This document shows, piece after piece, positions 1-64,000 of a stretch of 64,000 nucleotides of DNA (its first letter is position 1; each line of letters begins with the position of its first letter). Made by a program: the position numbers and the translations under genes. Below the pieces are notes generated by a model. That model saw only the letters and a program-made list of their open reading frames with translations, made no database searches and was not told the origin of the DNA. This stretch comes from Ewingella americana ATCC 33852. Lineage in GTDB: Bacteria; Pseudomonadota; Gammaproteobacteria; Enterobacterales; Enterobacteriaceae. The stretch is from the NCBI RefSeq assembly GCF_000735345.1, contig NZ_JMPJ01000065.1, positions 186,001 to 250,000 on the forward strand, read 5' to 3'.

Positions 1-279
1 CAGGTTAGCGGCGTTGATGTCCTTCTTCTCAATACCGTTTTTCTGCAAGAAAGCAAAATACTCCGCCACGCGCTGGTCAGCCTGTTTCTTCGCTGACGCG
101 GCGTCCTTGGCCGATACATTGACTTCAATCGCCAGTGTCGCAATATCCGGCGTTGCGTCCACGCTGGCAGTCCCTGACGTTACTACGTGGGGACCCGCAG
201 GTACCTCAGCAGCCTGAAGTGCAGCAGGTAACGTCCCTAATCCCAACATTGCAGCCATCGCCAATGCTTTCAATTTCAC
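1..279 (-). CDS. yggE: YggE-like SIMPL-domain protein (partial, C-terminus outside window)
   Basis: This is the N-terminal 93 codons of a periplasmic SIMPL-domain protein, called YggE in E. coli, where it is linked to oxidative stress defence. The gene runs off the left edge of the window. The start is GTG at 277-279, preceded by a good GGAGG ribosome binding site five bases upstream; no ATG upstream fits. A signal peptide of about 22 residues ends near an AxA motif. The mature part contains the family stretch VTSGTASVDATPDIATLAIE, followed by an Ala/Lys-rich helix. Identity of family and position next to argO agree with E. coli. The only oddity is the GTG start. Confidence 0.93.
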   Translation of the reverse strand, partial: MKLKALAMAAMLGLGTLPAALQAAEVPAGPHVVTSGTASVDATPDIATLAIEVNVSAKDAASAKKQADQRVAEYFAFLQKNGIEKKDINAANL

Positions 280-405
280 AGTGCCTCCATTAATCATTCC
301 AGATTTGGCATTAAATTCGTTCACTAACCTCAAAACCCTAGCATAGTAGAGCAATTTGTAGATGAAGATTAGGGACAAAATCTTAAAAATGCCCGGCCAG
401 AAGGT

Positions 406-1023
406 TTACATGTGCAGCGTTTGGCGAGCCAACTGAACGGCAATTCCCCACATGATCGCACCGACCACGAAGTTAATGATCCGCTGTACTTTGCCACTGT
501 TGAGCCAAGGGGAGAGCATCGCCGCCAGTAGCGCCAAGCCGAAGAACCAGATGCCCGACGCCATTACGGCACCCAATGCGAACCACGAGCGCTCGTCGCT
601 GCTCAGGCTGCCGCCGAGGCTGCCCAGCACCACAAAGGTGTCGAGGTAAACGTGCGGGTTGAGCCAAGTGACTGCCAGCATGCTGACCACGATTTTCCAG
701 CGACTCTGCTTGGCGACTTCTGCCTGCGCGAGTTCAGGATTTTTGGCGAAGGCGGTGCGAAACGCTCCCCAACCGTACCACAGCAGGAAAGCCACGCCGC
801 CCCAGCTAACCAGCGCCAGAATGGTCGGTGACTGGCTGAGCAGCGCGCTGCCGCCGAAGATACCGGCGCAAATCAGCAGGGCGTCGCTGATGGCACACAG
901 CGAGGCGATCATCAGGTGATATTGCTTACGGATCCCCTGATTCATCACAAAGGCGTTTTGCGGTCCGATGGGTAAGATCATGGCCGCGCTCATCGCTAAC
1001 CCTTGAAAAAATATTGCCAGCAC
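406..1023 (-). CDS. argO: L-arginine exporter ArgO (LysE family)
   Basis: Inner-membrane exporter of arginine (and toxic analogues such as canavanine) of the LysE/RhtB superfamily. The 205-residue product has the N-terminal signature [18 protein letters not shown], the central [20 protein letters not shown] motif between membrane segments, and about six hydrophobic segments, close to the 211 residues of E. coli ArgO. I chose the GTG at 1021-1023 because AAGGA lies seven bases upstream and the homologous proteins start right before the FQG motif. A longer reading frame from TTG at 1047 is possible but has no clear ribosome binding site. In E. coli the gene is activated by ArgP; no operator is evident here by eye. 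Confidence 0.94.
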
Positions 1024-1152
1024 GTCGAAATCCTTAAAAAAGTCCAAAAGTGGAATGACGCGCAGTGTATGCGAGCTTTGTCATTAGCGGAAATTGATAA
1101 TTCTAATCCCACATAAGCTTTGCTAATCACCAAACTGGCTGAGTCTCTGACA

Positions 1153-1176
1153 TAAAAAAGGCGCCCGTAGGCGCCT
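1153..1176 (-). terminator. Rho-independent terminator of mscS
   Basis: On the minus strand a GGCGCC stem with a short TACG loop is followed by six T. It lies 25 bp downstream of the mscS stop codon and upstream of argO, separating the two genes. Confidence 0.85.
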
Positions 1177-1200
1177 GTTTGAGTTCGAACTGAGGGAGGC

Positions 1201-2106
1201 TTATTCCGCCACGCCTTTTTGCTCGATTGAACGCTGATCTTCCTGCTGGCTCGCCGCGGCATCGGCCACGTGATAGAGGTGAACATCCATTTGCGGGTAA
1301 GCAATATTGATGTTGTTTTTATCCAGCGCGCGTTTGAAGGCTTCAAGCAGATCCCAGTTCACTTCCTGCGCGTCGCCGTTGGTGGTCCAAACGCGCACCA
1401 CGAAGTTCAGAGTGGAAGCCGCCATTTCGTTCAGACGAACGGTAACGCCTTTGTCGTGTTGGATACGCTTGTCGGCCGCGATAATGTCGCCCAGCACCTT
1501 CTTCACCGTGTCGATATCCGAGTCATAACCTACGCCGACGATGATCTCGGTACGGCGGTTTGGCTCGCGAGAAGTGTTGATGATGTTACCGGCGATGATT
1601 TTGCCGTTTGGCACCACAATCACTTTGTCGTCAACGGTACGCAGCGTGGTAGAGAAGATCTGCACCTGCGTCACGGTACCCGCAACGCCGCCTAAATCGA
1701 CATATTCACCGGCGCGGAATGGGCGGAAGATAACCAGCAGCACGCCCGCAGCGAAGTTCGACAGCGAACCTTGCAGCGCCAAACCTACGGCCAAACCGGC
1801 GGCACCGATAACCGCAATGACGGAGGTGGTCTGCACGCCGATACGGCCCAGCACGGCAATCAGCGTGAAGGCGATAATGGCATAACGCACCAGCGCGGCG
1901 AGGAAGTCGGACACGGTCAGATCAATGCCACGCAGCTTCATCACACGGCTCACAGCGCCTGACAGCACGCGAGCCACAATCAAACCGACGATCAGGATAA
2001 AGATCGCGGCGACGATATTCACGGCATAGTGCAGCAACAGTTCCTGATTGCGCACCAGCCAGTTTCCAGCATTGTTAATGCTGCCTACAACGTTCAAATC
2101 TTCCAT
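1201..2106 (-). CDS. mscS: Small-conductance mechanosensitive channel MscS
   Basis: Homo-heptameric inner-membrane channel that releases solutes during osmotic downshock. The 301-residue protein begins [14 protein letters not shown], as in E. coli. It has three N-terminal membrane helices, with the Gly/Ala-packed pore helix ([20 protein letters not shown]) and the following [14 protein letters not shown] beta domain. The reading frame can be extended to 2202, but the ATG at 2104-2106 matches the family start and I use it. The C-terminus is slightly longer than in E. coli and rich in Ala/Gln/Glu. Transcribed leftward with its own terminator. In E. coli mscS sits directly beside fbaA; here the lac block lies between them. 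Confidence 0.96.
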
Positions 2107-2243
2107 TCGAAACACCCCTAAAAGTACCCACGCGGGTAACCAGAAAAACCACGCTGAAAAATCAGCGGATGGACTCCTCAAGCTTTTAAGGGTAACTAAC
2201 AATGCGTTGAAGTGCCAACCCCGCGGGAAAGACTTCAGTAAAA

Positions 2244-3512
2244 TTAGGAATTTGCATGGTTGTTTTTCAGCGGTTCAGGAGATTTAAAGGCCTGCAGTGG
2301 CCCGCGACCACTCAGCGTGAAGGCTGAGATTATCGTGAAGGTCAGTGCGATCAACCCAAGGATCAGATACGTTCCGTGGAAACCGATCCGGTCATACATG
2401 TTCCCGGCAAAGACGGACATAAACATGATTGCCACCTGCTTGAAGAAGCAGAAGGTGACCAGATAAATCGTTGCCGAGAAACGCACCTCAAACACCGACG
2501 TGATGTATTTGAAACAGCCCACAATCAGGAAAGGTATTTCAAACATATGCAGCGTTTTCAGTACCACCACCTCCAGCGGTGAAGAAGCAAATGAAGAGCC
2601 GATGATACGCACCGACATAATCATCCCGGCTAGCAGCAAAGCATTCTTACCACCTATGCGGTTCACAATCAGCGGCGCGAAGAACATGATGCAGGCATTC
2701 AGCAATTCGCCCAGGGTAGTGACGTAGCCAAAGACGCGCGTCCCTTCTGAAGATGAAGAAAAGAACGAGGTAAAGAAATTGGCAAACTGCTGATCGAATA
2801 CGTCATAAGTACAGGAAACACCAATCACGTACAGGGCAAGAAACCACAGTTTTTTGTCTTTCAGCAGCTCAAGCGCCAATTTGAGATTGAACGATTTGGA
2901 GTTCACTCCCAGTTCGTTGGCCACCCGGGCGCTTGATTTCACCTCCGGTTTGGCGAGCAGTAACAGAATGGCGAGGATCACCGCACAGCCGGAGCCGAGC
3001 CAGAACACGAATTCGTTATTGATGGTAAACATGATGCCGACCACTGATGCGCAGAGCGCCCAGCCGACACAACCAAACATACGCGCCCGGCCAAATTCAA
3101 AGCTGCTGCGACGGCTGACTTTTTCGATGTAAGCCTCGATAGCGGGGGCACCGGCGTTGTAAATCAGTCCGAGGTAAATCCCCCCGACCACCGAGCCAAG
3201 ATAAATGTTTATTTTCAGTAACGGGCCAAAAACATAAATAAAGAACGGCGCGAACAAAACCAGCATGCCGGTGATGATCCACAGCAGATGTTTTTTCAGC
3301 CCGAGTTTATCGGCAAGTAAACCAAACACCGGCTGGAACATTAGCGAGAATAACGAAATGCTGGCGAAAATAGTGCCGGTATCGCTTTTGCTAATGTGAT
3401 TGATGTCATGTAGCCAGATAGGGAAGAACGGGAAGTAGGCACCCATGATGAAAAAGTAGAAAAAGAAGAACAGCCCGAACATCCAAAAGTTAGTGTTTTT
3501 CAGGTAATACAT
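2244..3512 (-). CDS. lacY: Lactose permease LacY (proton symporter)
   Basis: Major-facilitator-superfamily lactose/H+ symporter, 422 residues (417 in E. coli), with twelve hydrophobic segments. The start [20 protein letters not shown] is almost identical to E. coli LacY. Substrate and proton residues are visible in context: the [10 protein letters not shown] segment (Glu126 region), [11 protein letters not shown] (Arg144/Cys148 region), [15 protein letters not shown], and the helix X motif [11 protein letters not shown] with the His/Glu pair. It follows lacZ on the same strand after a 60-bp gap and ends the operon; no lacA (transacetylase) follows. The product is clearly a sugar permease and very probably lactose-specific. 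Confidence 0.97.
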
Positions 3513-3572
3513 AAGCAGTTTCCTTACGTCTGAATATTGCGCCGCTGGGAATTAACCCAGCGGCACAGGCTG

Positions 3573-6719
<3,147 letters not shown>

Positions 6720-6755
6720 TTATCTGAAGAAAGTAAGTAAAGCGGAGGAATTCAG

Positions 6756-6777
6756 GAAAGGGACGCGGATCACAAAT
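6756..6777 (-). promoter_or_regulatory. Candidate CRP site of the lac promoter
   Basis: On the minus strand TGTGA-TCCGCG-TCCCT gives one perfect CRP half-site and a degenerate second half. Its centre lies about 70 bp upstream of the operator centre, within 1-2 bp of the class I position used in the E. coli lac promoter. Spacing and the half-site support it; the poor second half lowers confidence. Confidence 0.6.
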
Positions 6778-6807
6778 TCCGCGCCAGCCAGTGTTTACAA
6801 AGAAGGT

Positions 6808-7890
6808 TTACAGAGCACTAAGCTGATGCGCGATGCGGATCAGTTCCTGAGACAACGTTTCCTGTGAGACATTTTCTGCGCCTGGTCTGGCAGTGGTATG
6901 GCGCACAACCAAAGAAGTGGGCAACAACAGCGAGTCACCGTGATGATCGTCATGATTATGCAGATTACCCAACAGTCGATTGATGCTCTCATGCCCCAGT
7001 AGGCGAAAATCCTGTTTGATGGTGGTCAGCGGCGGGAAGAAAAAGGCACTGTCTTCAGTATCGTCATAGCCAATCACCGAAATTTGTTCCGGTACCCGCA
7101 GACCAAACTCATGCACGGCACGCAGGACACCGAGCGCCATCTGGTCATTGGCGACCAGAATGGCTGTCGGACGCTTCGGCTGTTTGAGCAGTAAAAACGC
7201 CTGCTGATAACCCGACGCCGCGCTCCAGTCGCCATGCTGAATCGCACAGGGTGTAATATCACGCCTAGCCAGTGTGTTTATCCAGCCTTCATAACGCAAA
7301 CGCGCAGAGATAGATTCGAGCGGACCAGTCAGCACCGCGATTTGCTGATGTCCAAGCGCCAGCAAATGTTCCACCCCCTGCTCAGCCCCGCAATGCGGAT
7401 CGAACAGAATTTTGAAGACGTCGGCTTCGGGATCTACATCCAGAAACAGCGCCGGCAAAGTGCCACAAAGCTGAGCTATTGCTGTCGCATCATCATTTGA
7501 CAGCGGCACGTTGATCAGAATCCCATCCACCCGCTGTGACATCAGTTCGTTCACCGCCGTACGGCAGGCGGCCAGACTCAGGTTGTCGATCATCGAAATC
7601 ACAACGTTGAAACCCAACTGATTCGCGCGAGTTTTCATCGCAGATGCGATTTGTGAAGGTGCGTGCAGCGCCAGTTCGGTAGTCGCCAGTCCGAGAGTGA
7701 AGCTTTTTTTGCCCGCCAGTTGCTGGGCAACACGGTTTGGGACGTAATTCAGCTCAGCCATCGCCTGTTCGACTTTATCGCGCGTTCTGACGGACACGTG
7801 CGCCGCCTGATTCAGGACGCGAGAAACGGTCTGATAGGACACACCCGCATGGCGCGCGACATCATCAAGAGTGACAGATTTTGGCTTCAT
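6808..7890 (-). CDS. lacI: Lac repressor LacI
   Basis: LacI/GalR-family transcriptional repressor of 360 residues, the same length as E. coli LacI. The N-terminal helix-turn-helix contains VSYQTVSRVLN; the Tyr-Gln-x-x-x-Arg recognition residues are those of true LacI and fit the lacO1-like site downstream. The hinge region contains VPNRVAQQLAGKKS. The periplasmic-binding-protein-like core ends in a leucine-rich C-terminal helix (LSQELIRIAHQLSAL) resembling the tetramerisation helix, so DNA looping is plausible. It lies upstream of lacZ on the same strand. Some other family members regulate different sugars, but recognition helix, operator and neighbours all point to lactose/allolactose. Confidence 0.95.
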   Translation of the reverse strand: MKPKSVTLDDVARHAGVSYQTVSRVLNQAAHVSVRTRDKVEQAMAELNYVPNRVAQQLAGKKSFTLGLATTELALHAPSQIASAMKTRANQLGFNVVISMIDNLSLAACRTAVNELMSQRVDGILINVPLSNDDATAIAQLCGTLPALFLDVDPEADVFKILFDPHCGAEQGVEHLLALGHQQIAVLTGPLESISARLRYEGWINTLARRDITPCAIQHGDWSAASGYQQAFLLLKQPKRPTAILVANDQMALGVLRAVHEFGLRVPEQISVIGYDDTEDSAFFFPPLTTIKQDFRLLGHESINRLLGNLHNHDDHHGDSLLLPTSLVVRHTTARPGAENVSQETLSQELIRIAHQLSAL

Positions 7891-7914
7891 GGCTTTCTAC
7901 CTTCGGACCTCATG

Positions 7915-8298
7915 TTATGGACAGCTTAAATCACCTTCTTCGCAGTGCATAATGTTATTAATTTCTTTGGTGCGCTGCTCGGTCTTCTCTTTCAGACACA
8001 TAGAATAAACCATCGGCTGCGCTGAGCCGCCTTCGACGCCAGAAGATTGGAAGTCACAATCGCTGTCGCGAAAAGCAATCCAGCTGCGCTGGGCGACTTT
8101 CAACTTCTTCTGCTGGTCAGCATTGAGTTGTGACATCTTCAGCTTATAGGCCTGATTTAACAGGGTGTCGCTGTGTTTGAAGTCCTGCGCGGCGCAGATA
8201 TTCATGTCAGTCTGGGTGTTGGCATTTTTGCAATCAACCTCGGCGGCGTGGGCCAGCGGGGTAAGAGCGAGTAGAGTCAGCAGAACGGCAAGGCGCAT
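7915..8298 (-). CDS. Secreted LprI-like (DUF1311) protein, putative lysozyme inhibitor
   Basis: A 127-residue protein with a clear signal peptide (cleavage after AHA, near residue 18). The mature part has the DUF1311/LprI pattern: an N-terminal CxNANTQTDMNICA motif, a Leu-rich helix (LNQAYKLKMSQL), then KKLKVAQRSWIAFRDSDCDF and a C-terminal Cys pair. LprI of Mycobacterium inhibits lysozyme; for enterobacterial members the function is inferred only. AGGAA precedes the ATG at a good distance. It is the gene upstream of lacI on the same strand, 24 bp away, so it may be cotranscribed with lacI or simply flank the inserted lac block. Confidence 0.8.
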   Translation of the reverse strand: MRLAVLLTLLALTPLAHAAEVDCKNANTQTDMNICAAQDFKHSDTLLNQAYKLKMSQLNADQQKKLKVAQRSWIAFRDSDCDFQSSGVEGGSAQPMVYSMCLKEKTEQRTKEINNIMHCEEGDLSCP

Positions 8299-8363
8299 TT
8301 TTATTTTCCTATCTATGAAGAGCCTATGGGAAGCCAGACATATATTTGCCGGATTATAGACAA

Positions 8364-8391
8364 TAAAAAAAGGGGCCGAAGCCCCTTTTAA
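8364..8391 (-). terminator. Rho-independent terminator after fbaA
   Basis: Minus strand: AGGGGC-TTCG-GCCCCT stem-loop followed by a run of T, about 40 bp downstream of the fbaA stop. The stem is flanked by A and T runs on both sides, so it could work in both directions, but no rightward gene ends here. Confidence 0.88.
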
Positions 8392-8432
8392 GGTAATTCT
8401 CAGCGCCTGACCCGCAGGTCAGAGCTTTAAAA

Positions 8433-9512
8433 TTACAGACGGTCGATTGCGTTCAGTTCTTTGAATGCCAGTTCCAGGCGAGTCACCATGGAAGACTGTG
8501 CAGCACGCAGCCATACGCGTGGGTCATAGAATTTCTTGTTAGGTTTGTCCGCGCCTTCTGGGTTACCCAACTGACCTTGCAGGTAAGCTTCGTTTTTCTT
8601 GTAGAACTGAAGGATACCGTCCCAGTTAGCCCATTGGGTGTCGGTATCGATGTTCATTTTGATCACGCCGTAACCCACAGACTCTTTGATTTCAGCAGCA
8701 GTAGAACCAGAACCGCCGTGGAACACGAAGTTCAGGGAGTTGTGTGGCAGGTTGTGTTTCTTGCAAACGTACTCTTGAGAATCACGCAGGATGGTCGGAG
8801 TCAGTTTAACGTTACCTGGTTTGTACACGCCGTGAACGTTACCGAATGACGCAGCGATAGTGAAGCGCGGGCTGATTGCGTTCAGTTTTTCGTAAGCGTA
8901 ATCAACGTCTTGTGGTTGAGTGTACAGAGCAGATGCGTCCATATGGCTGTTATCAACGCCATCTTCTTCACCACCAGTACAACCCAGTTCGATTTCCAGA
9001 GTCATGTCGATTTTTGCCATGCGAGCTAAGTACTTGCTGCAAATTTCGATGTTTTCTTCCAGAGATTCTTCTGACAGGTCGATCATGTGAGAAGAGAACA
9101 GTGGCTTACCGGTTTTCGCGAAGTGTTTTTCGCCAGCGTCCAGCAGACCGTCGATCCATGGCAGCAGTTTCTTCGCGCAGTGGTCGGTGTGCAGGATAAC
9201 TGGAACACCGTAGTGCTCAGCCATCTGGTGAACGTGGTGTGCGCCAGAGATTGCGCCCAGGATTGCCGCGCCTTGTGGCACGTCAGTTTTCAGACCTTTA
9301 CCCGCGATGAACGCAGCGCCACCGTTAGAGAACTGCACGATCACTGGAGCGCGAACTTTAGCAGCAGCTTCCAGAACGGCGTTGATGGAGTCGGTGCCTA
9401 CGCAGTTAACTGCTGGCAGAGCAAAGTTGTTTTCTTTAGCAATAGCGAAAACTTTCTGAACATCATCACCAGTGATGACGCCTGGTTTTACGAAATCAAA
9501 AATTTTAGACAT
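8433..9512 (-). CDS. fbaA: Class II fructose-bisphosphate aldolase
   Basis: Zn-dependent glycolytic/gluconeogenic aldolase joining DHAP and glyceraldehyde-3-phosphate. The 359-residue product matches the E. coli FbaA length. Motifs are the Zn-binding VILHTDHCAKKLLPW segment, the LEIELGCTGGEEDG segment, FGNVHGVYKPGNV, and the active-site NFVFHGGSGSTAAEI and GVIKMNIDTDTQWA stretches. AAGGA lies upstream of the ATG. It is the last gene of the leftward epd-pgk-fbaA cluster, as in E. coli. Confidence 0.97.
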   Translation of the reverse strand: MSKIFDFVKPGVITGDDVQKVFAIAKENNFALPAVNCVGTDSINAVLEAAAKVRAPVIVQFSNGGAAFIAGKGLKTDVPQGAAILGAISGAHHVHQMAEHYGVPVILHTDHCAKKLLPWIDGLLDAGEKHFAKTGKPLFSSHMIDLSEESLEENIEICSKYLARMAKIDMTLEIELGCTGGEEDGVDNSHMDASALYTQPQDVDYAYEKLNAISPRFTIAASFGNVHGVYKPGNVKLTPTILRDSQEYVCKKHNLPHNSLNFVFHGGSGSTAAEIKESVGYGVIKMNIDTDTQWANWDGILQFYKKNEAYLQGQLGNPEGADKPNKKFYDPRVWLRAAQSSMVTRLELAFKELNAIDRL

Positions 9513-9603
9513 AGTTCGGTGTCCTTTTTCGTCGGCCGTAGATGGATTTGAAACGGTTGCTATCTCGCCTGAGTTCCACTGTGCAGCCCCTCGCGCGAAA
9601 TAG

Positions 9604-9631
9604 AAAAGTAGGCAGCCTTATGCCGCCTACT
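9604..9631 (-). terminator. Stem-loop between pgk and fbaA
   Basis: Minus strand GTAGGCGGC-ATAAG-GCTGCCTAC followed by TTTTC. It resembles an intrinsic terminator, lies in the short pgk-fbaA intergenic gap and may reduce read-through or stabilise the upstream mRNA. Whether it terminates is inferred. Confidence 0.65.
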
Positions 9632-9639
9632 CAAGTTCA

Positions 9640-10803
9640 TTACTTCTTAGCACGCTCTTCTAGCATCACAACAGCTGGCAGTTGTTTTCCTTCAACGAAC
9701 TCAAGGAATGCGCCGCCGCCAGTGGAGATATAGGAAATTTTGTCAGCGATACCGAACAGATCGATAGCTGCCAGAGTGTCGCCGCCGCCTGCGATGGAGA
9801 AACCTTCGCTGTCAGCAATCGCGTTCGCGACAATCTCAGTCCCTTTACGGAAGTTAGGGAACTCGAATACGCCAACCGGGCCATTCCACAGAATGGTTTT
9901 AGCGTTTTTGATGATCTCGGCCAGACGATTTGCAGAAACGTCGCCCATGTCGAGAATTTGTTCTTCGTCTTTGATTTCTGACGCTGGTTTCACAGTGGCA
10001 GTGGCAGTTTCAGAGAACTCAGTCGCTACTCGAACGTCTGTTGGAACTGGGATATCACAGGTTTCCAGCAGTTTTTTCGCGGTGTCTAACAGGTCTGGTT
10101 CGTACAGGGATTTGCCCACGTTGTTGCCTTGCGCGGCAACGAAGGTGTTAGCAATACCGCCACCGACGATCAGCTGGTCAGCGATTTTAGACAGGGATTC
10201 CAGCACGGTCAGTTTGGTAGAAACTTTAGAACCGCCCACGATAGCAACCATTGGGCGAGCTGGGTTACCCAGCGCTTTGCCCAGTGCTTCCAGCTCAGCA
10301 GACAGCAGTGGACCTGCACAAGCTACTGGTGCGAATTTGCCTACGCCGTGAGTAGAAGCCTGCGCGCGGTGCGCGGTACCGAAGGCGTCCATCACATAGA
10401 TGTCACACAGGGCAGCGTATTTTTTAGATAAGGTTTCGTCGTCTTTCTTTTCGCCTTTGTTGAAGCGAACGTTTTCCAGAACAACCAGCTCACCTTCAGC
10501 AACATCAACGCCGTCCAGATAATCTTTAGCCAGACGAACAGGAGAAGACAACTTATCTTTCAGGTAGTTAACTACTGGCAGCAGAGAAAACTCTTCGTTG
10601 TACTCGCCTTCAGTCGGACGACCAAGATGCGAAGTTACCATCACGCGAGCGCCTTGTTTCAGGGCGGCTTCGATAGTAGGCAAAGAAGCACGGATACGGG
10701 CGTCAGACGTCACTTTACCGTCTTTTACTGGTACGTTCAGGTCTGAACGGATCAGTACGCGTTTACCCGCTAAATCCAGATCGCTCATCTTAATAACAGA
10801 CAT
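9640..10803 (-). CDS. pgk: Phosphoglycerate kinase
   Basis: Cytoplasmic kinase transferring phosphate from 1,3-bisphosphoglycerate to ADP. It has 387 residues like E. coli Pgk, with the N-terminal [20 protein letters not shown] signature, the [16 protein letters not shown] loop, the GGSKVSTKL hinge region and the C-terminal nucleotide-binding [18 protein letters not shown] motif. A GAGAGGAT ribosome binding site precedes the ATG. It lies 71 bp downstream of epd and 127 bp upstream of fbaA, so it is probably transcribed from the epd promoter and from internal promoters. Confidence 0.97.
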
Positions 10804-10874
10804 GGTGAATCCTCTCGTTGATTCTCTTTAAAGTTGCTTGAGGGCAATTCCAGCAACAAGCTGGGAGTGCCGTA

Positions 10875-11891
10875 CTAGAAACCGCTGGCGGACATTGCCA
10901 ATGTTGTGTCCAACATTCGGTTAGCAAAACCCCACTCATTGTCGCACCAGACAAGTGTCTTAATCAGGTGCTGTCCACTGACCCGCGTTTGCGTGCCATC
11001 AACGATGGCACTGTGTGGATCATGGTTAAAATCTGTCGAGACTAATGGTAGTTCGGTATAGTCAACTATACCACGAAAAGCACCCTGTGCGGCCTTTTGC
11101 AGCAGCTGGTTGACCTCTTCGACCGTCACACTTCCCCCGACAAAAACGCTTAAATCTATCGCCGTCACGTTGATGGTAGGCACGCGAACTGAGATGGCTT
11201 CAAAGCGATCGCAGAACTTGGGCATGATGCGCGTGATGCCAGCTGCAAGTTTAGTATCAACTGGGATGATTGACTGGCTTGCTGCGCGCGTGCGGCGTAA
11301 ATCGGCATGGTACGAGTCAATAACTGGCTGGTCATTCATCGACGCATGGATGGTGGTTACGGTGCCGGACTCAATGCCATAGGCATCGTCCAACAGCTTG
11401 ATAACAGGGATAATACAGTTGGTGGTGCAAGAGGCGTTGGAGACAATACGGTGCTGGCGTTCAAGCAAGTTGTGGTTAACGCCATAGACCACGGTGGCAT
11501 CGAGATCGTGCCCGCCGGGATGAGCAAAGAGGATTTTCTTGGCACCGGCTTTGAGCTGGGTCTCGCCATCTTCGCGGCTGCCGTAAACGCCGGTGCAATC
11601 CAGCACCACGTCAACGCTCAGTTCACCCCATGGCAGCTTGGCTGCGTCTGGCTGGTGTAACAGGCGGATGCTGTCATCGCCGACATAAAGCTGCTCGCCT
11701 TCCTGTCTGACGTCCCATGGGAAACGCCCGTGGCTGGAATCGTACTTCAACAGGTGAGCCATGCCTTCGGGGCTGGCAAGTTCATTAATAGCGACAACGC
11801 TAATCTCTGCCCGACGCCCGGATTCATATAACGCGCGCAATACGCTACGGCCGATGCGACCAAAGCCATTAATTGCAATACGTATTGGCAT
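10875..11891 (-). CDS. epd: D-erythrose-4-phosphate dehydrogenase
   Basis: GAPDH-family NAD-dependent enzyme that oxidises erythrose-4-phosphate, the first step of the DXP-independent branch of pyridoxal phosphate synthesis. It has 338 residues, with the Rossmann motif [16 protein letters not shown] at the start and the catalytic cysteine in SNASCTTNC near the middle. The C-terminal [15 protein letters not shown] motif is also present. Family members differ from GapA in the substrate loop; the position upstream of pgk and the close match to E. coli Epd support the erythrose-4-phosphate role. GGGAG lies upstream of the ATG. First gene of the epd-pgk-fbaA cluster. Confidence 0.95.
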
Positions 11892-12353
11892 ACTTCTCCC
11901 TGTTACACGGTTGTTACCTAATGGTGGTAACCCTATAGTAATGCAGTGCGCAGTAACGGTGAATCATTCTCAACAACGTTTCTGCATGCCGGGGCGGCGT
12001 TTTGCTTTTCTTGCGATAACACGTTAACCACTCAACCGCGACGTTAACCACTAACTTCGCAACTGAAACGGTTCAGCCGAGCATAAACTAAAGTGTATAC
12101 AAAAGGAATAATCCGCCCGATTTCGGCGCATTTCCCGGTGCGATTGCTGGAAAAATCGCCACACTAAAGCCCATCATTACCCCGCTTTAACGTTTACATC
12201 ATATTTACGTCAGTCTTTTTATCATTCAACTGACAACATTAAATACTGATTAGGGATTTTGAGTGTAGCCGAGGTGGCGGCCATGCAGTTTGACCTACGT
12301 CATTGCTAACGAGAACTGCGAGCTGGGTCATACTCTTTCGTTGCAAACCCGCC
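11892..12353 (-). promoter_or_regulatory. Upstream region of epd with Cra site and paired repeats
   Basis: A non-coding stretch of about 460 bp. At 12063-12076 the inverted repeat CTGAA-ACGG-TTCAG matches the Cra (FruR) consensus, in line with Cra control of epd-pgk in E. coli. Next to it the 12-mer ACGTTAACCACT occurs twice (12021-12032 and 12041-12052), exactly 20 bp apart, like a tandem regulator site on one face of the helix. I see no gene here. Which bases form the -35/-10 elements is not clear by eye. Confidence 0.6.
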
Positions 12354-12383
12354 ATAAAAAAGGCATCCCGAAGGATGCCTTTT
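12354..12383 (-). terminator. Rho-independent terminator of tktA
   Basis: Minus strand AAAGGCATCC-TTC-GGGATGCCTTTTTT, 20 bp after the tktA stop. The stem carries A and T runs on both sides and is a strong intrinsic terminator. Confidence 0.92.
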
Positions 12384-12402
12384 GACTTCAAGCTTTAGCG
12401 AA

Positions 12403-14397
12403 TTACTTCAGCAGAGACTGAGCCTGAGCCACTACGTTGTCGACGGTGAAGCCGAACTCTTTGAACAGCAGATCGGCTGGTGCAGACTCGCCGAAGCTGT
12501 GCATACCAACGATAGCGCCATTCAGGCCAACGTATTTGAACCAGTAGTCAGCGATACCCGCTTCTACTGCTACGCGAGCAGTCACGGCTTTCGGCAGGAC
12601 AGATTCACGGTAAGCCGCGTCCTGTTTGTCGAAGGCGTCGGTAGAAGGCATAGACACTACGCGCACTTTGGTGCCCGCAGCGGCCAGCTTGTCAGCAGCT
12701 TCTACAGTGATGCCCACTTCTGAACCGGTCGCGATCAGAATCACGTCTGGCGTGCCTTCGCTGTCTTTCAGCACATAACCACCGCGCGCCACGTTTGCCA
12801 ATTGCTCAGCAGTACGTGGTTGCTGGGTCAGGTTCTGACGAGAGAAGATCAGCGTGACTGGGCCGTCGTTACGCTCGATGGCGTATTTCCAAGCTACCGC
12901 AGATTCAACCTGATCCGCTGGACGCCAAGTGCTCATGTTTGGCGTAACGCGCAGGCTGGCGATCTGCTCAACCGGCTGGTGCGTTGGGCCATCTTCGCCC
13001 AGACCGATAGAGTCGTGGGTGTAGACGAACACGTTACGGATCTTCATCAGTGCCGCCATACGCACCGCGTTACGGGCATATTCAACGAACATCAGGAAGG
13101 TTGCAGAGTACGGCAGGAAACCGCCATGCAGTGCGATACCGTTGGTGATAGCGGTCATGCCGAATTCGCGCACGCCGTAGTGAATGTAGTTACCCGCCTG
13201 ATCGTCGCCGATAGACTTAGAGCCAGACCACATGGTCAGGTTGCTTGGCGCGAGGTCAGCAGAACCACCGAGGAATTCTGGCAGCACTTTACCGAAAGCT
13301 TCCAGCGCGTTTTGTGACGCTTTGCGGCTTGCGATGTTGGCAGGGTTTGCCTGCAGCTGCTCGATGAATTTCTGTGCTTCAGTTTCCCAGTTAGCTGGCA
13401 GTTCGCCCTTAATACGGCGTTTGAACTCTTTTGCCAATTCTGGGTGAGCTTTAGCGTAAGCGTCGAACTTAGCGTCCCACGCGGCTTCTTTCGCTTTACC
13501 AGCTTCTTTAGCATCCCACTGAGCATAAATGTCTTGTGGAATTTCGAAGGCAGCGTATTTCCAGCCCAGCGCTTCGCGCGTTGCAGCCACTTCAGCAGCA
13601 CCCAGAGCAGCACCGTGAACGTCGTGGGTACCGGCTTTGTTTGGTGAACCGAAACCGATGATGGTTTTGCACATCAACAGGGATGGTTTGTCAGTGACTT
13701 TGTGAGCTTCTTCGATAGCTGCTTTGATGGAATCTGGGTTGTGACCATCAACACCACGCACGACGTGCCAGCCGTAAGACTCGAAACGTTTAGCAGTGTC
13801 ATCAGTGAACCAGCCTTCAACGTGGCCGTCGATGGAGATACCGTTGTCATCATAGAACGCGGTCAGTTTGCCGAGTTTCATGGTGCCAGCCAGTGAACAG
13901 GCTTCGTGAGAGATGCCTTCCATCATACAACCGTCGCCCAGGAAGGCGTAGGTGTGGTGGTCAACGATGTCGTGGCCCGGCTTGTTGAACTGCGCGCCCA
14001 GCGTGCGTTCTGCAATAGCGAAACCTACTGCGTTGGCAATGCCCTGACCCAGTGGACCCGTGGTGGTTTCAACGCCTGGGGTGTAACCGTATTCTGGGTG
14101 GCCCGGGGTTTTAGAGTGCAGCTGACGGAAGTTTTCCAGCTCGCCGATTGGCAGGTCGTAGCCAGTGAGGTGCAACAGGCTGTAAATCAGCATAGAACCG
14201 TGACCGTTCGACAGCACGAAGCGGTCGCGGTCAGCCCAATGTGGGTTAGTTGGGTTGTGGTTCAGGTAGTCACGCCACAGGACTTCGGCAATATCAGCCA
14301 TGCCCATAGGGGCGCCAGGGTGGCCGGAATTCGCTTTCTGCACGGCGTCCATACTCAATGCACGGATAGCGTTCGCAAGCTCTTTACGAGAGGACAT
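12403..14397 (-). CDS. tktA: Transketolase A
   Basis: Thiamine-diphosphate enzyme of the non-oxidative pentose phosphate pathway, moving two-carbon units between ketoses and aldoses and supplying erythrose-4-phosphate. It has 664 residues (663 in E. coli), starting [20 protein letters not shown]. The ThDP motif [18 protein letters not shown] and the substrate loop [19 protein letters not shown] are present. In the PP domain, [20 protein letters not shown] is the transketolase signature. It neighbours epd, which uses its product. The 250-bp gap to loiP on the right is divergent and must hold both promoters. Confidence 0.97.
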
Positions 14398-14646
14398 GTT
14401 CTACTCCAGGTCGGATTAAAAAAGCAGTCAAGAAAGTCATTTTCTCAGACTAGGCATTAAAACGGCAATCTCTATTAACACGCGTGATGAACTTCACAAA
14501 AAAGACTTTTAAATCAGTGCAATTTTTAGGATATCAACTATAGAACGGCAAGCCCTAAAAGCCTAATTTACCGCTATCCTTATCAATAATGCCTTTTTGA
14601 AGGCTTTTTCTTTGCTTCTGATTGTTACTTTTGGGAACCAAAACTG

Positions 14647-15399
14647 ATGAAAATGACTCCTGCGCTGTTGAGCTTAAGTCTCGCTACCCTGATTGCCGGC
14701 TGCTCCACCGTGAATACCGACACGCTGATGCAATCCGGTGCTCAGGCTTACCAAGCCGCCACTTTGTCCGATGCTGATGTTAAAACCCTCAGCGTGCAGT
14801 CTTGCGAAGAGATGGACAAGAAAGCCAAAATCGCCCCAGACGACAGCGAATACGCGCAACGCCTGAAGAAAATTTCTGCCGCGCTCGGCGACAACATCAA
14901 CGGCACGCCCGCCAACTATAAGGTTTACCTGACCAAAGACGTCAACGCCTGGGCGATGGCTAACGGCTGTATTCGCGTCTATAGCGGCCTGATGGACATG
15001 ATGAATGACAACGAAGTCGAAGGCGTACTCGGCCACGAAATGGGCCACGTTGCCCTCGGTCACACCCGCAAAGCGATGCAGGTTGCCTACGGCGCTACCG
15101 CCGCGCGCTCTGTGGCTTCGTCACTGGGCGGCATCAGTGCCACGCTGTCACAGTCGCAACTCGCCGATCTGGGTGAGAAATACGTCAACGCCCAGTTCTC
15201 GCAAAAACAGGAGTCTCAGGCCGATGACTACTCCTTTGATCTGTTGAAGCAGCGCGGCATCGACCCAACCGGGCTGGCCACCAGCTTTGAGAAATTGGCA
15301 AAAATGGAACAAGGCAGCAGCATTGGCTGGTTTGACGACCACCCTTCTTCCGAAGCCCGCGCCAAGCACATTCGCGAACGCATTGCCGCCGGACAGTAA
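14647..15399 (+). CDS. loiP: Metalloprotease LoiP (M48, outer-membrane lipoprotein)
   Basis: Zn metalloprotease of the M48 family, YggG/LoiP in E. coli, an outer-membrane-attached periplasmic protease that responds to low osmolarity. The 250-residue protein starts with a lipoprotein signal peptide ending in the lipobox LIAGC. The Zn-binding motif HEMGH lies at residues 130-134, and the third ligand is the Glu of the EsQADDYSFD helix. The neighbouring genes (tktA upstream, divergent) are as in E. coli. It ends at a bidirectional terminator shared with the convergent efflux gene. Confidence 0.94.
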   Translation: MKMTPALLSLSLATLIAGCSTVNTDTLMQSGAQAYQAATLSDADVKTLSVQSCEEMDKKAKIAPDDSEYAQRLKKISAALGDNINGTPANYKVYLTKDVNAWAMANGCIRVYSGLMDMMNDNEVEGVLGHEMGHVALGHTRKAMQVAYGATAARSVASSLGGISATLSQSQLADLGEKYVNAQFSQKQESQADDYSFDLLKQRGIDPTGLATSFEKLAKMEQGSSIGWFDDHPSSEARAKHIRERIAAGQ

Positions 15400-15427
15400 A
15401 CCTTCACTACAGCTTTCAAACCAAAGC

Positions 15428-15456
15428 ACAAAGGCGCGGAGCGATCCGCGCCTTTA
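15428..15456. terminator. Bidirectional terminator between loiP and mdtQ-like gene
   Basis: The palindrome AAAGGCGCGGA-GCGA-TCCGCGCCTTT lies between the convergent stop codons of loiP (15399) and the efflux gene (15471). The A and T flanks allow termination in both directions. Confidence 0.85.
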
Positions 15457-15470
15457 CCTTTTCAACGGCT

Positions 15471-16931
15471 CTAGTTTGCCGCCCCCTGATGATACCCACC
15501 GCCCAATGACGTGATCAGGCTGATATCCGCATTGTTGGCTTTGTTTTTCAATATCAACAAATTGGCCTGCTCTTCCAACAGCGGGATGCGCGCTTTCGAC
15601 ACCTGATTACCACTGGCTAGCCCGGCGTTAAAGCGTCGCTGCACCAGCGATAAAATGTGGGTTTCGCCATCAACCACCTGCTGCTGCTGGACGCGCTCTT
15701 CGGCCAAGGTCTGCATGGCGCTGGCGTCTTTCACCACGTCGGTCACAGCTGAAACCACGGCTTTGTTATAGGAAGCGATAGCCAGATTGCTGTCCGACTG
15801 CACCACCGCCAAATTGGCATTCAGGCGACCACTGTCGAAAATCGGCAACGTGAAGCCCAAAATGCCGCCCGCCTGCTGGGCCGAGCTGCGGAACAGGTCG
15901 CTGAGGTGCAAAGCGTCATATTGCAGGAAGCTCATCAAATTGACGGTTGGGTAGAAAGCGGCGCGCGCGGCCTCGGTTTGGCTCAGAGAGGATTGGATAT
16001 ACCAGTGCGCGGCCTGCAAGTCAGGGCGGCGCGCCAGCAGCTGGTAGTTGAGCTTCGGCGGCAATGGCTGGCTGACGTCCGGCAGAGGCACGGCTTTAAT
16101 CTCAGGCAAGGGATGTTGCAGGCCGAGCATCGCGCCGAGGGTGGCCTGTAAGGCATGCAGCTCGCCTTGATTGGAGGCAATGCGCTGGTCAAGCTTGGCC
16201 AGCGACACCCTGCCGACGGTGTCATCCAAGGAAGAAGAGATGCCTTCGGAATACAATTTCTCATCGGTATGGACAATCAGCGCCTCTTGCTCACGCATCT
16301 GCTGCAAGGTGTCTTGCAGCGCCATCACGGTTTGCATATCCCAATACAGCTCGGTCACCGCCGAGGAGACCAGCAGTTTGGATTCCGCCAGTTCGGCCTG
16401 TTTGGCTTGCTCAAGGCCTAAAGCGGCCTCGATGCGGTCGCGATCTTTGCCCCAAATATCAAACTCATAGCTGCCCTGTAAGCCAAAGGTGCCGTTGGTG
16501 TACCACGGGCCGGTGGTGCCAGCTGCCGGGTCATCCACGGCGAAGGGGCCAAGTATGCCCTCAGCCGACACTTTCTGCCGCTCAACGTCGGCACCAAAAT
16601 TCAGGTTGGCACCCGCGCCAGCACGTACCGTTTCGGTTTGTGCTTTAGCTAGCATGACTCGCTGCTCAACCACGGCCAGAGTAGGTGAATCCGCCAGCGC
16701 TTGAGCCACTAATTGATTTAATTGCGGGTTATTATATTGCTTCCACCATTCAGTGGATGGCCAAACTCCGCCATTAGGAATAGTTATTGTGGTGAGTTTC
16801 GCAATATCTGTTTTTTTAGCGACCGGCGGCTCTGAATGAATAAAAGCACAGCCGCTGAGAAAAGTAATAATAGGTAACAAAGTGAATGTCGATAACATTC
16901 GCTTCTTGGTCATGCACTTTACAGCTTTCAC
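15471..16931 (-). CDS. mdtQ: MdtQ-like outer-membrane efflux lipoprotein (TolC/NodT family)
   Basis: Outer-membrane factor of the NodT/OprM type, the exit duct of tripartite drug efflux pumps. The 486-residue product has a lipoprotein signal with lipobox FLSGC and two TolC-type repeats. Family motifs are WWKQYNNPQLNQLV, VSAEGILGPFAVDDPAAGTT, LARRPDLQAAHWYIQSSLSQ and LPIFDSGRLNANL. The whole protein tracks E. coli MdtQ (YohG) closely, including the DALHLSDLFRSSAQQ stretch. The start is GTG at 16929-16931 with GGGGAA upstream; an ATG at 16911-16913 is the alternative. No membrane-fusion or pump gene lies next to it, so it probably works with components encoded elsewhere. Confidence 0.88.
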   Translation of the reverse strand: MKAVKCMTKKRMLSTFTLLPIITFLSGCAFIHSEPPVAKKTDIAKLTTITIPNGGVWPSTEWWKQYNNPQLNQLVAQALADSPTLAVVEQRVMLAKAQTETVRAGAGANLNFGADVERQKVSAEGILGPFAVDDPAAGTTGPWYTNGTFGLQGSYEFDIWGKDRDRIEAALGLEQAKQAELAESKLLVSSAVTELYWDMQTVMALQDTLQQMREQEALIVHTDEKLYSEGISSSLDDTVGRVSLAKLDQRIASNQGELHALQATLGAMLGLQHPLPEIKAVPLPDVSQPLPPKLNYQLLARRPDLQAAHWYIQSSLSQTEAARAAFYPTVNLMSFLQYDALHLSDLFRSSAQQAGGILGFTLPIFDSGRLNANLAVVQSDSNLAIASYNKAVVSAVTDVVKDASAMQTLAEERVQQQQVVDGETHILSLVQRRFNAGLASGNQVSKARIPLLEEQANLLILKNKANNADISLITSLGGGYHQGAAN

Positions 16932-17200
16932 TGATTATTCCCCGCAAAATACCTAATAACATGCAAAATGATAAATAAATCTTATTTTTGTGGAACCAAA
17001 GCCGTCGAGCGGCCACAGCGCAGGGAGTACGCCAGTTTGGGAGATCACAGCAGACAACGCTAATAATAACCCTACTGTCGCAGCGCGATTAAAAACTGAA
17101 AAGTGAAGAGAGAAAATAAATACCTATTATTATGCGAACTACTTTTACGCGAATAGCCGTAATCTGAATATCACTATTCTGCAAAAAATCATTTCCAAAT

Positions 17201-17240
17201 AAAAAAGCGCAACTTTAATAAATAAAATTGCGCTTTAATT
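17201..17240 (-). terminator. Rho-independent terminator of the yhf operon
   Basis: Minus strand AAAGCGCAA, AT-rich loop, TTGCGCTTTTTT, just after the yhfT stop. The 260 bp to its left, up to the mdtQ-like start, contains no recognisable gene. Confidence 0.85.
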
Positions 17241-17258
17241 AAATCGTTAAACTTTATC

Positions 17259-18551
17259 TTATGCTGGGATGAAGATACCCGCCCAGAAACACAAGTTAAG
17301 CACGATACCGGTAATGATAACCGCAACCACTGGTGCTGCAATTTTCAATACTGGGCGACCCAAGGCTTCGTTGAGGAAGTAAATCGCGGTGGTCATGGTG
17401 AAACCGGTGTAACCCGCCATTTTAATCGAGGCGAAGATAGCACCAATCAGCAGCGCGTATTCCATCAGCAAGTTCATGGCGTTACGAATGTTATCAGACG
17501 CATTACGCACCGATGGGAAACGCCCCATCCATTTGCCAATTGAACGCAGTAGCAGCACTTCTAAGCTGATCACAATCGCGCCCAGCAGTGCAGCTAACCA
17601 CGGGTTCGGCACCAAGTAACCGACCACGAAGACGAAGGTGAAACCGGCTACGGCGTAGACCCCGGTGGCCAGCGCCGTGGTGGCAATCATGGGAACAAAG
17701 CCCAAGCCGCGCATGAATTCAGCCAGTGCTGCCTGATGGATAAGGCTCGCAGAGTCCGCCGGAGAGACGCCCGGTGCATAAGCTTTTGCCAGCGTGTAAA
17801 TCGACACTTCGCTACCGCCGAACAGCTTCATGCTGGCCACCGCAGAGATAAGTGCGCCGACAATCGCGATAAGCGGCAAGTTCTTAATAATGCGCGAGGT
17901 TCGCTCTTCGAACATCGACTCGCCACCACCGCCAAGGTGCGCTTTGGCTTTGACATCTTTGTAAATCGCGATACCAATCAGCAAAATCATACCGACGAAA
18001 ATCTCGATAGATTCTGGAGACAGCGGCGTGAATCGCACGATAAGCAGGCGAGTCAACAGCACCAGCAGCGCAGCGATAACCCCCGACTTCCAGCCAAATT
18101 GGTAGAAAATCGCCACCAGCGGGAACAGCGCGAAGGCTGAAATAACGGGTGAACTCAGCTCACCCAGCGAACCGATAAAGTTAACCGGCAGCGAGGTCAG
18201 GACGCTGTTTACCGCAGGCAGGCTGGTGAACACCAACACGCCCCAGATAGCCCCTAAGCCGAAGGCCAGATACGCGTTAATCGCCAGCACGCCGATGATA
18301 TCGGTGGAGAGGAACAGCAGCCATGAGTTAAGCAGGCCGGTCGACAGGGTGAAGGAGATGCCTACCGAGGCGATAAAGCCCACGCTCAGACCAAATGCAA
18401 TACTGCCCGCTTCGCGGCGGCTCATATTACCTTCTACCAGCTGCGGAAGGATTGGTCGGATACCGTCATGAAACACTGCAACCGATTTGTGCGCCAGTAA
18501 GGCGGTCATCCCGGTTAATAACGCCACCACAATAATGTGTACGTATTCCAT
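17259..18551 (-). CDS. yhfT: YhfT family inner-membrane protein, putative transporter
   Basis: A 430-residue, very hydrophobic protein with about twelve predicted membrane segments, matching the YhfT family of the E. coli yhf cluster. Function is unknown; its place as the only integral membrane protein of the operon suggests it imports the compound handled by php, yhfW and yhfX. One cytoplasmic loop carries a short Gly-rich stretch (AHLGGGGESMFEERTS) after about seven segments. It is the last gene of the operon, 16 bp after yhfU. Family call is firm by context and length; the transport role is inference. Confidence 0.88.
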   Translation of the reverse strand: MEYVHIIVVALLTGMTALLAHKSVAVFHDGIRPILPQLVEGNMSRREAGSIAFGLSVGFIASVGISFTLSTGLLNSWLLFLSTDIIGVLAINAYLAFGLGAIWGVLVFTSLPAVNSVLTSLPVNFIGSLGELSSPVISAFALFPLVAIFYQFGWKSGVIAALLVLLTRLLIVRFTPLSPESIEIFVGMILLIGIAIYKDVKAKAHLGGGGESMFEERTSRIIKNLPLIAIVGALISAVASMKLFGGSEVSIYTLAKAYAPGVSPADSASLIHQAALAEFMRGLGFVPMIATTALATGVYAVAGFTFVFVVGYLVPNPWLAALLGAIVISLEVLLLRSIGKWMGRFPSVRNASDNIRNAMNLLMEYALLIGAIFASIKMAGYTGFTMTTAIYFLNEALGRPVLKIAAPVVAVIITGIVLNLCFWAGIFIPA

Positions 18552-18567
18552 AGTCGTTATCTCACGA

Positions 18568-18921
18568 TTAACGTAACTGGGTGATCAACAGTGGGATTGC
18601 GTGTTCCACGTGCTCGACCGACAGACCGAAAGCGACTTTGCCTTCAGCAATGAATTTGGCAACCTGATCGGCTTTCGCCTGAATACCCGGCTTGGCGATG
18701 GTGGCGCTTTTGTTGTAACCGATGATGGCGATAGCCATCGACAAAGCCGCACCCGCGCCGGTGTTACAGGCACCAATGTAGTAATCCAGCTCACCTTTTT
18801 TCACTTTCGAGGCTGCTTCCATATCACTCAGAATGTGACACTCGAACTCGCCCGGCGCTGTGGCTTCTACCAGTTTTTGAATCTGTTCACGCTGTAGCCC
18901 TGCAATACCAATTTTTTTCAT
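18568..18921 (-). CDS. yhfU: YhfU family protein (DUF2620)
   Basis: A 117-residue soluble protein starting MKKIGIAGLQREQIQKLVE, with a glycine-rich middle (YYIGACNTGAGAALSMAIAI), matching YhfU/DUF2620. The nucleotide-like GACNTGAGAA loop suggests small-ligand binding, and the size resembles PTS IIB-like or ligand-sensing domains; this is a guess. It sits between php (18 bp upstream) and yhfT (16 bp downstream) in a tight leftward operon. No biochemical role is known to me. Confidence 0.87.
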   Translation of the reverse strand: MKKIGIAGLQREQIQKLVEATAPGEFECHILSDMEAASKVKKGELDYYIGACNTGAGAALSMAIAIIGYNKSATIAKPGIQAKADQVAKFIAEGKVAFGLSVEHVEHAIPLLITQLR

Positions 18922-18939
18922 TTTATTTACCTTAATTGC

Positions 18940-19830
18940 TCAGAGTGCGCCGGCACGACCAAAGAAAGTCGCCGGATTATCGCGAAGTAAAGTGTCAACC
19001 TGACGCTGAGTAATGCCCGCGCCGAGTAACATGGGAACAAAAGTATCAACCAAATAACTAAAACCACTGCCGCCATTGGCTTGCAGATGAGAACGGCGCG
19101 TGATGTCCATCGACAGCATGATTTTGTCGCCGAATCCGCGCGCGATCAGTGCTTGCAGCATCTCGACCCGACGGGTGTCCGGGAAGTAGCTGTTTTTACC
19201 GATTGTGTCGAACTGTACATAAACGCCTTTGTCGAGCATACGGAAAATTTGGTCCAGATCGTCTTTCAAATCACAGTGACCAATCACCACATTCTCTAAC
19301 GCAACGCCATGATTTTCCAGCATCACCACCTGCTCCGGCCCCATAGTACTGAAGCTGGTGTGAGTTGAAATCGGCAAACCTGTTGCATGGTGAGCCAGCG
19401 CCGCAGCGTGGAACATTTTGACTTCATCTTCCGTAATACGGTTTTCGCTGGTGCCGATTTCGGCTATGACACAAGGCTTAAGCGCGGTGCCATCAATGCC
19501 GTTTTCAATCTCACCGATCATTTCTGCCGCCAACTGCTGCGCGCTGGTATTACGCACGTGGGCCGGGTAGAAGCTGTCAGTGTAATAACCTGTTGAAGTT
19601 AAAACGTTAATGCCGGTATCGCGCATTAAGTCCAACATAAATTGAGCATTACGGCCCATATAGCGGTTGGTCACTTCAACAATGTTCAGTACGCCTTTGC
19701 TCACCAGAGTTCGCATTTCGGCACACAGAGGTTCGTACTGATCTAAACGGCAGTCGATATTGTCCTTAAAACCGGACAAATCAATATGCAAATGCTCGTG
19801 AGCATAGGTATATCCCAGTGGATTGATCAT
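18940..19830 (-). CDS. php: Phosphotriesterase homology protein
   Basis: Amidohydrolase-superfamily TIM-barrel metallohydrolase of 296 residues. Metal ligands are visible in order: AHEHLHID (His11, His13), the EIGTSE strand whose Glu replaces the carboxylated lysine of true phosphotriesterases, [14 protein letters not shown] and [10 protein letters not shown]. This arrangement is that of E. coli Php. The natural substrate is unknown; paraoxonase-like activity has not been found for E. coli Php. The ATG overlaps the yhfW stop (ATGA-type, 4 bp), so translation is probably coupled. Shares an operon with a phosphopentomutase-like and an alanine-racemase-like protein. Confidence 0.92.
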
Positions 19831-21083
19831 GGTTTTTTCTCCGGTGTTGGCGAAGTACTCGTCGTGGCGTTAAGCGACAGTAAAGGCAAGAAAGAGCGAC
19901 CGTTTTGCGGCTTTGCAGCCCCGAAAAAGTCACAGGCGCTAGCGCCTACGTCTGAAAGCGTAGTACGCCAGCCCAGCTCAACCGGCGGCAATCCGTGTTG
20001 ATACACCAACAACGGCACCTGCTCACGGGTATGGCGGCTATGGCCAATGGTTGGATCGTTGCCGTGATCGGCAATCACCACCAATAAGTCTTCAGGCTGC
20101 ATGGCATCAATAAACTGCGCCAGCGACTTATCAACGACTTGCAGGCGGTCGGCATATCGCTCGACGTCTTCTGCATGCCCTGCTAAATCCGTTTCCTGAA
20201 TATTGGTACAAATAAATGCATCGCCCGGCTGGCTGATTTCTTTCAGCGTAATGTCGAGAATGGTTTGCGAGTCAACCAGTTGCATATAACTCGTGCCATG
20301 CTCATTGGAGACAATATCCGCCACTTTGCCGACCAGTACCGTTTTGATTCCAACGTCGTGTAACTTCGCTGGCGCCTGAGTCTTCTCATCAACGCCATAA
20401 CCCAGATGGGCTACTTGGAAGTTTTTGCGATATAAACCGGAACGCGGCGCGTTGATGCCAATGTATTTGCCATCGCGCACTTCGGCGGCATCGCGAATCG
20501 AGCTGCTATCGTCGATTTCGCCGCCGAAAGCGATCACCCGCCCGACTTTGACACAGGCGCGAACGCAGCGGCCAATTTCCAGCGTTTGCGCGAAGCTGAC
20601 CTGCGACAAATTAGCGCTAATGTTGTAAACCTGACCAACATCGGCTTCCAGATTGTCGCCAATCGCCACCGCGTTGTTAACCCACAGGTAGCTTAAATCG
20701 TTGAGAACAATACGTTCTGTGACGAAACCTTTCAACCGTAACGCGTTTTCGACCTCATCAATAACCGCCGAGAACGGCAAAGTCAGCGGAGGCAATGGCA
20801 GCGTACCCATGATCTCCTGATGCCCGACGAAGGTGTCGCCGCCCTCGTGCTGCAAGCCGATCCGACCAAAGGTGGCGATGTCAGAAGGGGTCATGCAACC
20901 GACCGGATAACCCAACGCATTCATCAGCCCCATGCGACGCATCACCGGCAAATTCAGTTCCGGGAGGCGTTCTAGGATATGACCACAGGTGTTAGCGCCG
21001 ATATCCTGCGGGCGAACGTCTGGCACATCTGGCATCTCGCCGATACCGAAGCTGTCGATCACCAAAACAATATATTTACTCAT
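19827..21083 (-). CDS. yhfW: YhfW, phosphopentomutase-like metalloenzyme
   Basis: Alkaline-phosphatase-superfamily protein of 418 residues related to DeoB. The N-terminal [20 protein letters not shown] metal site and the C-terminal [21 protein letters not shown] motif correspond to the two Mn-binding regions of phosphopentomutase, so it is likely an active phosphomutase or phosphatase. The cap region (residues roughly 90-290) differs from DeoB. It overlaps yhfX by 4 bp at its start and php by 4 bp at its end, which marks a translationally coupled set. Substrate unknown; a sugar or pentose phosphate is the obvious guess. Confidence 0.9.
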
Positions 21084-22246
21084 TTCGCCTCCGCCTTAAT
21101 GGTGTTGCCCAAACTGTCGTACAGGCCCATTAGCACTGGTTTTCCGGTTGAAACACCGCTGATCAAAGCGACATCGCTGCGGGTGACAAATACTTGGGTT
21201 CGAAAACACATCACCACCGCGCTGCCGATAGGGTGCGACTCGGCGAGCTGTAAGCAGTAGTCGATGCTGCTCATGTCTGGCGTGATAACCCGGTCGCGAC
21301 GTCGGTCGTCGCCGTCAATCACCAGCGCGTTATCCAGATTGCCACGGCGGTAATATCCGCCACCGAAGCAGTAAGCGCGCCCTTCGTACTGGTGCGATAC
21401 CTCGGTGAGGTACAGCATGGCAATTTTTTCCTGACAGGTGCCGCGCTGGTTAGCCGGGGTGGTGCCTGTCAATGCGTGGCCCGGCTCGGCGTGAGTGACA
21501 CCCAACTGCGCCAACTCGGCGAAGGTTTCACAGCTCGAGGCACTCGGCGCGTTGACGTGAATAACGTCCACGCCCTGCTCGACCAGAATGTCGCGCGCCG
21601 ACAGCAGAGTATCCATGTTTGCGGTGCGCACGGTGCGCTGCTGCTTGGCGTCATACTGCATGCACGGGAAGTGCGTCACGCCGGCGATGCTCACGCCCGC
21701 CAGAGTGCTTAACTCCGCCACCACCTGCGGCAGCTCGCTGAGTGCAAAACCGCCCTCTTGGCCGCTATATAAAGCGTCACCCGCGTCAGTAACCTTTAAT
21801 AGCAACGGCTGAACGATGCCGATTTCCAGCGCCGCGGCTGAAATACTGCGGGCCTTTTCCAGCGAAAATACCGTCACCACTTCAGGGCGATGGCGCAGCA
21901 CTTCGGCAATCATGCTTTCCGGCGGCTGAACCAGGTGCCCCACGTGGGAAACCGGGATGCCGTGGCGCATCAGCTGGCGCGCTTCTTTAAAATCCACCGC
22001 CACAATGCCGGTAAAACCACATTCAATCAGCAAACGGCACAGCTGCGGGTTGCGCCCGACCTGCTTGCTCATCGCATAGAGCGTCAAACCTAAACGCTTG
22101 GCCTCGGCCAGTAAAAGCCGGGCATTGCTGAGCATCTGGTCGACATCAATGACACAGGTATCCGGCGCAATTTCGCCTTTGCGCCACAGTGCGACGGCGG
22201 CATCGATCAGCGCTGGATTCTGTTTTTCCAAAGCTTGTAGAAACAT
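21080..22246 (-). CDS. yhfX: YhfX, PLP-dependent alanine-racemase-like protein
   Basis: Fold-type III PLP enzyme of 388 residues with the alanine racemase N-terminal barrel. The Schiff-base lysine is in [15 protein letters not shown] after the [15 protein letters not shown] start strand. Further barrel motifs are [25 protein letters not shown] and [14 protein letters not shown]. It lacks a recognisable classical alanine racemase C-terminal Tyr motif, so it may act on another amino acid or amine. In the operon it follows yhfY after 93 bp and overlaps yhfW. The substrate is unknown. Confidence 0.88.
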
Positions 22247-22339
22247 GAGCTGGCTTTCCCTTTCTGCTTGTATCTAAATAATCATTTTTTTGAATATTTA
22301 AGTCGTGAAAAATAGCGACGACTTATCCGTGCCACTCGC

Positions 22340-22690
22340 TTAGCGGTTCTGATACAAACCCGCAATGTTCACCAGCAGGTAACCCACTTCATGTTCCGGC
22401 ACATTCAATGGAAAATGGCCCATTACGTCTTGATGGATGGCGGCGATTTGCGTGAACTCTTCCAGACTTTCCAGCTCGGCGCGCAGCTCATCATCAATGC
22501 CCTGAATCTCTTCACCGCGACGCGCACGCATCACGGCGTTAGCCAGGTGGGTCAGTGCCAAAATCCCCTGCTCGGTTCTCACCGGCAGCTGCCAGTGACG
22601 CTCCAGACGCAATGTGACTAATCTCATTGCCTGATGAATGTCTTCATCAATCACCCCGGCCTCGGCCAGAATAGCGAGTCTTGTTTCCAT
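22340..22690 (-). CDS. yhfY: YhfY, small PRD-domain protein
   Basis: A 116-residue protein with a single PTS-regulation-domain (PRD) like helical fold, similar to the YhfY family. It has the pattern ETRLAILAEAGVIDEDIHQA at the start and a conserved His in FTQIAAIHQDVMGHFPLN. PRDs are normally phosphorylated on His by PTS proteins and control regulators or antiterminators; here the domain stands alone and lies between the regulator yhfZ (46 bp upstream) and the enzymes. It may tell the regulator about sugar-PTS state, which is inference. Confidence 0.85.
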   Translation of the reverse strand: METRLAILAEAGVIDEDIHQAMRLVTLRLERHWQLPVRTEQGILALTHLANAVMRARRGEEIQGIDDELRAELESLEEFTQIAAIHQDVMGHFPLNVPEHEVGYLLVNIAGLYQNR

Positions 22691-22736
22691 AACTTCCTCT
22701 TTGTGTTTGGCACCGAAGTGCCTTGTAGTCTAAAAA

Positions 22737-23636
22737 CTAATAACGAGGTTCGATCTCGCCTCGTTCAACGGCCTGCTGATGGTTCAACAGGGCAAAAGTG
22801 TCCACCAAGGTGGTGAGCAATCGCAGGATCGGCGCATTGTCTTTTCTCACCAAAATCACCGCTTCTGACGCCTGCTGATAGCGCGGATCGCCGGTCAGCG
22901 GGTGGGCTTCAAGCATTGGGTTTGGCTTGGCATTGCTCACGTTCCAAATCGCGGCATCAATCATGTTGTTTTCAATATGGCGCAAACATTCGCTATAAGG
23001 CGTCTCAACCCACTCCACCTCTTTGCCAGCAAAAGCGATGTCATTGAGCAGGCGCTGATCAGGGGAGCTAGGGTCAAAGCCCACGCGGCGAATTTCGCCC
23101 GATGCGCCTTGGCGGCAAATAAGCTGGTGACCATCGACATAAGAGCGCGGGCCAAGATTCACCGCTGTCACCACTTTGCCTTGCTCGATATAGCTGTCAG
23201 CCGCCAGACGGGAAACCACGGCGATATCGTAAATACCTTCAATCAGGCAGTTGATACGCACTTCGGCACCGCGCATGTGGGCAAAAAACAGCGGCAAGGT
23301 GGTGAACTGCGACCTCAGGCCACTGGCCAGCCCTTCATATAATTTGGTGTACGGCAGCGGCATGGCGCAAACCAGATTGCCTAAATCCGCCTGCTGCAAC
23401 AGCTTGGACATATCCAGTTCTTTGAGGATAGTGCCGTTACGCCCGCGACGTTCGAGCTTGATTGAATCGTTGGCTTCCAGCGTTTTCAGCGCGTTCTGGA
23501 CCACTCCGACTGATAGCGAGAATTCATCCGACATCTCATCAATAGTTCTAAGACGCTCGCCTCCTTTCATAACCAGCAGATATCTGGCGAGGCTAACGAG
23601 GGCAATACCTTCTTTCTTGATGAATGTCATACTCAT
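22737..23636 (-). CDS. yhfZ: YhfZ, transcriptional regulator of the yhf operon
   Basis: A 299-residue DNA-binding protein. Residues about 15-70 form a GntR-like winged helix (RTIDEMSDEFSLSVGVVQNA, with the wing RRGRNGT). The C-terminal part (about 80-290) looks like a periplasmic-binding-protein-type ligand domain as in the YhfZ family. It is the first gene of the yhfZYXW-php-yhfUT transcription unit and presumably controls it. The ATG at 23634-23636 is used; a second Met two codons later is equally possible. The promoter must lie in the 130-bp AT-rich gap to the speB terminator. Confidence 0.88.
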   Translation of the reverse strand: MSMTFIKKEGIALVSLARYLLVMKGGERLRTIDEMSDEFSLSVGVVQNALKTLEANDSIKLERRGRNGTILKELDMSKLLQQADLGNLVCAMPLPYTKLYEGLASGLRSQFTTLPLFFAHMRGAEVRINCLIEGIYDIAVVSRLAADSYIEQGKVVTAVNLGPRSYVDGHQLICRQGASGEIRRVGFDPSSPDQRLLNDIAFAGKEVEWVETPYSECLRHIENNMIDAAIWNVSNAKPNPMLEAHPLTGDPRYQQASEAVILVRKDNAPILRLLTTLVDTFALLNHQQAVERGEIEPRY

Positions 23637-23769
23637 TTTGGCAATTTCCGCGGCGCACTAGAGAAGGTCGAAAATAACATAAAAATCTTCAACAATTTGA
23701 TGATTTAAATATTCATTTATTTGAAGGTATTTATCAAAGAGGAAAAACTTATAGTGAGGCGGAGATCAC

Positions 23770-23800
23770 AAATAAAAAAAGCCCGGTAAAGGCCGGGCTT
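23770..23800 (-). terminator. Rho-independent terminator of speB
   Basis: Minus strand AAGCCCGGCC-TTTA-CCGGGCTTTTTTT about 45 bp after the speB stop. It separates speB from the yhf operon promoter region. Confidence 0.92.
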
Positions 23801-23844
23801 AAGAAGCACTTAATTTGCAACAGGTTAGCTTAAAGGTTAAACCC

Positions 23845-24768
23845 TTAAGCTTTTTTAGCAGCCTGAACGTGCAACATTTCTAACGCCAAAGTGGCGGCTG
23901 CCAGCGCGGTGATTTCAGACTGGTCGTAAGCCGGAGCAATCTCAACGATGTCCATGCCGACGATATCCAGATCCAAATCTTTCAGGCCGCGAACCAGTTT
24001 CAGCGCGCGATCTGACGTCAGACCGCCAATCACCGGGGTGCCAGTGCCTGGAGCATGTGCCGGATCCAGACAGTCGATGTCGAAGCTCAGGTAAACCGGC
24101 AGATCGCCAACGATCTGCTTAACCTGCGCCAAAATATCGTCAACGGTGCGATCGTTAACCTGCGCCGCGTCGAGCACGGTGAAGCCCAGATCCTTGTCGA
24201 ACTCAGTACGAATACCGATCTGCACCGAGTGGTTTGGATCGATCAGACCTTCGTTCGGCGCATGGAAGAACATGGTGCCGTGGTCGAATTTGCTGCCGTT
24301 AGAGTAGGTGTCGGTGTGGGCGTCGAAATGCACCAGCGCCATTTTACCGAAGTGCTTCGCGTGAGCGCGCAGCAGTGGCAGAGTCACGAAGTGGTCGCCG
24401 CCGAAAGAGAGCATGCGCTTGCCTGAAGCCAGCACTTTCTCGGCGTGCTGTTGCAGCTTGTCGGTCAGGTCCTGTGCATCACCAAAGTTGAACACCACGT
24501 CGCCGCAGTCGATCACTTTCAGACGGTCACGCAGGTCGAAATCCCACGGCCAGCGTTTGCCTTCCCATGCCAGATTCACAGAAACCTGACGGATTGCCGC
24601 CGGGCCCAGACGTGCGCCAGAACGACCAGAAGTCGCCATGTCGAAAGGAATACCGGTGATAACCCAATCAGCATCGGCTTCATAAGGTTGGAAATTCAGT
24701 GGGAAGCGCAGGAAACCAAACGCGTTGGAAACCAAGGAGTTATCAGGTTGATGACCTAAAGTGCTCAT
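23845..24768 (-). CDS. speB: Agmatinase
   Basis: Mn-dependent ureohydrolase converting agmatine to putrescine and urea. The 307 residues (306 in E. coli) include the metal motifs [22 protein letters not shown] and [20 protein letters not shown]. These are the full set of arginase-family ligands. It lies downstream of speA, whose product it uses, but a strong terminator between them suggests partly separate transcription. ATG with a short ribosome binding site (GAGG-like) upstream. Confidence 0.97.
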
Positions 24769-24831
24769 TAAACAGTCCTCTTATGCAACGCCGCAGGGCG
24801 GCAGCCATGACGGAGTGGTGAAGTATAGATG

Positions 24832-24875
24832 AAAAAAAATCCCCACCGCGTCGTTTACCCGACGAGGAAGGGATC
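24832..24875 (-). terminator. Rho-independent terminator between speA and speB
   Basis: Minus strand: an ATCCC stem arm with an inner CGTCG/CGACG pair and GGGGAT, then eight T. It sits between the speA stop and the speB start. A second smaller hairpin (TTCCGGCTT/AAGCCGGAA) without a T run overlaps 24919-24943. Confidence 0.85.
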
Positions 24876-24953
24876 TTCAGAGTCAATATGTCTTGCTAAT
24901 GGCGCGGATTTTACCCTATTCCGGCTTACCTTCAAGCCGGAATATCAGCCGCC

Positions 24954-26936
24954 TTACTCGTCTTCTTCCAGATAGGTGTAACCGTACAGGCCGGATTCAA
25001 ACTCTTCGACGAACTGCGCCTGAAGAGCTTCATCCAGATCGGTCTCTTTAACCTGATCACGGAAGCGAGTGAGCAGCACATTCGGATCCAGCTGCACGTA
25101 TTCCAGCATGTCAGCCACGGTGTCACCGTCGTCTGACTGCTGAACTTCAATGCTGCCATCAGGGAAGACAAACACGTCAACCGCGGCGGTGTCGCCGAAC
25201 AGGTTGTGCATGTTGCCCAAGATTTCCTGATAAGCGCCGACCATGAAGAAGCCCAGCACTGGCGGGTTCTCTGGGTCATACGGCGGCATTGGCATGGTGG
25301 TCGCCACGCCGTCACCGTCGATGTAATGGTCGATGGTGCCGTCGGAGTCACAGGTGATGTCGAGCAGCACGGCGCGACCTACCGGCGGTTTGTCCAACCC
25401 TTCCAGCGGCAGAACCGGGAACAGCTGATCGATACCCCACGCGTCCGGCATGGACTGGAACAGCGAGAAGTTTACGTAAAGTTTGTCCGCCATGCGCTCT
25501 TGCAGCTCGTCAATGATCGGACGGTGCGCGCGGTTGCTCGGATCCAGCTGATCCTGAATCATGTTGCAGATATTCAGATAGATATCTTCCGCCCAGGCGC
25601 GCTGAGTCAGATCCAAAATCCCGTGCGCGTACTGGCTATGGACATCATGCAGGTCCATCTGGCTGTCGTGCAGCCATTCGCGCAGCGAGCGGCGGTTTTC
25701 CGGATCATGCATCTCATTCCACGTGTCCCACATGCTGCTCAGAGCACGCGGCGCGTCGTCAGCCGGAGCTACCGGATCACGGAACTCGTTACGCTCAACG
25801 CCAATCACGTTGGACACCAGCACGGTGTGGTGCGCAGTAACCGCGCGGCCAGACTCGGTGATCACCGTCGGGTGCGGCAAGCCGTGCTCATTACAGGCGT
25901 CGCCGATGCCCCAAATCACGTTGTTGGCGTATTCATTCAGGCCATAGTTGACCGAGCAATCTGACTGGGAGCGCGTCCCTTCATAGTCAACGCCCAAGCC
26001 GCCGCCCACGTCGAAGCACTGAATGTTGACGCCGAGCTTGTGCAGCTCAACATAGAAGCGGGCAGATTCACGCACGCCAGTTGAAATATCACGGATGTTC
26101 GCCAGCTGAGAACCCAAGTGGAAGTGCAGCAGTTGCAGGCTTTCCAGACGGCCAGCTTCACGCAGCATTTCAACCAATTGCAGAACCTGAGAAGCTGCCA
26201 GACCGAATTTAGACTTCTCGCCGCCGCTCGATTGCCATTTGCCGGAACCCTGCGAAGAAAGACGCGCACGCACGCCAAGACGTGGGATCACGTTCAGGCG
26301 TTCGGCTTCTTCCAACACCAGCTTAATCTCAGTCATCTTTTCGATAACCAAGTAAACCTTGTGGCCCAGCTTCTCGCCAATCAGCGCCAGACGAATGTAT
26401 TCACGGTCTTTATAGCCGTTACAGACGATAACCGAACGGGTCATGCCCGCGTGGGCCAGAACAGCCATCAGCTCGGCTTTAGAACCAGCTTCCAGACCCA
26501 GTGGCTCACCGGATTCAACCAGTGATTCAATTACGCGGCGGTGCTGGTTGACCTTAATTGGGTAAACCAGGAAGTAATCACCCTCATAGCCGAAAGATTG
26601 ACGGGCGCGTTTGAACGCGGCGTTAATCGAGCGCAGACGGTGTTGCAAAATTTGTGGGAAACAGAACAGCGCTGGCAGACGTTGGCCGTCCTGCTCGCGC
26701 ATGTCTTTTACCAGCTTAGCCAAATCCACGCGGGCAGACGGGACATCTGGATCCGGGCAGACGCTGATGTGGCCCAGCTCGTTGACGTCATAATAATTGT
26801 TACCCCAATAGGCAACGTTGTAAGTGCGCAGCATTTTGCTGGCATCACGATCGTTCACGGCAACCTCCTGCATGGAGCGCAAAGAAACAGAATCGCCCGC
26901 ATGTGACGGACGGTGGGACTGGATGTCATCAGACAT
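24954..26936 (-). CDS. speA: Biosynthetic arginine decarboxylase
   Basis: PLP enzyme that decarboxylates arginine to agmatine, the first step to putrescine. With the ATG at 26934-26936 the protein has 660 residues (658 in E. coli) and begins MSDDIQS. A frame extension to 26966 exists but AGAGGA sits right before the inner ATG and homologues start there. The PLP lysine is in [17 protein letters not shown], the glycine loop in [13 protein letters not shown], and the substrate/PLP motif in [15 protein letters not shown]. Upstream the 47-codon yqgB-like ORF overlaps the first codons. Confidence 0.97.
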
Positions 26937-27072
26937 AAGTAAATCCTCTTGTAACACTGACCACATCGCCAGCCACTATCGCAGTAACAACAAGTGAGAA
27001 CAACCCAAACAGCGGGCTTTGCGACAGGAGAAACCCCTGCAAAGCCGCGTTCGCAAACTGTTTATCACTCAT
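26929..27072 (-). CDS. yqgB: YqgB-like small protein upstream of speA
   Basis: A 47-codon ORF beginning [14 protein letters not shown] whose TGA overlaps the first three codons of speA in another frame, suggesting coupling. Position and a moderate ungapped match (LL-x-GL-x-S-x-AIV pattern) to what I remember of E. coli YqgB, the small acid-stress protein encoded just before speA, support it. A TATAAT box lies at 27076-27081, which would place the transcript start almost at the ATG. If that is the only promoter the ORF would be leaderless. It is hydrophobic in the middle. Treat as probable, not proven. Confidence 0.5.
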
Positions 27073-27857
27073 ATGATTATAGAATTCTTTTGCTTGTAAA
27101 CATGATGCCGGACTCCGGTGAACGAGTCAGAACCCACCCATAGGGCTATCGCCCCTAAATGGCGGGCTACGTCAGTTTTAACGGGAGAGATGGTATTAAC
27201 CGGCCCGATGTAGCTGAGTAGCGCTCAGAAATGTTGGACTGAGCTGTCTATAGTCAGGCTGTCTAAACGCTGCCGAATGACGGACCAGCTGTTTATAACA
27301 TCGGATAGATGACAGAAATTTTTCAGAAAGGAGTGCAGCAGCAATTAAACCGGCCTGCTGGGGATGCTGTAGAAATGTTACAAACGGTAAAAAGTGGGTC
27401 ATTAATCTAACCACCTCCACACGTGCCACGCATCACCGGCGGGCAGTCTTGCTAAGAAACAGTAAACACTGGAATACGCTGGATGAATGAAACATTCAGG
27501 GCGCGGGCCGTTATACCTACAACCCGCTGTAATTGCAAAATGAAATTGCGTAGAGGATTGTTTCGATCCGTGAATGTCACGCAAAAGCCGCACATAATGG
27601 CTACTTCTATCACAAAAATGACTGGCTTTTGTAACAGCTGCTATCCTAAAATAGCCGTCCAGATGTTAATCCGTCTATATCCTTCTTAGGGACTTTTCTT
27701 ACTCGATGTTGCGGATTAACTGTCAAACTGCTGAAGGTCTTTGCCTTGTGGGGACGTGCAGGATGCATTCGACGATATAAGAGCCGGACTCTTTATCTGC
27801 CGTGTTCCCATCGCTATGCAGTGATTTCTAACCCGTCGTATGAAGGTAAAGAAGATA
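27073..27857 (+). promoter_or_regulatory. speA-metK divergent region with candidate MetJ boxes
   Basis: A non-coding stretch of about 790 bp between divergent transcripts. Three contiguous 8-mers at 27653-27676 (AGCCGTCC, AGATGTTA, ATCCGTCT) match the MetJ met-box AGACGTCT at 6, 5 and 6 of 8 positions and lie about 180 bp before metK, fitting MetJ-SAM repression. The metK leader would be long. The short ORFs in the rest of the gap (27196-27690, both strands) have no recognisable similarity or ribosome binding sites. Nothing else is evident. Confidence 0.5.
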
Positions 27858-29009
27858 ATGGCTAAACACCTCTTTACGTCCGAATCTGTTTCAGAAGGAC
27901 ATCCAGATAAAATCGCAGACCAAATCTCCGATGCCGTCCTCGACGCGATTTTAGAGCAAGACCCAAAAGCACGCGTGGCGTGTGAGACTTACGTTAAAAC
28001 CGGCATGGTATTAGTAGGTGGCGAAATCACCACCACCGCCTGGGTAGACGTAGAAGAAATTACTCGTCAGACCATCCGCGAGATTGGTTACGTCAATTCC
28101 GAAATGGGCTTTGACGCCAACTCTTGTGCCGTTCTGAGCGCTATCGGTAAGCAATCTCCTGATATTAATCAGGGTGTTGACCGTTCTGATCCGCTGGAAC
28201 AAGGCGCAGGTGACCAAGGTCTGATGTTTGGTTATGCGACCAATGAAACTGACGTGCTGATGCCAGCACCAGTGACTTACGCACACCGTCTGGTTCAGCG
28301 TCAGGCTGAAGTTCGCAAAGCTGGCACCCTGCCATGGCTGCGCCCGGATGCGAAAAGCCAGGTTACTTTCCAGTATGACGAAGGCAAAATCGTCGGGATC
28401 GACGCCGTTGTACTGTCGACTCAGCACTCTGAAGACATTGCGCTGAAAGACCTGCAAGAAGCCGTGATGGAAGAGATCATCAAGCCAGTTCTGCCAGCAG
28501 AATGGCTGAACGCCAGCACCAAATATCACATCAACCCAACTGGCCGCTTTGTTATCGGTGGACCAATGGGCGACTGTGGTCTGACTGGCCGTAAAATCAT
28601 CGTTGATACCTACGGCGGCATGGCACGTCACGGCGGCGGTGCGTTCTCTGGTAAAGACCCATCCAAAGTTGACCGTTCTGCGGCCTACGCTGCGCGTTAC
28701 GTTGCGAAAAACATCGTGGCAGCAGGTCTGGCAGACCGTTGTGAGATCCAAGTTTCTTACGCTATCGGCGTAGCAGAACCAACCTCAATCATGGTTGAAA
28801 CCTTCGGTACGGGTAAAGTTTCCAACGAGCAGTTAACCCTGCTGGTACGTGAATTCTTCGACCTGCGCCCATACGGTTTGATCCAGATGATGGACCTGCT
28901 GCACCCAATCTATAAAGAAACTGCAGCTTACGGCCACTTCGGTCGCGAGCACTTCCCTTGGGAAAAAACGGACAAGGCAGCGCAACTGCGCGAAGCCGCC
29001 AACCTGTAA
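27858..29009 (+). CDS. metK: S-adenosylmethionine synthetase
   Basis: Makes SAM from methionine and ATP; essential. From the ATG at 27858 the protein has 383 residues and begins [20 protein letters not shown], like E. coli MetK (384). Family signatures are [12 protein letters not shown] (nucleotide binding) and [19 protein letters not shown] (phosphate loop), with [20 protein letters not shown] between them. An upstream in-frame ATG at 27840 would add six residues and is less likely. SAM made here is the precursor of aminopropyl groups for spermidine, linking it with the neighbouring spe genes. Confidence 0.97.
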
Positions 29010-29031
29010 TCGCCCTCTCATTACAGATTGC

Positions 29032-29066
29032 AAAAAGCCCGGTGTTAACGCACCGGGCTTTTTTTT
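29032..29066 (+). terminator. Rho-independent terminator of metK
   Basis: AAAAAGCCCGGTG-TTAACG-CACCGGGCTTTTTTTT immediately after metK, a strong GC stem with an eight-T tail. Confidence 0.95.
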
Positions 29067-29182
29067 GGCTCATTTGCTTCGCCCCCGGCGAGTCATCGCC
29101 CTCCCGGTATATAAGCGGACTAAGCGTTAGCGACTACACTGAAAAGCAGAAAGCGGGGCAGTGGGCGAAAACAACAATCAAA

Positions 29183-29198
29183 GTGGAAACGATTACAA
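29183..29198 (+). promoter_or_regulatory. Distal GalR/GalS operator of galP
   Basis: GTGGAAACGATTACAA matches the gal operator consensus GTGNAANCGNTTNCAC at all but the last defined base. It lies 184 bp upstream of the second operator, far enough to allow repressor looping. Confidence 0.75.
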
Positions 29199-29366
29199 AC
29201 TATAATTACTTTACAATCATGTAATTAAAGATAAAATCAGCGACCTTTAAACCAATACTGATTGATTAAAGTCAAAGAATTCCGTATTACTCTTCATCGC
29301 AAACCCTTTCCCCTGCATTGCTCCTCGCCAAAGCTTCACGAACCTGATGTGCAATTGATTCGATAA

Positions 29367-29382
29367 GTGTAAACGATTACAA
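29367..29382 (+). promoter_or_regulatory. Proximal GalR/GalS operator of galP
   Basis: GTGTAAACGATTACAA, a near-perfect gal operator half-palindrome, about 85 bp before the galP start. It directly adjoins the CRP site at 29386-29401. Confidence 0.8.
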
Positions 29383-29385
29383 CGC

Positions 29386-29401
29386 TGTGATCTGGCTCAC
29401 T
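29386..29401 (+). promoter_or_regulatory. CRP site of galP
   Basis: TGTGA-TCTGGC-TCACT, five of five and four of five matches to the two CRP half-sites. It lies four bases from the proximal gal operator, so cAMP-CRP activation and Gal repression would compete, as known for galP of E. coli. Confidence 0.8.
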
Positions 29402-29465
29402 TTATGCGTGGGCAAGGGTAAATAACATAACAAGCTAAGCATTATTGCTATCTTTTGGAGGCAGT

Positions 29466-30860
29466 ATGAGTAACTCAACGTCTAGCAAAGGAAAACGCTC
29501 GAATAAAAGCGTGACCTTCTTTGTCTGTTTTCTCGCTGCACTAGCGGGCCTGCTGTTTGGCCTTGATATCGGGGTCATCGCTGGCGCTCTTCCCTTCATC
29601 AGTCATGAATTCCAGATAACCAGCCACCAGCAAGAGTGGGTGGTCAGCTCGATGATGTTCGGTGCCGCCGTCGGCGCTATCGGCAGTGGCTGGCTTAACT
29701 TCCGCCTTGGTCGTAAATTCAGCCTGATGATTGGCGCCGTGCTGTTCGTGGTCGGCTCCCTGTGCTCTGCCTTCGCGCCCAACGCCGAAGTGCTGATTGT
29801 GGCACGCGTGCTACTGGGTCTGGCAGTAGGTATCGCCTCCTACACCGCGCCAATTTACCTGTCCGAAATCGCACCCGAGAAAATCCGCGGCAGCATGATT
29901 TCCATGTACCAGTTGATGATCACCATCGGTATCTTGGCGGCCTACCTGTCTGACACCGCCTTCAGTTACACCGGCGCATGGCGCTGGATGCTGGGTGTGA
30001 TCACCATCCCTGCCCTGCTGCTGTTGATTGGCGTGTTCTTCCTGCCAGATAGCCCACGCTGGCTGGCGGCGCGTGGCGATGACAACAAGGCGCGACGCGT
30101 GCTGGAAAGACTGCGTGATAGCAGTGCTCAGGCGAAAAACGAGCTGGATGAAATTCGCGAAAGCCTGAAAATCAAACAGAGTGGCTGGGGCCTGTTCACC
30201 AGCAACAAGAACTTCCGCCGCGCGGTGTTCCTCGGCATCCTGTTGCAAGTAATGCAGCAGTTCACCGGGATGAACGTCATCATGTACTACGCGCCAAAAA
30301 TCTTCGGGATTGCCGGCTTTGCCAGCACCTCTCAACAGATGTGGGGCACGGTGATCGTCGGTCTGGTTAACGTTCTTGCCACCTTTATCGCCATTGGTCT
30401 GGTTGACCGCTGGGGCCGTAAACCTACGCTGAAACTCGGCTTCTTGGTGATGGCGCTGGGCATGGGTATCCTCGGCACCATGCTGCATATCGGCGTGGAA
30501 TCGGACGCGGCGAAATACTTCTCCATCGCCATGCTGCTGATGTTTATCGTCGGTTTCGCCATGAGCGCCGGTCCGCTGATTTGGGTGCTGTGCTCTGAAA
30601 TCCAGCCGCTGCGCGGTCGTGATTTTGGTATCACCGTTTCCACTGCCACCAACTGGATTGCCAACATGATTGTCGGCGCTACCTTCCTGACCATGCTGGA
30701 CAGCCTCGGCAACGCCAATACCTTCTGGGTATACGCCGCACTGAACGTGGTGTTCATCTTCATCACCATTGCGTTGATTCCTGAAACCAAAAACGTTTCT
30801 CTGGAACACATCGAACGCAACCTGATGAAAGGCGAAGCGCTGCGCGACATCGGTAAATAA
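29466..30860 (+). CDS. galP: Galactose/proton symporter GalP
   Basis: Sugar-porter-family MFS permease with twelve membrane segments, 464 residues, exactly the E. coli length. The start ATG at 29466 follows GGAGG; an extension to 29445 is not needed. Diagnostic motifs are [20 protein letters not shown] (helix 1), the sugar-porter RWMLG and [12 protein letters not shown] motifs, [20 protein letters not shown] (helix 7, sugar contact QQ) and VPETK-like [13 protein letters not shown] near the end. Two gal operators and a CRP site upstream confirm the galactose role. Confidence 0.96.
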
Positions 30861-30871
30861 GCCACAAAACG

Positions 30872-30899
30872 GCTCCTCCCGCCCGTAGGGGGGAGCTTT
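30872..30899 (+). terminator. Possible terminator after galP
   Basis: GCTCCTCCC-GCCCGTA-GGGGGGAGC followed by only TTTC. GC-rich stem with a poor T tail, so it is a weak or Rho-assisted terminator. Confidence 0.5.
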
Positions 30900-30945
30900 C
30901 ACTAACTGTTTGCATCTCCCCTCGCCGCGATTTATTCTTCGCCTG

Positions 30946-31461
30946 ATGAAAAGCCCACGCCTCCCAATCGCCCTGCAACAGGCCGTCATGCGCTGCCTGC
31001 GGGAAAAACTCCAGCTCGCAAATGCCTATTTCGGTACTGACTATTCAGAGCCGGAAATCAGCTATCAACAGCGCGGCACCAGCGCGGGAAGCGCCTACCT
31101 GCAACACTGGCAAATCCGCCTCAACCCGATATTGCTGATCGAAAACCAGCAGCCCTTTGTCGATGAAGTGGTGCCACACGAATTGGCGCACCTGTTGGTT
31201 TACCGACGCTTTGGACGCGCCGCCGCGCCCCACGGCAAAGAGTGGCGCTGGATGATGGAGCAGGTGCTCGGCGTTTCTGCCAGCCGCACCCACAAGTTCG
31301 AAACCGCCTCGGTTCAAAGCAAAACCTACCCTTACCTCTGCGCCTGTCAGGAGCACCAACTGACGGTCCGACGCCACAACCGCGTCATGCGTAAAGAGGC
31401 GGAATATCGCTGCCGCCACTGCGGCGAACTGTTACGATTTCACGTCAAAGGAACGGGTTAA
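30946..31461 (+). CDS. sprT: SprT family zinc metalloprotein
   Basis: SprT-like protein of 171 residues with the Zn-protease signature HELAH at residues 78-82 ([14 protein letters not shown]). A C-terminal Zn ribbon is built by CACQEH and CRHCGELL. E. coli SprT affects bolA expression in stationary phase; relation to SPRTN suggests a protease of DNA-protein crosslinks, which is inference. The ATG before [15 protein letters not shown] matches E. coli; the frame can be extended upstream to 30910 without support. Conserved neighbour of galP and endA. Confidence 0.92.
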
Positions 31462-31574
31462 TCGTTTGATTATTAAACAATAAAATCAGCATTTCCTGAT
31501 TGTCAGCCCCGCCAGCTTTGGGTACCCTGCCCGCCTTTCGCATCAGATTGCTTCACACCAGGTTAATTAGAAAT

Positions 31575-32279
31575 ATGTCTCGCAAACTCATTGCCTCACT
31601 GGGGCTCGTCGCCCTATTCCTCCCTTTTCTCGCCGCCAGCAAGGGCATCAACAACTTCAGTCAGGCAAAGGCCGAGGCGGTAAAAATCAATCAGGGCGCG
31701 CCCACTTTTTACTGCGGCTGCGATATCAGTTGGCAAGGTAAGAAAGGTACGCCAGACCTGAAATCCTGCGGTTATCAGCCACGCAAGAATCAGTCTCGCG
31801 CCGAACGCATTGAATGGGAGCATGTGATGCCCGCGTGGCAATTCGGCCACTTACGCCAGTGCTGGCAGGACGGCGGGCGCAAAAGCTGCGCCAAAGACGC
31901 GGGCTATCGCCAAATCGAAACCGACCTGCATAACCTGCAACCGGCAATTGGCGAAGTGAATGGTGACCGCAATAACTTTATGTACAGCCAGTGGAACGGT
32001 GGCGAAGGCCAATACGGTCGCTGCGAGATGAAGGTGGATTTCAAAGCCAAGGCCGCCGAGCCGCCAGCCCGCGCCCGTGGTGCCATTGCCCGCACCTATT
32101 TTTATATGCGCGACCGATACCAGCTCAACTTATCGCGCCAGCAGACTCAGCTATTTACCGCGTGGAACAAGCAGTATCCGGTGACCTCGTGGGAATGCTT
32201 GCGCGATAATCGCATTGCACAAGTACAGGGAAATCATAATCCTTACGTGCAGCAGGCTTGCATGCAGCAAAAGGGCTAA
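31575..32279 (+). CDS. endA: Periplasmic endonuclease I
   Basis: Periplasmic DNase (double-strand-specific, inhibited by tRNA). The 234-residue product has a signal peptide ending near AASKG. The nuclease core includes [20 protein letters not shown] and [20 protein letters not shown] with the Mg-binding Asn, and has even numbers of cysteines for disulfides ([21 protein letters not shown]). The ATG at 31575 is used; the frame extends upstream to 31500 but without homology. The order sprT-endA-rsmE-gshB is the enterobacterial one. Confidence 0.96.
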
Positions 32280-32324
32280 CCTAAGATACCCACTTACCGA
32301 AGACTTTAAGGACAGCAGCCCGAC

Positions 32325-33056
32325 ATGCGCATACCTCGCATTTTTCACCCGCAACCTATTATCGACCACAGCGACATTGCGCTTAGCGAAGATGCGGCAA
32401 ACCACACTGGCCGCGTATTGCGTATGCAGCCGGGGCAGAATATCCAGCTGTTCGATGGCAGCAACCAGACCTTTGAAGCCACGATCACCCACGTCGATAA
32501 GAAGAGCGTTCGCGTGAGCGTCGGGGCGGGCGTGCTGGCCGATAATGAATCTCCGCTGAATTTACATCTCGGGCAGGTCATCTCGCGCGGCGAAAAGATG
32601 GAGTTCACCATTCAGAAATCTATCGAGCTGGGCGTGAACACCATCACTCCGCTGTTTTCAGAGCGTTGTGGCGTTAAACTCGACGGCGAGCGGCTGGAGA
32701 AAAAACTCCAGCAGTGGCAGAAAATTGCCATCGCGGCCTGCGAGCAGTGTGGCCGCAACCGTATTCCAGAAATTCGCGAAGCCATGCAGCTAGAAGCCTG
32801 GTGCGCCGAGCAGGACAACAGCCTGAAGCTCAATCTGCACCCGCGCGCCAGCCACAGCATCAATACGCTGCCGCTGCCGGTGGATAATGTCCGCCTGCTG
32901 ATTGGCCCTGAGGGCGGTTTGTCCGCCGAAGAGATAGCCATGACCGGCGGCTACGGATTCACAGATATCTTGCTCGGGCCGCGCGTGCTGCGCACGGAAA
33001 CCACGGCGCTGACCGCAATCACCGCTTTGCAAGTTCGCTTCGGCGACTTAGGTTAA
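32325..33056 (+). CDS. rsmE: 16S rRNA m3U1498 methyltransferase RsmE
   Basis: SPOUT-class methyltransferase that methylates U1498 of 16S rRNA. The 243 residues match the E. coli enzyme. The N-terminal PUA-like domain starts [12 protein letters not shown], and the trefoil knot is formed by [17 protein letters not shown] and [18 protein letters not shown], where SAM binds. Follows endA after 45 bp and ends 138 bp before gshB. A perfect 8-bp hairpin (GTCTATGC/GCATAGAC, 33062-33093) without a T tract follows the stop. Confidence 0.95.
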
Positions 33057-33194
33057 GCAAGGTCTATGCGCTTGAAGCATCAGGGGCATAGACAAAATCG
33101 CTAAGTTCGGGCTTCATCACTGTCCTATTACGCAAAAAATCGCAGCCAGATTAAATGGCAAGTCACACAGACCCAAACGTGTCGGAGAATACCC

Positions 33195-34146
33195 ATGATC
33201 AAGCTTGGCATCGTAATGGACCCAATTTCGTCCATTAATATCAAAAAAAGACACCAGCTTCGGCATGCTGCTGGAAGCACAAAGTCGCGGTTATGAACTG
33301 CACTATATGGAGATGGACTCTCTGTATCTGCGCGGCGGTGAAGGACGTGCTCTGACCCGTAAACTGAGCGTCAAGCAGGACTACGACAGCTGGTATGAGT
33401 TCGGCTCCGAGCAGGATATCGCACTGCAAGATCTGGACGTGATCCTGATGCGTAAAGATCCGCCGTTTGATACCGAATTCATCTACGCCACTTACATCCT
33501 TGAGCGCGCAGAAGAGAAAGGCACGCTTATCGTTAACAAGCCGCAGAGCCTGCGCGACTGTAACGAGAAGCTGTTCACCGCGTGGTTCCCAGAACTGACG
33601 CCAGACACGCTGGTGACCCGCAATGCGGCACAGCTTAAAGCTTTCCATAAAGAGCACACTGATGTGATCCTCAAGCCGCTGGACGGCATGGGCGGCGCGT
33701 CAATCTTCCGTCTGAAACCAGAAGACGCCAACGTCTCGGTTATCATTGAAACCCTGACCGAACACGGCAGCCGCTTCTGCATGGCGCAAAACTACCTGCC
33801 TGCTATCAAAGACGGTGACAAGCGCGTTCTGGTGGTCGACGGCGAACCTGTTCCTTACTGTCTGGCGCGTATCCCGGCTCAGGGCGAAACCCGTGGTAAC
33901 TTGGCCGCCGGTGGCCGTGGCGAAGCTCGCCCGTTAAGCGAAAGCGATTGGGCTATTGCTCGCAAAGTCGCACCAATCCTGAAAGAGAAAGGCCTGATTT
34001 TCGTCGGTCTGGACATCATTGGTGACCGCCTGACTGAAATTAACGTGACCAGCCCAACCTGCGCCCGTGAAATTGAAGCCGCATTCCCGATTTCTGTTAC
34101 CGGGATGCTGATGGACGCTATCGAAAAGCGTTTAGCAAATCGCTAA
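33195..34146 (+). pseudogene. gshB: Glutathione synthetase, frameshifted near the start
   Basis: ATP-grasp enzyme joining gamma-glutamylcysteine and glycine. The natural start ATG is at 33195 (MIKLGIVMDPISSINIKK). Directly after it the run of seven A at 33243-33249 puts the next codons out of frame. Removing one A gives KKDTSFGMLLEAQ and an unbroken 316-residue protein, exactly the E. coli length, with the ATP-grasp motifs LKPLDGMGGASIF and ETRGNLAAGGRGE. As written, only an internal start at 33265 (MLLEAQSRG) would give a truncated protein, and I see no ribosome binding site there. Everything else is intact, so a sequencing error in a homopolymer, a fresh mutation or slippage are all possible. 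Confidence 0.9.
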
Positions 34147-34243
34147 TTTCAGCCATTCTGCTTTAATGTCATAAATGTCCTGCCTAAGCCATGGCGTACT
34201 CCTACGCCATGGCGCTTATTTTTAAGGTTAAATCTTACATACC

Positions 34244-34807
34244 ATGAACTTACAACATCACTTCCTTATTGCCATGCCCGGACTGGATGAACCCACGTTC
34301 AAGCGTTCGGTCGTTTATGTTTGCGAACATAACGAAGACGGCGCAATGGGTCTGGTGATTAATAAACTGGTGGAAGATTTCACCGTAGAAAACGTACTCG
34401 ATAAATTAGAGATCACGCCTTCGCCGCGCGATCCCGCCATTCGCCTTGACCGCCCGGTGTTTTCCGGCGGCCCGCTGGCTGACGATCGCGGTTTTATTCT
34501 GCACACGCCGCGCGCCGGATTTGGCTCCAGCATTCAGATTTCCGACACCACCATGATCACCACCTCGAAAGACGTACTTGAGACACTGGGTACGCCTGAA
34601 CAGCCGAAAGACGTGTTAGTGGCTCTGGGCTACGCCGCGTGGGAACAAGGCCAGCTGGAGAAAGAGCTGCTGGACAACGCATGGCTGACCATCGAAGCCA
34701 ACAGCGACATCCTGTTCCGCACGCCGATTGCCGAGCGCTGGCGCGAAGCGGCGAAGATGATTGGCATTGACGTCAGCCAGCTCGCCACCCACGCAGGTCA
34801 CGCATAA
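34244..34807 (+). CDS. yqgE: YqgE (UPF0301/DUF179 family)
   Basis: A 187-residue conserved protein starting [20 protein letters not shown], with the family motifs [19 protein letters not shown] and [15 protein letters not shown]. The structure of the family is known but its function is not. The stop codon overlaps the ATG of yqgF by one base (TAATG), showing translational coupling. The same pair exists in E. coli. Confidence 0.93.
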
Positions 34808-35247
34808 TGGCTAACCGCACGGTTTTCGCTTTCGATTTCGGCACCAAAAGTATCGGGCTGGCCATCGGTCAGGAAGTTACGGGCACTGCTCGCCCACTGA
34901 CCTCCTTCAAAGCCCAAGACGGCACCCCGGACTGGCAGAAAATTGAGAAGCTGCTGAAAGAGTGGCTGCCCGATCTGGTGGTGGTTGGCCTGCCACTCAA
35001 TATGGACGGCACCGAGCAGCCTCTTACCGCCCGCGCCCGCAAGTTCGCCAATCGCCTGCATGGCCGTTTTGGCGTTCAGGTTGAGTTGCATGACGAACGC
35101 CTGAGCACCGTCGAAGCCCGCGCAGACCTGTTCGATCGCGGCGGATTCCGTGCTTTAGACAAAGGCAGCGTGGACGCCGCGTCCGCCGTCATCATTCTGG
35201 AAAGCTGGTTTGAGAAGCAGTGGAGTCAACCGGCGGCGGAGCAATAA
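34807..35247 (+). CDS. yqgF: YqgF/RuvX, putative pre-16S rRNA nuclease
   Basis: RNase H-fold protein of 146 residues (138 in E. coli), taking part in maturation of the 5' end of 16S rRNA. The catalytic Asp is in [16 protein letters not shown]; further motifs are [16 protein letters not shown] and [13 protein letters not shown]. The last 56 bp overlap the 3' end of the convergent yggR gene, which is unusual. The C-terminal residues beyond FEKQW are an extension not needed for the fold. Confidence 0.93.
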
Positions 35248-36232
35248 GCCCGCTAGCCACGCGCTGTGAGCGACTCTGCTCGAAGGTTTGCATTCCGGCC
35301 TTACCGCCGGTTTGCAAAATATCTGCCAGCTGATGCGTCTTCCCCTCACGAATTAAATTGCCCACGGCGGGCGTTGAAGTCAGCACTTCAAACAGCGCCA
35401 CCCTCTCTCCCTGAGTTCCGGCTACCAGCTTTTGCGCGATAATCCCGCGCAGGCTGCCTGCCAGCTGAGTTCTGACAAAATTTTTCTCTTCCGCCGGAAA
35501 GACATCCACCAGCCGATCCACCGCCTGAGTGGCGTTGCGGGTGTGCAGCGTTGCTAGCACTAAGTGGCCGGTTTCGGCGGCGGTCAGGGCCAAACGGATG
35601 GTTTCTGCGTCGCGTAATTCGCCCAGCAGCAGCACGTCCGGGTCCTCACGCAGCGCGCCGCGTATCGCCTCGATAAAGGATCGCGTATGGCGGCCCAGCT
35701 CGCGCTGCTGGATCAGGCAACGCTTGCTGTGGTGAACAAACTCAATTGGGTCCTCCAGCGTGATGATGTGCCGCGCCCGGCTTCGATTAAGGTAGTCAAT
35801 CATCGCCGCAAGGGTGGTGGACTTACCGCTGCCGGTAGCGCCAGTGACCAGTATCAGCCCGTCCTCTTGGGTCGCCAGCTCGGCCAATACCTCCGGCACG
35901 TGTAGCTGCTCCAGCTGCGGGCACTTGTCCGGCACTCGGCGCAGCGCGGCTGACAGGCCATGAAGTTGTTTGAAGAAATTCACCCTGATGCGCTGGCCCG
36001 TGCCCAGAGTAATGGCGCAATCGGCCTGCCCTTCCCGCTGCAACTCCTCCAACTGTTGGGGTTCCAGCCAGATGTCACTCAGCCAGCGCATGTTTTCGGC
36101 ACTTATTTTGGGCGCCCCCTGCAACGGCCGTAATTCTCCCTGCGTGCGTAACATCGGTTGATGTCCGGCGCAGAGGTGCAGATCTGACGCATTTTGCTTT
36201 ACACTACGCTCCACAAATCCATTGATATCCAC
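35192..36232 (-). CDS. yggR: YggR, PilT-type ATPase
   Basis: Type II/IV secretion-family ATPase resembling the pilus retraction motor PilT. The 346-residue protein has Walker [11 protein letters not shown], the Asp box LEDPIEF, Walker [16 protein letters not shown], and the His box [13 protein letters not shown]. The start is GTG at 36230-36232 with AGGAGG seven bases upstream; the longer frame to 36271 lacks a Shine-Dalgarno. No pilus genes lie nearby, so it acts with pili encoded elsewhere or has another role. Its 3' end overlaps yqgF by 56 bp, and its start is only 21 bp from the divergent yggS. Confidence 0.92.
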
Positions 36233-36253
36233 TTTAAAACCTCCTGAGTCACT

Positions 36254-36964
36254 ATGAGCCTTAGTCAGCACAACGCTATTGGGAAGAACCTACAGGATGT
36301 CCGTGAGAAAATCGCAGCCGCTGCACAGCGCTGCGAGCGGCCTCTGGAAGAAATTACGCTGCTTGCAGTCAGCAAAACTAAACCTGCGAGCGACGTCGAA
36401 AAAGCCATTGAAGCCGGGCAGTTGGCCTTCGGTGAAAACTACGTTCAAGAAGGCGTGGAGAAGATTGCGCACTTTGCCGGGCACCAGCCTGCTTTGACGT
36501 GGCACTTTATCGGCCCGCTGCAATCCAATAAAAGCCGTCTGGTAGCGGAGAATTTCGACTGGTGCCATACCGTCGATCGCCTGAAGATCGCCCAGCGACT
36601 GAATGAGCAGCGTCCGGCAGGCTTAGCGCCGCTTAACGTATTGATTCAAGTTAATATTAGCGATGAAGCCAGCAAGTCAGGCATTGCGCTGAGTGACATC
36701 GACGCCTTAGCTGAACAGATAAGCCAGATGCCCAATCTTGTTTTGCGCGGCTTAATGGCGATTCCGGCCGTTGAAACCGATTATCAACGTCAGTTGGCGG
36801 TGTTCACCCAGATGCGCGAAGCCTTTGACGCCCTACGCCAGCGCTACCCGCAGGCCGACACGCTGTCGATGGGAATGACCGATGACATGCCTGCCGCAAT
36901 CGCTGCTGGCAGCACTATGGTGCGAATCGGTACCGCAATATTTGGTGCGCGTGACTACGCTTAG
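36254..36964 (+). CDS. yggS: YggS, PLP homeostasis protein
   Basis: PLP-binding TIM-barrel protein (PROSC family) that controls free pyridoxal phosphate. It has 236 residues. The PLP lysine is in LLAVSKTKPASDVE. Further motifs are GENYVQEGVEK, WHFIGPLQSNKSR and LSMGMTDDMPAAIAAGSTMVRIG, the phosphate-binding end of the barrel. First gene of a rightward run yggS-proC-yggT-yggU-rdgB-hemW. Divergent from yggR with only 21 bp between starts, so its promoter must lie inside yggR. Confidence 0.96.
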   Translation: MSLSQHNAIGKNLQDVREKIAAAAQRCERPLEEITLLAVSKTKPASDVEKAIEAGQLAFGENYVQEGVEKIAHFAGHQPALTWHFIGPLQSNKSRLVAENFDWCHTVDRLKIAQRLNEQRPAGLAPLNVLIQVNISDEASKSGIALSDIDALAEQISQMPNLVLRGLMAIPAVETDYQRQLAVFTQMREAFDALRQRYPQADTLSMGMTDDMPAAIAAGSTMVRIGTAIFGARDYA

Positions 36965-37019
36965 TCACATTCATCCCCATATCCTATAAAAATCCAGCAT
37001 CAAGCTAGCAAGGAGCCTC

Positions 37020-37841
37020 ATGCAACATCGCAAACTCTGTTTTATCGGCGCCGGTAACATGGCAGGTGCCATCATTTCTGGCCTGATTGAAAGCGGCTAC
37101 CCGGCAAACTTAATCAGCGTGTGCGCCCCTTCGGGCAAAAACCGCGACCCGCTGGCGGAAAAATATGGCGTGAAAAGCAGCGACGACAATATTGGCTGCG
37201 CCAAAGAAGCCGACGTTGTGGTGCTGGCCGTCAAACCACAGCTGATGGCAGATGTATGTAAAACACTGCAAAAGGACGTGGATTTTAGCGGGAAACTGGT
37301 ACTGTCAATCGCCGCAGGCGTGAAGGTCGCGCGCTTCAAGGAGTTGCTTGGCGACAATCTGAATATCGTGCGCATCATGCCAAATACTCCGTCGCTGGTC
37401 GGTCAGGGTATGAGTGGTTTGTATGCGCCAGAGGAAGTGGGCCAGCAGGATCGCGACTATACCAGCGACCTGATGACCGCCGTCGGCAAAGTGTGCTGGG
37501 TTGATAGCGAAGACGGCATCAACCACGTTATCGCCGCCGCAGGCAGTGCTCCGGCCTATTTCTTCCTGTTTATGGAAGCGATGCAAGCCGAAGCCGAGCG
37601 TTTAGGTTTCAGCACCGACACGGCGCGTATGCTGGTCGAGCAAGCGGCAAGCGGCGCGTCAGCACTGGTGGCCGCCAGCCCGGACACGCCACTGTCCACC
37701 CTGCGCGAGAATGTCACCTCCAAAGGCGGCACGACCTTCGAAGCGCTGAAAGTCTTCACCGATCAGAAGTTGCCAGAAATTGTTTCTCAAGCCATGCAAG
37801 CTGCCATTAAACGCGCGCAGGAAATGGAAAAACTGTTCTAA
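37020..37841 (+). CDS. proC: Pyrroline-5-carboxylate reductase
   Basis: Last step of proline synthesis, using NADPH. 273 residues (269 in E. coli). The Rossmann motif CFIGAGNMAGAIISGL opens the protein, followed by VVVLAVKPQ, RIMPNTPSLVGQGM and the dimerisation/active site AAAGSAPAYFFLFMEAM. A conserved ENVTSKGGTTFEAL loop lies near the end. Cluster as in E. coli. Confidence 0.97.
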   Translation: MQHRKLCFIGAGNMAGAIISGLIESGYPANLISVCAPSGKNRDPLAEKYGVKSSDDNIGCAKEADVVVLAVKPQLMADVCKTLQKDVDFSGKLVLSIAAGVKVARFKELLGDNLNIVRIMPNTPSLVGQGMSGLYAPEEVGQQDRDYTSDLMTAVGKVCWVDSEDGINHVIAAAGSAPAYFFLFMEAMQAEAERLGFSTDTARMLVEQAASGASALVAASPDTPLSTLRENVTSKGGTTFEALKVFTDQKLPEIVSQAMQAAIKRAQEMEKLF

Positions 37842-37927
37842 TTCATCATTCTGAACATATAAAAATATTGATGCCCGAACTCCTGCGAGCCATCTCGCAA
37901 GATGCCGGGCAAACACAAGGGTAACGC

Positions 37928-38482
37928 ATGTTAACGCTGACTTTCTTGGTTAAGACCCTGATTGACCTGTATGTCATGGTTTTACTATTACGCATCTGGA
38001 TGCAGTGGGCGCGGACCGATTTCTACAATCCGTTCTCACAGTTCGTGGTGAAAATCACCCAGCCAATCATTGGGCCGCTGCGTCGCATTATTCCGCCGCT
38101 GGGGCCAATCGACAGCGCCTCGCTGCTGCTGGCCTTCTTGCTGATGACCATTAAGTACCCGCTGCTGCTATTGATTCAGGGCGGAGGGATTTCACTTAGT
38201 CCTTACAACCTGCTGTTTGGCCTGATTGCGCTGGTGAAGTCGGCGGGCTATCTGGTGTTCTGGCTGATTATCATCCGCTCGCTGATGAGCTGGGTCAGTC
38301 AGGGCCGTGGGCCGATGGACTACGTGTTGATGCAGTTGACCGAGCCACTAATGTCGCCGATCCGTCGCTTTTTGCCTGCGATGGGTGGTATCGACTTCTC
38401 AGCAATGGTGGTGATCCTTATCCTCTATATGCTGAATTATCTCGGCATGGATCTACTGGGTGAGCTGTGGTTCCTGCTCTAA
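37928..38482 (+). CDS. yggT: YggT family inner-membrane protein
   Basis: A 184-residue integral membrane protein with two YGGT repeats ([20 protein letters not shown] and [15 protein letters not shown]) and four or more membrane helices. Family members occur near cell-division and osmotic genes; the exact role is unknown, though a link to K+ or osmotic adaptation has been suggested for E. coli. The short [20 protein letters not shown] and [17 protein letters not shown] loops are the family signature. Its end overlaps yggU by 16 bp. Confidence 0.93.
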
Positions 38483-38772
38483 ACCCGGTTTGCTGGCAGG
38501 CCGACGCACTGGTTTTACGGTTGGTTATTCAGCCGAAAGCCAGCCGCGACGGCCTGATTGGTTTGCATGGCGACGAGTTCAAAGTCGCCATCACCGCCCC
38601 GCCGGTTGATGGTCAAGCGAATACACATCTGGTGAAATACCTCGCCAAACAGTTTAAAGTCGCCAAAAGTCAGGTCAGTATTGAGAAAGGCGAATTGGGC
38701 CGCCACAAACAAGTCCGCATTGAAAATCCGCAACAGATACCGACCGAAGTCGCGACGTTGCTCGCAAAATAA
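38467..38772 (+). CDS. yggU: YggU (DUF167)
   Basis: A 101-residue protein of the DUF167 fold. The start is GTG at 38467, inside the yggT end, with GGTGAG upstream. The core [20 protein letters not shown] and [20 protein letters not shown] are the family signature and match E. coli YggU. Function unknown. Translational coupling with yggT is likely because of the 16-bp overlap. Confidence 0.92.
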
Positions 38773-38849
38773 TCGTTAACTCTCAGGACAATAAAGCCGG
38801 ACTGAGGCCCGCAAAGGGCAAGTAAGTCGCTTCATCAGGATAAAATCTC

Positions 38850-39458
38850 ATGCAAAAAGTAGTCTTAGCGACCGGCAACCCCGGCAAAGTGCGCGAACTC
38901 GCCCACCTGTTAGCTGACTTCGGCCTTGATGTCGTGGCGCAAACCGAGCTTGGCGTGGAGTCAGCCGAAGAGACCGGCCTGACCTTTATCGAAAACGCCA
39001 TTTTGAAAGCGCGCCACGCTGCAGCCATCACCGGCCTGCCCGCCATCGCCGATGATTCCGGCTTAGCCGTGGACATCTTGGGCGGCGCGCCGGGCATCTA
39101 CTCCGCGCGCTATGCCGGTTTAGAAGCCAGCGATCAGCAGAATCTCGATAAGCTGCTGGTCACCCTGAAAGACGTGCCGCAGAGCCAGCGCGGTGCCCAG
39201 TTCCACTGCGTGCTGGTTTATATGCGCCACGCCGAAGACCCGACGCCAATCGTCTGTCACGGCAGCTGGGACGGCGAAATTCTGTTTGCCGAAGCGGGCA
39301 AAGGCGGCTTCGGCTATGACCCTATCTTCCAGGTTCCGGCGCTGGGTAAATCCGCCGCTGAGTTGACCCGTGAAGAGAAAAGCGCGGTATCCCACCGCGG
39401 GCAGGCACTGAAATTACTGCTTGCCGCTATGAAAGAGAAAACCCAGAAGAATGCGTAA
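38850..39458 (+). CDS. rdgB: XTP/dITP diphosphatase RdgB
   Basis: Ham1-family nucleoside triphosphate pyrophosphatase that removes dITP, XTP and similar bases from the pool. 202 residues, starting [17 protein letters not shown]. The Mg/substrate motif is [27 protein letters not shown], followed by [10 protein letters not shown] and HRGQAL. Its end overlaps the hemW start by 8 bp, the same pairing as in E. coli. Confidence 0.96.
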
Positions 39459-40587
39459 GTTACCGCCGCTTAGTCTTTACATCCATATCCCGTGGTGCGT
39501 GCAGAAATGCCCGTACTGCGATTTCAATTCACACGCGCTGAAAGGTGAAGTGCCGCACGACGATTATGTGGCGCACTTGCTGGCAGACTTGGATGCTGAC
39601 CTGCATCTGACCGCGGGCCGCGAGGTGAAGACCATTTTTATCGGCGGCGGAACCCCAAGTTTGCTCAGTGCGCAAGCGATGCAAAACCTGCTCGACGGCG
39701 TGCGTGCGCGCCTGCCGTTGGCAGCGGATGCTGAAATCACCATGGAAGCCAACCCCGGCACGGTGGAAGCAGACCGCTTCAGCGGCTACCAGCGCGCTGG
39801 TGTCAATCGCATCTCAATTGGTGTGCAAAGCTTTAGTGCGCAAAAGCTGGAACGTCTGGGGCGCATTCACGGCCCTGATGAAGCCAAACGCGCCGCGCAT
39901 CTGGCGACCGGCCTCGGGCTGCGCAGCTTCAACCTCGACTTAATGCACGGTTTGCCGGACCAGACGCTGGAAGAGGCGCTGGACGATTTGCGTCAGGCGA
40001 TTGCCCTTAACCCGCCGCACCTCTCTTGGTATCAGCTCACCATCGAGCCTAATACCATGTTCGCTTCACGCCCGCCAAAGCTCCCGGACGACGACGCGCT
40101 GTGGGATATCTTCGAGCAGGGCGACCAGTTGCTGACCGCCGCGGGCTATCAGCAATATGAAACCTCGGCCTACGCCAAGCCCGGTTATCAGTGCCAGCAC
40201 AACCTCAACTATTGGCGTTTTGGCGATTACCTCGGCATTGGCTGTGGCGCACACGGCAAGCTAACTCAGCCCGACGGGCAGATTTTGCGTACCGTGAAAA
40301 CCAAGCATCCACGGGGTTATATGCAGGGGCGCTACATGGATAAACAGCATCAGGTGGAGACCGTCGAGCTGCCGTTTGAGTTCTTTATGAACCGTTTTCG
40401 CCTGCTGGAAGCCGCCCCGCGCGAAGAGTTTGCGATTTATACCGGTTTGGAAGAGTCCACCATTCGCCCGCAGCTGGACGAAGCTATCGCCAAAAATTAT
40501 CTGCTCGAAACGGATTCTCACTGGCAAATTACCGAGCACGGCAAGCTGTTCCTCAACTCTTTGTTGGAACTGTTTTTGGATGAATAG
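39451..40587 (+). CDS. hemW: HemW, heme chaperone (radical SAM)
   Basis: Radical SAM protein related to coproporphyrinogen III oxidase but acting as a heme chaperone. 378 residues. The [4Fe-4S] motif CVQKCPYC (C-x3-C-x2-C) is at residues 16-23, followed by [14 protein letters not shown] and the EANPGT and [17 protein letters not shown] signatures. The protein lacks the fourth Cys of true HemN (CDFNSH instead), as expected for HemW. Last gene of the yggS-hemW run. Confidence 0.95.
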
Positions 40588-40711
40588 AAGTTAATTAAAT
40601 GTAACCAAAAGCAATCTGCCACTAACAATCAAATAACATCCAGCTCCTGTCAGTACTCTGTGGTTAAGCAGTAGACAACTGCATCCGCAAGATAAAACGA
40701 CAGGAGCTGTC

Positions 40712-42337
40712 ATGAAAGTCTCTCTATTCAGCCGCTACACCTGCTTTACGCTGTGCCTGCTAATCACCCTCGTCAGTCTGTTTTACCTCTCTCGCATTGA
40801 AGGCATGTGGATAGTCACCTTGATCTTCGGCGCGCTGAGCCTGCTTGGCTGCTGGGACGTGGTGCAGAAGCGCCACTCGATTTGCCGTAACTATCCGGTG
40901 ATTGGCCGCATACGCTTTTTGATTGAATTTATTCGCCCCGAGCTGCGCCAGTATTTATTGGAAGAAGATAATGAAGAGCTCCCGTTCTCGCGCACCCAGC
41001 GCACGCTGGTCTATCGCCGCGCCAAGAACGAAATGGGCGAGAAGCCTTTTGGCACCTTGCTGGACGTCTACCAAACCGGCTATGAGTGCATCGGCCACTC
41101 GATGCAGCCCGTGCCGGTGTCAGACCCCGAAAGCTTCCGCGTCGAGATTGGCGGCCCGGACTGCCAGCAGCCCTACTCCGCCTCGGTATTTAATATCTCC
41201 GCCATGAGCTTCGGCGCGCTCTCGGCCAACGCCATTCGCGCTCTGAACAAAGGCGCTTCAATGGGCAATTTCTACCACGATACCGGCGAAGGCAGCATCA
41301 GCCGTTACCACCGCGAACACGGAGGCGACCTCGTGTGGGAGCTGGGCAGCGGCTATTTCGGCTGCCGCACCGAGAACGGCGAGTTTGATCCGGTGCAGTT
41401 TGCCCGTCAGGCAAAAAGCTCTCAGGTCAAAATGATCGAGATAAAACTGAGTCAGGGCGCCAAACCCGGCCACGGCGGGATCCTACCGGGCAAGAAAGTG
41501 GATGCCGAAATCGCCGCAACGCGCGGCGTGCCGCAGGGCGTGGATTGCATCTCTCCGGCTTCTCACAGCGCGTTTAGCAATCCGCGCGAGATGATGCATT
41601 TCATCGCCAAGCTGCGCGAGCTCTCCGGCGGCAAACCTGTCGGCTTCAAGCTGTGCATTGGTCACCCGTGGGAATTCGTGGCTATCGCCAAAGCCATGCT
41701 AGAAACCAAGATCCTGCCGGACTTTATCGTAGTTGATGGCAAAGAAGGCGGCACCGGCGCGGCACCGCTCGAGCTGTCGAACTATATGGGGATGCCGCTG
41801 CGCGAAGGGCTGCTGTTCGTACACAACACCCTGACCGGCTGTAACCTGCGCAATAAAATCAAGATTGGTGCCAGCGGCAAGATGATCAGCGCCTTTGATA
41901 TCGCCAGCGTCATGGCGCTGGGGGCGGACTGGGTGAACTCGGCGCGCGGCTTTATGTTTGCCGTCGGCTGCATTCAGTCGCAGAGCTGCCACACCAACCG
42001 CTGCCCGACCGGCGTCGCCACTCAAGATAGCCTGCGTCAGAAAGCCTTAGTCGTGCCGGACAAGGCCGAGCGGGTTTACCATTTCCACCAAAACACCGTC
42101 AAAGCATTGGCCGAGATGCTAGCCGCAGCTGGCGTCAGCCGCCCAGAGCAGCTAACGTCGCACCATATGCTGCGCCGCATCACGTCAACGGAAATCAAGG
42201 TCTACGCGGATATCTACTACTATCTGGAACCCGGCGCACTGCTGAAAGATAAGATAGAAAGCGACTTCTACAGCCGCATGTGGCGGATGGCAACATCATC
42301 AAGTTTTGATGCACAGCTGATTGCGCTGGCGAGTTGA
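40712..42337 (+). CDS. Membrane-anchored FMN-dependent glutamate-synthase-like protein
   Basis: A 541-residue protein with two N-terminal membrane helices (about 8-27 and 31-50). It then carries the FMN-binding alpha subunit domain of glutamate synthase (GltB-type). The signature is visible in VFNISAMSFGALSANAIRALNKGASMGNF and LSQGAKPGHGGILPGKKV. The [3Fe-4S]-type cluster motif is CIQSQSCHTNRCPTGVATQ (C-x5-C-x4-C). No amidotransferase domain and no small subunit are present, so it is not a full glutamate synthase; the substrate is unknown. It has its own promoter gap of 124 bp and faces the yggN gene convergently. Not found at this place in E. coli. Confidence 0.85.
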   Translation: MKVSLFSRYTCFTLCLLITLVSLFYLSRIEGMWIVTLIFGALSLLGCWDVVQKRHSICRNYPVIGRIRFLIEFIRPELRQYLLEEDNEELPFSRTQRTLVYRRAKNEMGEKPFGTLLDVYQTGYECIGHSMQPVPVSDPESFRVEIGGPDCQQPYSASVFNISAMSFGALSANAIRALNKGASMGNFYHDTGEGSISRYHREHGGDLVWELGSGYFGCRTENGEFDPVQFARQAKSSQVKMIEIKLSQGAKPGHGGILPGKKVDAEIAATRGVPQGVDCISPASHSAFSNPREMMHFIAKLRELSGGKPVGFKLCIGHPWEFVAIAKAMLETKILPDFIVVDGKEGGTGAAPLELSNYMGMPLREGLLFVHNTLTGCNLRNKIKIGASGKMISAFDIASVMALGADWVNSARGFMFAVGCIQSQSCHTNRCPTGVATQDSLRQKALVVPDKAERVYHFHQNTVKALAEMLAAAGVSRPEQLTSHHMLRRITSTEIKVYADIYYYLEPGALLKDKIESDFYSRMWRMATSSSFDAQLIALAS

Positions 42338-42338
42338 G

Positions 42339-42470
42339 AATGGCGCGATTATCAAAATCGCGCCACTATTGCGCCACTTTTACACCTAATCGCGCCACTT
42401 CAACCGGGAAAAGTGGCGCGATTGTGGCGCGATTAGCGATAAATTATGGCGCGATTAATGGCGCAATTAC
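42339..42470. repeat. Cluster of GGCGCGATT inverted and direct repeats
   Basis: Between the convergent GOGAT-like and yggN genes, eight copies or near copies of TGGCGCGATT occur in both orientations within about 130 bp. One pair forms a perfect 13-bp stem (AATCGCGCCACTT at 42388-42400 and its complement at 42411-42423) around a 10-base loop. The stems could act as bidirectional termination or mRNA-stabilising elements. The end of yggN (42467) touches the cluster. No known repeat family name comes to mind. Confidence 0.8.
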
Positions 42471-43195
42471 TTCAGGCTTGCCAATAAAGTCTTGTGCTGG
42501 GTATCGAGCGAAGTAACACGTTTACATACGTCGTCGCCGAAGGTTTTGAAGTCCTGCTCCTGCTTGCTCCACTCATTCTGCACAGCCTGCTGTAAGCCGC
42601 CCAGATTGCCCATCACGGCTTGCAGCGGGTTGCCGCCGCTGGTTGCCTGCTTGACGCCCATTTCGTTCAGGCTGTCTTGCATCACGCCGCCCATGCTCTG
42701 TTCGAGAATACGACGCCCATCCTCTTTCACCTGATCCACGGCTTTGTAGTGGTAAGTCAGGCCATCGCTGCGGTGCTCGATGATGCGGTTCATCTGCTGC
42801 TTCAACTGAGTGTTGAGAGTGGTCAGGCGGTTGCGCACGTTGCTGTCGCTGCCCAGCTTCTCGACGATGACTTTATCCATCGCCACGCGGCCTTTCTCCA
42901 GATGCGCGGTGGCACCCTGATCAATCCACGGCAGGTCGCGGCGCAGCGCGGCCTGATAATCAATCGCTTCTTGGCGCTGTTTTGCGCTCAGCGTCGGCTG
43001 TTTGCCATTAAGGGTGACATCACCGTTTGGGGTGATCAGCAGGTTGCCGCTGGCACCTACCACCTGCACGGTTTGCGGTTTAATCACCACGTCGTCTTGC
43101 GGATTGGCGCTACACTGGTAGTCCGCCTGCGCACTCCATGCGGTCATCGCCAACAGGCCCGCGATGCTCATTTTCAATCCGGTCTTAAATTCCAT
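42467..43195 (-). CDS. yggN: YggN (DUF2884), periplasmic protein
   Basis: A 242-residue exported protein with a signal peptide ending after SAQA (about residue 24). The mature start DYQCSANPQDDVVIKPQTVQ and the later RRDLPWID and RIIEHRSDGLTYHYKAVDQV motifs match E. coli YggN. Function unknown. The ATG at 43193-43195 has AAGGGAGAG upstream. Conserved neighbour of glsB and trmB/yggL on the same strand. Confidence 0.92.
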   Translation of the reverse strand: MEFKTGLKMSIAGLLAMTAWSAQADYQCSANPQDDVVIKPQTVQVVGASGNLLITPNGDVTLNGKQPTLSAKQRQEAIDYQAALRRDLPWIDQGATAHLEKGRVAMDKVIVEKLGSDSNVRNRLTTLNTQLKQQMNRIIEHRSDGLTYHYKAVDQVKEDGRRILEQSMGGVMQDSLNEMGVKQATSGGNPLQAVMGNLGGLQQAVQNEWSKQEQDFKTFGDDVCKRVTSLDTQHKTLLASLK

Positions 43196-43221
43196 GTTCT
43201 CTCCCTTCCAACAGCAAACAA

Positions 43222-44148
43222 TTAAAAAATCGAACGGCCAATTCGTTGCGCCAGTTTCTCTAAGGCAGCGGTTCCTGCTAAAGAGTTCCCTGCGGCATCA
43301 AGTTCGGGTGACCAAACTGCAATACACATCTCGCCAGGGACAATGGCGATGATACCGCCGCCGACCCCAGACTTGCCCGGCATCCCCACGCGATAGGCAA
43401 ACTCACCTGCCCCGTCGTACATGCCACTGGTGACCATTAACGCATTGATTTGTCTAGCCTGTCTGGCATCAATTAGAGGTTCATCGCTGTCGAGCGGTTG
43501 GCCTTTATTCGCCAAATAAGCAAAGGTTCGCGCCAGTTCGACACAGCTCATACGCAGCGCGCAATAATGAAAATAGGTGTGAAGTACGGTGATAACGTCG
43601 TTTTCGAAATTACCGAAAGATTTCATTAAATAGGCAATGGCGGCGTTGCGGTCAGAATTGTCGAATTCCGAACGCGCGACGTGACGATCGTAGTTGAGAT
43701 CTGGCTGTCCGGCCAATTGGCGGACCACTTCGAGCATGCGTTGCTTAGGGGCGGCAAGGCGAGTTTGCAGTAAATCGCACACCACCAGCGCGCCGGGATT
43801 GATAAACGGATTGCGCGGCTTGCCCTGCTCTAACTCGAGCTGAACTAAGGAGTTAAACGGCTGGCCCGACGGCTCTTTGCCGACGCGCTGCCAGATTTCA
43901 CTCTCCTGATAGCGTGTCAGCGCCAGCGTCAGGCTTAATACTTTGGAAATCGACTGAATGGAAAAACGCTCGTTGGCGTCGCCAGCGCTGAACGTCTCTC
44001 CAGACGTGGTACAGACCGCAATACCGAGATTGTCAGGATTGACTTCAGCCAGTGCCGGAATGTAATTCGCCACTTTGCCGCGACCAATCAGCGGGCGGAC
44101 TTGCTCAAGAATATCTTCCAGTAAACGGTTATCTAATTCGGTTGCCAA
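43222..44148 (-). CDS. glsB: Glutaminase (serine-dependent, GlsB type)
   Basis: Deamidates glutamine to glutamate and ammonia; beta-lactamase-like fold. It has 308 residues, the same as E. coli GlsB (YneH), with the nucleophile Ser in [15 protein letters not shown] and the [16 protein letters not shown] and [21 protein letters not shown] motifs. The start is TTG at 44146-44148 with TGGAG upstream; no ATG aligns with the family start. In E. coli the orthologue lies elsewhere (yneH), so this is a local difference. Confidence 0.93.
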
Positions 44149-44169
44149 CGTCTCGACTCCAGATATGAC

Positions 44170-44192
44170 AAAGGTGCCCCGAAGGCACCTTT
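44170..44192 (-). terminator. Hairpin after yggL
   Basis: AAAGGTGCC-CCGAA-GGCACCTTT between the yggL stop and the glsB start; minus-strand T tail is short (three T). Likely a weak terminator that separates trmB-yggL from glsB. Confidence 0.6.
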
Positions 44193-44272
44193 AATAATTC
44201 CGTTGTACATTCTGCCAAAAGCATTCGCGCTGCATCAAGACAGCAGAAGCAGCACGAAGGATGACGGCAGAA

Positions 44273-44599
44273 TCAATCCCACCAGATATCGAACAGGTCG
44301 GAAACTTCTACATCTTCCATTTTATGGTCTTCCAACCATTTTTTAACCTGTGCGCGGTGCTCGTCGGTGCAGTGACCGATTTCCTGCAGGCAGATCAAAC
44401 CTTCCCACTGCAGGTAGCCGCTGCCGTCAAACGCCAGCTTGTTTGGCTCGATAACACCGTCGATGAACGCATCAAGCTGCTCATCGATAGTTTCGACCGG
44501 GGTGCCTTCCGCGAAACGCCATTTTACTGAGAAGCCCAGTTCCTGGAACTCGGCAATGTGTAACTTTTTACGTAAACGACGACTACGATTCGTGGCCAT
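44273..44599 (-). CDS. yggL: YggL (50S ribosome-associated, DUF469)
   Basis: A 108-residue basic-then-acidic protein starting [20 protein letters not shown], of the YggL family that binds the 50S subunit. The conserved acidic end includes DAFIDGVIEPNKLAF and KMEDVEVSDLFDIWWD. The ATG overlaps the trmB stop by one base (TAATG), so translation is coupled to trmB. Confidence 0.94.
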   Translation of the reverse strand: MATNRSRRLRKKLHIAEFQELGFSVKWRFAEGTPVETIDEQLDAFIDGVIEPNKLAFDGSGYLQWEGLICLQEIGHCTDEHRAQVKKWLEDHKMEDVEVSDLFDIWWD

Positions 44600-45318
44600 T
44601 ATTGCTTCCTCTCAAACATCAGATCCCATACGCCGTGGCCTAAACGCTGGCCACGCATTTCGAACTTGGTTACCGGGCGCGACTCAGGACGCGGAACATA
44701 ATTGTTGTCTTGCGACAGGTTTTTCCAGTCTTCAAGGCTGGTCATCACCTCAAGCATATGTTCAGCGTACGGCTCCCAGTCGGTCGCCATGTGGAACACG
44801 CCACCGACTTTTAATTTGCTACGCAGCAGCTCAACGAAGGCTGGCTGCACGATACGGCGCTTATTATGACGCGCTTTGTGCCATGGGTCAGGAAAGAATA
44901 GCTGCACCATGTCCAGTGAGCCATTCGGGATCATCTTTTCCAGCACTTCTACCGCGTCGTGACACATCACACGCAGGTTGCTGACCCCTTCTTCCTGAGC
45001 CGTCATCAAACATGCACCCACACCCGGTGAGTGGACTTCAATGCCAATAAAGTTCTGTTCAGGATTTTGCTGCGCCATGGTGACCAGCGAGGTGCCCATG
45101 CCGAAACCGATTTCTAACACGGTTGGCGCGGCGCGGCCAAACAGCGCATCGATATCCAGAGCTTCTGCCTGATACTCAACGCCCATTACCGGCCAGATAT
45201 TGTCGAGCGCGTGTTGCTGGCCTTTAGTCAGGCGGCCTTGGCGGCGGACAAAACTGCGAATACGGCGCATGGCGCGACCGTTCTCATCGAACTCCGGTGA
45301 AATGACGTCGTTTTTCAT
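44599..45318 (-). CDS. trmB: tRNA (guanine-46-N7)-methyltransferase TrmB
   Basis: SAM-dependent enzyme forming m7G46 in the variable loop of tRNA. 239 residues as in E. coli. The SAM motif is [20 protein letters not shown], substrate motif [20 protein letters not shown], plus [18 protein letters not shown]. Divergent from mutY with a 200-bp gap that holds both promoters. Confidence 0.97.
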
Positions 45319-45518
45319 AGGGCTTTCACTCTATTGGGCAGTGCTCTTTCAGCAGTGCGCGGTTGGGCAACAAATTCAGGAATGGCGCATTATCCAAACC
45401 TAGGGGTGATAAGCAAGCGTTGCGGCCAGAAACAGGTCGGAAACTTCCGGTTTACACCCATCAGACTCTGTGATGTGATCCCGCCCTGAATTTATCCTGC
45501 CGGACCCATCACTCATTT

Positions 45519-46601
45519 ATGAAGCAAGCGCAGAACCAGTTCGCGCCAGCGGTACTCGAATGGTACCAGCGCTTTGGCCGCAAAACATTACCGTGGCAGC
45601 TCGAAAAAACGCCTTACAAAGTATGGCTGTCAGAAGTGATGTTGCAACAAACACAGGTTGCGACGGTGATCCCCTATTTCGAGCGCTTTATGGCGCGTTT
45701 CCCCACCGTCAGCGATCTCGCCGCCGCACCACAGGATGAGGTTCTGCATTTGTGGACCGGGCTGGGCTATTACGCTCGCGCTCGCAACTTGCATAAAGCC
45801 GCGCAGACCATCGCCAGCGAGCACGGTGGCGTGTTCCCCACCGATTTCGAGGCAGTCAATGCGCTGCCGGGAATTGGCCGCTCAACCGCCGGGGCCGTGC
45901 TTTCTCTCTCATTAGGCCAGCATCACCCGATTCTCGACGGCAACGTTAAACGCGTGCTGTCGCGCTGTTACGCAGTGGAAGGCTGGTCGGGCGAGAAGAA
46001 GGTCGAAAACCGTTTATGGGCCATCGCCGAAGAAGTGACGCCAGCCAAGGGCGTTGAGCAGTTTAACCAAGCGATGATGGATTTGGGGGCGATGGTTTGC
46101 ACCCGTTCCAAACCAAAATGCGAGCTTTGCCCGCTGAATACGCAGTGCGAAGCTTACGCGCACAACAGCTGGGCGCAATATCCCGGCAAAAAACCGAAAA
46201 AGACCCTGCCAGAGAAAACGGCCTTTATGTTGATGATTCAGCATAAAGACAATGTGTGGCTGGAGCAGCGTCCGCCAGTTGGACTGTGGGGCGGTTTATT
46301 CTGTTTCCCACAGTTTGCCAGCGAAGAAGAGCTGGAAAATGGCCTGCATAAATACGGTGTTACCGTTAATCAGTTGCAGCAACAGGTCGCTTTTCGTCAC
46401 ACTTTCAGCCATTTCCATCTGGATATCGTCCCAATGTGGCTAAATCTGCGCTCAGTACCGGGTTGCATGGATGATGGTGCGGGTCTCTGGTATAACTTAG
46501 CGCAACCACAATCCGTTGGGCTCGCCGCGCCGGTAGAGCGTTTGTTAACGCAGTTGGCGAAAGAGTCGCGCAACAGCATGATCGATAAGGAATCAGCATG
46601 A
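45519..46601 (+). CDS. mutY: Adenine DNA glycosylase MutY
   Basis: Removes adenine paired with 8-oxoguanine. 360 residues. Order of motifs: [20 protein letters not shown], the helix-hairpin-helix [16 protein letters not shown], catalytic Asp in [12 protein letters not shown], and the [4Fe-4S] loop C-x6-C-x2-C-x5-C ([17 protein letters not shown]). A NUDIX-like C-terminal domain recognises 8-oxoG. Overlaps yggX by 4 bp (ATGA), as in E. coli. Confidence 0.97.
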
Positions 46602-46870
46602 GCAGAACGATTTTTTGTACCTTTTTAAAACGTGATGCGGAAGGTCAGGACTTCCAGCTTTATCCGGGTGAACTGGGTAAACGCATTTTCAATGAGATTT
46701 CTAAAGAAGCTTGGTCACAGTGGATGAGCAAACAAACCATGCTAATCAACGAGAAAAAACTCAGCATGATGAACCCGGATGACCGCAAATTGCTGGAACA
46801 GGAAATGGTGAATTTCCTGTTTGAAGGGCAGGACGTGCATATCGAAGGCTATACGCCGCCGTCAAAATAA
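46598..46870 (+). CDS. yggX: YggX, Fe(2+)-trafficking and oxidative damage protein
   Basis: A 90-residue protein starting [19 protein letters not shown] with the conserved single Cys (residue 7) and [19 protein letters not shown]. It protects Fe-S clusters in Salmonella and E. coli. It overlaps mutY, itself an Fe-S enzyme; the coupling makes biological sense. Full length. Confidence 0.96.
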
Positions 46871-46964
46871 TTGCCGTCGATAACATTCCATTAAGAAAAA
46901 CCCGTCAGGCCGTTTTTTGCGAAATTAACCGCCTGACATCTTTCATCACGATACGGCTTTGAAG

Positions 46965-48041
46965 ATGAAGAAAATTTTAGCGCTGTTGGTCATTGCCCCG
47001 CTCCTGATCTCCTGTTCGAGCAAAAAAGACCAGTTCAATGAAGCTTATGTCAAGGATACCAATGGCTTCGATATTTTGATGGGCCAATTTGCTCACAATA
47101 TCGAGAATATTTGGGGGCTGAATGAAGTCCTTATCGCCGGTCCTAAAGACTACGTAAAATACAGCGATCAATATTACACCCGTAGCCACATCAACTTTGA
47201 TGCGGGTACCATCACCATTGAAACCATTGCCGGAACCAACCCTACCGCCAACCTTCGTCAGGCGATTATCAGCACCTTGCTGGTAGGTGATGATCCGGGT
47301 AATGTCGACCTCTATTCCGACGCCAATGATATTCAGATCAGTAAAGAGCCAATGCTTTACGGTCAGGTCTTGGATAACACCGGGCAGCCAATTCGCTGGC
47401 AGGGTCGTGCGTCTAACTTTGCCGATTATCTGGTCCAGAACAAGCTGCAACGCCGCCAGTCGGGGCTGCACATCATCTATTCCGTGACGATTCAGATGGT
47501 GCCAAACCACCTGAACAAACGTGCGCATAAATATCTGCCTATGGTGCGTGAAGCCTCCGCCAAATATGGCGTCGACCAGTCGCTGATTCTGGCCATTATG
47601 CAAACCGAATCCGCATTCAACCCATACGCCGTGAGTCATGCCGACGCGCTGGGCCTGATGCAGGTTGTCCAGCACTCCGCAGGCGTTGACGTGTTCAAGT
47701 CTGAAGGGAAATGGGGCAAGCCGAGCCGCAGCTATCTGTTTGATCCACAAAACAACATCAATACCGGTACTGCCTATCTGGCGATGCTACAAAACGTCTA
47801 TCTGGGTAACATCACCAACCCAACTTCTCGACGTTATGCCGTGATAACCGCCTACAACGGCGGCGCGGGCAGCGTGTTGCGCGTCTTCTCCAGCGACAAA
47901 AACCGTGCGTTTAGCATCATCAACAGCATGGAGCCGGGCGACGTATACACCACGCTGACCACCAAACACCCATCGGGTGAATCACGCCGCTACCTGTATA
48001 AAGTGAACACCACGCAGAAGAGCTATCGTCGGGTCGACTAG
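46965..48041 (+). CDS. mltC: Membrane-bound lytic murein transglycosylase C
   Basis: Outer-membrane lipoprotein cutting peptidoglycan. From ATG at 46965 the 358-residue product has a lipoprotein signal with lipobox PLLISC. The SLT domain near residues 190-350 has the catalytic Glu in [20 protein letters not shown] and the [11 protein letters not shown] and [13 protein letters not shown] motifs. A TTG at 46959 is an alternative start. Downstream of yggX as in E. coli; the nupG gene that follows in E. coli is missing. Confidence 0.95.
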
Positions 48042-48076
48042 CACCGATTGAGAGTTTGTGGCGAAAGCCTCAATAA

Positions 48077-48105
48077 AACGGAGACCCTAGGGTCTCCGTT
48101 TTTTA
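48077..48105. terminator. Bidirectional terminator between mltC and wzc
   Basis: AACGGAGACCCTAGGGTCTCCGTTTTTTA, a perfect palindromic stem with T tail rightward. The last bases (48103-48105) are also the wzc stop codon, so the convergent wzc transcript ends within it. Confidence 0.88.
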
Positions 48106-50250
48106 TGCTAAGTTGGCGTCAGATTGGTATTGGTAATTCTCAAAATGGCCGTGCTGGAAATATTGTGCAACCCGTCGTTCGACCGAATTGAGTACCACAC
48201 CTGAGATTCTATGCCCCTGCTGCTCAAAACGCTGCATGGCCAACTCAATTTCCTTGGATGAGGTAACTTCAAACCGCGCCACCATTAAACTGGTGCCAGC
48301 ATATTTACTGACTATGGCCGCATCACTGACAGCAAGGATCGGCGGAGTATCAAATAAAACCACATCGTAATTTTTAGTGGCCCAGCCACACAACTCAGCA
48401 AAATGTGGCGTGAGCAACAATTCTGAGGGATTGGACGGAGCAATACCGCGGGGAATCAAATCGAGGTTCGCAAGTCCGGTCTTGTAGAGGCAATCCTCAA
48501 TCTTTTTCTTACCGGCGAGCAACTCCGACAATCCGTGATGCTGTTTCAGCTTAAAGTCCTGATGTAAGCAGCCCTTGCGCATATCACAGTCTACCAATAA
48601 GACGCGTAAGTTCGACTGAACCAGCACCACGGCCAAATTGCTTATCACAAAGCTTTTACCCACCCCACTGGTGGGTCCCACCACCATCAAAATTTTATTG
48701 TTGGCTTCTTTTAGTAAAAAGTAGAGACCCGTTCGCAAACTCCTGATCGCCTCAATGGCCAAATCATCAGGCTTTTGTAGAGCCAATAAGCTCTGTTTTC
48801 TCGGCAGATCTTTTTTGATGCTAAAGCGTTTGGTATTGCTTTGATATTTGGAGTGCGGAAGGCTACAGAAGACCTTTAAACCAAGTTTTTCAAGCTCATG
48901 TGAGGAGCTGATGCTGCGTTTTAACGCATTTCTTAACAGCACGACACCTAATGCCAGAAATGAACTGCAAAGCAGCATGAGCACCAGCATTAGGGGCTTA
49001 TTTGGCCCCACAGGACTAGGTAAAGTTTGGGCTGGATCGATGATATGGACATTCCCTACCGTACTGACCTTTTTTATCTCCATTTCGCGTTGTTTACTAA
49101 TTAACAACGAATGCATTTCCTGCGCCGTCTGCACATCTCGGGTTAAGCGTAAAATATTCTGCTGTGTTTTCGGCATGGCGTTAATTTTTAACTCGAGCGC
49201 CGCCTTATTGGCTAAAAGCGTCTTTCTCTTTTCATCCAAAGCACGATAAATCGGGTGCGCGCTGGTATAACGTTTTGAAAGTTCCGCCTCTTCGAATCTC
49301 AGCCCATTAAGTTGTGTGGTTACCGCCACCTCAGCCTCCAAAATACCCCGTGCCTCTAAAGGTAAATCAATAGATTCGTTTAGCCGCCGATATTGACTAA
49401 GGCTGGCCTCACTTTTTTCCAATCGAGACTCGATTTCAGGCAGTTGCTTTTGCAAAAAATCCAGACTTTTACTGGCTGATTCAGATTTACGATCGATATT
49501 TTGTTTGAGGTAGTCAACGCTCAATTTATCGAGGATTTGGCGAATTAAGACCCGGTCGTGGCCCAATAGACTGAGCCGCAGAACGCCACTGTCTTTCGAC
49601 GTTTCGGCGACAGTCAGATTTTTATTAATCTGCTCCATCGCTGCAAATTGACTGATTTTTTTTATAATAAAGATTGTGCCTTCGGGAGCATCAATGTTGT
49701 GAACCAGAATGCGCAATTCAGGTAATGTTAACTCTCTGCCGACGACTCCTTCGGCTGAGATCCCCTCTCCTTTTAAAGAGAATCGGTCGGAGCCCATCAG
49801 GGTTAGAGTAAAGGATTTACCCAGCATCTTGTCGGACACTGTAAATAAAGGCACCTTGAGGCGTGAGGTAGCCTGAGGAAATAACCCGCCGATGAGTGGC
49901 CATTTATTCTCTCGCACCAAATTGTCCAACGCGAGTGCTGAAACCGTATTACCCAATATGGACCGAGACTTTATTAAGGTTATCTCCGTGGTAGCAGGGG
50001 ATGTATTACCATTAGCAAAATCAAATATTCCATTGAGTAAACTGCCGCTGGCGCTTTTATCAAGCTGAATCAAAGCATCGGCTTTATAGACGGCGGGGAT
50101 ATTCCATATGAATATTGAGCCCAGCAGGGAACATGTCAATACAATCCCTATTAGCATTTTCTTAGCGTCAATGAGTACGCCTAATAGATAACGCAAATCA
50201 ATCTCGTTATCTTCATGCACATCCTGATGCGATTCGCCTTTAGCAAGCAT
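48103..50250 (-). CDS. wzc: Wzc-type tyrosine autokinase, polysaccharide co-polymerase
   Basis: Inner-membrane BY-kinase controlling export and length of capsule or exopolysaccharide. 715 residues: N-terminal Wzz domain between two membrane helices (about 33-53 and 425-445), then the cytoplasmic kinase with Walker A VVGPTSGVGKSFVISNLAV. The A' motif LLVDCDMRKGCLHQDF and Walker B VVLFDTPPILAVSD follow. The C-terminal tyrosine cluster is short, only three Tyr (YFQHG, NYQYQ). Coiled coil around 260-330. Same leftward operon after wzb (17 bp). No glycosyltransferase or polymerase genes are nearby. Confidence 0.92.
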   Translation of the reverse strand: MLAKGESHQDVHEDNEIDLRYLLGVLIDAKKMLIGIVLTCSLLGSIFIWNIPAVYKADALIQLDKSASGSLLNGIFDFANGNTSPATTEITLIKSRSILGNTVSALALDNLVRENKWPLIGGLFPQATSRLKVPLFTVSDKMLGKSFTLTLMGSDRFSLKGEGISAEGVVGRELTLPELRILVHNIDAPEGTIFIIKKISQFAAMEQINKNLTVAETSKDSGVLRLSLLGHDRVLIRQILDKLSVDYLKQNIDRKSESASKSLDFLQKQLPEIESRLEKSEASLSQYRRLNESIDLPLEARGILEAEVAVTTQLNGLRFEEAELSKRYTSAHPIYRALDEKRKTLLANKAALELKINAMPKTQQNILRLTRDVQTAQEMHSLLISKQREMEIKKVSTVGNVHIIDPAQTLPSPVGPNKPLMLVLMLLCSSFLALGVVLLRNALKRSISSSHELEKLGLKVFCSLPHSKYQSNTKRFSIKKDLPRKQSLLALQKPDDLAIEAIRSLRTGLYFLLKEANNKILMVVGPTSGVGKSFVISNLAVVLVQSNLRVLLVDCDMRKGCLHQDFKLKQHHGLSELLAGKKKIEDCLYKTGLANLDLIPRGIAPSNPSELLLTPHFAELCGWATKNYDVVLFDTPPILAVSDAAIVSKYAGTSLMVARFEVTSSKEIELAMQRFEQQGHRISGVVLNSVERRVAQYFQHGHFENYQYQSDANLA

Positions 50251-50267
50251 AGTCTTTCCTTAGGTGT

Positions 50268-50735
50268 TTATTTTTCAATTTTTTTTAAAGCGTTACGCCA
50301 TTGCTGAGTGCAGTTCTGTAGTTGCAACACAACCTGGTCATGAAAGCCTTGTTCTCGATGGAAGGGGTCATGTATTTCCAGTTGCTCACTCCAGTGACCA
50401 AATAGAAATGTTTTCCCTTGAGCCGCAGGGGCAATGTGAGAAAGCTGACAGATATGTTTTTTTTCCATCACGAGTATTAAGTCGTGTTCACGACATAATT
50501 CCTGAGTGAGTTGCCGAGCAGAATGAGCTTTCAACGTAATACCGTGCTTAATGGCGCTTTCAGCCATACTAGGATCCACATTATGGCCAGAAAGAGCATT
50601 CAGCCCTGCAGAACTTATAGCATAATCAGGAAGATATGTTTGCAATAGCCGCTCACCAATCGGCGAGCGGCAAACATTTCCAACACACACAACCAATATG
50701 GTGTTTAAATTTAATTTTTCCAATTTCCCACCCAT
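50268..50735 (-). CDS. wzb: Wzb-type low-molecular-weight protein tyrosine phosphatase
   Basis: Dephosphorylates Wzc. 155 residues. The phosphate loop CVGNVCRSP (C-x5-R) near the N-terminus and the general-acid loop HDPFHRE near the C-terminus (DP motif) are complete. The start ATG at 50733-50735 lies 25 bp inside the wza end; family members often start closer to the CVGN motif, but only non-ATG codons exist there. Partner of the neighbouring Wzc. Confidence 0.9.
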
Positions 50736-51850
50736 CGAATCGATTCTGTCATGCTATGGACACTGGTTATGGTTGGGTATAATTGCCTAATAATTCTATT
50801 CCAACGGCTAATCGGCGCGGTGGTAACATAAACAATATCATAAGGGTGAAGCTCAAATTCCGTTCCTAAAATTAGAGAGGTAGCATCTCGGGCATCTAAT
50901 TGATAAATACTCGCAATTTTCTCCTTTTCTCCACGATGAGATCGAATAACAAAAATCCCCTTAGCATCACTGGTCATTTGATCCATTCCTTCGGCATTCC
51001 CCAATGCTTCAGTCAAGGTCATTCCGCTACGATCCATCTTTAATGTGGTTTGCCTTGTAACTTCCCCCATTACGAATACTTTCAAATTATCATTCCGTGG
51101 AATATATAAAATATCGCCATCTAACAATAAATAGTTTTGACTTAAGTTACCTTTATTAAGCAACTCATATAATGAAATGACATACTCTTTCCCTTTCCTC
51201 GTTAATACAACATTATTCCAGTCAGCATGTTTGCCTATTCCGCCAGCTTGATTAATGGCGTCCACCACAGTGAGAGGCACATTGGTGATCGGCTGCTGAC
51301 CGCTCAGATTAACCTCGCCAGCGACATGTACCTTTTGTGAACGGAAAAGTGCCACGCTAACGTCTACTTGAGGCGAAGCGATGAATCGAGCGAGTTTGTG
51401 GGCCAAATGATTTCGCACTTCAGAAACGGTTTTCCCCTGAACGTGAATATGTCCAATATAAGGATAAAAAATAGTCCCATCAGCATGCACCCAATTTCCC
51501 GAATCACCCGCGCTACGGTATTGCCCTGCTGGCGTAGTCAATTCAGGATGATCCCATACCGTAACCATCAGGACATCGCCCACACCAATCTTATATTGGT
51601 AATTCTTTACGGCCTCATCCAATTCATTATTCGATTTAGCTTTCACAGGAGTGCGTCGTAAAGAGTCCAATAACTCGGGCGTAATAGGATAAACATCGAC
51701 CAAATTATTTATGTCTTCAATAGGTTGAGTGGGTTTAATAACATTTTTATCTGAGGTGGTGAGATTGGAACCGGGAGTTATCTGACAGCCGCCGACGAAC
51801 ATCACTACAATTAAACTTAAAATTAATTGTATGTTTTTAATTTTTTCCAT
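50711..51850 (-). CDS. wza: Wza-type polysaccharide export lipoprotein
   Basis: Outer-membrane octameric pore of Wzy-dependent capsule export. 379 residues with lipobox FVGGC in the signal peptide. The polysaccharide export sequence domain ([19 protein letters not shown]) is followed by SLBB domains and the amphipathic C-terminal helix ([14 protein letters not shown]) that spans the outer membrane. First gene of the wza-wzb-wzc unit. The upstream 360 bp are strongly AT-rich. The gene itself has more A/T third positions than the surrounding core genes, suggesting acquisition. Confidence 0.92.
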
Positions 51851-52211
51851 TTCATGTCCATTGATATCGAAAAGTAAAAAAATAGTTATGTAATTTGATT
51901 ATATAATTATTATATGTTGATAAAAGCCGGACACCCCCCGACCTTGCAATGAGAATATCTACGCAGTTAATTATTAAATTTAACCTGACTAAAATTAAAA
52001 CTCACTCAAAAATATAACAATAACGTTTTAATAAACACTTATAGTTACAATTTATTAAGCTATAACAATGATGAATTAAATGCAACTACACGGGAGGTGA
52101 GCTGAGAAATAAAAAATAAATTAAAACAGAATAAAATAATAAGCAGAGGTAAATAATAAATATAATGCGAATTAAATAATGAACTAATAACTACGACTTA
52201 TAGATATCGAT
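51851..52211. other. AT-rich gene-free region upstream of wza
   Basis: About 360 bp, largely A/T, with no ORF of interest and no recognisable JUMPstart element. It should hold the wza promoter. A tract TGAGAATATCTACG (51950-51963) resembles only the left half of an RcsAB box. I cannot assign anything else. Confidence 0.5.
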
Positions 52212-52244
52212 AAAAAAGGCGCGGCTATCACCCTAGCCGCGCCC
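52212..52244 (-). terminator. Rho-independent terminator of speC
   Basis: Minus strand GGGCGCGGCTA-GGGTGA-TAGCCGCGCCTTTTTTA about 30 bp after the speC stop. Strong GC-rich stem with six T. Confidence 0.92.
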
Positions 52245-52273
52245 ATCATCTTGTTGTACTTCTGAAGGCCAAT

Positions 52274-54436
52274 TTATTGCGCTATCACATACCCCATGAT
52301 GCGCTTCCACCCAACCGGTTTCTTCTCGATGTAAACACCCTGTAACTCAGGGGAGAAGCCCGGCAGCTGGTTGATTCCCTCTTCCAGCGCCATAAAGTAG
52401 CGTTGCACCGCCCCGCCCCAGATTTCGCCGGGAACGACGCACAGCACGCCCGGCGGATACGGCAGCGCACCTTCGGCGGCAATGCGCCCTTCGGCTTGGC
52501 CGATTGGCACCAGCTCGACGTTGTCGCGGATAAATTCGCTGTGGGCGTCTTGCGCGTTCATCACCACTTTCGGGAAGCTCGCCTCGCGGAACATCTCTTT
52601 TTGCAGCTCTTTGACGTCAAAACTGACGTACAGATTGTGCATTTCCTGACACAGCTGACGGATGGTGTAGTCGCGATAACGCTCTTCATTCTTGCGATAC
52701 ACCGTCGGCAGCACCTCACTCAGCAAGGCGTCCTCTTCGATATAACGCTCAAAGCGCGCGATCTCATCCACCAGCAGCTGCATCTTGGCCGGGGTTTCCG
52801 CCGGAGTCAGCAAGAACAAAATCGAGTTGAGGTCGCACTTCTCAGGAACAATACCGTTCTCACGCAGATAGTTAGCCAAAATAGTGGCCGGAATACCGAA
52901 CTCGGTATATTTACCACTGGCGGCATCAATGCCCGGTGTGGTCAGCAGCAGTTTGCAAGGATCGACGAAGTACTGCTTCTCGGCGTAGCCTTCAAATGCA
53001 TGCCAGTTCTCCCCCGGCACGAAGTCAAAGAAACGCACGTCATTGGCCATTTTCTCGGTTTCATGATGCTGCCAAGGCTTGCCGTCAATCACCGGCGGCA
53101 CGAACGGCAGGATCATTGAACACTGGTCGAGCAGCATTTTGCGCGTCTCAATCCCCAGCTTCACGCACTCCATCCACATATGCTTGCCACTGCCGCCAGC
53201 ATGGATACGCGCGTTTACGTCCAGCGCGGCAAACAGTGGATAAAACGGGCTGGTCGAGGCGTGCATCATAAACGCATTGTTCAGTTTTTTATGGCTGCAA
53301 TGGCGCTTCTGGCCTTTGATATGGTTATCTTTTTTATGGATTTGCGAGGTCTGCGAGAAGCCAGCCTGCTGTTTGTGGACCGACTGGGTCACGATGATGC
53401 CCGGATCGTTTTCGTTCAACTCCAGCAGCAGCGGCGAGCACTGCTCCATCATCGGAATGAACTGCTCGTAGCCGACCCACGCCGAGTCAAACAGGATGTA
53501 ATCGCAAAGATGGCCGATTTTATCCACCACCTGACGGGCGTTGTAAATCGTGCCGTCGTAAGTGCCCAACTGAATGATCGCCAGACGGAACGGGCGCTTC
53601 TCATTGGCGCGCTGCGGAGACACCGCTTGAATCTGTTTGCGCAGATAAGCTTCGTCGAAACAGGCCGCGTCGATTCCGCCAATAAAGCCAAACGGGTTAC
53701 GCGCGGTTTCCAGATAAACCGGCGTTGCCCCGGCCTGCAACAGCGCGCCGTGGTGGTTGGACTTATGGTTGTTGCGGTCGAACAGTACTAAATCATCGCG
53801 AGTCAGCAAGGCATTGGTGACCACTTTATTGGCCGCCGAGGTGCCGTTGAGCACAAAATAGGTTTTATCCGCGCTGAACACCTTGGCAGCGTATTTCTGC
53901 GCATCTTTGGCCGAACCTTCGTGGATCAGCAGGTCGCCCAGCTTCACATCCGCATTACACATGTCGGAGCGGAAGATGTTGGCGCCGAAGAAGTCATAGA
54001 ACTGGCGGCCCGCCGGGTGGCGACGGAAAAACTCACCGCCCTGATGCCCTGGGCAGGCAAAGGTGGCGTTTTCCATCTCAACATACTTCTTTAAGGTATC
54101 GAAGAACGGCGGGAATAAAGCTTCTTCATAAGCCTGCGCGGCGGCTTCAATCTGCGCCGCATAGAACGCCTGATTGGCATCCGACAGCGTCACTACGCCT
54201 TTGAGCATCAACAAATAGTCAGGAGAAACCTGCTCTGCCCCCTGCACTGCAACAAATGCCGGGATACCAAAACCCAGCGAGTTTATCTCCGACAGCTTGC
54301 CGCTGTTCAAATCACTCACGGAGATAATAATGGCCGCCACGTCGGCATAATCAGCACGGCGCAGATCCACCACCGCGCGGTGCGACTCAATGTAAGGGGC
54401 CACGGAGGCACTTGCTGCAAGTTTTAAAAGTTTCAT
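52274..54436 (-). CDS. speC: Constitutive ornithine decarboxylase SpeC
   Basis: PLP fold-type I decarboxylase turning ornithine into putrescine. 720 residues (711 in E. coli). The N-terminal wing domain spans about 1-110. The PLP lysine is in VTQSVHKQQAGFSQTSQIHK, and the catalytic centre includes FVLNGTSAANKVV and ILFDSAWVGYEQF. The C-terminus LPYPPGVLCVVPGEIWGG is family-typical. Its position next to tRNA-Phe recalls E. coli (speC near pheV). It gives a second putrescine route beside speA-speB. GAGAG lies before the ATG. Confidence 0.96.
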   Translation of the reverse strand: MKLLKLAASASVAPYIESHRAVVDLRRADYADVAAIIISVSDLNSGKLSEINSLGFGIPAFVAVQGAEQVSPDYLLMLKGVVTLSDANQAFYAAQIEAAAQAYEEALFPPFFDTLKKYVEMENATFACPGHQGGEFFRRHPAGRQFYDFFGANIFRSDMCNADVKLGDLLIHEGSAKDAQKYAAKVFSADKTYFVLNGTSAANKVVTNALLTRDDLVLFDRNNHKSNHHGALLQAGATPVYLETARNPFGFIGGIDAACFDEAYLRKQIQAVSPQRANEKRPFRLAIIQLGTYDGTIYNARQVVDKIGHLCDYILFDSAWVGYEQFIPMMEQCSPLLLELNENDPGIIVTQSVHKQQAGFSQTSQIHKKDNHIKGQKRHCSHKKLNNAFMMHASTSPFYPLFAALDVNARIHAGGSGKHMWMECVKLGIETRKMLLDQCSMILPFVPPVIDGKPWQHHETEKMANDVRFFDFVPGENWHAFEGYAEKQYFVDPCKLLLTTPGIDAASGKYTEFGIPATILANYLRENGIVPEKCDLNSILFLLTPAETPAKMQLLVDEIARFERYIEEDALLSEVLPTVYRKNEERYRDYTIRQLCQEMHNLYVSFDVKELQKEMFREASFPKVVMNAQDAHSEFIRDNVELVPIGQAEGRIAAEGALPYPPGVLCVVPGEIWGGAVQRYFMALEEGINQLPGFSPELQGVYIEKKPVGWKRIMGYVIAQ

Positions 54437-55121
54437 AGGACTCTCAAACGGTTAAGTAAGAGGGTGTGCCAATCGGCACGGCAATGGGCGGGTTCTTAAA
54501 GCGAAACGCAAAGACCCAGCCCGGCAAAGTGACGTGTGCGTGAGCGTGATGTCGAGCGAGTGCGATGCCAGCAGGCAAAGGGATTACGGTTCGAAGGTCA
54601 GGCTCAGCCACGTCTGGTAGACATCAGTAAAACCAGAGAACACTCTGTTTTTAATCATGCCTAACAGCGAGCAAGGTAGCCTTACCGCATGGAAGGAACT
54701 TCTGAAGTAGAAAAACAGCGAACGCGACGTTCACCACGCCCGGAGGAGTTCATCAGCGATGCTTTACGCTTGCAGGAAGCGTGATGTGATAAACCGGTCA
54801 TGCCGCAACCCTCATGAGCTGTCGCGAAAAAGGAAAGTTCTTAGCCTATACCCTAAATAGTGACGGGCATAAAACGGCGCAATAATGTCACTATTCCCTT
54901 GCTGGTTCAAGCGCCATAAGCCGCCAAATTCCTCTCAAAATGCAACATTTTTAAGCTATTAATTTAACTGAATTTCCTGAGGCGCTAACCCGGAGTTTTC
55001 CCACTCTTCAAGGCGAACAAGGCCATATTGGATTAAAAAGCACCATTCGGATGATTCGATTAACGCTTACGCAAAAAAGCCGTTGACGACGTAGGCCCAA
55101 TACGGTTTAATGCGCCCCGTT
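54437..55121. other. Gene-free region between speC and tRNA-Phe
   Basis: About 680 bp without a supported gene. It must hold the leftward speC promoter and the rightward tRNA promoter. An inverted repeat AATAGTGAC/GTCACTATT (54856-54864 and 54887-54895) with a 22-base spacer is the only clear structure, a possible operator. No ORF shows similarity to a known leader peptide. Confidence 0.5.
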
Positions 55122-55197
55122 GCCCGGATAGCTCAGTCGGTAGAGCAGGGGATTGAAAATCCCCGTGTCCTTGGTTCGATTCCGAGTCCGGGCACCA
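55122..55197 (+). tRNA. pheV: tRNA-Phe (GAA)
   Basis: 76-nt cloverleaf with the acceptor stem GCCCGGA/TCCGGGC, encoded 3' CCA, D-loop AGCTCAGTCGGTAGAGC, and anticodon stem-loop GGGGATTGAAAATCCCC with anticodon GAA. The T-loop is GGTTCGATTCC. Followed by a short intrinsic terminator (ATCAGCTTAACAGCTGGTTTTTT, about 55210-55232). Which E. coli copy (pheU or pheV) it corresponds to is suggested by the speC neighbour but not proven. tRNA-Phe genes are common integration sites. Confidence 0.98.
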
Positions 55198-55560
55198 CTA
55201 TTTAAAGAAATCAGCTTAACAGCTGGTTTTTTGCTATCTGGCGTTGGGACTCTCCATCGAACTGCGTTCGATTATTCGTCTCATCCTGAGACTCACCCCT
55301 TCGGGGCCAGCGCAAGCGCTGTTCATCGGTGCTGACGCACCGCGGTCCGAGTCCGGGCACCATCTTTAAAGAAACCAGCTTAATAGCTGGTTTTTTGCTT
55401 TCTAGCGTTTGGACTCTTCATCGAACTGCGTTCGATTATTCGTCTCATCCTGAGACTCACCCCTTCGGGGCCAGCGCAAGCGCTGTTCATCGGTGCTTAA
55501 GCACCGCTGTCCGAGTCCGAGCACCATATTTAGAGAAACCAGCCTACGGGCTGGTTTTTT
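55181..55560 (+). repeat. Tandem ~165-bp repeats carrying the tRNA-Phe 3' end
   Basis: The last 17 nt of the tRNA (TCCGAGTCCGGGCACCA, 55181-55197) recur at 55346-55362 and, with one change, at 55510-55526; the periods are 165 and 164 bp. After each comes a terminator-like hairpin (ACCAGCT/AGCTGGT plus T run). The two full units then carry stems around ATCGAACTGCGTTCGAT, CCCCTTCGGGG, AGCGCAAGCGCT and CGGTGC/GCACCG. Two complete units and a partial third are present. The layout parallels the tyrT repeats of E. coli (178 bp, tRNA 3' end included, source of rtT RNA). Short ORFs through these repeats look incidental. Confidence 0.88.
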
Positions 55561-55994
55561 TGCTTTTCAGGGTGCAGGTAGATTTCTGGTCGTGCTGAAC
55601 CCAGACGCCGCAACCCAACTATTCTATCCAGTCTTAGGATTTCTTGGCCCTCTGGTCTCGCTGCCATCGTTTGACAGGCGGCAAATTGCCGGTGCTTATT
55701 ATTCTCCCCCCAGTGTATTCATCAACATTTTGGCGTTATCCGGTGATTGTCCGGTCCGTCCGTCACTGAAAAGGCTGATACCCCCCTGTTGTGTCAATAT
55801 TCTGATTTTCAGGGTATTTATCAAAAAATCATTGTCTGAGCTGTTCAAACATTAGACAATAACTCCTGTTTATTACATGTGTTAACTGGCTGTGGCTTGC
55901 TCTTCACCCTGGAAGGTGTCCCGTTGATGGATTTAACTATGCACGCTCTGAAATTCACTGCGGCGTGAAACATCGTGATGAATGCTGACGGTGA
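55561..55994. other. Gene-free start of the variable region
   Basis: About 430 bp right of the tRNA repeats. No integrase gene, no ORF with recognisable similarity. Its last part (about 55920-55990) may continue the decayed vgrG, but I cannot align it with confidence. Confidence 0.4.
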
Positions 55995-56162
55995 TATCAG
56001 TACGGGCTCTATGAAGAACACTACCCTGCTGGCCGGGAAAAAATCGGGTTGTTCACCCGTACCGGAAAACTCAGCCTCATCAGTAATGAAGGGCCGGTGG
56101 ATATCTAGGCATAGAACGGCAATATGCGACTTTTTGCAGAGCAGTAACTGAGCATAACAGCA
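55995..56162 (+). pseudogene. Decayed C-terminal part of a VgrG (DUF2345)
   Basis: Reading in the frame of the following CDS gives LFTRTGKLSLISNEGPVDI, a stop, A, a stop, NGNMRLFAEQ, a stop, then LSITAVRDIL. These pieces match the DUF2345 tail of VgrG spike proteins (type VI secretion). The in-frame stops TAG, TAG and TAA lie at 56106, 56112 and 56145; two of them replace expected Gln codons. The rest of the VgrG (gp27/gp5 parts) is absent upstream. The DUF2345 pattern continues into the open frame after 56163, so this is the broken head of the next gene. Confidence 0.75.
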
Positions 56163-58403
56163 GTGCGTGACATCCTGTTTGCAGGGAAGAAACGCTTCAG
56201 ACTTATCGGTGGTGGCAGCTACCTGAGAATTGAAGCAAGAAAAATAGGATATGGCACCACAGGGAACTATGTACGTAAAGTGAAGCGCACGTATCTTGGA
56301 GCATCAGCCTCGATGTCCGTAGATTTGCCTTCTCACGATAAAGTGGCAGACCTGCCTCCAGCTCTGAACACGTTTTCATTTGCATATGCAAGGAATGCAC
56401 TGATGCACATATCACCGCCCATTCTGTTTCCCCGCCAGAATAATGAAGAGTATGCCGCATGGGTCATGCGGACGATGCCTGCCGACCCGCGCCGTGGTTT
56501 TCCGGTAAATGGGGTGGAGTCATGGCACGGTGGCATCCATATTCCCCATACCGATACCGGCGCTTTAACCAATCCTCTGAGAGCCGTTGCTGATGGCGTG
56601 GTGATTTATGCCAGCTATCCTGCGCTCACGGAGAAACGTGATACAAAACCGCTGAATTACGATGGCGCAACGGATAACGGATGTGTACTTATTCGCCATG
56701 AAATACTCATTGGTGAAGAGCCTGTAGCGTGCGTATTTTACTCGCTGACCATGCACATGAAGCAGGTACGTCCCGAAATTCAGGGTAAAGCGGGAGTGCG
56801 CGTCAGACGGGGCCAGATCATTGGCACCACCGGCATGGTCAGCGGGCGCAACGCATACCATTTTCAGATGTGCTGCTCTTCCGACATGCTGAAGATGTTG
56901 TGCGGACGCGACCACGGTCACCTTGACGTCAGCGAGCCGGGCAGAGTAAAACCGGCTTATGGCAATCGCTATTTCTTTCTCCCTGAAGGTACCGCTATTT
57001 ATGAAGGGGGCACACCCTATGGGCTGTCAGCCTATCCTTGCTGCGTCACCACAGAAGCACTCTATGTTATCCATGAAGGCGCTAAAACCCGGACTCTGAT
57101 TAAGGTCAGTGATGATTACCAGCCTGTCGGGGAAACGGCCATCCCGGTGGACTATATCTGCGAACCCACACCCACAGTCGGCGGACATAAAACCTACAGT
57201 GAGTGGGTACGTGTGGCCTACCCAGGCGATGAGGGATGGGTGGATGTCTCCTCTCCGACGGTGAATGCCTGGACCGATGCCGATTTCCCTGACTGGGCGG
57301 GTTGGGCGCTTATTGATGATGACGCAACTCCAGACGGTCAGTGCAATTCCGCCACGGTGAAGAAAGCACGGGAAAAGCAGGATGTCGACTTTACCCGATT
57401 TATCTGTAAATTCCCTCTTGAGTGGGATTTTGCGTCGTTCGATACCCGTTTTTCATGGCTGAAAGCACCGAATGACTCGCAGCCTGAACCCATGAGTGAG
57501 AAGAGCTACAGCGAGCTGAAGGAGCATGCGAAGGCGCTGTCGTTTTTCGATAAACTCCCTGTGGGCACTCAGAATGAGCTAGCGGGTCAGGTCTGGCATT
57601 GTGACCCGCGTGGTCTGATGATCCAGCTACAGAAAGCAGAGCGTCGACTCATCTTTAGTACAAAAAATATGATGAATGATTTTACTGCTGACGATATGCG
57701 TTACGGGGATTTATCCAAAGAGCAAATACTGGCGCAGGGGAAGCTGAACCGGGTAAACATATTTGGTGAAGAATTTAAGATCAACCTGTTTAATTTTAAC
57801 AAAACAGTGGATGAGCACTTCGCCAGCATGGACAGCATGGCTTTCTGGACTGCAAGTGGTGAGTTCGCCCCCCTTATCCAGATCATGCTTGAAAAATTCA
57901 GAAAAAATGAAGGCGGCGTATTACGTCACGAATTACTGAATAAGGCGTTCTTGGAACATAAAACGACAAAAGAATGCGTTAATACCATTAAAAAAATCAT
58001 GCAACAAATATTTTATGGCAATGAATGCAATGTCTTTAAAGGTAATGACTTTATTAAAATCACATTAGACATTGCAGAGCAAGTTACTCTTCCAAAATTC
58101 ACAGATTTTGATTGGTTCAATGGTTTGGGCATAACTATCCATGATACATACTCAACGAAGATATATCTTGATGATTTCGAAATTATGGAAACTGAAACTG
58201 TTAGTTCTCGTCGTAAAAAATTCAAGGCACGGCTGACCTTTCAGATCCAGGATCATTTCGGATTGGATATTGCTGATTTAAATGGGAAAATATTCGAACT
58301 CTCTCCTTGGTTTTGCTCTTGGTTTATTCTTCAGCGATACCGAAGTTATGGCTTTAAGCCTTTCATCAATGAATCAAAATTTAGTTTTTGGATAGAAGGA
58401 TAA
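56163..58403 (+). CDS. VgrG-derived effector with M23-like and DUF3289-like domains
   Basis: A 746-codon frame from a GTG after the last stop of the vgrG remnant; GTG lacks a Shine-Dalgarno and ATG at 56313 is an alternative. Residues 1-50 are still VgrG tail (IGGGSYLRIEARKIGYGT). Residues about 80-245 resemble a LytM/M23 endopeptidase: WHGGIHIPHTD (His122), ADGVVIYA, NGCVLIRHE, LTMHMKQV and RNAYHFQM. One usual metal ligand looks altered (His at 126 where Asp is normal), so activity is uncertain. The end (about 655-746) matches DUF3289: ITIHDTYSTKIYLDDFEI, QDHFGLDIADL and WFILQRYRSYGFKPFI. A murein-targeting antibacterial toxin is the likely role. Confidence 0.65.
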   Translation: MRDILFAGKKRFRLIGGGSYLRIEARKIGYGTTGNYVRKVKRTYLGASASMSVDLPSHDKVADLPPALNTFSFAYARNALMHISPPILFPRQNNEEYAAWVMRTMPADPRRGFPVNGVESWHGGIHIPHTDTGALTNPLRAVADGVVIYASYPALTEKRDTKPLNYDGATDNGCVLIRHEILIGEEPVACVFYSLTMHMKQVRPEIQGKAGVRVRRGQIIGTTGMVSGRNAYHFQMCCSSDMLKMLCGRDHGHLDVSEPGRVKPAYGNRYFFLPEGTAIYEGGTPYGLSAYPCCVTTEALYVIHEGAKTRTLIKVSDDYQPVGETAIPVDYICEPTPTVGGHKTYSEWVRVAYPGDEGWVDVSSPTVNAWTDADFPDWAGWALIDDDATPDGQCNSATVKKAREKQDVDFTRFICKFPLEWDFASFDTRFSWLKAPNDSQPEPMSEKSYSELKEHAKALSFFDKLPVGTQNELAGQVWHCDPRGLMIQLQKAERRLIFSTKNMMNDFTADDMRYGDLSKEQILAQGKLNRVNIFGEEFKINLFNFNKTVDEHFASMDSMAFWTASGEFAPLIQIMLEKFRKNEGGVLRHELLNKAFLEHKTTKECVNTIKKIMQQIFYGNECNVFKGNDFIKITLDIAEQVTLPKFTDFDWFNGLGITIHDTYSTKIYLDDFEIMETETVSSRRKKFKARLTFQIQDHFGLDIADLNGKIFELSPWFCSWFILQRYRSYGFKPFINESKFSFWIEG

Positions 58404-58407
58404 CGGA

Positions 58408-58893
58408 ATGAGAATTTTTAAAGCAACCATCATGGCATTGATTTTTGGCGCATTTTATATGTCTTATACGGTCTATATGCGCCAAGGATATATAAATAAA
58501 ATCTATCAAACGACAGAGCACAGTGAAATTTGGAGTAAGGATTGCAAGTCCACTGTTATTTTAGTTGATAATGTTCCACTCTCTCATTATTCACAAAAAA
58601 AATTCTGGCAAAAAAATAGCAAAGAAATTATCGAAAAATGGAATCCCTTTACAGATGAGTGTGATGATGTTCTTTTTGTTAAAAACAATATTGGATATAT
58701 CAAACATAGCGGAGATGTTAAGTATTGGATAGCCGATGATGAAATCTGTTTGAATGGCTCAATCGGAGGATGTATTTCATGGGACGATCGTTTATTTTAT
58801 GTTGGGCTGAAGGAATCTACTTTAGGTAGTGATATCACAGGAGAGGTTAACGGTAAACCAATCTACATTAGGTTCATTGACCAAGGAAATTAA
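58408..58893 (+). CDS. DUF943-like protein, putative immunity protein
   Basis: A 161-residue protein with one N-terminal hydrophobic segment (about 5-23) and an exported C-terminal part. It has the DUF943 pattern TVILVDNVPLSHYSQKKFWQKN followed by a paired-Cys region (ICLNGSIGGCISW). It starts 4 bp after the effector stop, the usual place for an immunity gene, and has the location (periplasm) expected if the toxin attacks the cell wall. AT-rich, unlike core genes. Function inferred from place and topology only. Confidence 0.65.
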   Translation: MRIFKATIMALIFGAFYMSYTVYMRQGYINKIYQTTEHSEIWSKDCKSTVILVDNVPLSHYSQKKFWQKNSKEIIEKWNPFTDECDDVLFVKNNIGYIKHSGDVKYWIADDEICLNGSIGGCISWDDRLFYVGLKESTLGSDITGEVNGKPIYIRFIDQGN

Positions 58894-58951
58894 TTCATCT
58901 AGCATCGCTAGATACCCTCCTCACCGGAAATAACAGGAATAACTTACAAGC

Positions 58952-59224
58952 ATGCTAACTTTTTCTAAGATAGTATTTTTCTTCTCGCAGCTATATATTG
59001 CAATGGCATCATTTTTTTTCATAACAGGATATGTACTTAAAGATCCTATGCAAAACTATTTTTACTTAATTTATGCGTTAACTTTTCCCATTGTTTCTGT
59101 AGTGTTTTTTATCTTGTGCTGTTGTATTGCAGTGATAAGAAAAAATCTTGAATTGGGAATCATCAATGCAATTAATTTCATTGTGCTTTTTCTTATTTTT
59201 TTATTTAAAATATTTATTCGATGA
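58952..59224 (+). CDS. Small hydrophobic membrane protein
   Basis: A 90-residue protein with three hydrophobic segments (about 8-28, 38-60, 68-88) starting MLTFSKIVFFFSQLYIAMAS. It is very AT-rich and follows the DUF943-like gene after 58 bp. I do not recognise a family. It may be a second immunity component or an unrelated cargo gene. Confidence 0.5.
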   Translation: MLTFSKIVFFFSQLYIAMASFFFITGYVLKDPMQNYFYLIYALTFPIVSVVFFILCCCIAVIRKNLELGIINAINFIVLFLIFLFKIFIR

Positions 59225-59492
59225 AACAATAATGCTCATAAACATAATCGACTATAGTTACGGCTTTATTTTCTATAAGAATGCTATATATTGCCATCAA
59301 AGGTCAGAGTCTTCCGTCATTTCCCCGCTATCATCTTTTTCCTTCTTGCCATGATTTATTCCTTCATTTCCTTTTGTATTATTATTTTCTTATTAATAAC
59401 AGGATGAGCCATATTTCAAATAACACGCGATGCCGTCTTATAATAATCAGCTCATCATGTAAAACAGCCTAATGCAGAAGCTCTAGTTTTAT

Positions 59493-59888
59493 TTAATACT
59501 GATCGCCAGAACAAATAGGTAATTGCGTGTAACCAGGTTTGCTAGCCATATAGAGAGGCGAACAGGTTGGTGTTCGGGGCTTTGTATCTAACGACTCATT
59601 GCTCTCTGCAATTTTTATCTGTTCCGGCTTTTTCACAGCTGTCATTTTTTTCTTTTCTATCTTTCTGTTTGAGGGTGAAGGACTTATCTGTTGACTAATG
59701 TCTGATGAACCATAACCCGAACAGAATCGCTTCGACTGACTCAGACTTCCATCATTACAGACAAAACCGCCATCCGCAGTACAGTGAGCTATACCCCCTT
59801 TTGAGCCAGAGCAGGGCAGCCTACCACGCGCATCAGCATACAGAGTGATGAGTAAGCCGAGAGCCAGAATGGGAATTGATTTTTTCAT
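59493..59888 (-). CDS. Secreted cysteine-containing protein of unknown function
   Basis: A 131-residue protein with a signal peptide (cleavage near ADA, residue 20). The mature N-terminus reads GRLPCSGSKGGIAHC followed by GGFVCNDGSLSQSKRFCSG, a four-cysteine motif of a kind I associate with mobile-element proteins. The rest is Lys/Ser/Pro rich and low complexity (residues 60-105), ending with a further Cys pair. It faces opposite to the effector locus. No function assigned. Confidence 0.6.
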   Translation of the reverse strand: MKKSIPILALGLLITLYADARGRLPCSGSKGGIAHCTADGGFVCNDGSLSQSKRFCSGYGSSDISQQISPSPSNRKIEKKKMTAVKKPEQIKIAESNESLDTKPRTPTCSPLYMASKPGYTQLPICSGDQY

Positions 59889-60213
59889 TTATTGATCCGT
59901 CATTTATATCATTATTGCTGGTTATTTCTCCGCCAGTTATTTCATGTCATCCAAGATAAAATGCATCTACAATTACAAAATAAAATCATCATCAAACTGC
60001 TGAACTTAACGAAGAGAACCTGTCTGATAAAATCTATTTTTTAAATTGCATTTTTAGCTAACACCTCTTATTTGGCATTCGCACTGAATAATAAAAGGAG
60101 GTCATACTCGGGCGGTATTATCACGTCAGCATTTTCAGGACATGAAGATACATGCATTTTCGTCTCGGCAACAATGATATCAGGGTAATAAACGCGTGAA
60201 AATGCAGAATGGC
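59889..60213. other. Gene-free AT-rich stretch
   Basis: About 325 bp with no supported ORF. It should hold the leftward promoter of the 59493-59888 gene. Nothing else recognised. Confidence 0.4.
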
Positions 60214-60846
60214 TTAACCACTCACGCAATGGTAAACAGGAACAGGCCGAGTCGTTCCGGTATAATCTTCGAACACCTCAGCTTCCGATGTGACTATTCT
60301 CATCCCCCCTTTTCTTAGTCTTTGAACATCAACGGCAATACGTTGTGATCCAAACCAGAAAAGTCCGTCCAATGCCGTAACTGCCAGCCCGTTCTCCAGC
60401 GCCAGCCTGAGGCGTTCGCGCGGTAATTTAACCTGCTGGGCAATTTGTCGATAAGGCTCTTCCGTGCTCCCAGCGGGATCAAACCTGCGGATACGCGTCG
60501 CAAGGTGATACTGAAACTCGTCCGCAATCCCCGCCAAATCCATTTTAAGACTGTAAACACAGCCGAAACGCTTGCCGTTAAACAGGACATTTTTCTGGCT
60601 GAGTTGAAACTCCTCCCGCACGCTATTAATCAGCTGTGGGGCACGAGTAAGTAAAAGCCGGAAGGGAAGCTCAAAGCTCGTGACATAGTCCACGTTTAGC
60701 AACGCGAAACGCAGACGCTCTTCTGCACCCAGCTTATTTTCCTGACATTCGGCAATCACATCTTTCCATTGCTGAGTGAGACGAGGGGATTCTGCCATTT
60801 CAGTAAAACGATATTTTTCAATCTGGTAGTCAACACGTCTGGCCAC
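60214..60846 (-). CDS. Unknown protein with winged-helix-like C-terminus
   Basis: A 210-residue protein starting MARRVDYQIEKYRFTEMAES. The C-terminal 70 residues (ALENGLAVTALDGLFWFGSQ, then RIAVDVQRLRKGGMRIVTS) look like the winged helix found in phage-type HTH_55 proteins, where the helix-turn-helix reads VT-x-LDGL-x-x-FG-x-x-R-I. The N-terminal 130 residues match nothing I can name. It stands alone, leftward, in the variable region, and is GC-richer than its neighbours. A phage- or island-derived regulator is a guess. Confidence 0.6.
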   Translation of the reverse strand: MARRVDYQIEKYRFTEMAESPRLTQQWKDVIAECQENKLGAEERLRFALLNVDYVTSFELPFRLLLTRAPQLINSVREEFQLSQKNVLFNGKRFGCVYSLKMDLAGIADEFQYHLATRIRRFDPAGSTEEPYRQIAQQVKLPRERLRLALENGLAVTALDGLFWFGSQRIAVDVQRLRKGGMRIVTSEAEVFEDYTGTTRPVPVYHCVSG

Positions 60847-61061
60847 ACCGAATTCCCTTCTGGTCGTATTTGAGTATCAACTGCTTACTTTACCAGCGAC
60901 CGAGGAACACCGGAAGTTTGTTGATGTTTCTCGCCTGCTCTCACCCCATTGGGCAGCTCCAAGCACGTGGCGAGATTCAACAGCAAGAGCATCCATATCA
61001 GCGTCGAACTGCCACAGAATAAACCGCTCTGCAGCTTTATTATCAATGTCTAAAACCACCA

Positions 61062-61985
61062 CTACCGACGCACCACATTCACCCGCCAAATCCCAAAGCA
61101 CACCAGCACCAGCGCGATGGCGTAACGCCATTCGAGGATGCTTTCTTGCAGGAAAATCGACGAGAGCACTGCGCCGGAGACCGGGATTAAGAAGTTAAAC
61201 GGGGCAATCATGCCTACACGGTTATGCTTGAGCAACAGGCTCCACAGTGCAAAGGCGACGGAGGATAACAGCGCCAGATAGCCGAGGATCGCGGCTGATT
61301 CCCAGCCATGAAACTCTAGCGTGCCGCCGCAGGCATAGCCGCCGAGTGTCAGTACCACGCCGCCGATGCCCAACTGCCAGCCGGTCATGACCGTCGGATC
61401 GGTGGTTTGCGAGATGCGTTTGCCGTAGAGCGAGGCGGCAGAGAGGATAAATGCTGCTAATACCACGAAGCCATCGCCCATCCAGCTAAAGCTAAAATCC
61501 ATCAGTTGGCTGTTGAAGTTCACCACCATCACGCCGGCAAAGCCCAGCACGCAGCCCACCACCTTGTTGATGCTGAGTTTGTCATTCTGATAAATAAAGT
61601 GCGCCAGCAGCACGCTGAAGAAGGTGCCGGTGGCATTCATAATCGAGCCTTTAACGCCCGTGGTGTAGGCCAGCCCAATATAAAAGAAGATGTATTGCAG
61701 CGCGGTCTGGGTGACGCCCAGTACAGCAAGTTGTGAATATTGATGGCGCGATAAACGGGCAATCGGCTTGCCCTGCAAGAAGGCGAAGGCCAGCAGCAGC
61801 AGGCCCGCGATGACGAAACGGTAACCCGCAAAGACAATTTTGCCCGGCAGGTCATCCGTCGCTATCTGGAAGATTTCATAACCATTTTTTATTGCCGGGT
61901 AAGCACTGCCCCACAGCAAACAACAAAACGCGGCGCCCATCCAGGCGAATTTCTTATTTGTAAATAGAGAAACGTTACTGTTCAC
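61062..61985 (-). CDS. DMT-family (EamA) transporter
   Basis: An inner-membrane permease with about ten membrane segments and two EamA repeats (FCCLLWGSAYPAIKNGYEIF and VVLAAFILSAASLYGKRISQ). Substrate cannot be told from sequence; relatives export amino acids or metabolites. I choose the GTG at 61983-61985 (protein starting MNSNVSLFTNKK) with AAGGG upstream. ATG at 62021 or 62060 would lengthen the soluble N-terminus. It marks the return to ordinary chromosomal base composition after the variable region. Confidence 0.8.
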   Translation of the reverse strand: MNSNVSLFTNKKFAWMGAAFCCLLWGSAYPAIKNGYEIFQIATDDLPGKIVFAGYRFVIAGLLLLAFAFLQGKPIARLSRHQYSQLAVLGVTQTALQYIFFYIGLAYTTGVKGSIMNATGTFFSVLLAHFIYQNDKLSINKVVGCVLGFAGVMVVNFNSQLMDFSFSWMGDGFVVLAAFILSAASLYGKRISQTTDPTVMTGWQLGIGGVVLTLGGYACGGTLEFHGWESAAILGYLALLSSVAFALWSLLLKHNRVGMIAPFNFLIPVSGAVLSSIFLQESILEWRYAIALVLVCFGIWRVNVVRR

Positions 61986-62211
61986 ATCCCTTCCCTTTGC
62001 CAGTGTGCGAGGCTCGTCCATCACGCAGGTGAGTTTAATTATCGGAGTAAGTCCCTTCATTATTCCCGATACAGATGTGACTTACCGTAATAAGCCTCAA
62101 AACTCTGTTTTAATTTGGGAATAATATTCTTGGGCGAGGCGGAAGGTGAACGCGGTGGAAAGGAGAGAAATTCCCCGCCGGCCGAGACAGGGAGTCCGAA
62201 CTAATAAAGAG

Positions 62212-63111
62212 CTACTGCGCGTGGTTAAGGGCGGCGATGACCTGAGGATTAAAGTAGTTCACTCGTAGCATGTATTGTTTACCGAGAATATCTCCCTTCC
62301 CCAGCCAGTTAATGCCGCCATAAGTCAGCAGCGCCCCCTCACTGTCGTAGACAAAGCGGTAGCCGTCTTCGTTACTGAATGTCACGTTGCCCTTGCTCAG
62401 GGAGAGAAGCTGATACCCCGCGACTGACGGAGAGTAAAGCTCTTGAATACGCTTCAGGTAAGCAGGAGCCAGAGCCGCAAACTGGCTTTTGATAAGAGCC
62501 GTATAGTTCTCTAAAGAGTGCCCCGGCATGGCTTCCAGACGTGAAGCAATAAGTGCATAAAACTCAGCATTAGTGCGAGCAATCGCGGTTTTGGTTGCCA
62601 GCGAGGCTTGAAGTTTATTGTTTACGATGACGTCGACGGTCACTTTTCGCGTTTTATTTTTCTCTTTCACCTGCCGAGTTTGCTGTTCTGTTATCTCACT
62701 CGCATTGAAAGGCTCGAGCATGCTGCTTGCCACCCAAGCAGCGCATAGCGTCTGGCGTGCTGGCTGATCGTTGTTCACCAGCAGGGATAGTGGCGCGCCC
62801 TGAGGAGCTATTTGGCTGGCATCAATCCCCTCTCTGTTGAGCAGAATCGCAATGTCGTCCTTGGTCATCTCCTCTCGCGCCAACAGGCAAATCTTCTGCA
62901 CTGCGGATAAATCAAACTGCCCGTTCAACTTAGGAACCAGCGTTTTAATGCTGTTTTGGATCATCGGCAGGGCTGGAATACTCAGCAAATTTTCGTCATT
63001 AGCCAACGCGCTTTGGTTCGCCTTCCCGGCTTCTGTGTTTTTCGAGGTGTTATCACAGCCTGACAGCAGAGCTGACAGCATGATGGCGATGCCTATTCCA
63101 GCAAATTTCAT
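62212..63111 (-). CDS. Lipoprotein downstream of the trimeric autotransporter
   Basis: A 299-residue lipoprotein with lipobox LLSGC (cysteine at residue 19) and a polar linker, then an alpha-helical domain without a recognisable family. It lies 78 bp after the autotransporter gene on the same strand. In Salmonella an inner-membrane lipoprotein (SadB) downstream of the trimeric autotransporter SadA helps its export; this position makes an analogous role possible, but I see no clear sequence match to SadB. A terminator between the genes argues for only partial co-transcription. Confidence 0.75.
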   Translation of the reverse strand: MKFAGIGIAIMLSALLSGCDNTSKNTEAGKANQSALANDENLLSIPALPMIQNSIKTLVPKLNGQFDLSAVQKICLLAREEMTKDDIAILLNREGIDASQIAPQGAPLSLLVNNDQPARQTLCAAWVASSMLEPFNASEITEQQTRQVKEKNKTRKVTVDVIVNNKLQASLATKTAIARTNAEFYALIASRLEAMPGHSLENYTALIKSQFAALAPAYLKRIQELYSPSVAGYQLLSLSKGNVTFSNEDGYRFVYDSEGALLTYGGINWLGKGDILGKQYMLRVNYFNPQVIAALNHAQ

Positions 63112-63149
63112 TTTTCTATCCGTGTTTCAAAAGATTAATTACCAGAAAA

Positions 63150-63179
63150 CAAAAAGAGGAAGCCCTTAAGGCTTCCTCA
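63150..63179 (-). terminator. Terminator after the trimeric autotransporter gene
   Basis: Minus strand GAGGAAGCC-TTAA-GGGCTTCCTC followed by TTTTTGTTTT, between the adhesin stop and the lipoprotein start. Confidence 0.88.
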
Positions 63180-63189
63180 TAGGGGTCAA

Positions 63190-64000
63190 TCAGAACTGGA
63201 AACCGACGCCCACCCCCCAGCCCACATTGCGTTGGGTATTGGTGTTGATTTGCGCCTTGGTTACCCAACGGCCGTTATCGGAAAGGTGAGAAGCACCCAG
63301 TGAAAGCGCTGATTCACCGTGGAAGCTCGCCCCGCCCAGAGCCATCATATTCGCGCCCGGCTCATAAGGCTGTGGCAAGCTGGCCATCGCCATCGCACCG
63401 GCAATACCCGCGCTCAGCACCTTCTTCTGCTTGTCCAAGTCGCCGCTCAGCTCATTAAATCTATTGTCGGTGTAGGAGTTTGCATTGCTGGTGCTGTTCG
63501 CCATGCTGTTGTTCAACTGGCCCATGTTCACGGCGTCGGTCTCACGCGTACCGGCGGCAACGTTAGTCACCTGGCGCTCATTACCCGCACTCCCCACTGA
63601 AACGCTGTTATCCCTGTCCGTCATGGAACCATTACCGAGCGCAACCGAGTTACTGTGGTTAGCCATCGCGCCATTACCCAGCGCGGTAGCATTTTTCCCC
63701 GCCGCTGAGGTGCCTGCCCCCGCCGCCATACTGTTGGCACCGGTTGGTTTTGGCTTAGCCGCCTGCGCGGTGTTATTCACTTGGAACATGCCATCGGTAC
63801 CGTTTTGCAGGTTGGTGACGTTTTGGATGGTTTCAGTCATTTGACCGCCCACGCTGCCAATAGACGAGCTCAGGTTAGCAATTGAAGTGTCGGTATATTT
63901 TTTCGACTCCGCCACCGCGCCGTCTAGCTGGCGAACGTTTACCGCATCGGTGTCCTGCATGCCATCAGCCACATTGCTGATAGAACGGGTTTCGCCTGTT
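63190..64000 (-). CDS. YadA-like trimeric autotransporter adhesin (partial, N-terminus outside window)
   Basis: C-terminal part of a trimeric autotransporter. In minus-strand order the frame already runs at the window edge (TGETRSISNVADGMQ), followed by neck motifs TDAVNVRQLD and TDAVNMGQLNN. Head repeats of the AxGNGA/SVALGNGS type and a coiled stalk follow. The YadA anchor domain closes it (KKVLSAGIAGAMAMASLPQP, ending GWGVGVGFQF with the terminal Phe of outer-membrane proteins). The anchor forms the 12-strand trimeric barrel. It is an adhesin or autoagglutinin; the passenger part is missing here, so binding specificity cannot be inferred. Confidence 0.93.
   Translation of the reverse strand, partial: TGETRSISNVADGMQDTDAVNVRQLDGAVAESKKYTDTSIANLSSSIGSVGGQMTETIQNVTNLQNGTDGMFQVNNTAQAAKPKPTGANSMAAGAGTSAAGKNATALGNGAMANHSNSVALGNGSMTDRDNSVSVGSAGNERQVTNVAAGTRETDAVNMGQLNNSMANSTSNANSYTDNRFNELSGDLDKQKKVLSAGIAGAMAMASLPQPYEPGANMMALGGASFHGESALSLGASHLSDNGRWVTKAQINTNTQRNVGWGVGVGFQF

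Follow-up and report, generated by a model that had tools for sequence, protein, structure and literature searches.

Repeats that lie directly behind tRNA or rRNA genes have been called tRNA-linked repeats (TLRs). In E. coli K-12, 22 of them are known at ten loci, and their 3' ends are identical to 18–19 bp of the upstream gene (PMC8144298). TLRs were first described in 1978, and no function was known for them before the work on those of the rrn operons (PMC8144298). The latter, rrA, rrB and rrF, are located between the dual rrn terminators; their RNAs undergo processing and bind to Hfq and CsrA, and the repeated 5S end of RrB has been suggested as an RNase E site (PMC8144298). Few terminators are used on plasmids as often as the rrnB T1–T2 segment (PMC8144298). 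A starvation phenotype of rtT, the repeat RNA of tyrT, was withdrawn by its authors according to PMC8144298 but is still cited in PMC4986893. RtT-type RNAs gave Northern signals in a Pasteurellaceae species (PMC4986893), and a tandem GA motif was reported in RtT (PMC7657543). In the literature covered, no reason was found why TLRs carry the last 18–19 nt of their tRNA.

An array of repeats behind tRNA-Phe

The window analyzed here is a stretch of 64,000 nt from Ewingella americana ATCC 33852. It contains a tRNA-Phe(GAA) gene at 55122–55197 on the + strand, identified by both ARAGORN and Rfam. An Orn/Lys/Arg decarboxylase gene is located upstream (52274–54436, − strand), as speC is upstream of pheV in E. 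coli K-12 with yqgH and yqgA in between, and by this gene neighborhood the locus is pheV-like. A first-pass annotation had reported that 17 nt of the tRNA 3' end occur three times, with periods of 165 and 164 bp. The sequence TCCGAGTCCGGGCACCA was indeed found at 55181–55197, 55346–55362 (identical) and 55510–55526 (one mismatch). It comprises 16 nt of the tRNA and a T that is counted here as the last base of the core described below. The array consists of two tandem units of 164 nt, which are 93% identical, and a hairpin with a T-tract follows each of the three copies of the tRNA 3' end. As this repeat recurs at tRNA-Phe in many genera, it is not a product of chance. The second tRNA-Phe of the E. 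americana genome has one such unit.

Each unit is composed of tail, terminator, spacer, inverted T-arm/acceptor copy, T-loop remnant and four-hairpin core, followed by the next tail. Behind the true tRNA end, a terminator-like hairpin with T-tract spans 55199–55232. In unit 1, part of the tRNA T-arm and acceptor 3' end is present as an inverted copy (GGACTC-NNC-ATCGAAC, 55247–55262). It is followed by GTTCGATT (55266–55273), which is left over from the T-loop of tRNA-Phe and directly borders the core on its left. Next come the core itself, about 73 nt on the strand of the tRNA and probably a mobile element (55274–55346), the first copy of the 16-nt tRNA-Phe 3' end, CCGAGTCCGGGCACCA (55347–55362), and its hairpin with T-tract (55363–55396). 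Unit 2 has the inverted copy at 55411–55426, GTTCGATT at 55430–55437, the core at 55438–55510, the second tail copy with one mismatch at 55511–55526, and the last hairpin with T-tract at 55527–55560, all of these features being on the + strand. Cores were delimited by the covariance model R1 (see below) and the other elements by sequence, with additional support from folding for the first inverted copy and from RNAfold for the first two hairpin/T-tracts. The inverted copy, which is present in both units, had been overlooked at first pass, as had the identity of the core. A pairing of its GGACTC with GAGTCC in the following tail copy is possible, and the module fold has the inverted arm paired to that tail. 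On either strand, unit 1 folded better than each of 200 shuffles (z = −5.0 for + and −4.8 for −).

None of the three + strand hairpin/T-tract sites was reported by the terminator scanner, whose one listing inside the array is on the − strand (55225–55212), and a promoter scan of the array listed none. RNAfold and a purpose-made parser both find the + strand sites; we think that the scanner missed them because the T run is paired with their A-rich 5' arm. Beyond the array, the window contains a 746-aa frame at 56163–58403 on the + strand with a DUF3289 match and a sub-threshold M23 peptidase match, followed at 58408–58893 by a sub-threshold DUF943 match. We guess that these two are perhaps an effector-type gene pair.

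The array belongs to the TLRs, for which tRNA-Phe is a further site. It lies directly 3' of a tRNA gene and has two units, the range for TLRs being one to five copies per locus (definition from PMC8144298). Its 3' end identity covers 16–17 nt, complete in copy 1 and with one mismatch in copy 2, compared with 18–19 bp in E. coli. The likeness to the tyrT/rtT array that had been seen at first pass is thus one between two TLRs. The Rfam model RtT (RF00391) did not match the Phe array on either strand, at the gathering threshold or at E up to 10; at this E value, Rfam yielded only sub-threshold matches besides the tRNA. RtT matches were present in 17 of 40 genomes including that of E. americana, where they occur at other tRNAs. 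Twenty stretches with RtT matches were read together with E. coli tyrT. Two of them (L203 and L204) have no tRNA, and the remaining ones lie behind tRNA-Tyr, Pro, Lys or Ser and carry copies of that tRNA's own 3' end. In E. coli, the 3' end annotated for RttR lies at 1287066 and coincides exactly with the CCA of the first tail copy (1287244, the end of tyrV, minus 178). Literature searches with terms other than tRNA-Phe or pheV found no array at tRNA-Phe; the present array is accordingly a TLR at a host gene for which no description was found.

A pattern for the 5' arm of the unit retrieved 85 stretches from the genome collection, and 80 of these 85 loci were analyzed. The unit was observed at tRNA-Phe in many enterobacterial genera: Serratia, Yersinia, Rahnella, Pectobacterium, Lonsdalea, Klebsiella, Raoultella, Kosakonia, Enterobacter, Leclercia, Citrobacter, Kluyvera, Buttiauxella, Mangrovibacter, Phytobacter, Franconibacter, Erwinia and others. 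A tRNA was located within 1.5 kb upstream in 59 of the 80 loci and was tRNA-Phe in every one of the 59, with at least one tail copy in 47 and none in 12. The other 21 loci either have a contig end close to their start or follow a partial tRNA-Phe end (judged by eye). Up to four marker copies per locus occur elsewhere. In one locus (L014 of G025), a changed tRNA tail (GAGTTC) is accompanied by the matching change in both tail copy and inverted arm. With at most three candidates scored per genome, 118 genomes in a family sample of 295, E. americana included, matched the module, a part of them with dispersed cores only. In E. coli, 3 of 5426 genomes matched, over 18–20% of the query (tail and terminator), and K-12 pheV and pheU have no tail copies. 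As a separate observation, the tail copy of one of the 47 loci (L109, Lonsdalea quercina ATCC 29281) has become a run of GAGTCC hexanucleotides with overlapping matches every 6 nt.

The four-hairpin core, its strand and its insertion sites

A sequence profile of the Phe core (nhmmer) was too weak for comparisons with other arrays, leaving 32 of 45 RtT-type units without a score. The best match was sense in six units and antisense in seven, and only three matches exceeded 4 bits, all of them antisense; one search gave E values of 2.7e-5 and 0.003 for these matches. Therefore, a covariance model, R1, was needed, which was built from 23 Phe cores and three dispersed copies. R1 matched rrB between the terminators of E. 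coli rrnB (E = 3e-10), that is, within the T1–T2 segment, as well as the Tyr, Lys, Pro and Ser arrays and the Arg array of genome G022. Core copies were present in 21 of 40 genomes, E. americana included. In the latter genome, BLAST of the core returned the three Phe units only. At least 48 core matches were counted in genome G008, for which 122 of 857 candidates were scored.

For the strand count, 14 duplicates were dropped from 264 R1 rows, leaving 250; the row sets had been chosen variously, by core hits, as Phe loci, mostly by RtT matches and in one case by tRNA only. In this count, for which R1 had been trained on Phe cores and genomes were not randomly drawn, the core was on the tRNA strand in 90 of 90 rows at tRNA-Phe. 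Of the 80 rows at other stable RNA genes, 77 had it opposite to the gene and three on the gene's own strand. The 77 rows belong to Tyr (21), Lys (19), Pro (11), Ser (10), 5S (9), Arg (4) and one each of Glu, Ala and Gln, where Gln-CTG is an ERIC-borne copy and not a TLR, and Ala is an interrupted tRNA-Glu copy. The three exceptions are far or weak, i.e. Pro at 744 nt with 11.9 bits, Gln at 526 nt and Ala at 287 nt. A further 80 rows had no stable RNA gene within 800 nt.

Among 69 dispersed cores, 16 had an ERIC-type end within 220 nt. We take the repeats that host them to be ERIC-type enterobacterial repeats, going by their sequence ends; they are hosts of the insertion and not the core itself. 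Dispersed cores of G016, G019 and G022 (L225–L229, L234–L237, L249–L252) were also seen within larger repeated palindromic stretches of other families, and in one stretch of G019 without a tRNA or 5S gene nearby (L253), three cores lie head to tail, 76–78 nt apart.

When the core is taken out of the Phe unit, its flanks join as GTTCGATT/CCGAG, which is the uninterrupted T-arm of tRNA-Phe. Taken out of other arrays, it leaves GGTTCG/AATCC. The T-arm remnants agree with the host tRNA (GGTTYG, C or T) in 13 of 13 Tyr, 6 of 6 Pro(TGG), 4 of 5 Pro(CGG), 7 of 7 Ser and 2 of 2 Lys type A arrays, but in only 3 of 12 of Lys type B. L295 stems from a different family of the order, and its tail follows the sequence of its own tRNA. 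A tRNA-Glu copy of G049 (L287) is identical over 55 nt to its intact neighbor and interrupted in the T-loop by the core. After the core it continues with AATCCCCGTG and then diverges, the acceptor 3' end being lost; the intact neighboring tRNA-Glu has a TLR of its own.

Empty sites were searched for 49 of the 90 rows chosen by core hits, comparing their joined 45-nt flanks with the fetched loci. Uninterrupted relatives, which are other copies of the repeat and not the same place in a sister strain, were found for 21 of these 49 dispersed copies. Eight of the 21 (L264–L271, in ERIC-type repeats) are exact at ATT^C, with empty sites GTGATT^CGGG, CGGGATT^C and CTCATT^CACCC and filled sites GTGATT-core-CGGGTGA, CGGGATT-core-C and CTCATT-core-CACCCG. 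At these eight, the insertion is clean and without target duplication, and the TLR flanks agree with them. Of the others, L241 is exact at ACT^C, L276 is located at CTT^C, and 11 differ by bases or gaps at the junction (L224, L225, L233, L234, L242, L243, L254, L256, L260, L261 and L293). Considering 45 distinct dispersed contexts, TT was present on the left in 27, C on the right in 37, and both in 22.

Read on the core's own strand, the target is ATT^C in the eight resolved copies and in tRNA-Phe (GATT^CCG, + strand). In tRNAs with TTCGAATC it is GGATT^CGAACC on the − strand, and the T-loops of Tyr, Lys, Pro, Ser and Arg tRNAs carry ATT^C on this strand. In 5S it is CAGTT^CC on the − strand, i.e. 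GTT^C with one G of difference (read by eye). Since tRNA-Phe has TTCGATTC in place of TTCGAATC, and with it ATT^C on the + strand, the strand of the core is flipped. Insertion would also predict the tail of 16 nt found here instead of 18–19 nt, because the insertion site is shifted.

In three genomes, the same target delimits the host genes. When a tail copy is defined as 16 nt with at most two mismatches within 420 nt of a tRNA gene, 32 of the 111 tRNAs whose T-loop contains ATT^C on either strand have such copies behind them, compared with none of the 101 others. For E. americana the counts are 8 of 31 against 0 of 28 (p = 0.0036), for G016 11 of 40 against 0 of 36 (p = 0.0004), and for G022 13 of 40 against 0 of 37 (p = 6.5e-5), these p-values being too small because tandem tRNA genes are not independent. 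G016 and G022 had been selected for carrying arrays. After merging identical genes, 59, 76 and 77 genes were counted in E. americana, G016 and G022, from 59, 83 and 81 matches of the tRNA model. Tail copies occurred at Lys, Pro, Tyr, Phe, Ser and Arg tRNAs; in G022, none of the six genes of the + strand type, Phe included, had one.

Origin of the array and alternative explanations

We consider it probable that the array is a TLR which arose at tRNA-Phe when a mobile core of ~73 nt entered a spare copy of the tRNA 3' region at ATT^C, with subsequent tandem duplication. A small palindromic mobile element with four hairpins would have entered the T-loop of a redundant tRNA 3' copy, leaving downstream the 16-nt end and its terminator, and upstream the T-loop remnant and the inverted arm. 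The 5' part of the spare copy would have been lost, and the unit may have been duplicated through recombination, probably between identical tails. The empty and filled sites described above lie elsewhere, and no such pair was seen for the founding insertion at tRNA-Phe. Expression would depend on readthrough past leaky terminators downstream of the tRNA, and the tail copy would be the place of 3' processing, as for E. coli RttR and RrB. Judged from the sequence, processed RNAs from the Phe array are possible; we think that the cellular role of such RNA is at most minor.

Alternatively, each unit could yield a regulatory or structural RNA of ~165 nt ending in CCA, its hairpins being selected as RNA in the manner of rtT or RrB. 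In favor of this are the presence of module or core in 118 of the 295 genomes, the transcription, processing and Hfq and CsrA binding of RrB (PMC8144298), the Northern signals for Pasteurellaceae RtTs (PMC4986893) and the covariation of the Phe cores. The compensated stem changes and loop differences that the first-pass annotation had pointed out are present, and covariation across genera, set beforehand as support, was detected: 72 distinct rows gave 147 double-change cells and a score of 0.279. Shuffles gave 0.091, none of the 500 scoring as high, and the best slide 0.088; in one of the five measures, the number of further pair types, the observed value was attained in 26 of the 500 shuffles. 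However, the dispersed cores, which have no common transcription context, covary more, with 261 double-change cells in 58 rows and a score of 0.533 (shuffles 0.153, best slide 0.100), both alignments having been fitted to the structure of the model and leaning towards it. The covariation is real, but its signal therefore belongs to the element and does not show selection on the Phe RNA, contrary to what had been suggested at first pass.

Base-pair types also speak against selection on RNA structure. Parsing of 80 Phe core hairpins gave 1749 pairs, namely 1733 Watson-Crick, nine A-C, one G-U and six other, whereas terminators of the same units have 60 G-U and one A-C of 748, a part of the G-U being located where the stem enters the T-tract. 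Hairpins P4–P6 of 43 of the 45 RtT-type units have one G-U and eight A-C of 588. The model-fitted Phe alignment has 5 G-U against 11 A-C in helices 1–3 (1063 cells) and 20 against 18 in helix 4, which is poorly registered, and the dispersed cores have 19 against 15. Used as a strand test, G-U against A-C revealed no G-U preference, yet it did not indicate the other strand. A fold-based count favoring the other strand (140 G-U against 50) was dropped, as the folds were mispaired, and a first parse of the hairpins (one G-U against 20 A-C) was replaced by the later one (one against nine). Moreover, both strands of the unit fold about equally, and the core is upside-down relative to other TLRs. 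The Phe core is antisense to that of RrB and contains on average 0.075 GGA motifs (80 cores) compared with four in the rrB core, so that a CsrA sponge or RrB-type CsrA-binding sRNA, which would need several GGA motifs, was rejected. Together with the withdrawal of the rtT starvation phenotype (according to PMC8144298), this makes a selected RNA unlikely in our estimation. Perfect hairpins can be generated and preserved by template switching during DNA replication (PMC8794818), a mechanism that would fit those in the core; we infer that they are kept mainly at the DNA level. Pairing of the inverted arm is not claimed to be universal: the inverted-arm matrix is own-maximal in five of eight array types (Tyr, Lys B, Ser A, Ser B and Phe), not so in Pro(TGG), Pro(CGG) and Lys A, and L295 has no pairing arm (by eye).

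Duplicates of tail and terminator might instead be kept as a fail-safe array that ends transcription and gives clean 3' processing. Consistent with this, a hairpin and T-tract stand behind each tail copy, the terminator stems remain paired by means of G-U, in the way that an RNA would, and the RNase E site suggested for RrB lies in a repeated 5S end (PMC8144298). This explanation leaves the common core, its flip and the restriction to ATT^C tRNAs unaccounted for, and E. coli K-12 pheV and pheU do without tail copies; we regard it as improbable. Tails could also be attachment sites multiplied by integrases, i.e. the footprint of genomic islands, and islands at tRNA-Phe do displace arrays (L050, L065, L105, L123, L125 and L145; by eye). 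By eye, partial tRNA-Phe ends in front of displaced arrays were judged to be left by an integrated island. In L105, L111, L123, L125, L145 and L150, these ends are much longer than 16 nt, so that the islands used the tRNA and not the tail copies, and no integrase explains the core, which makes such an origin highly improbable. In L065 and L050 (G006), an integrase-like frame was seen by eye directly behind tRNA-Phe, with the displaced Phe unit ~12.6 kb further.

Comparison with known elements and repeats

Insertion of a mobile core, which we favor, can be extended to other repeats. We lean slightly towards the view that all TLRs, including tyrT/rtT and the rrB-type sRNAs, are copies of stable RNA genes broken by one mobile hairpin element with (A/G)TT^C as its target and a fixed orientation of insertion. 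If true, the target would explain why ~16–19 nt of the RNA end are kept, which RNA genes serve as hosts, and why the core is upside-down at tRNA-Phe. A single rule would then cover TLR origin, tail length, host genes and orientation, and tRNA repeats, rrn terminator sRNAs and ERIC-borne inserts would be linked to one element. As a caution, palindromic mobile DNA can yield strong covariation without selection on an RNA.

IS200/IS605-type elements transpose as single strands, with a hairpin element, an orientation fixed by a short target, and no target duplication. The core resembles them in being a hairpin element whose orientation appears to be fixed by the target, without target duplication at resolved sites. 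As a difference, no match to the Y1 transposase (PF01797) was found in the genomes of E. americana, G008, G019 or G021. PF01797 genes and cores occur together in G006, G016, G022, G049 and G050, the cores being numerous in G049 and G050.

Like the rrA, rrB and rrF loci of E. coli, the Phe array has its core between successive terminators, where it would be reached by readthrough, and rrB is itself matched by R1. In contrast to the Phe array, their host is 5S rRNA and the core orientation is reversed, and CsrA-type GGA motifs are nearly absent from Phe cores. Among the closest known repeats are also the TLRs of E. coli including tyrT/rtT (RttR, RF00391), which share with the Phe array the position directly behind a tRNA, tandem units ending in a copy of the tRNA 3' end, the inverted arm and the hairpin core recognized by R1. 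The Phe array differs from tyrT/rtT in its host tRNA, in its tail of 16 instead of 18–19 nt, in lying below detection by RF00391, and in carrying the core on the opposite strand.
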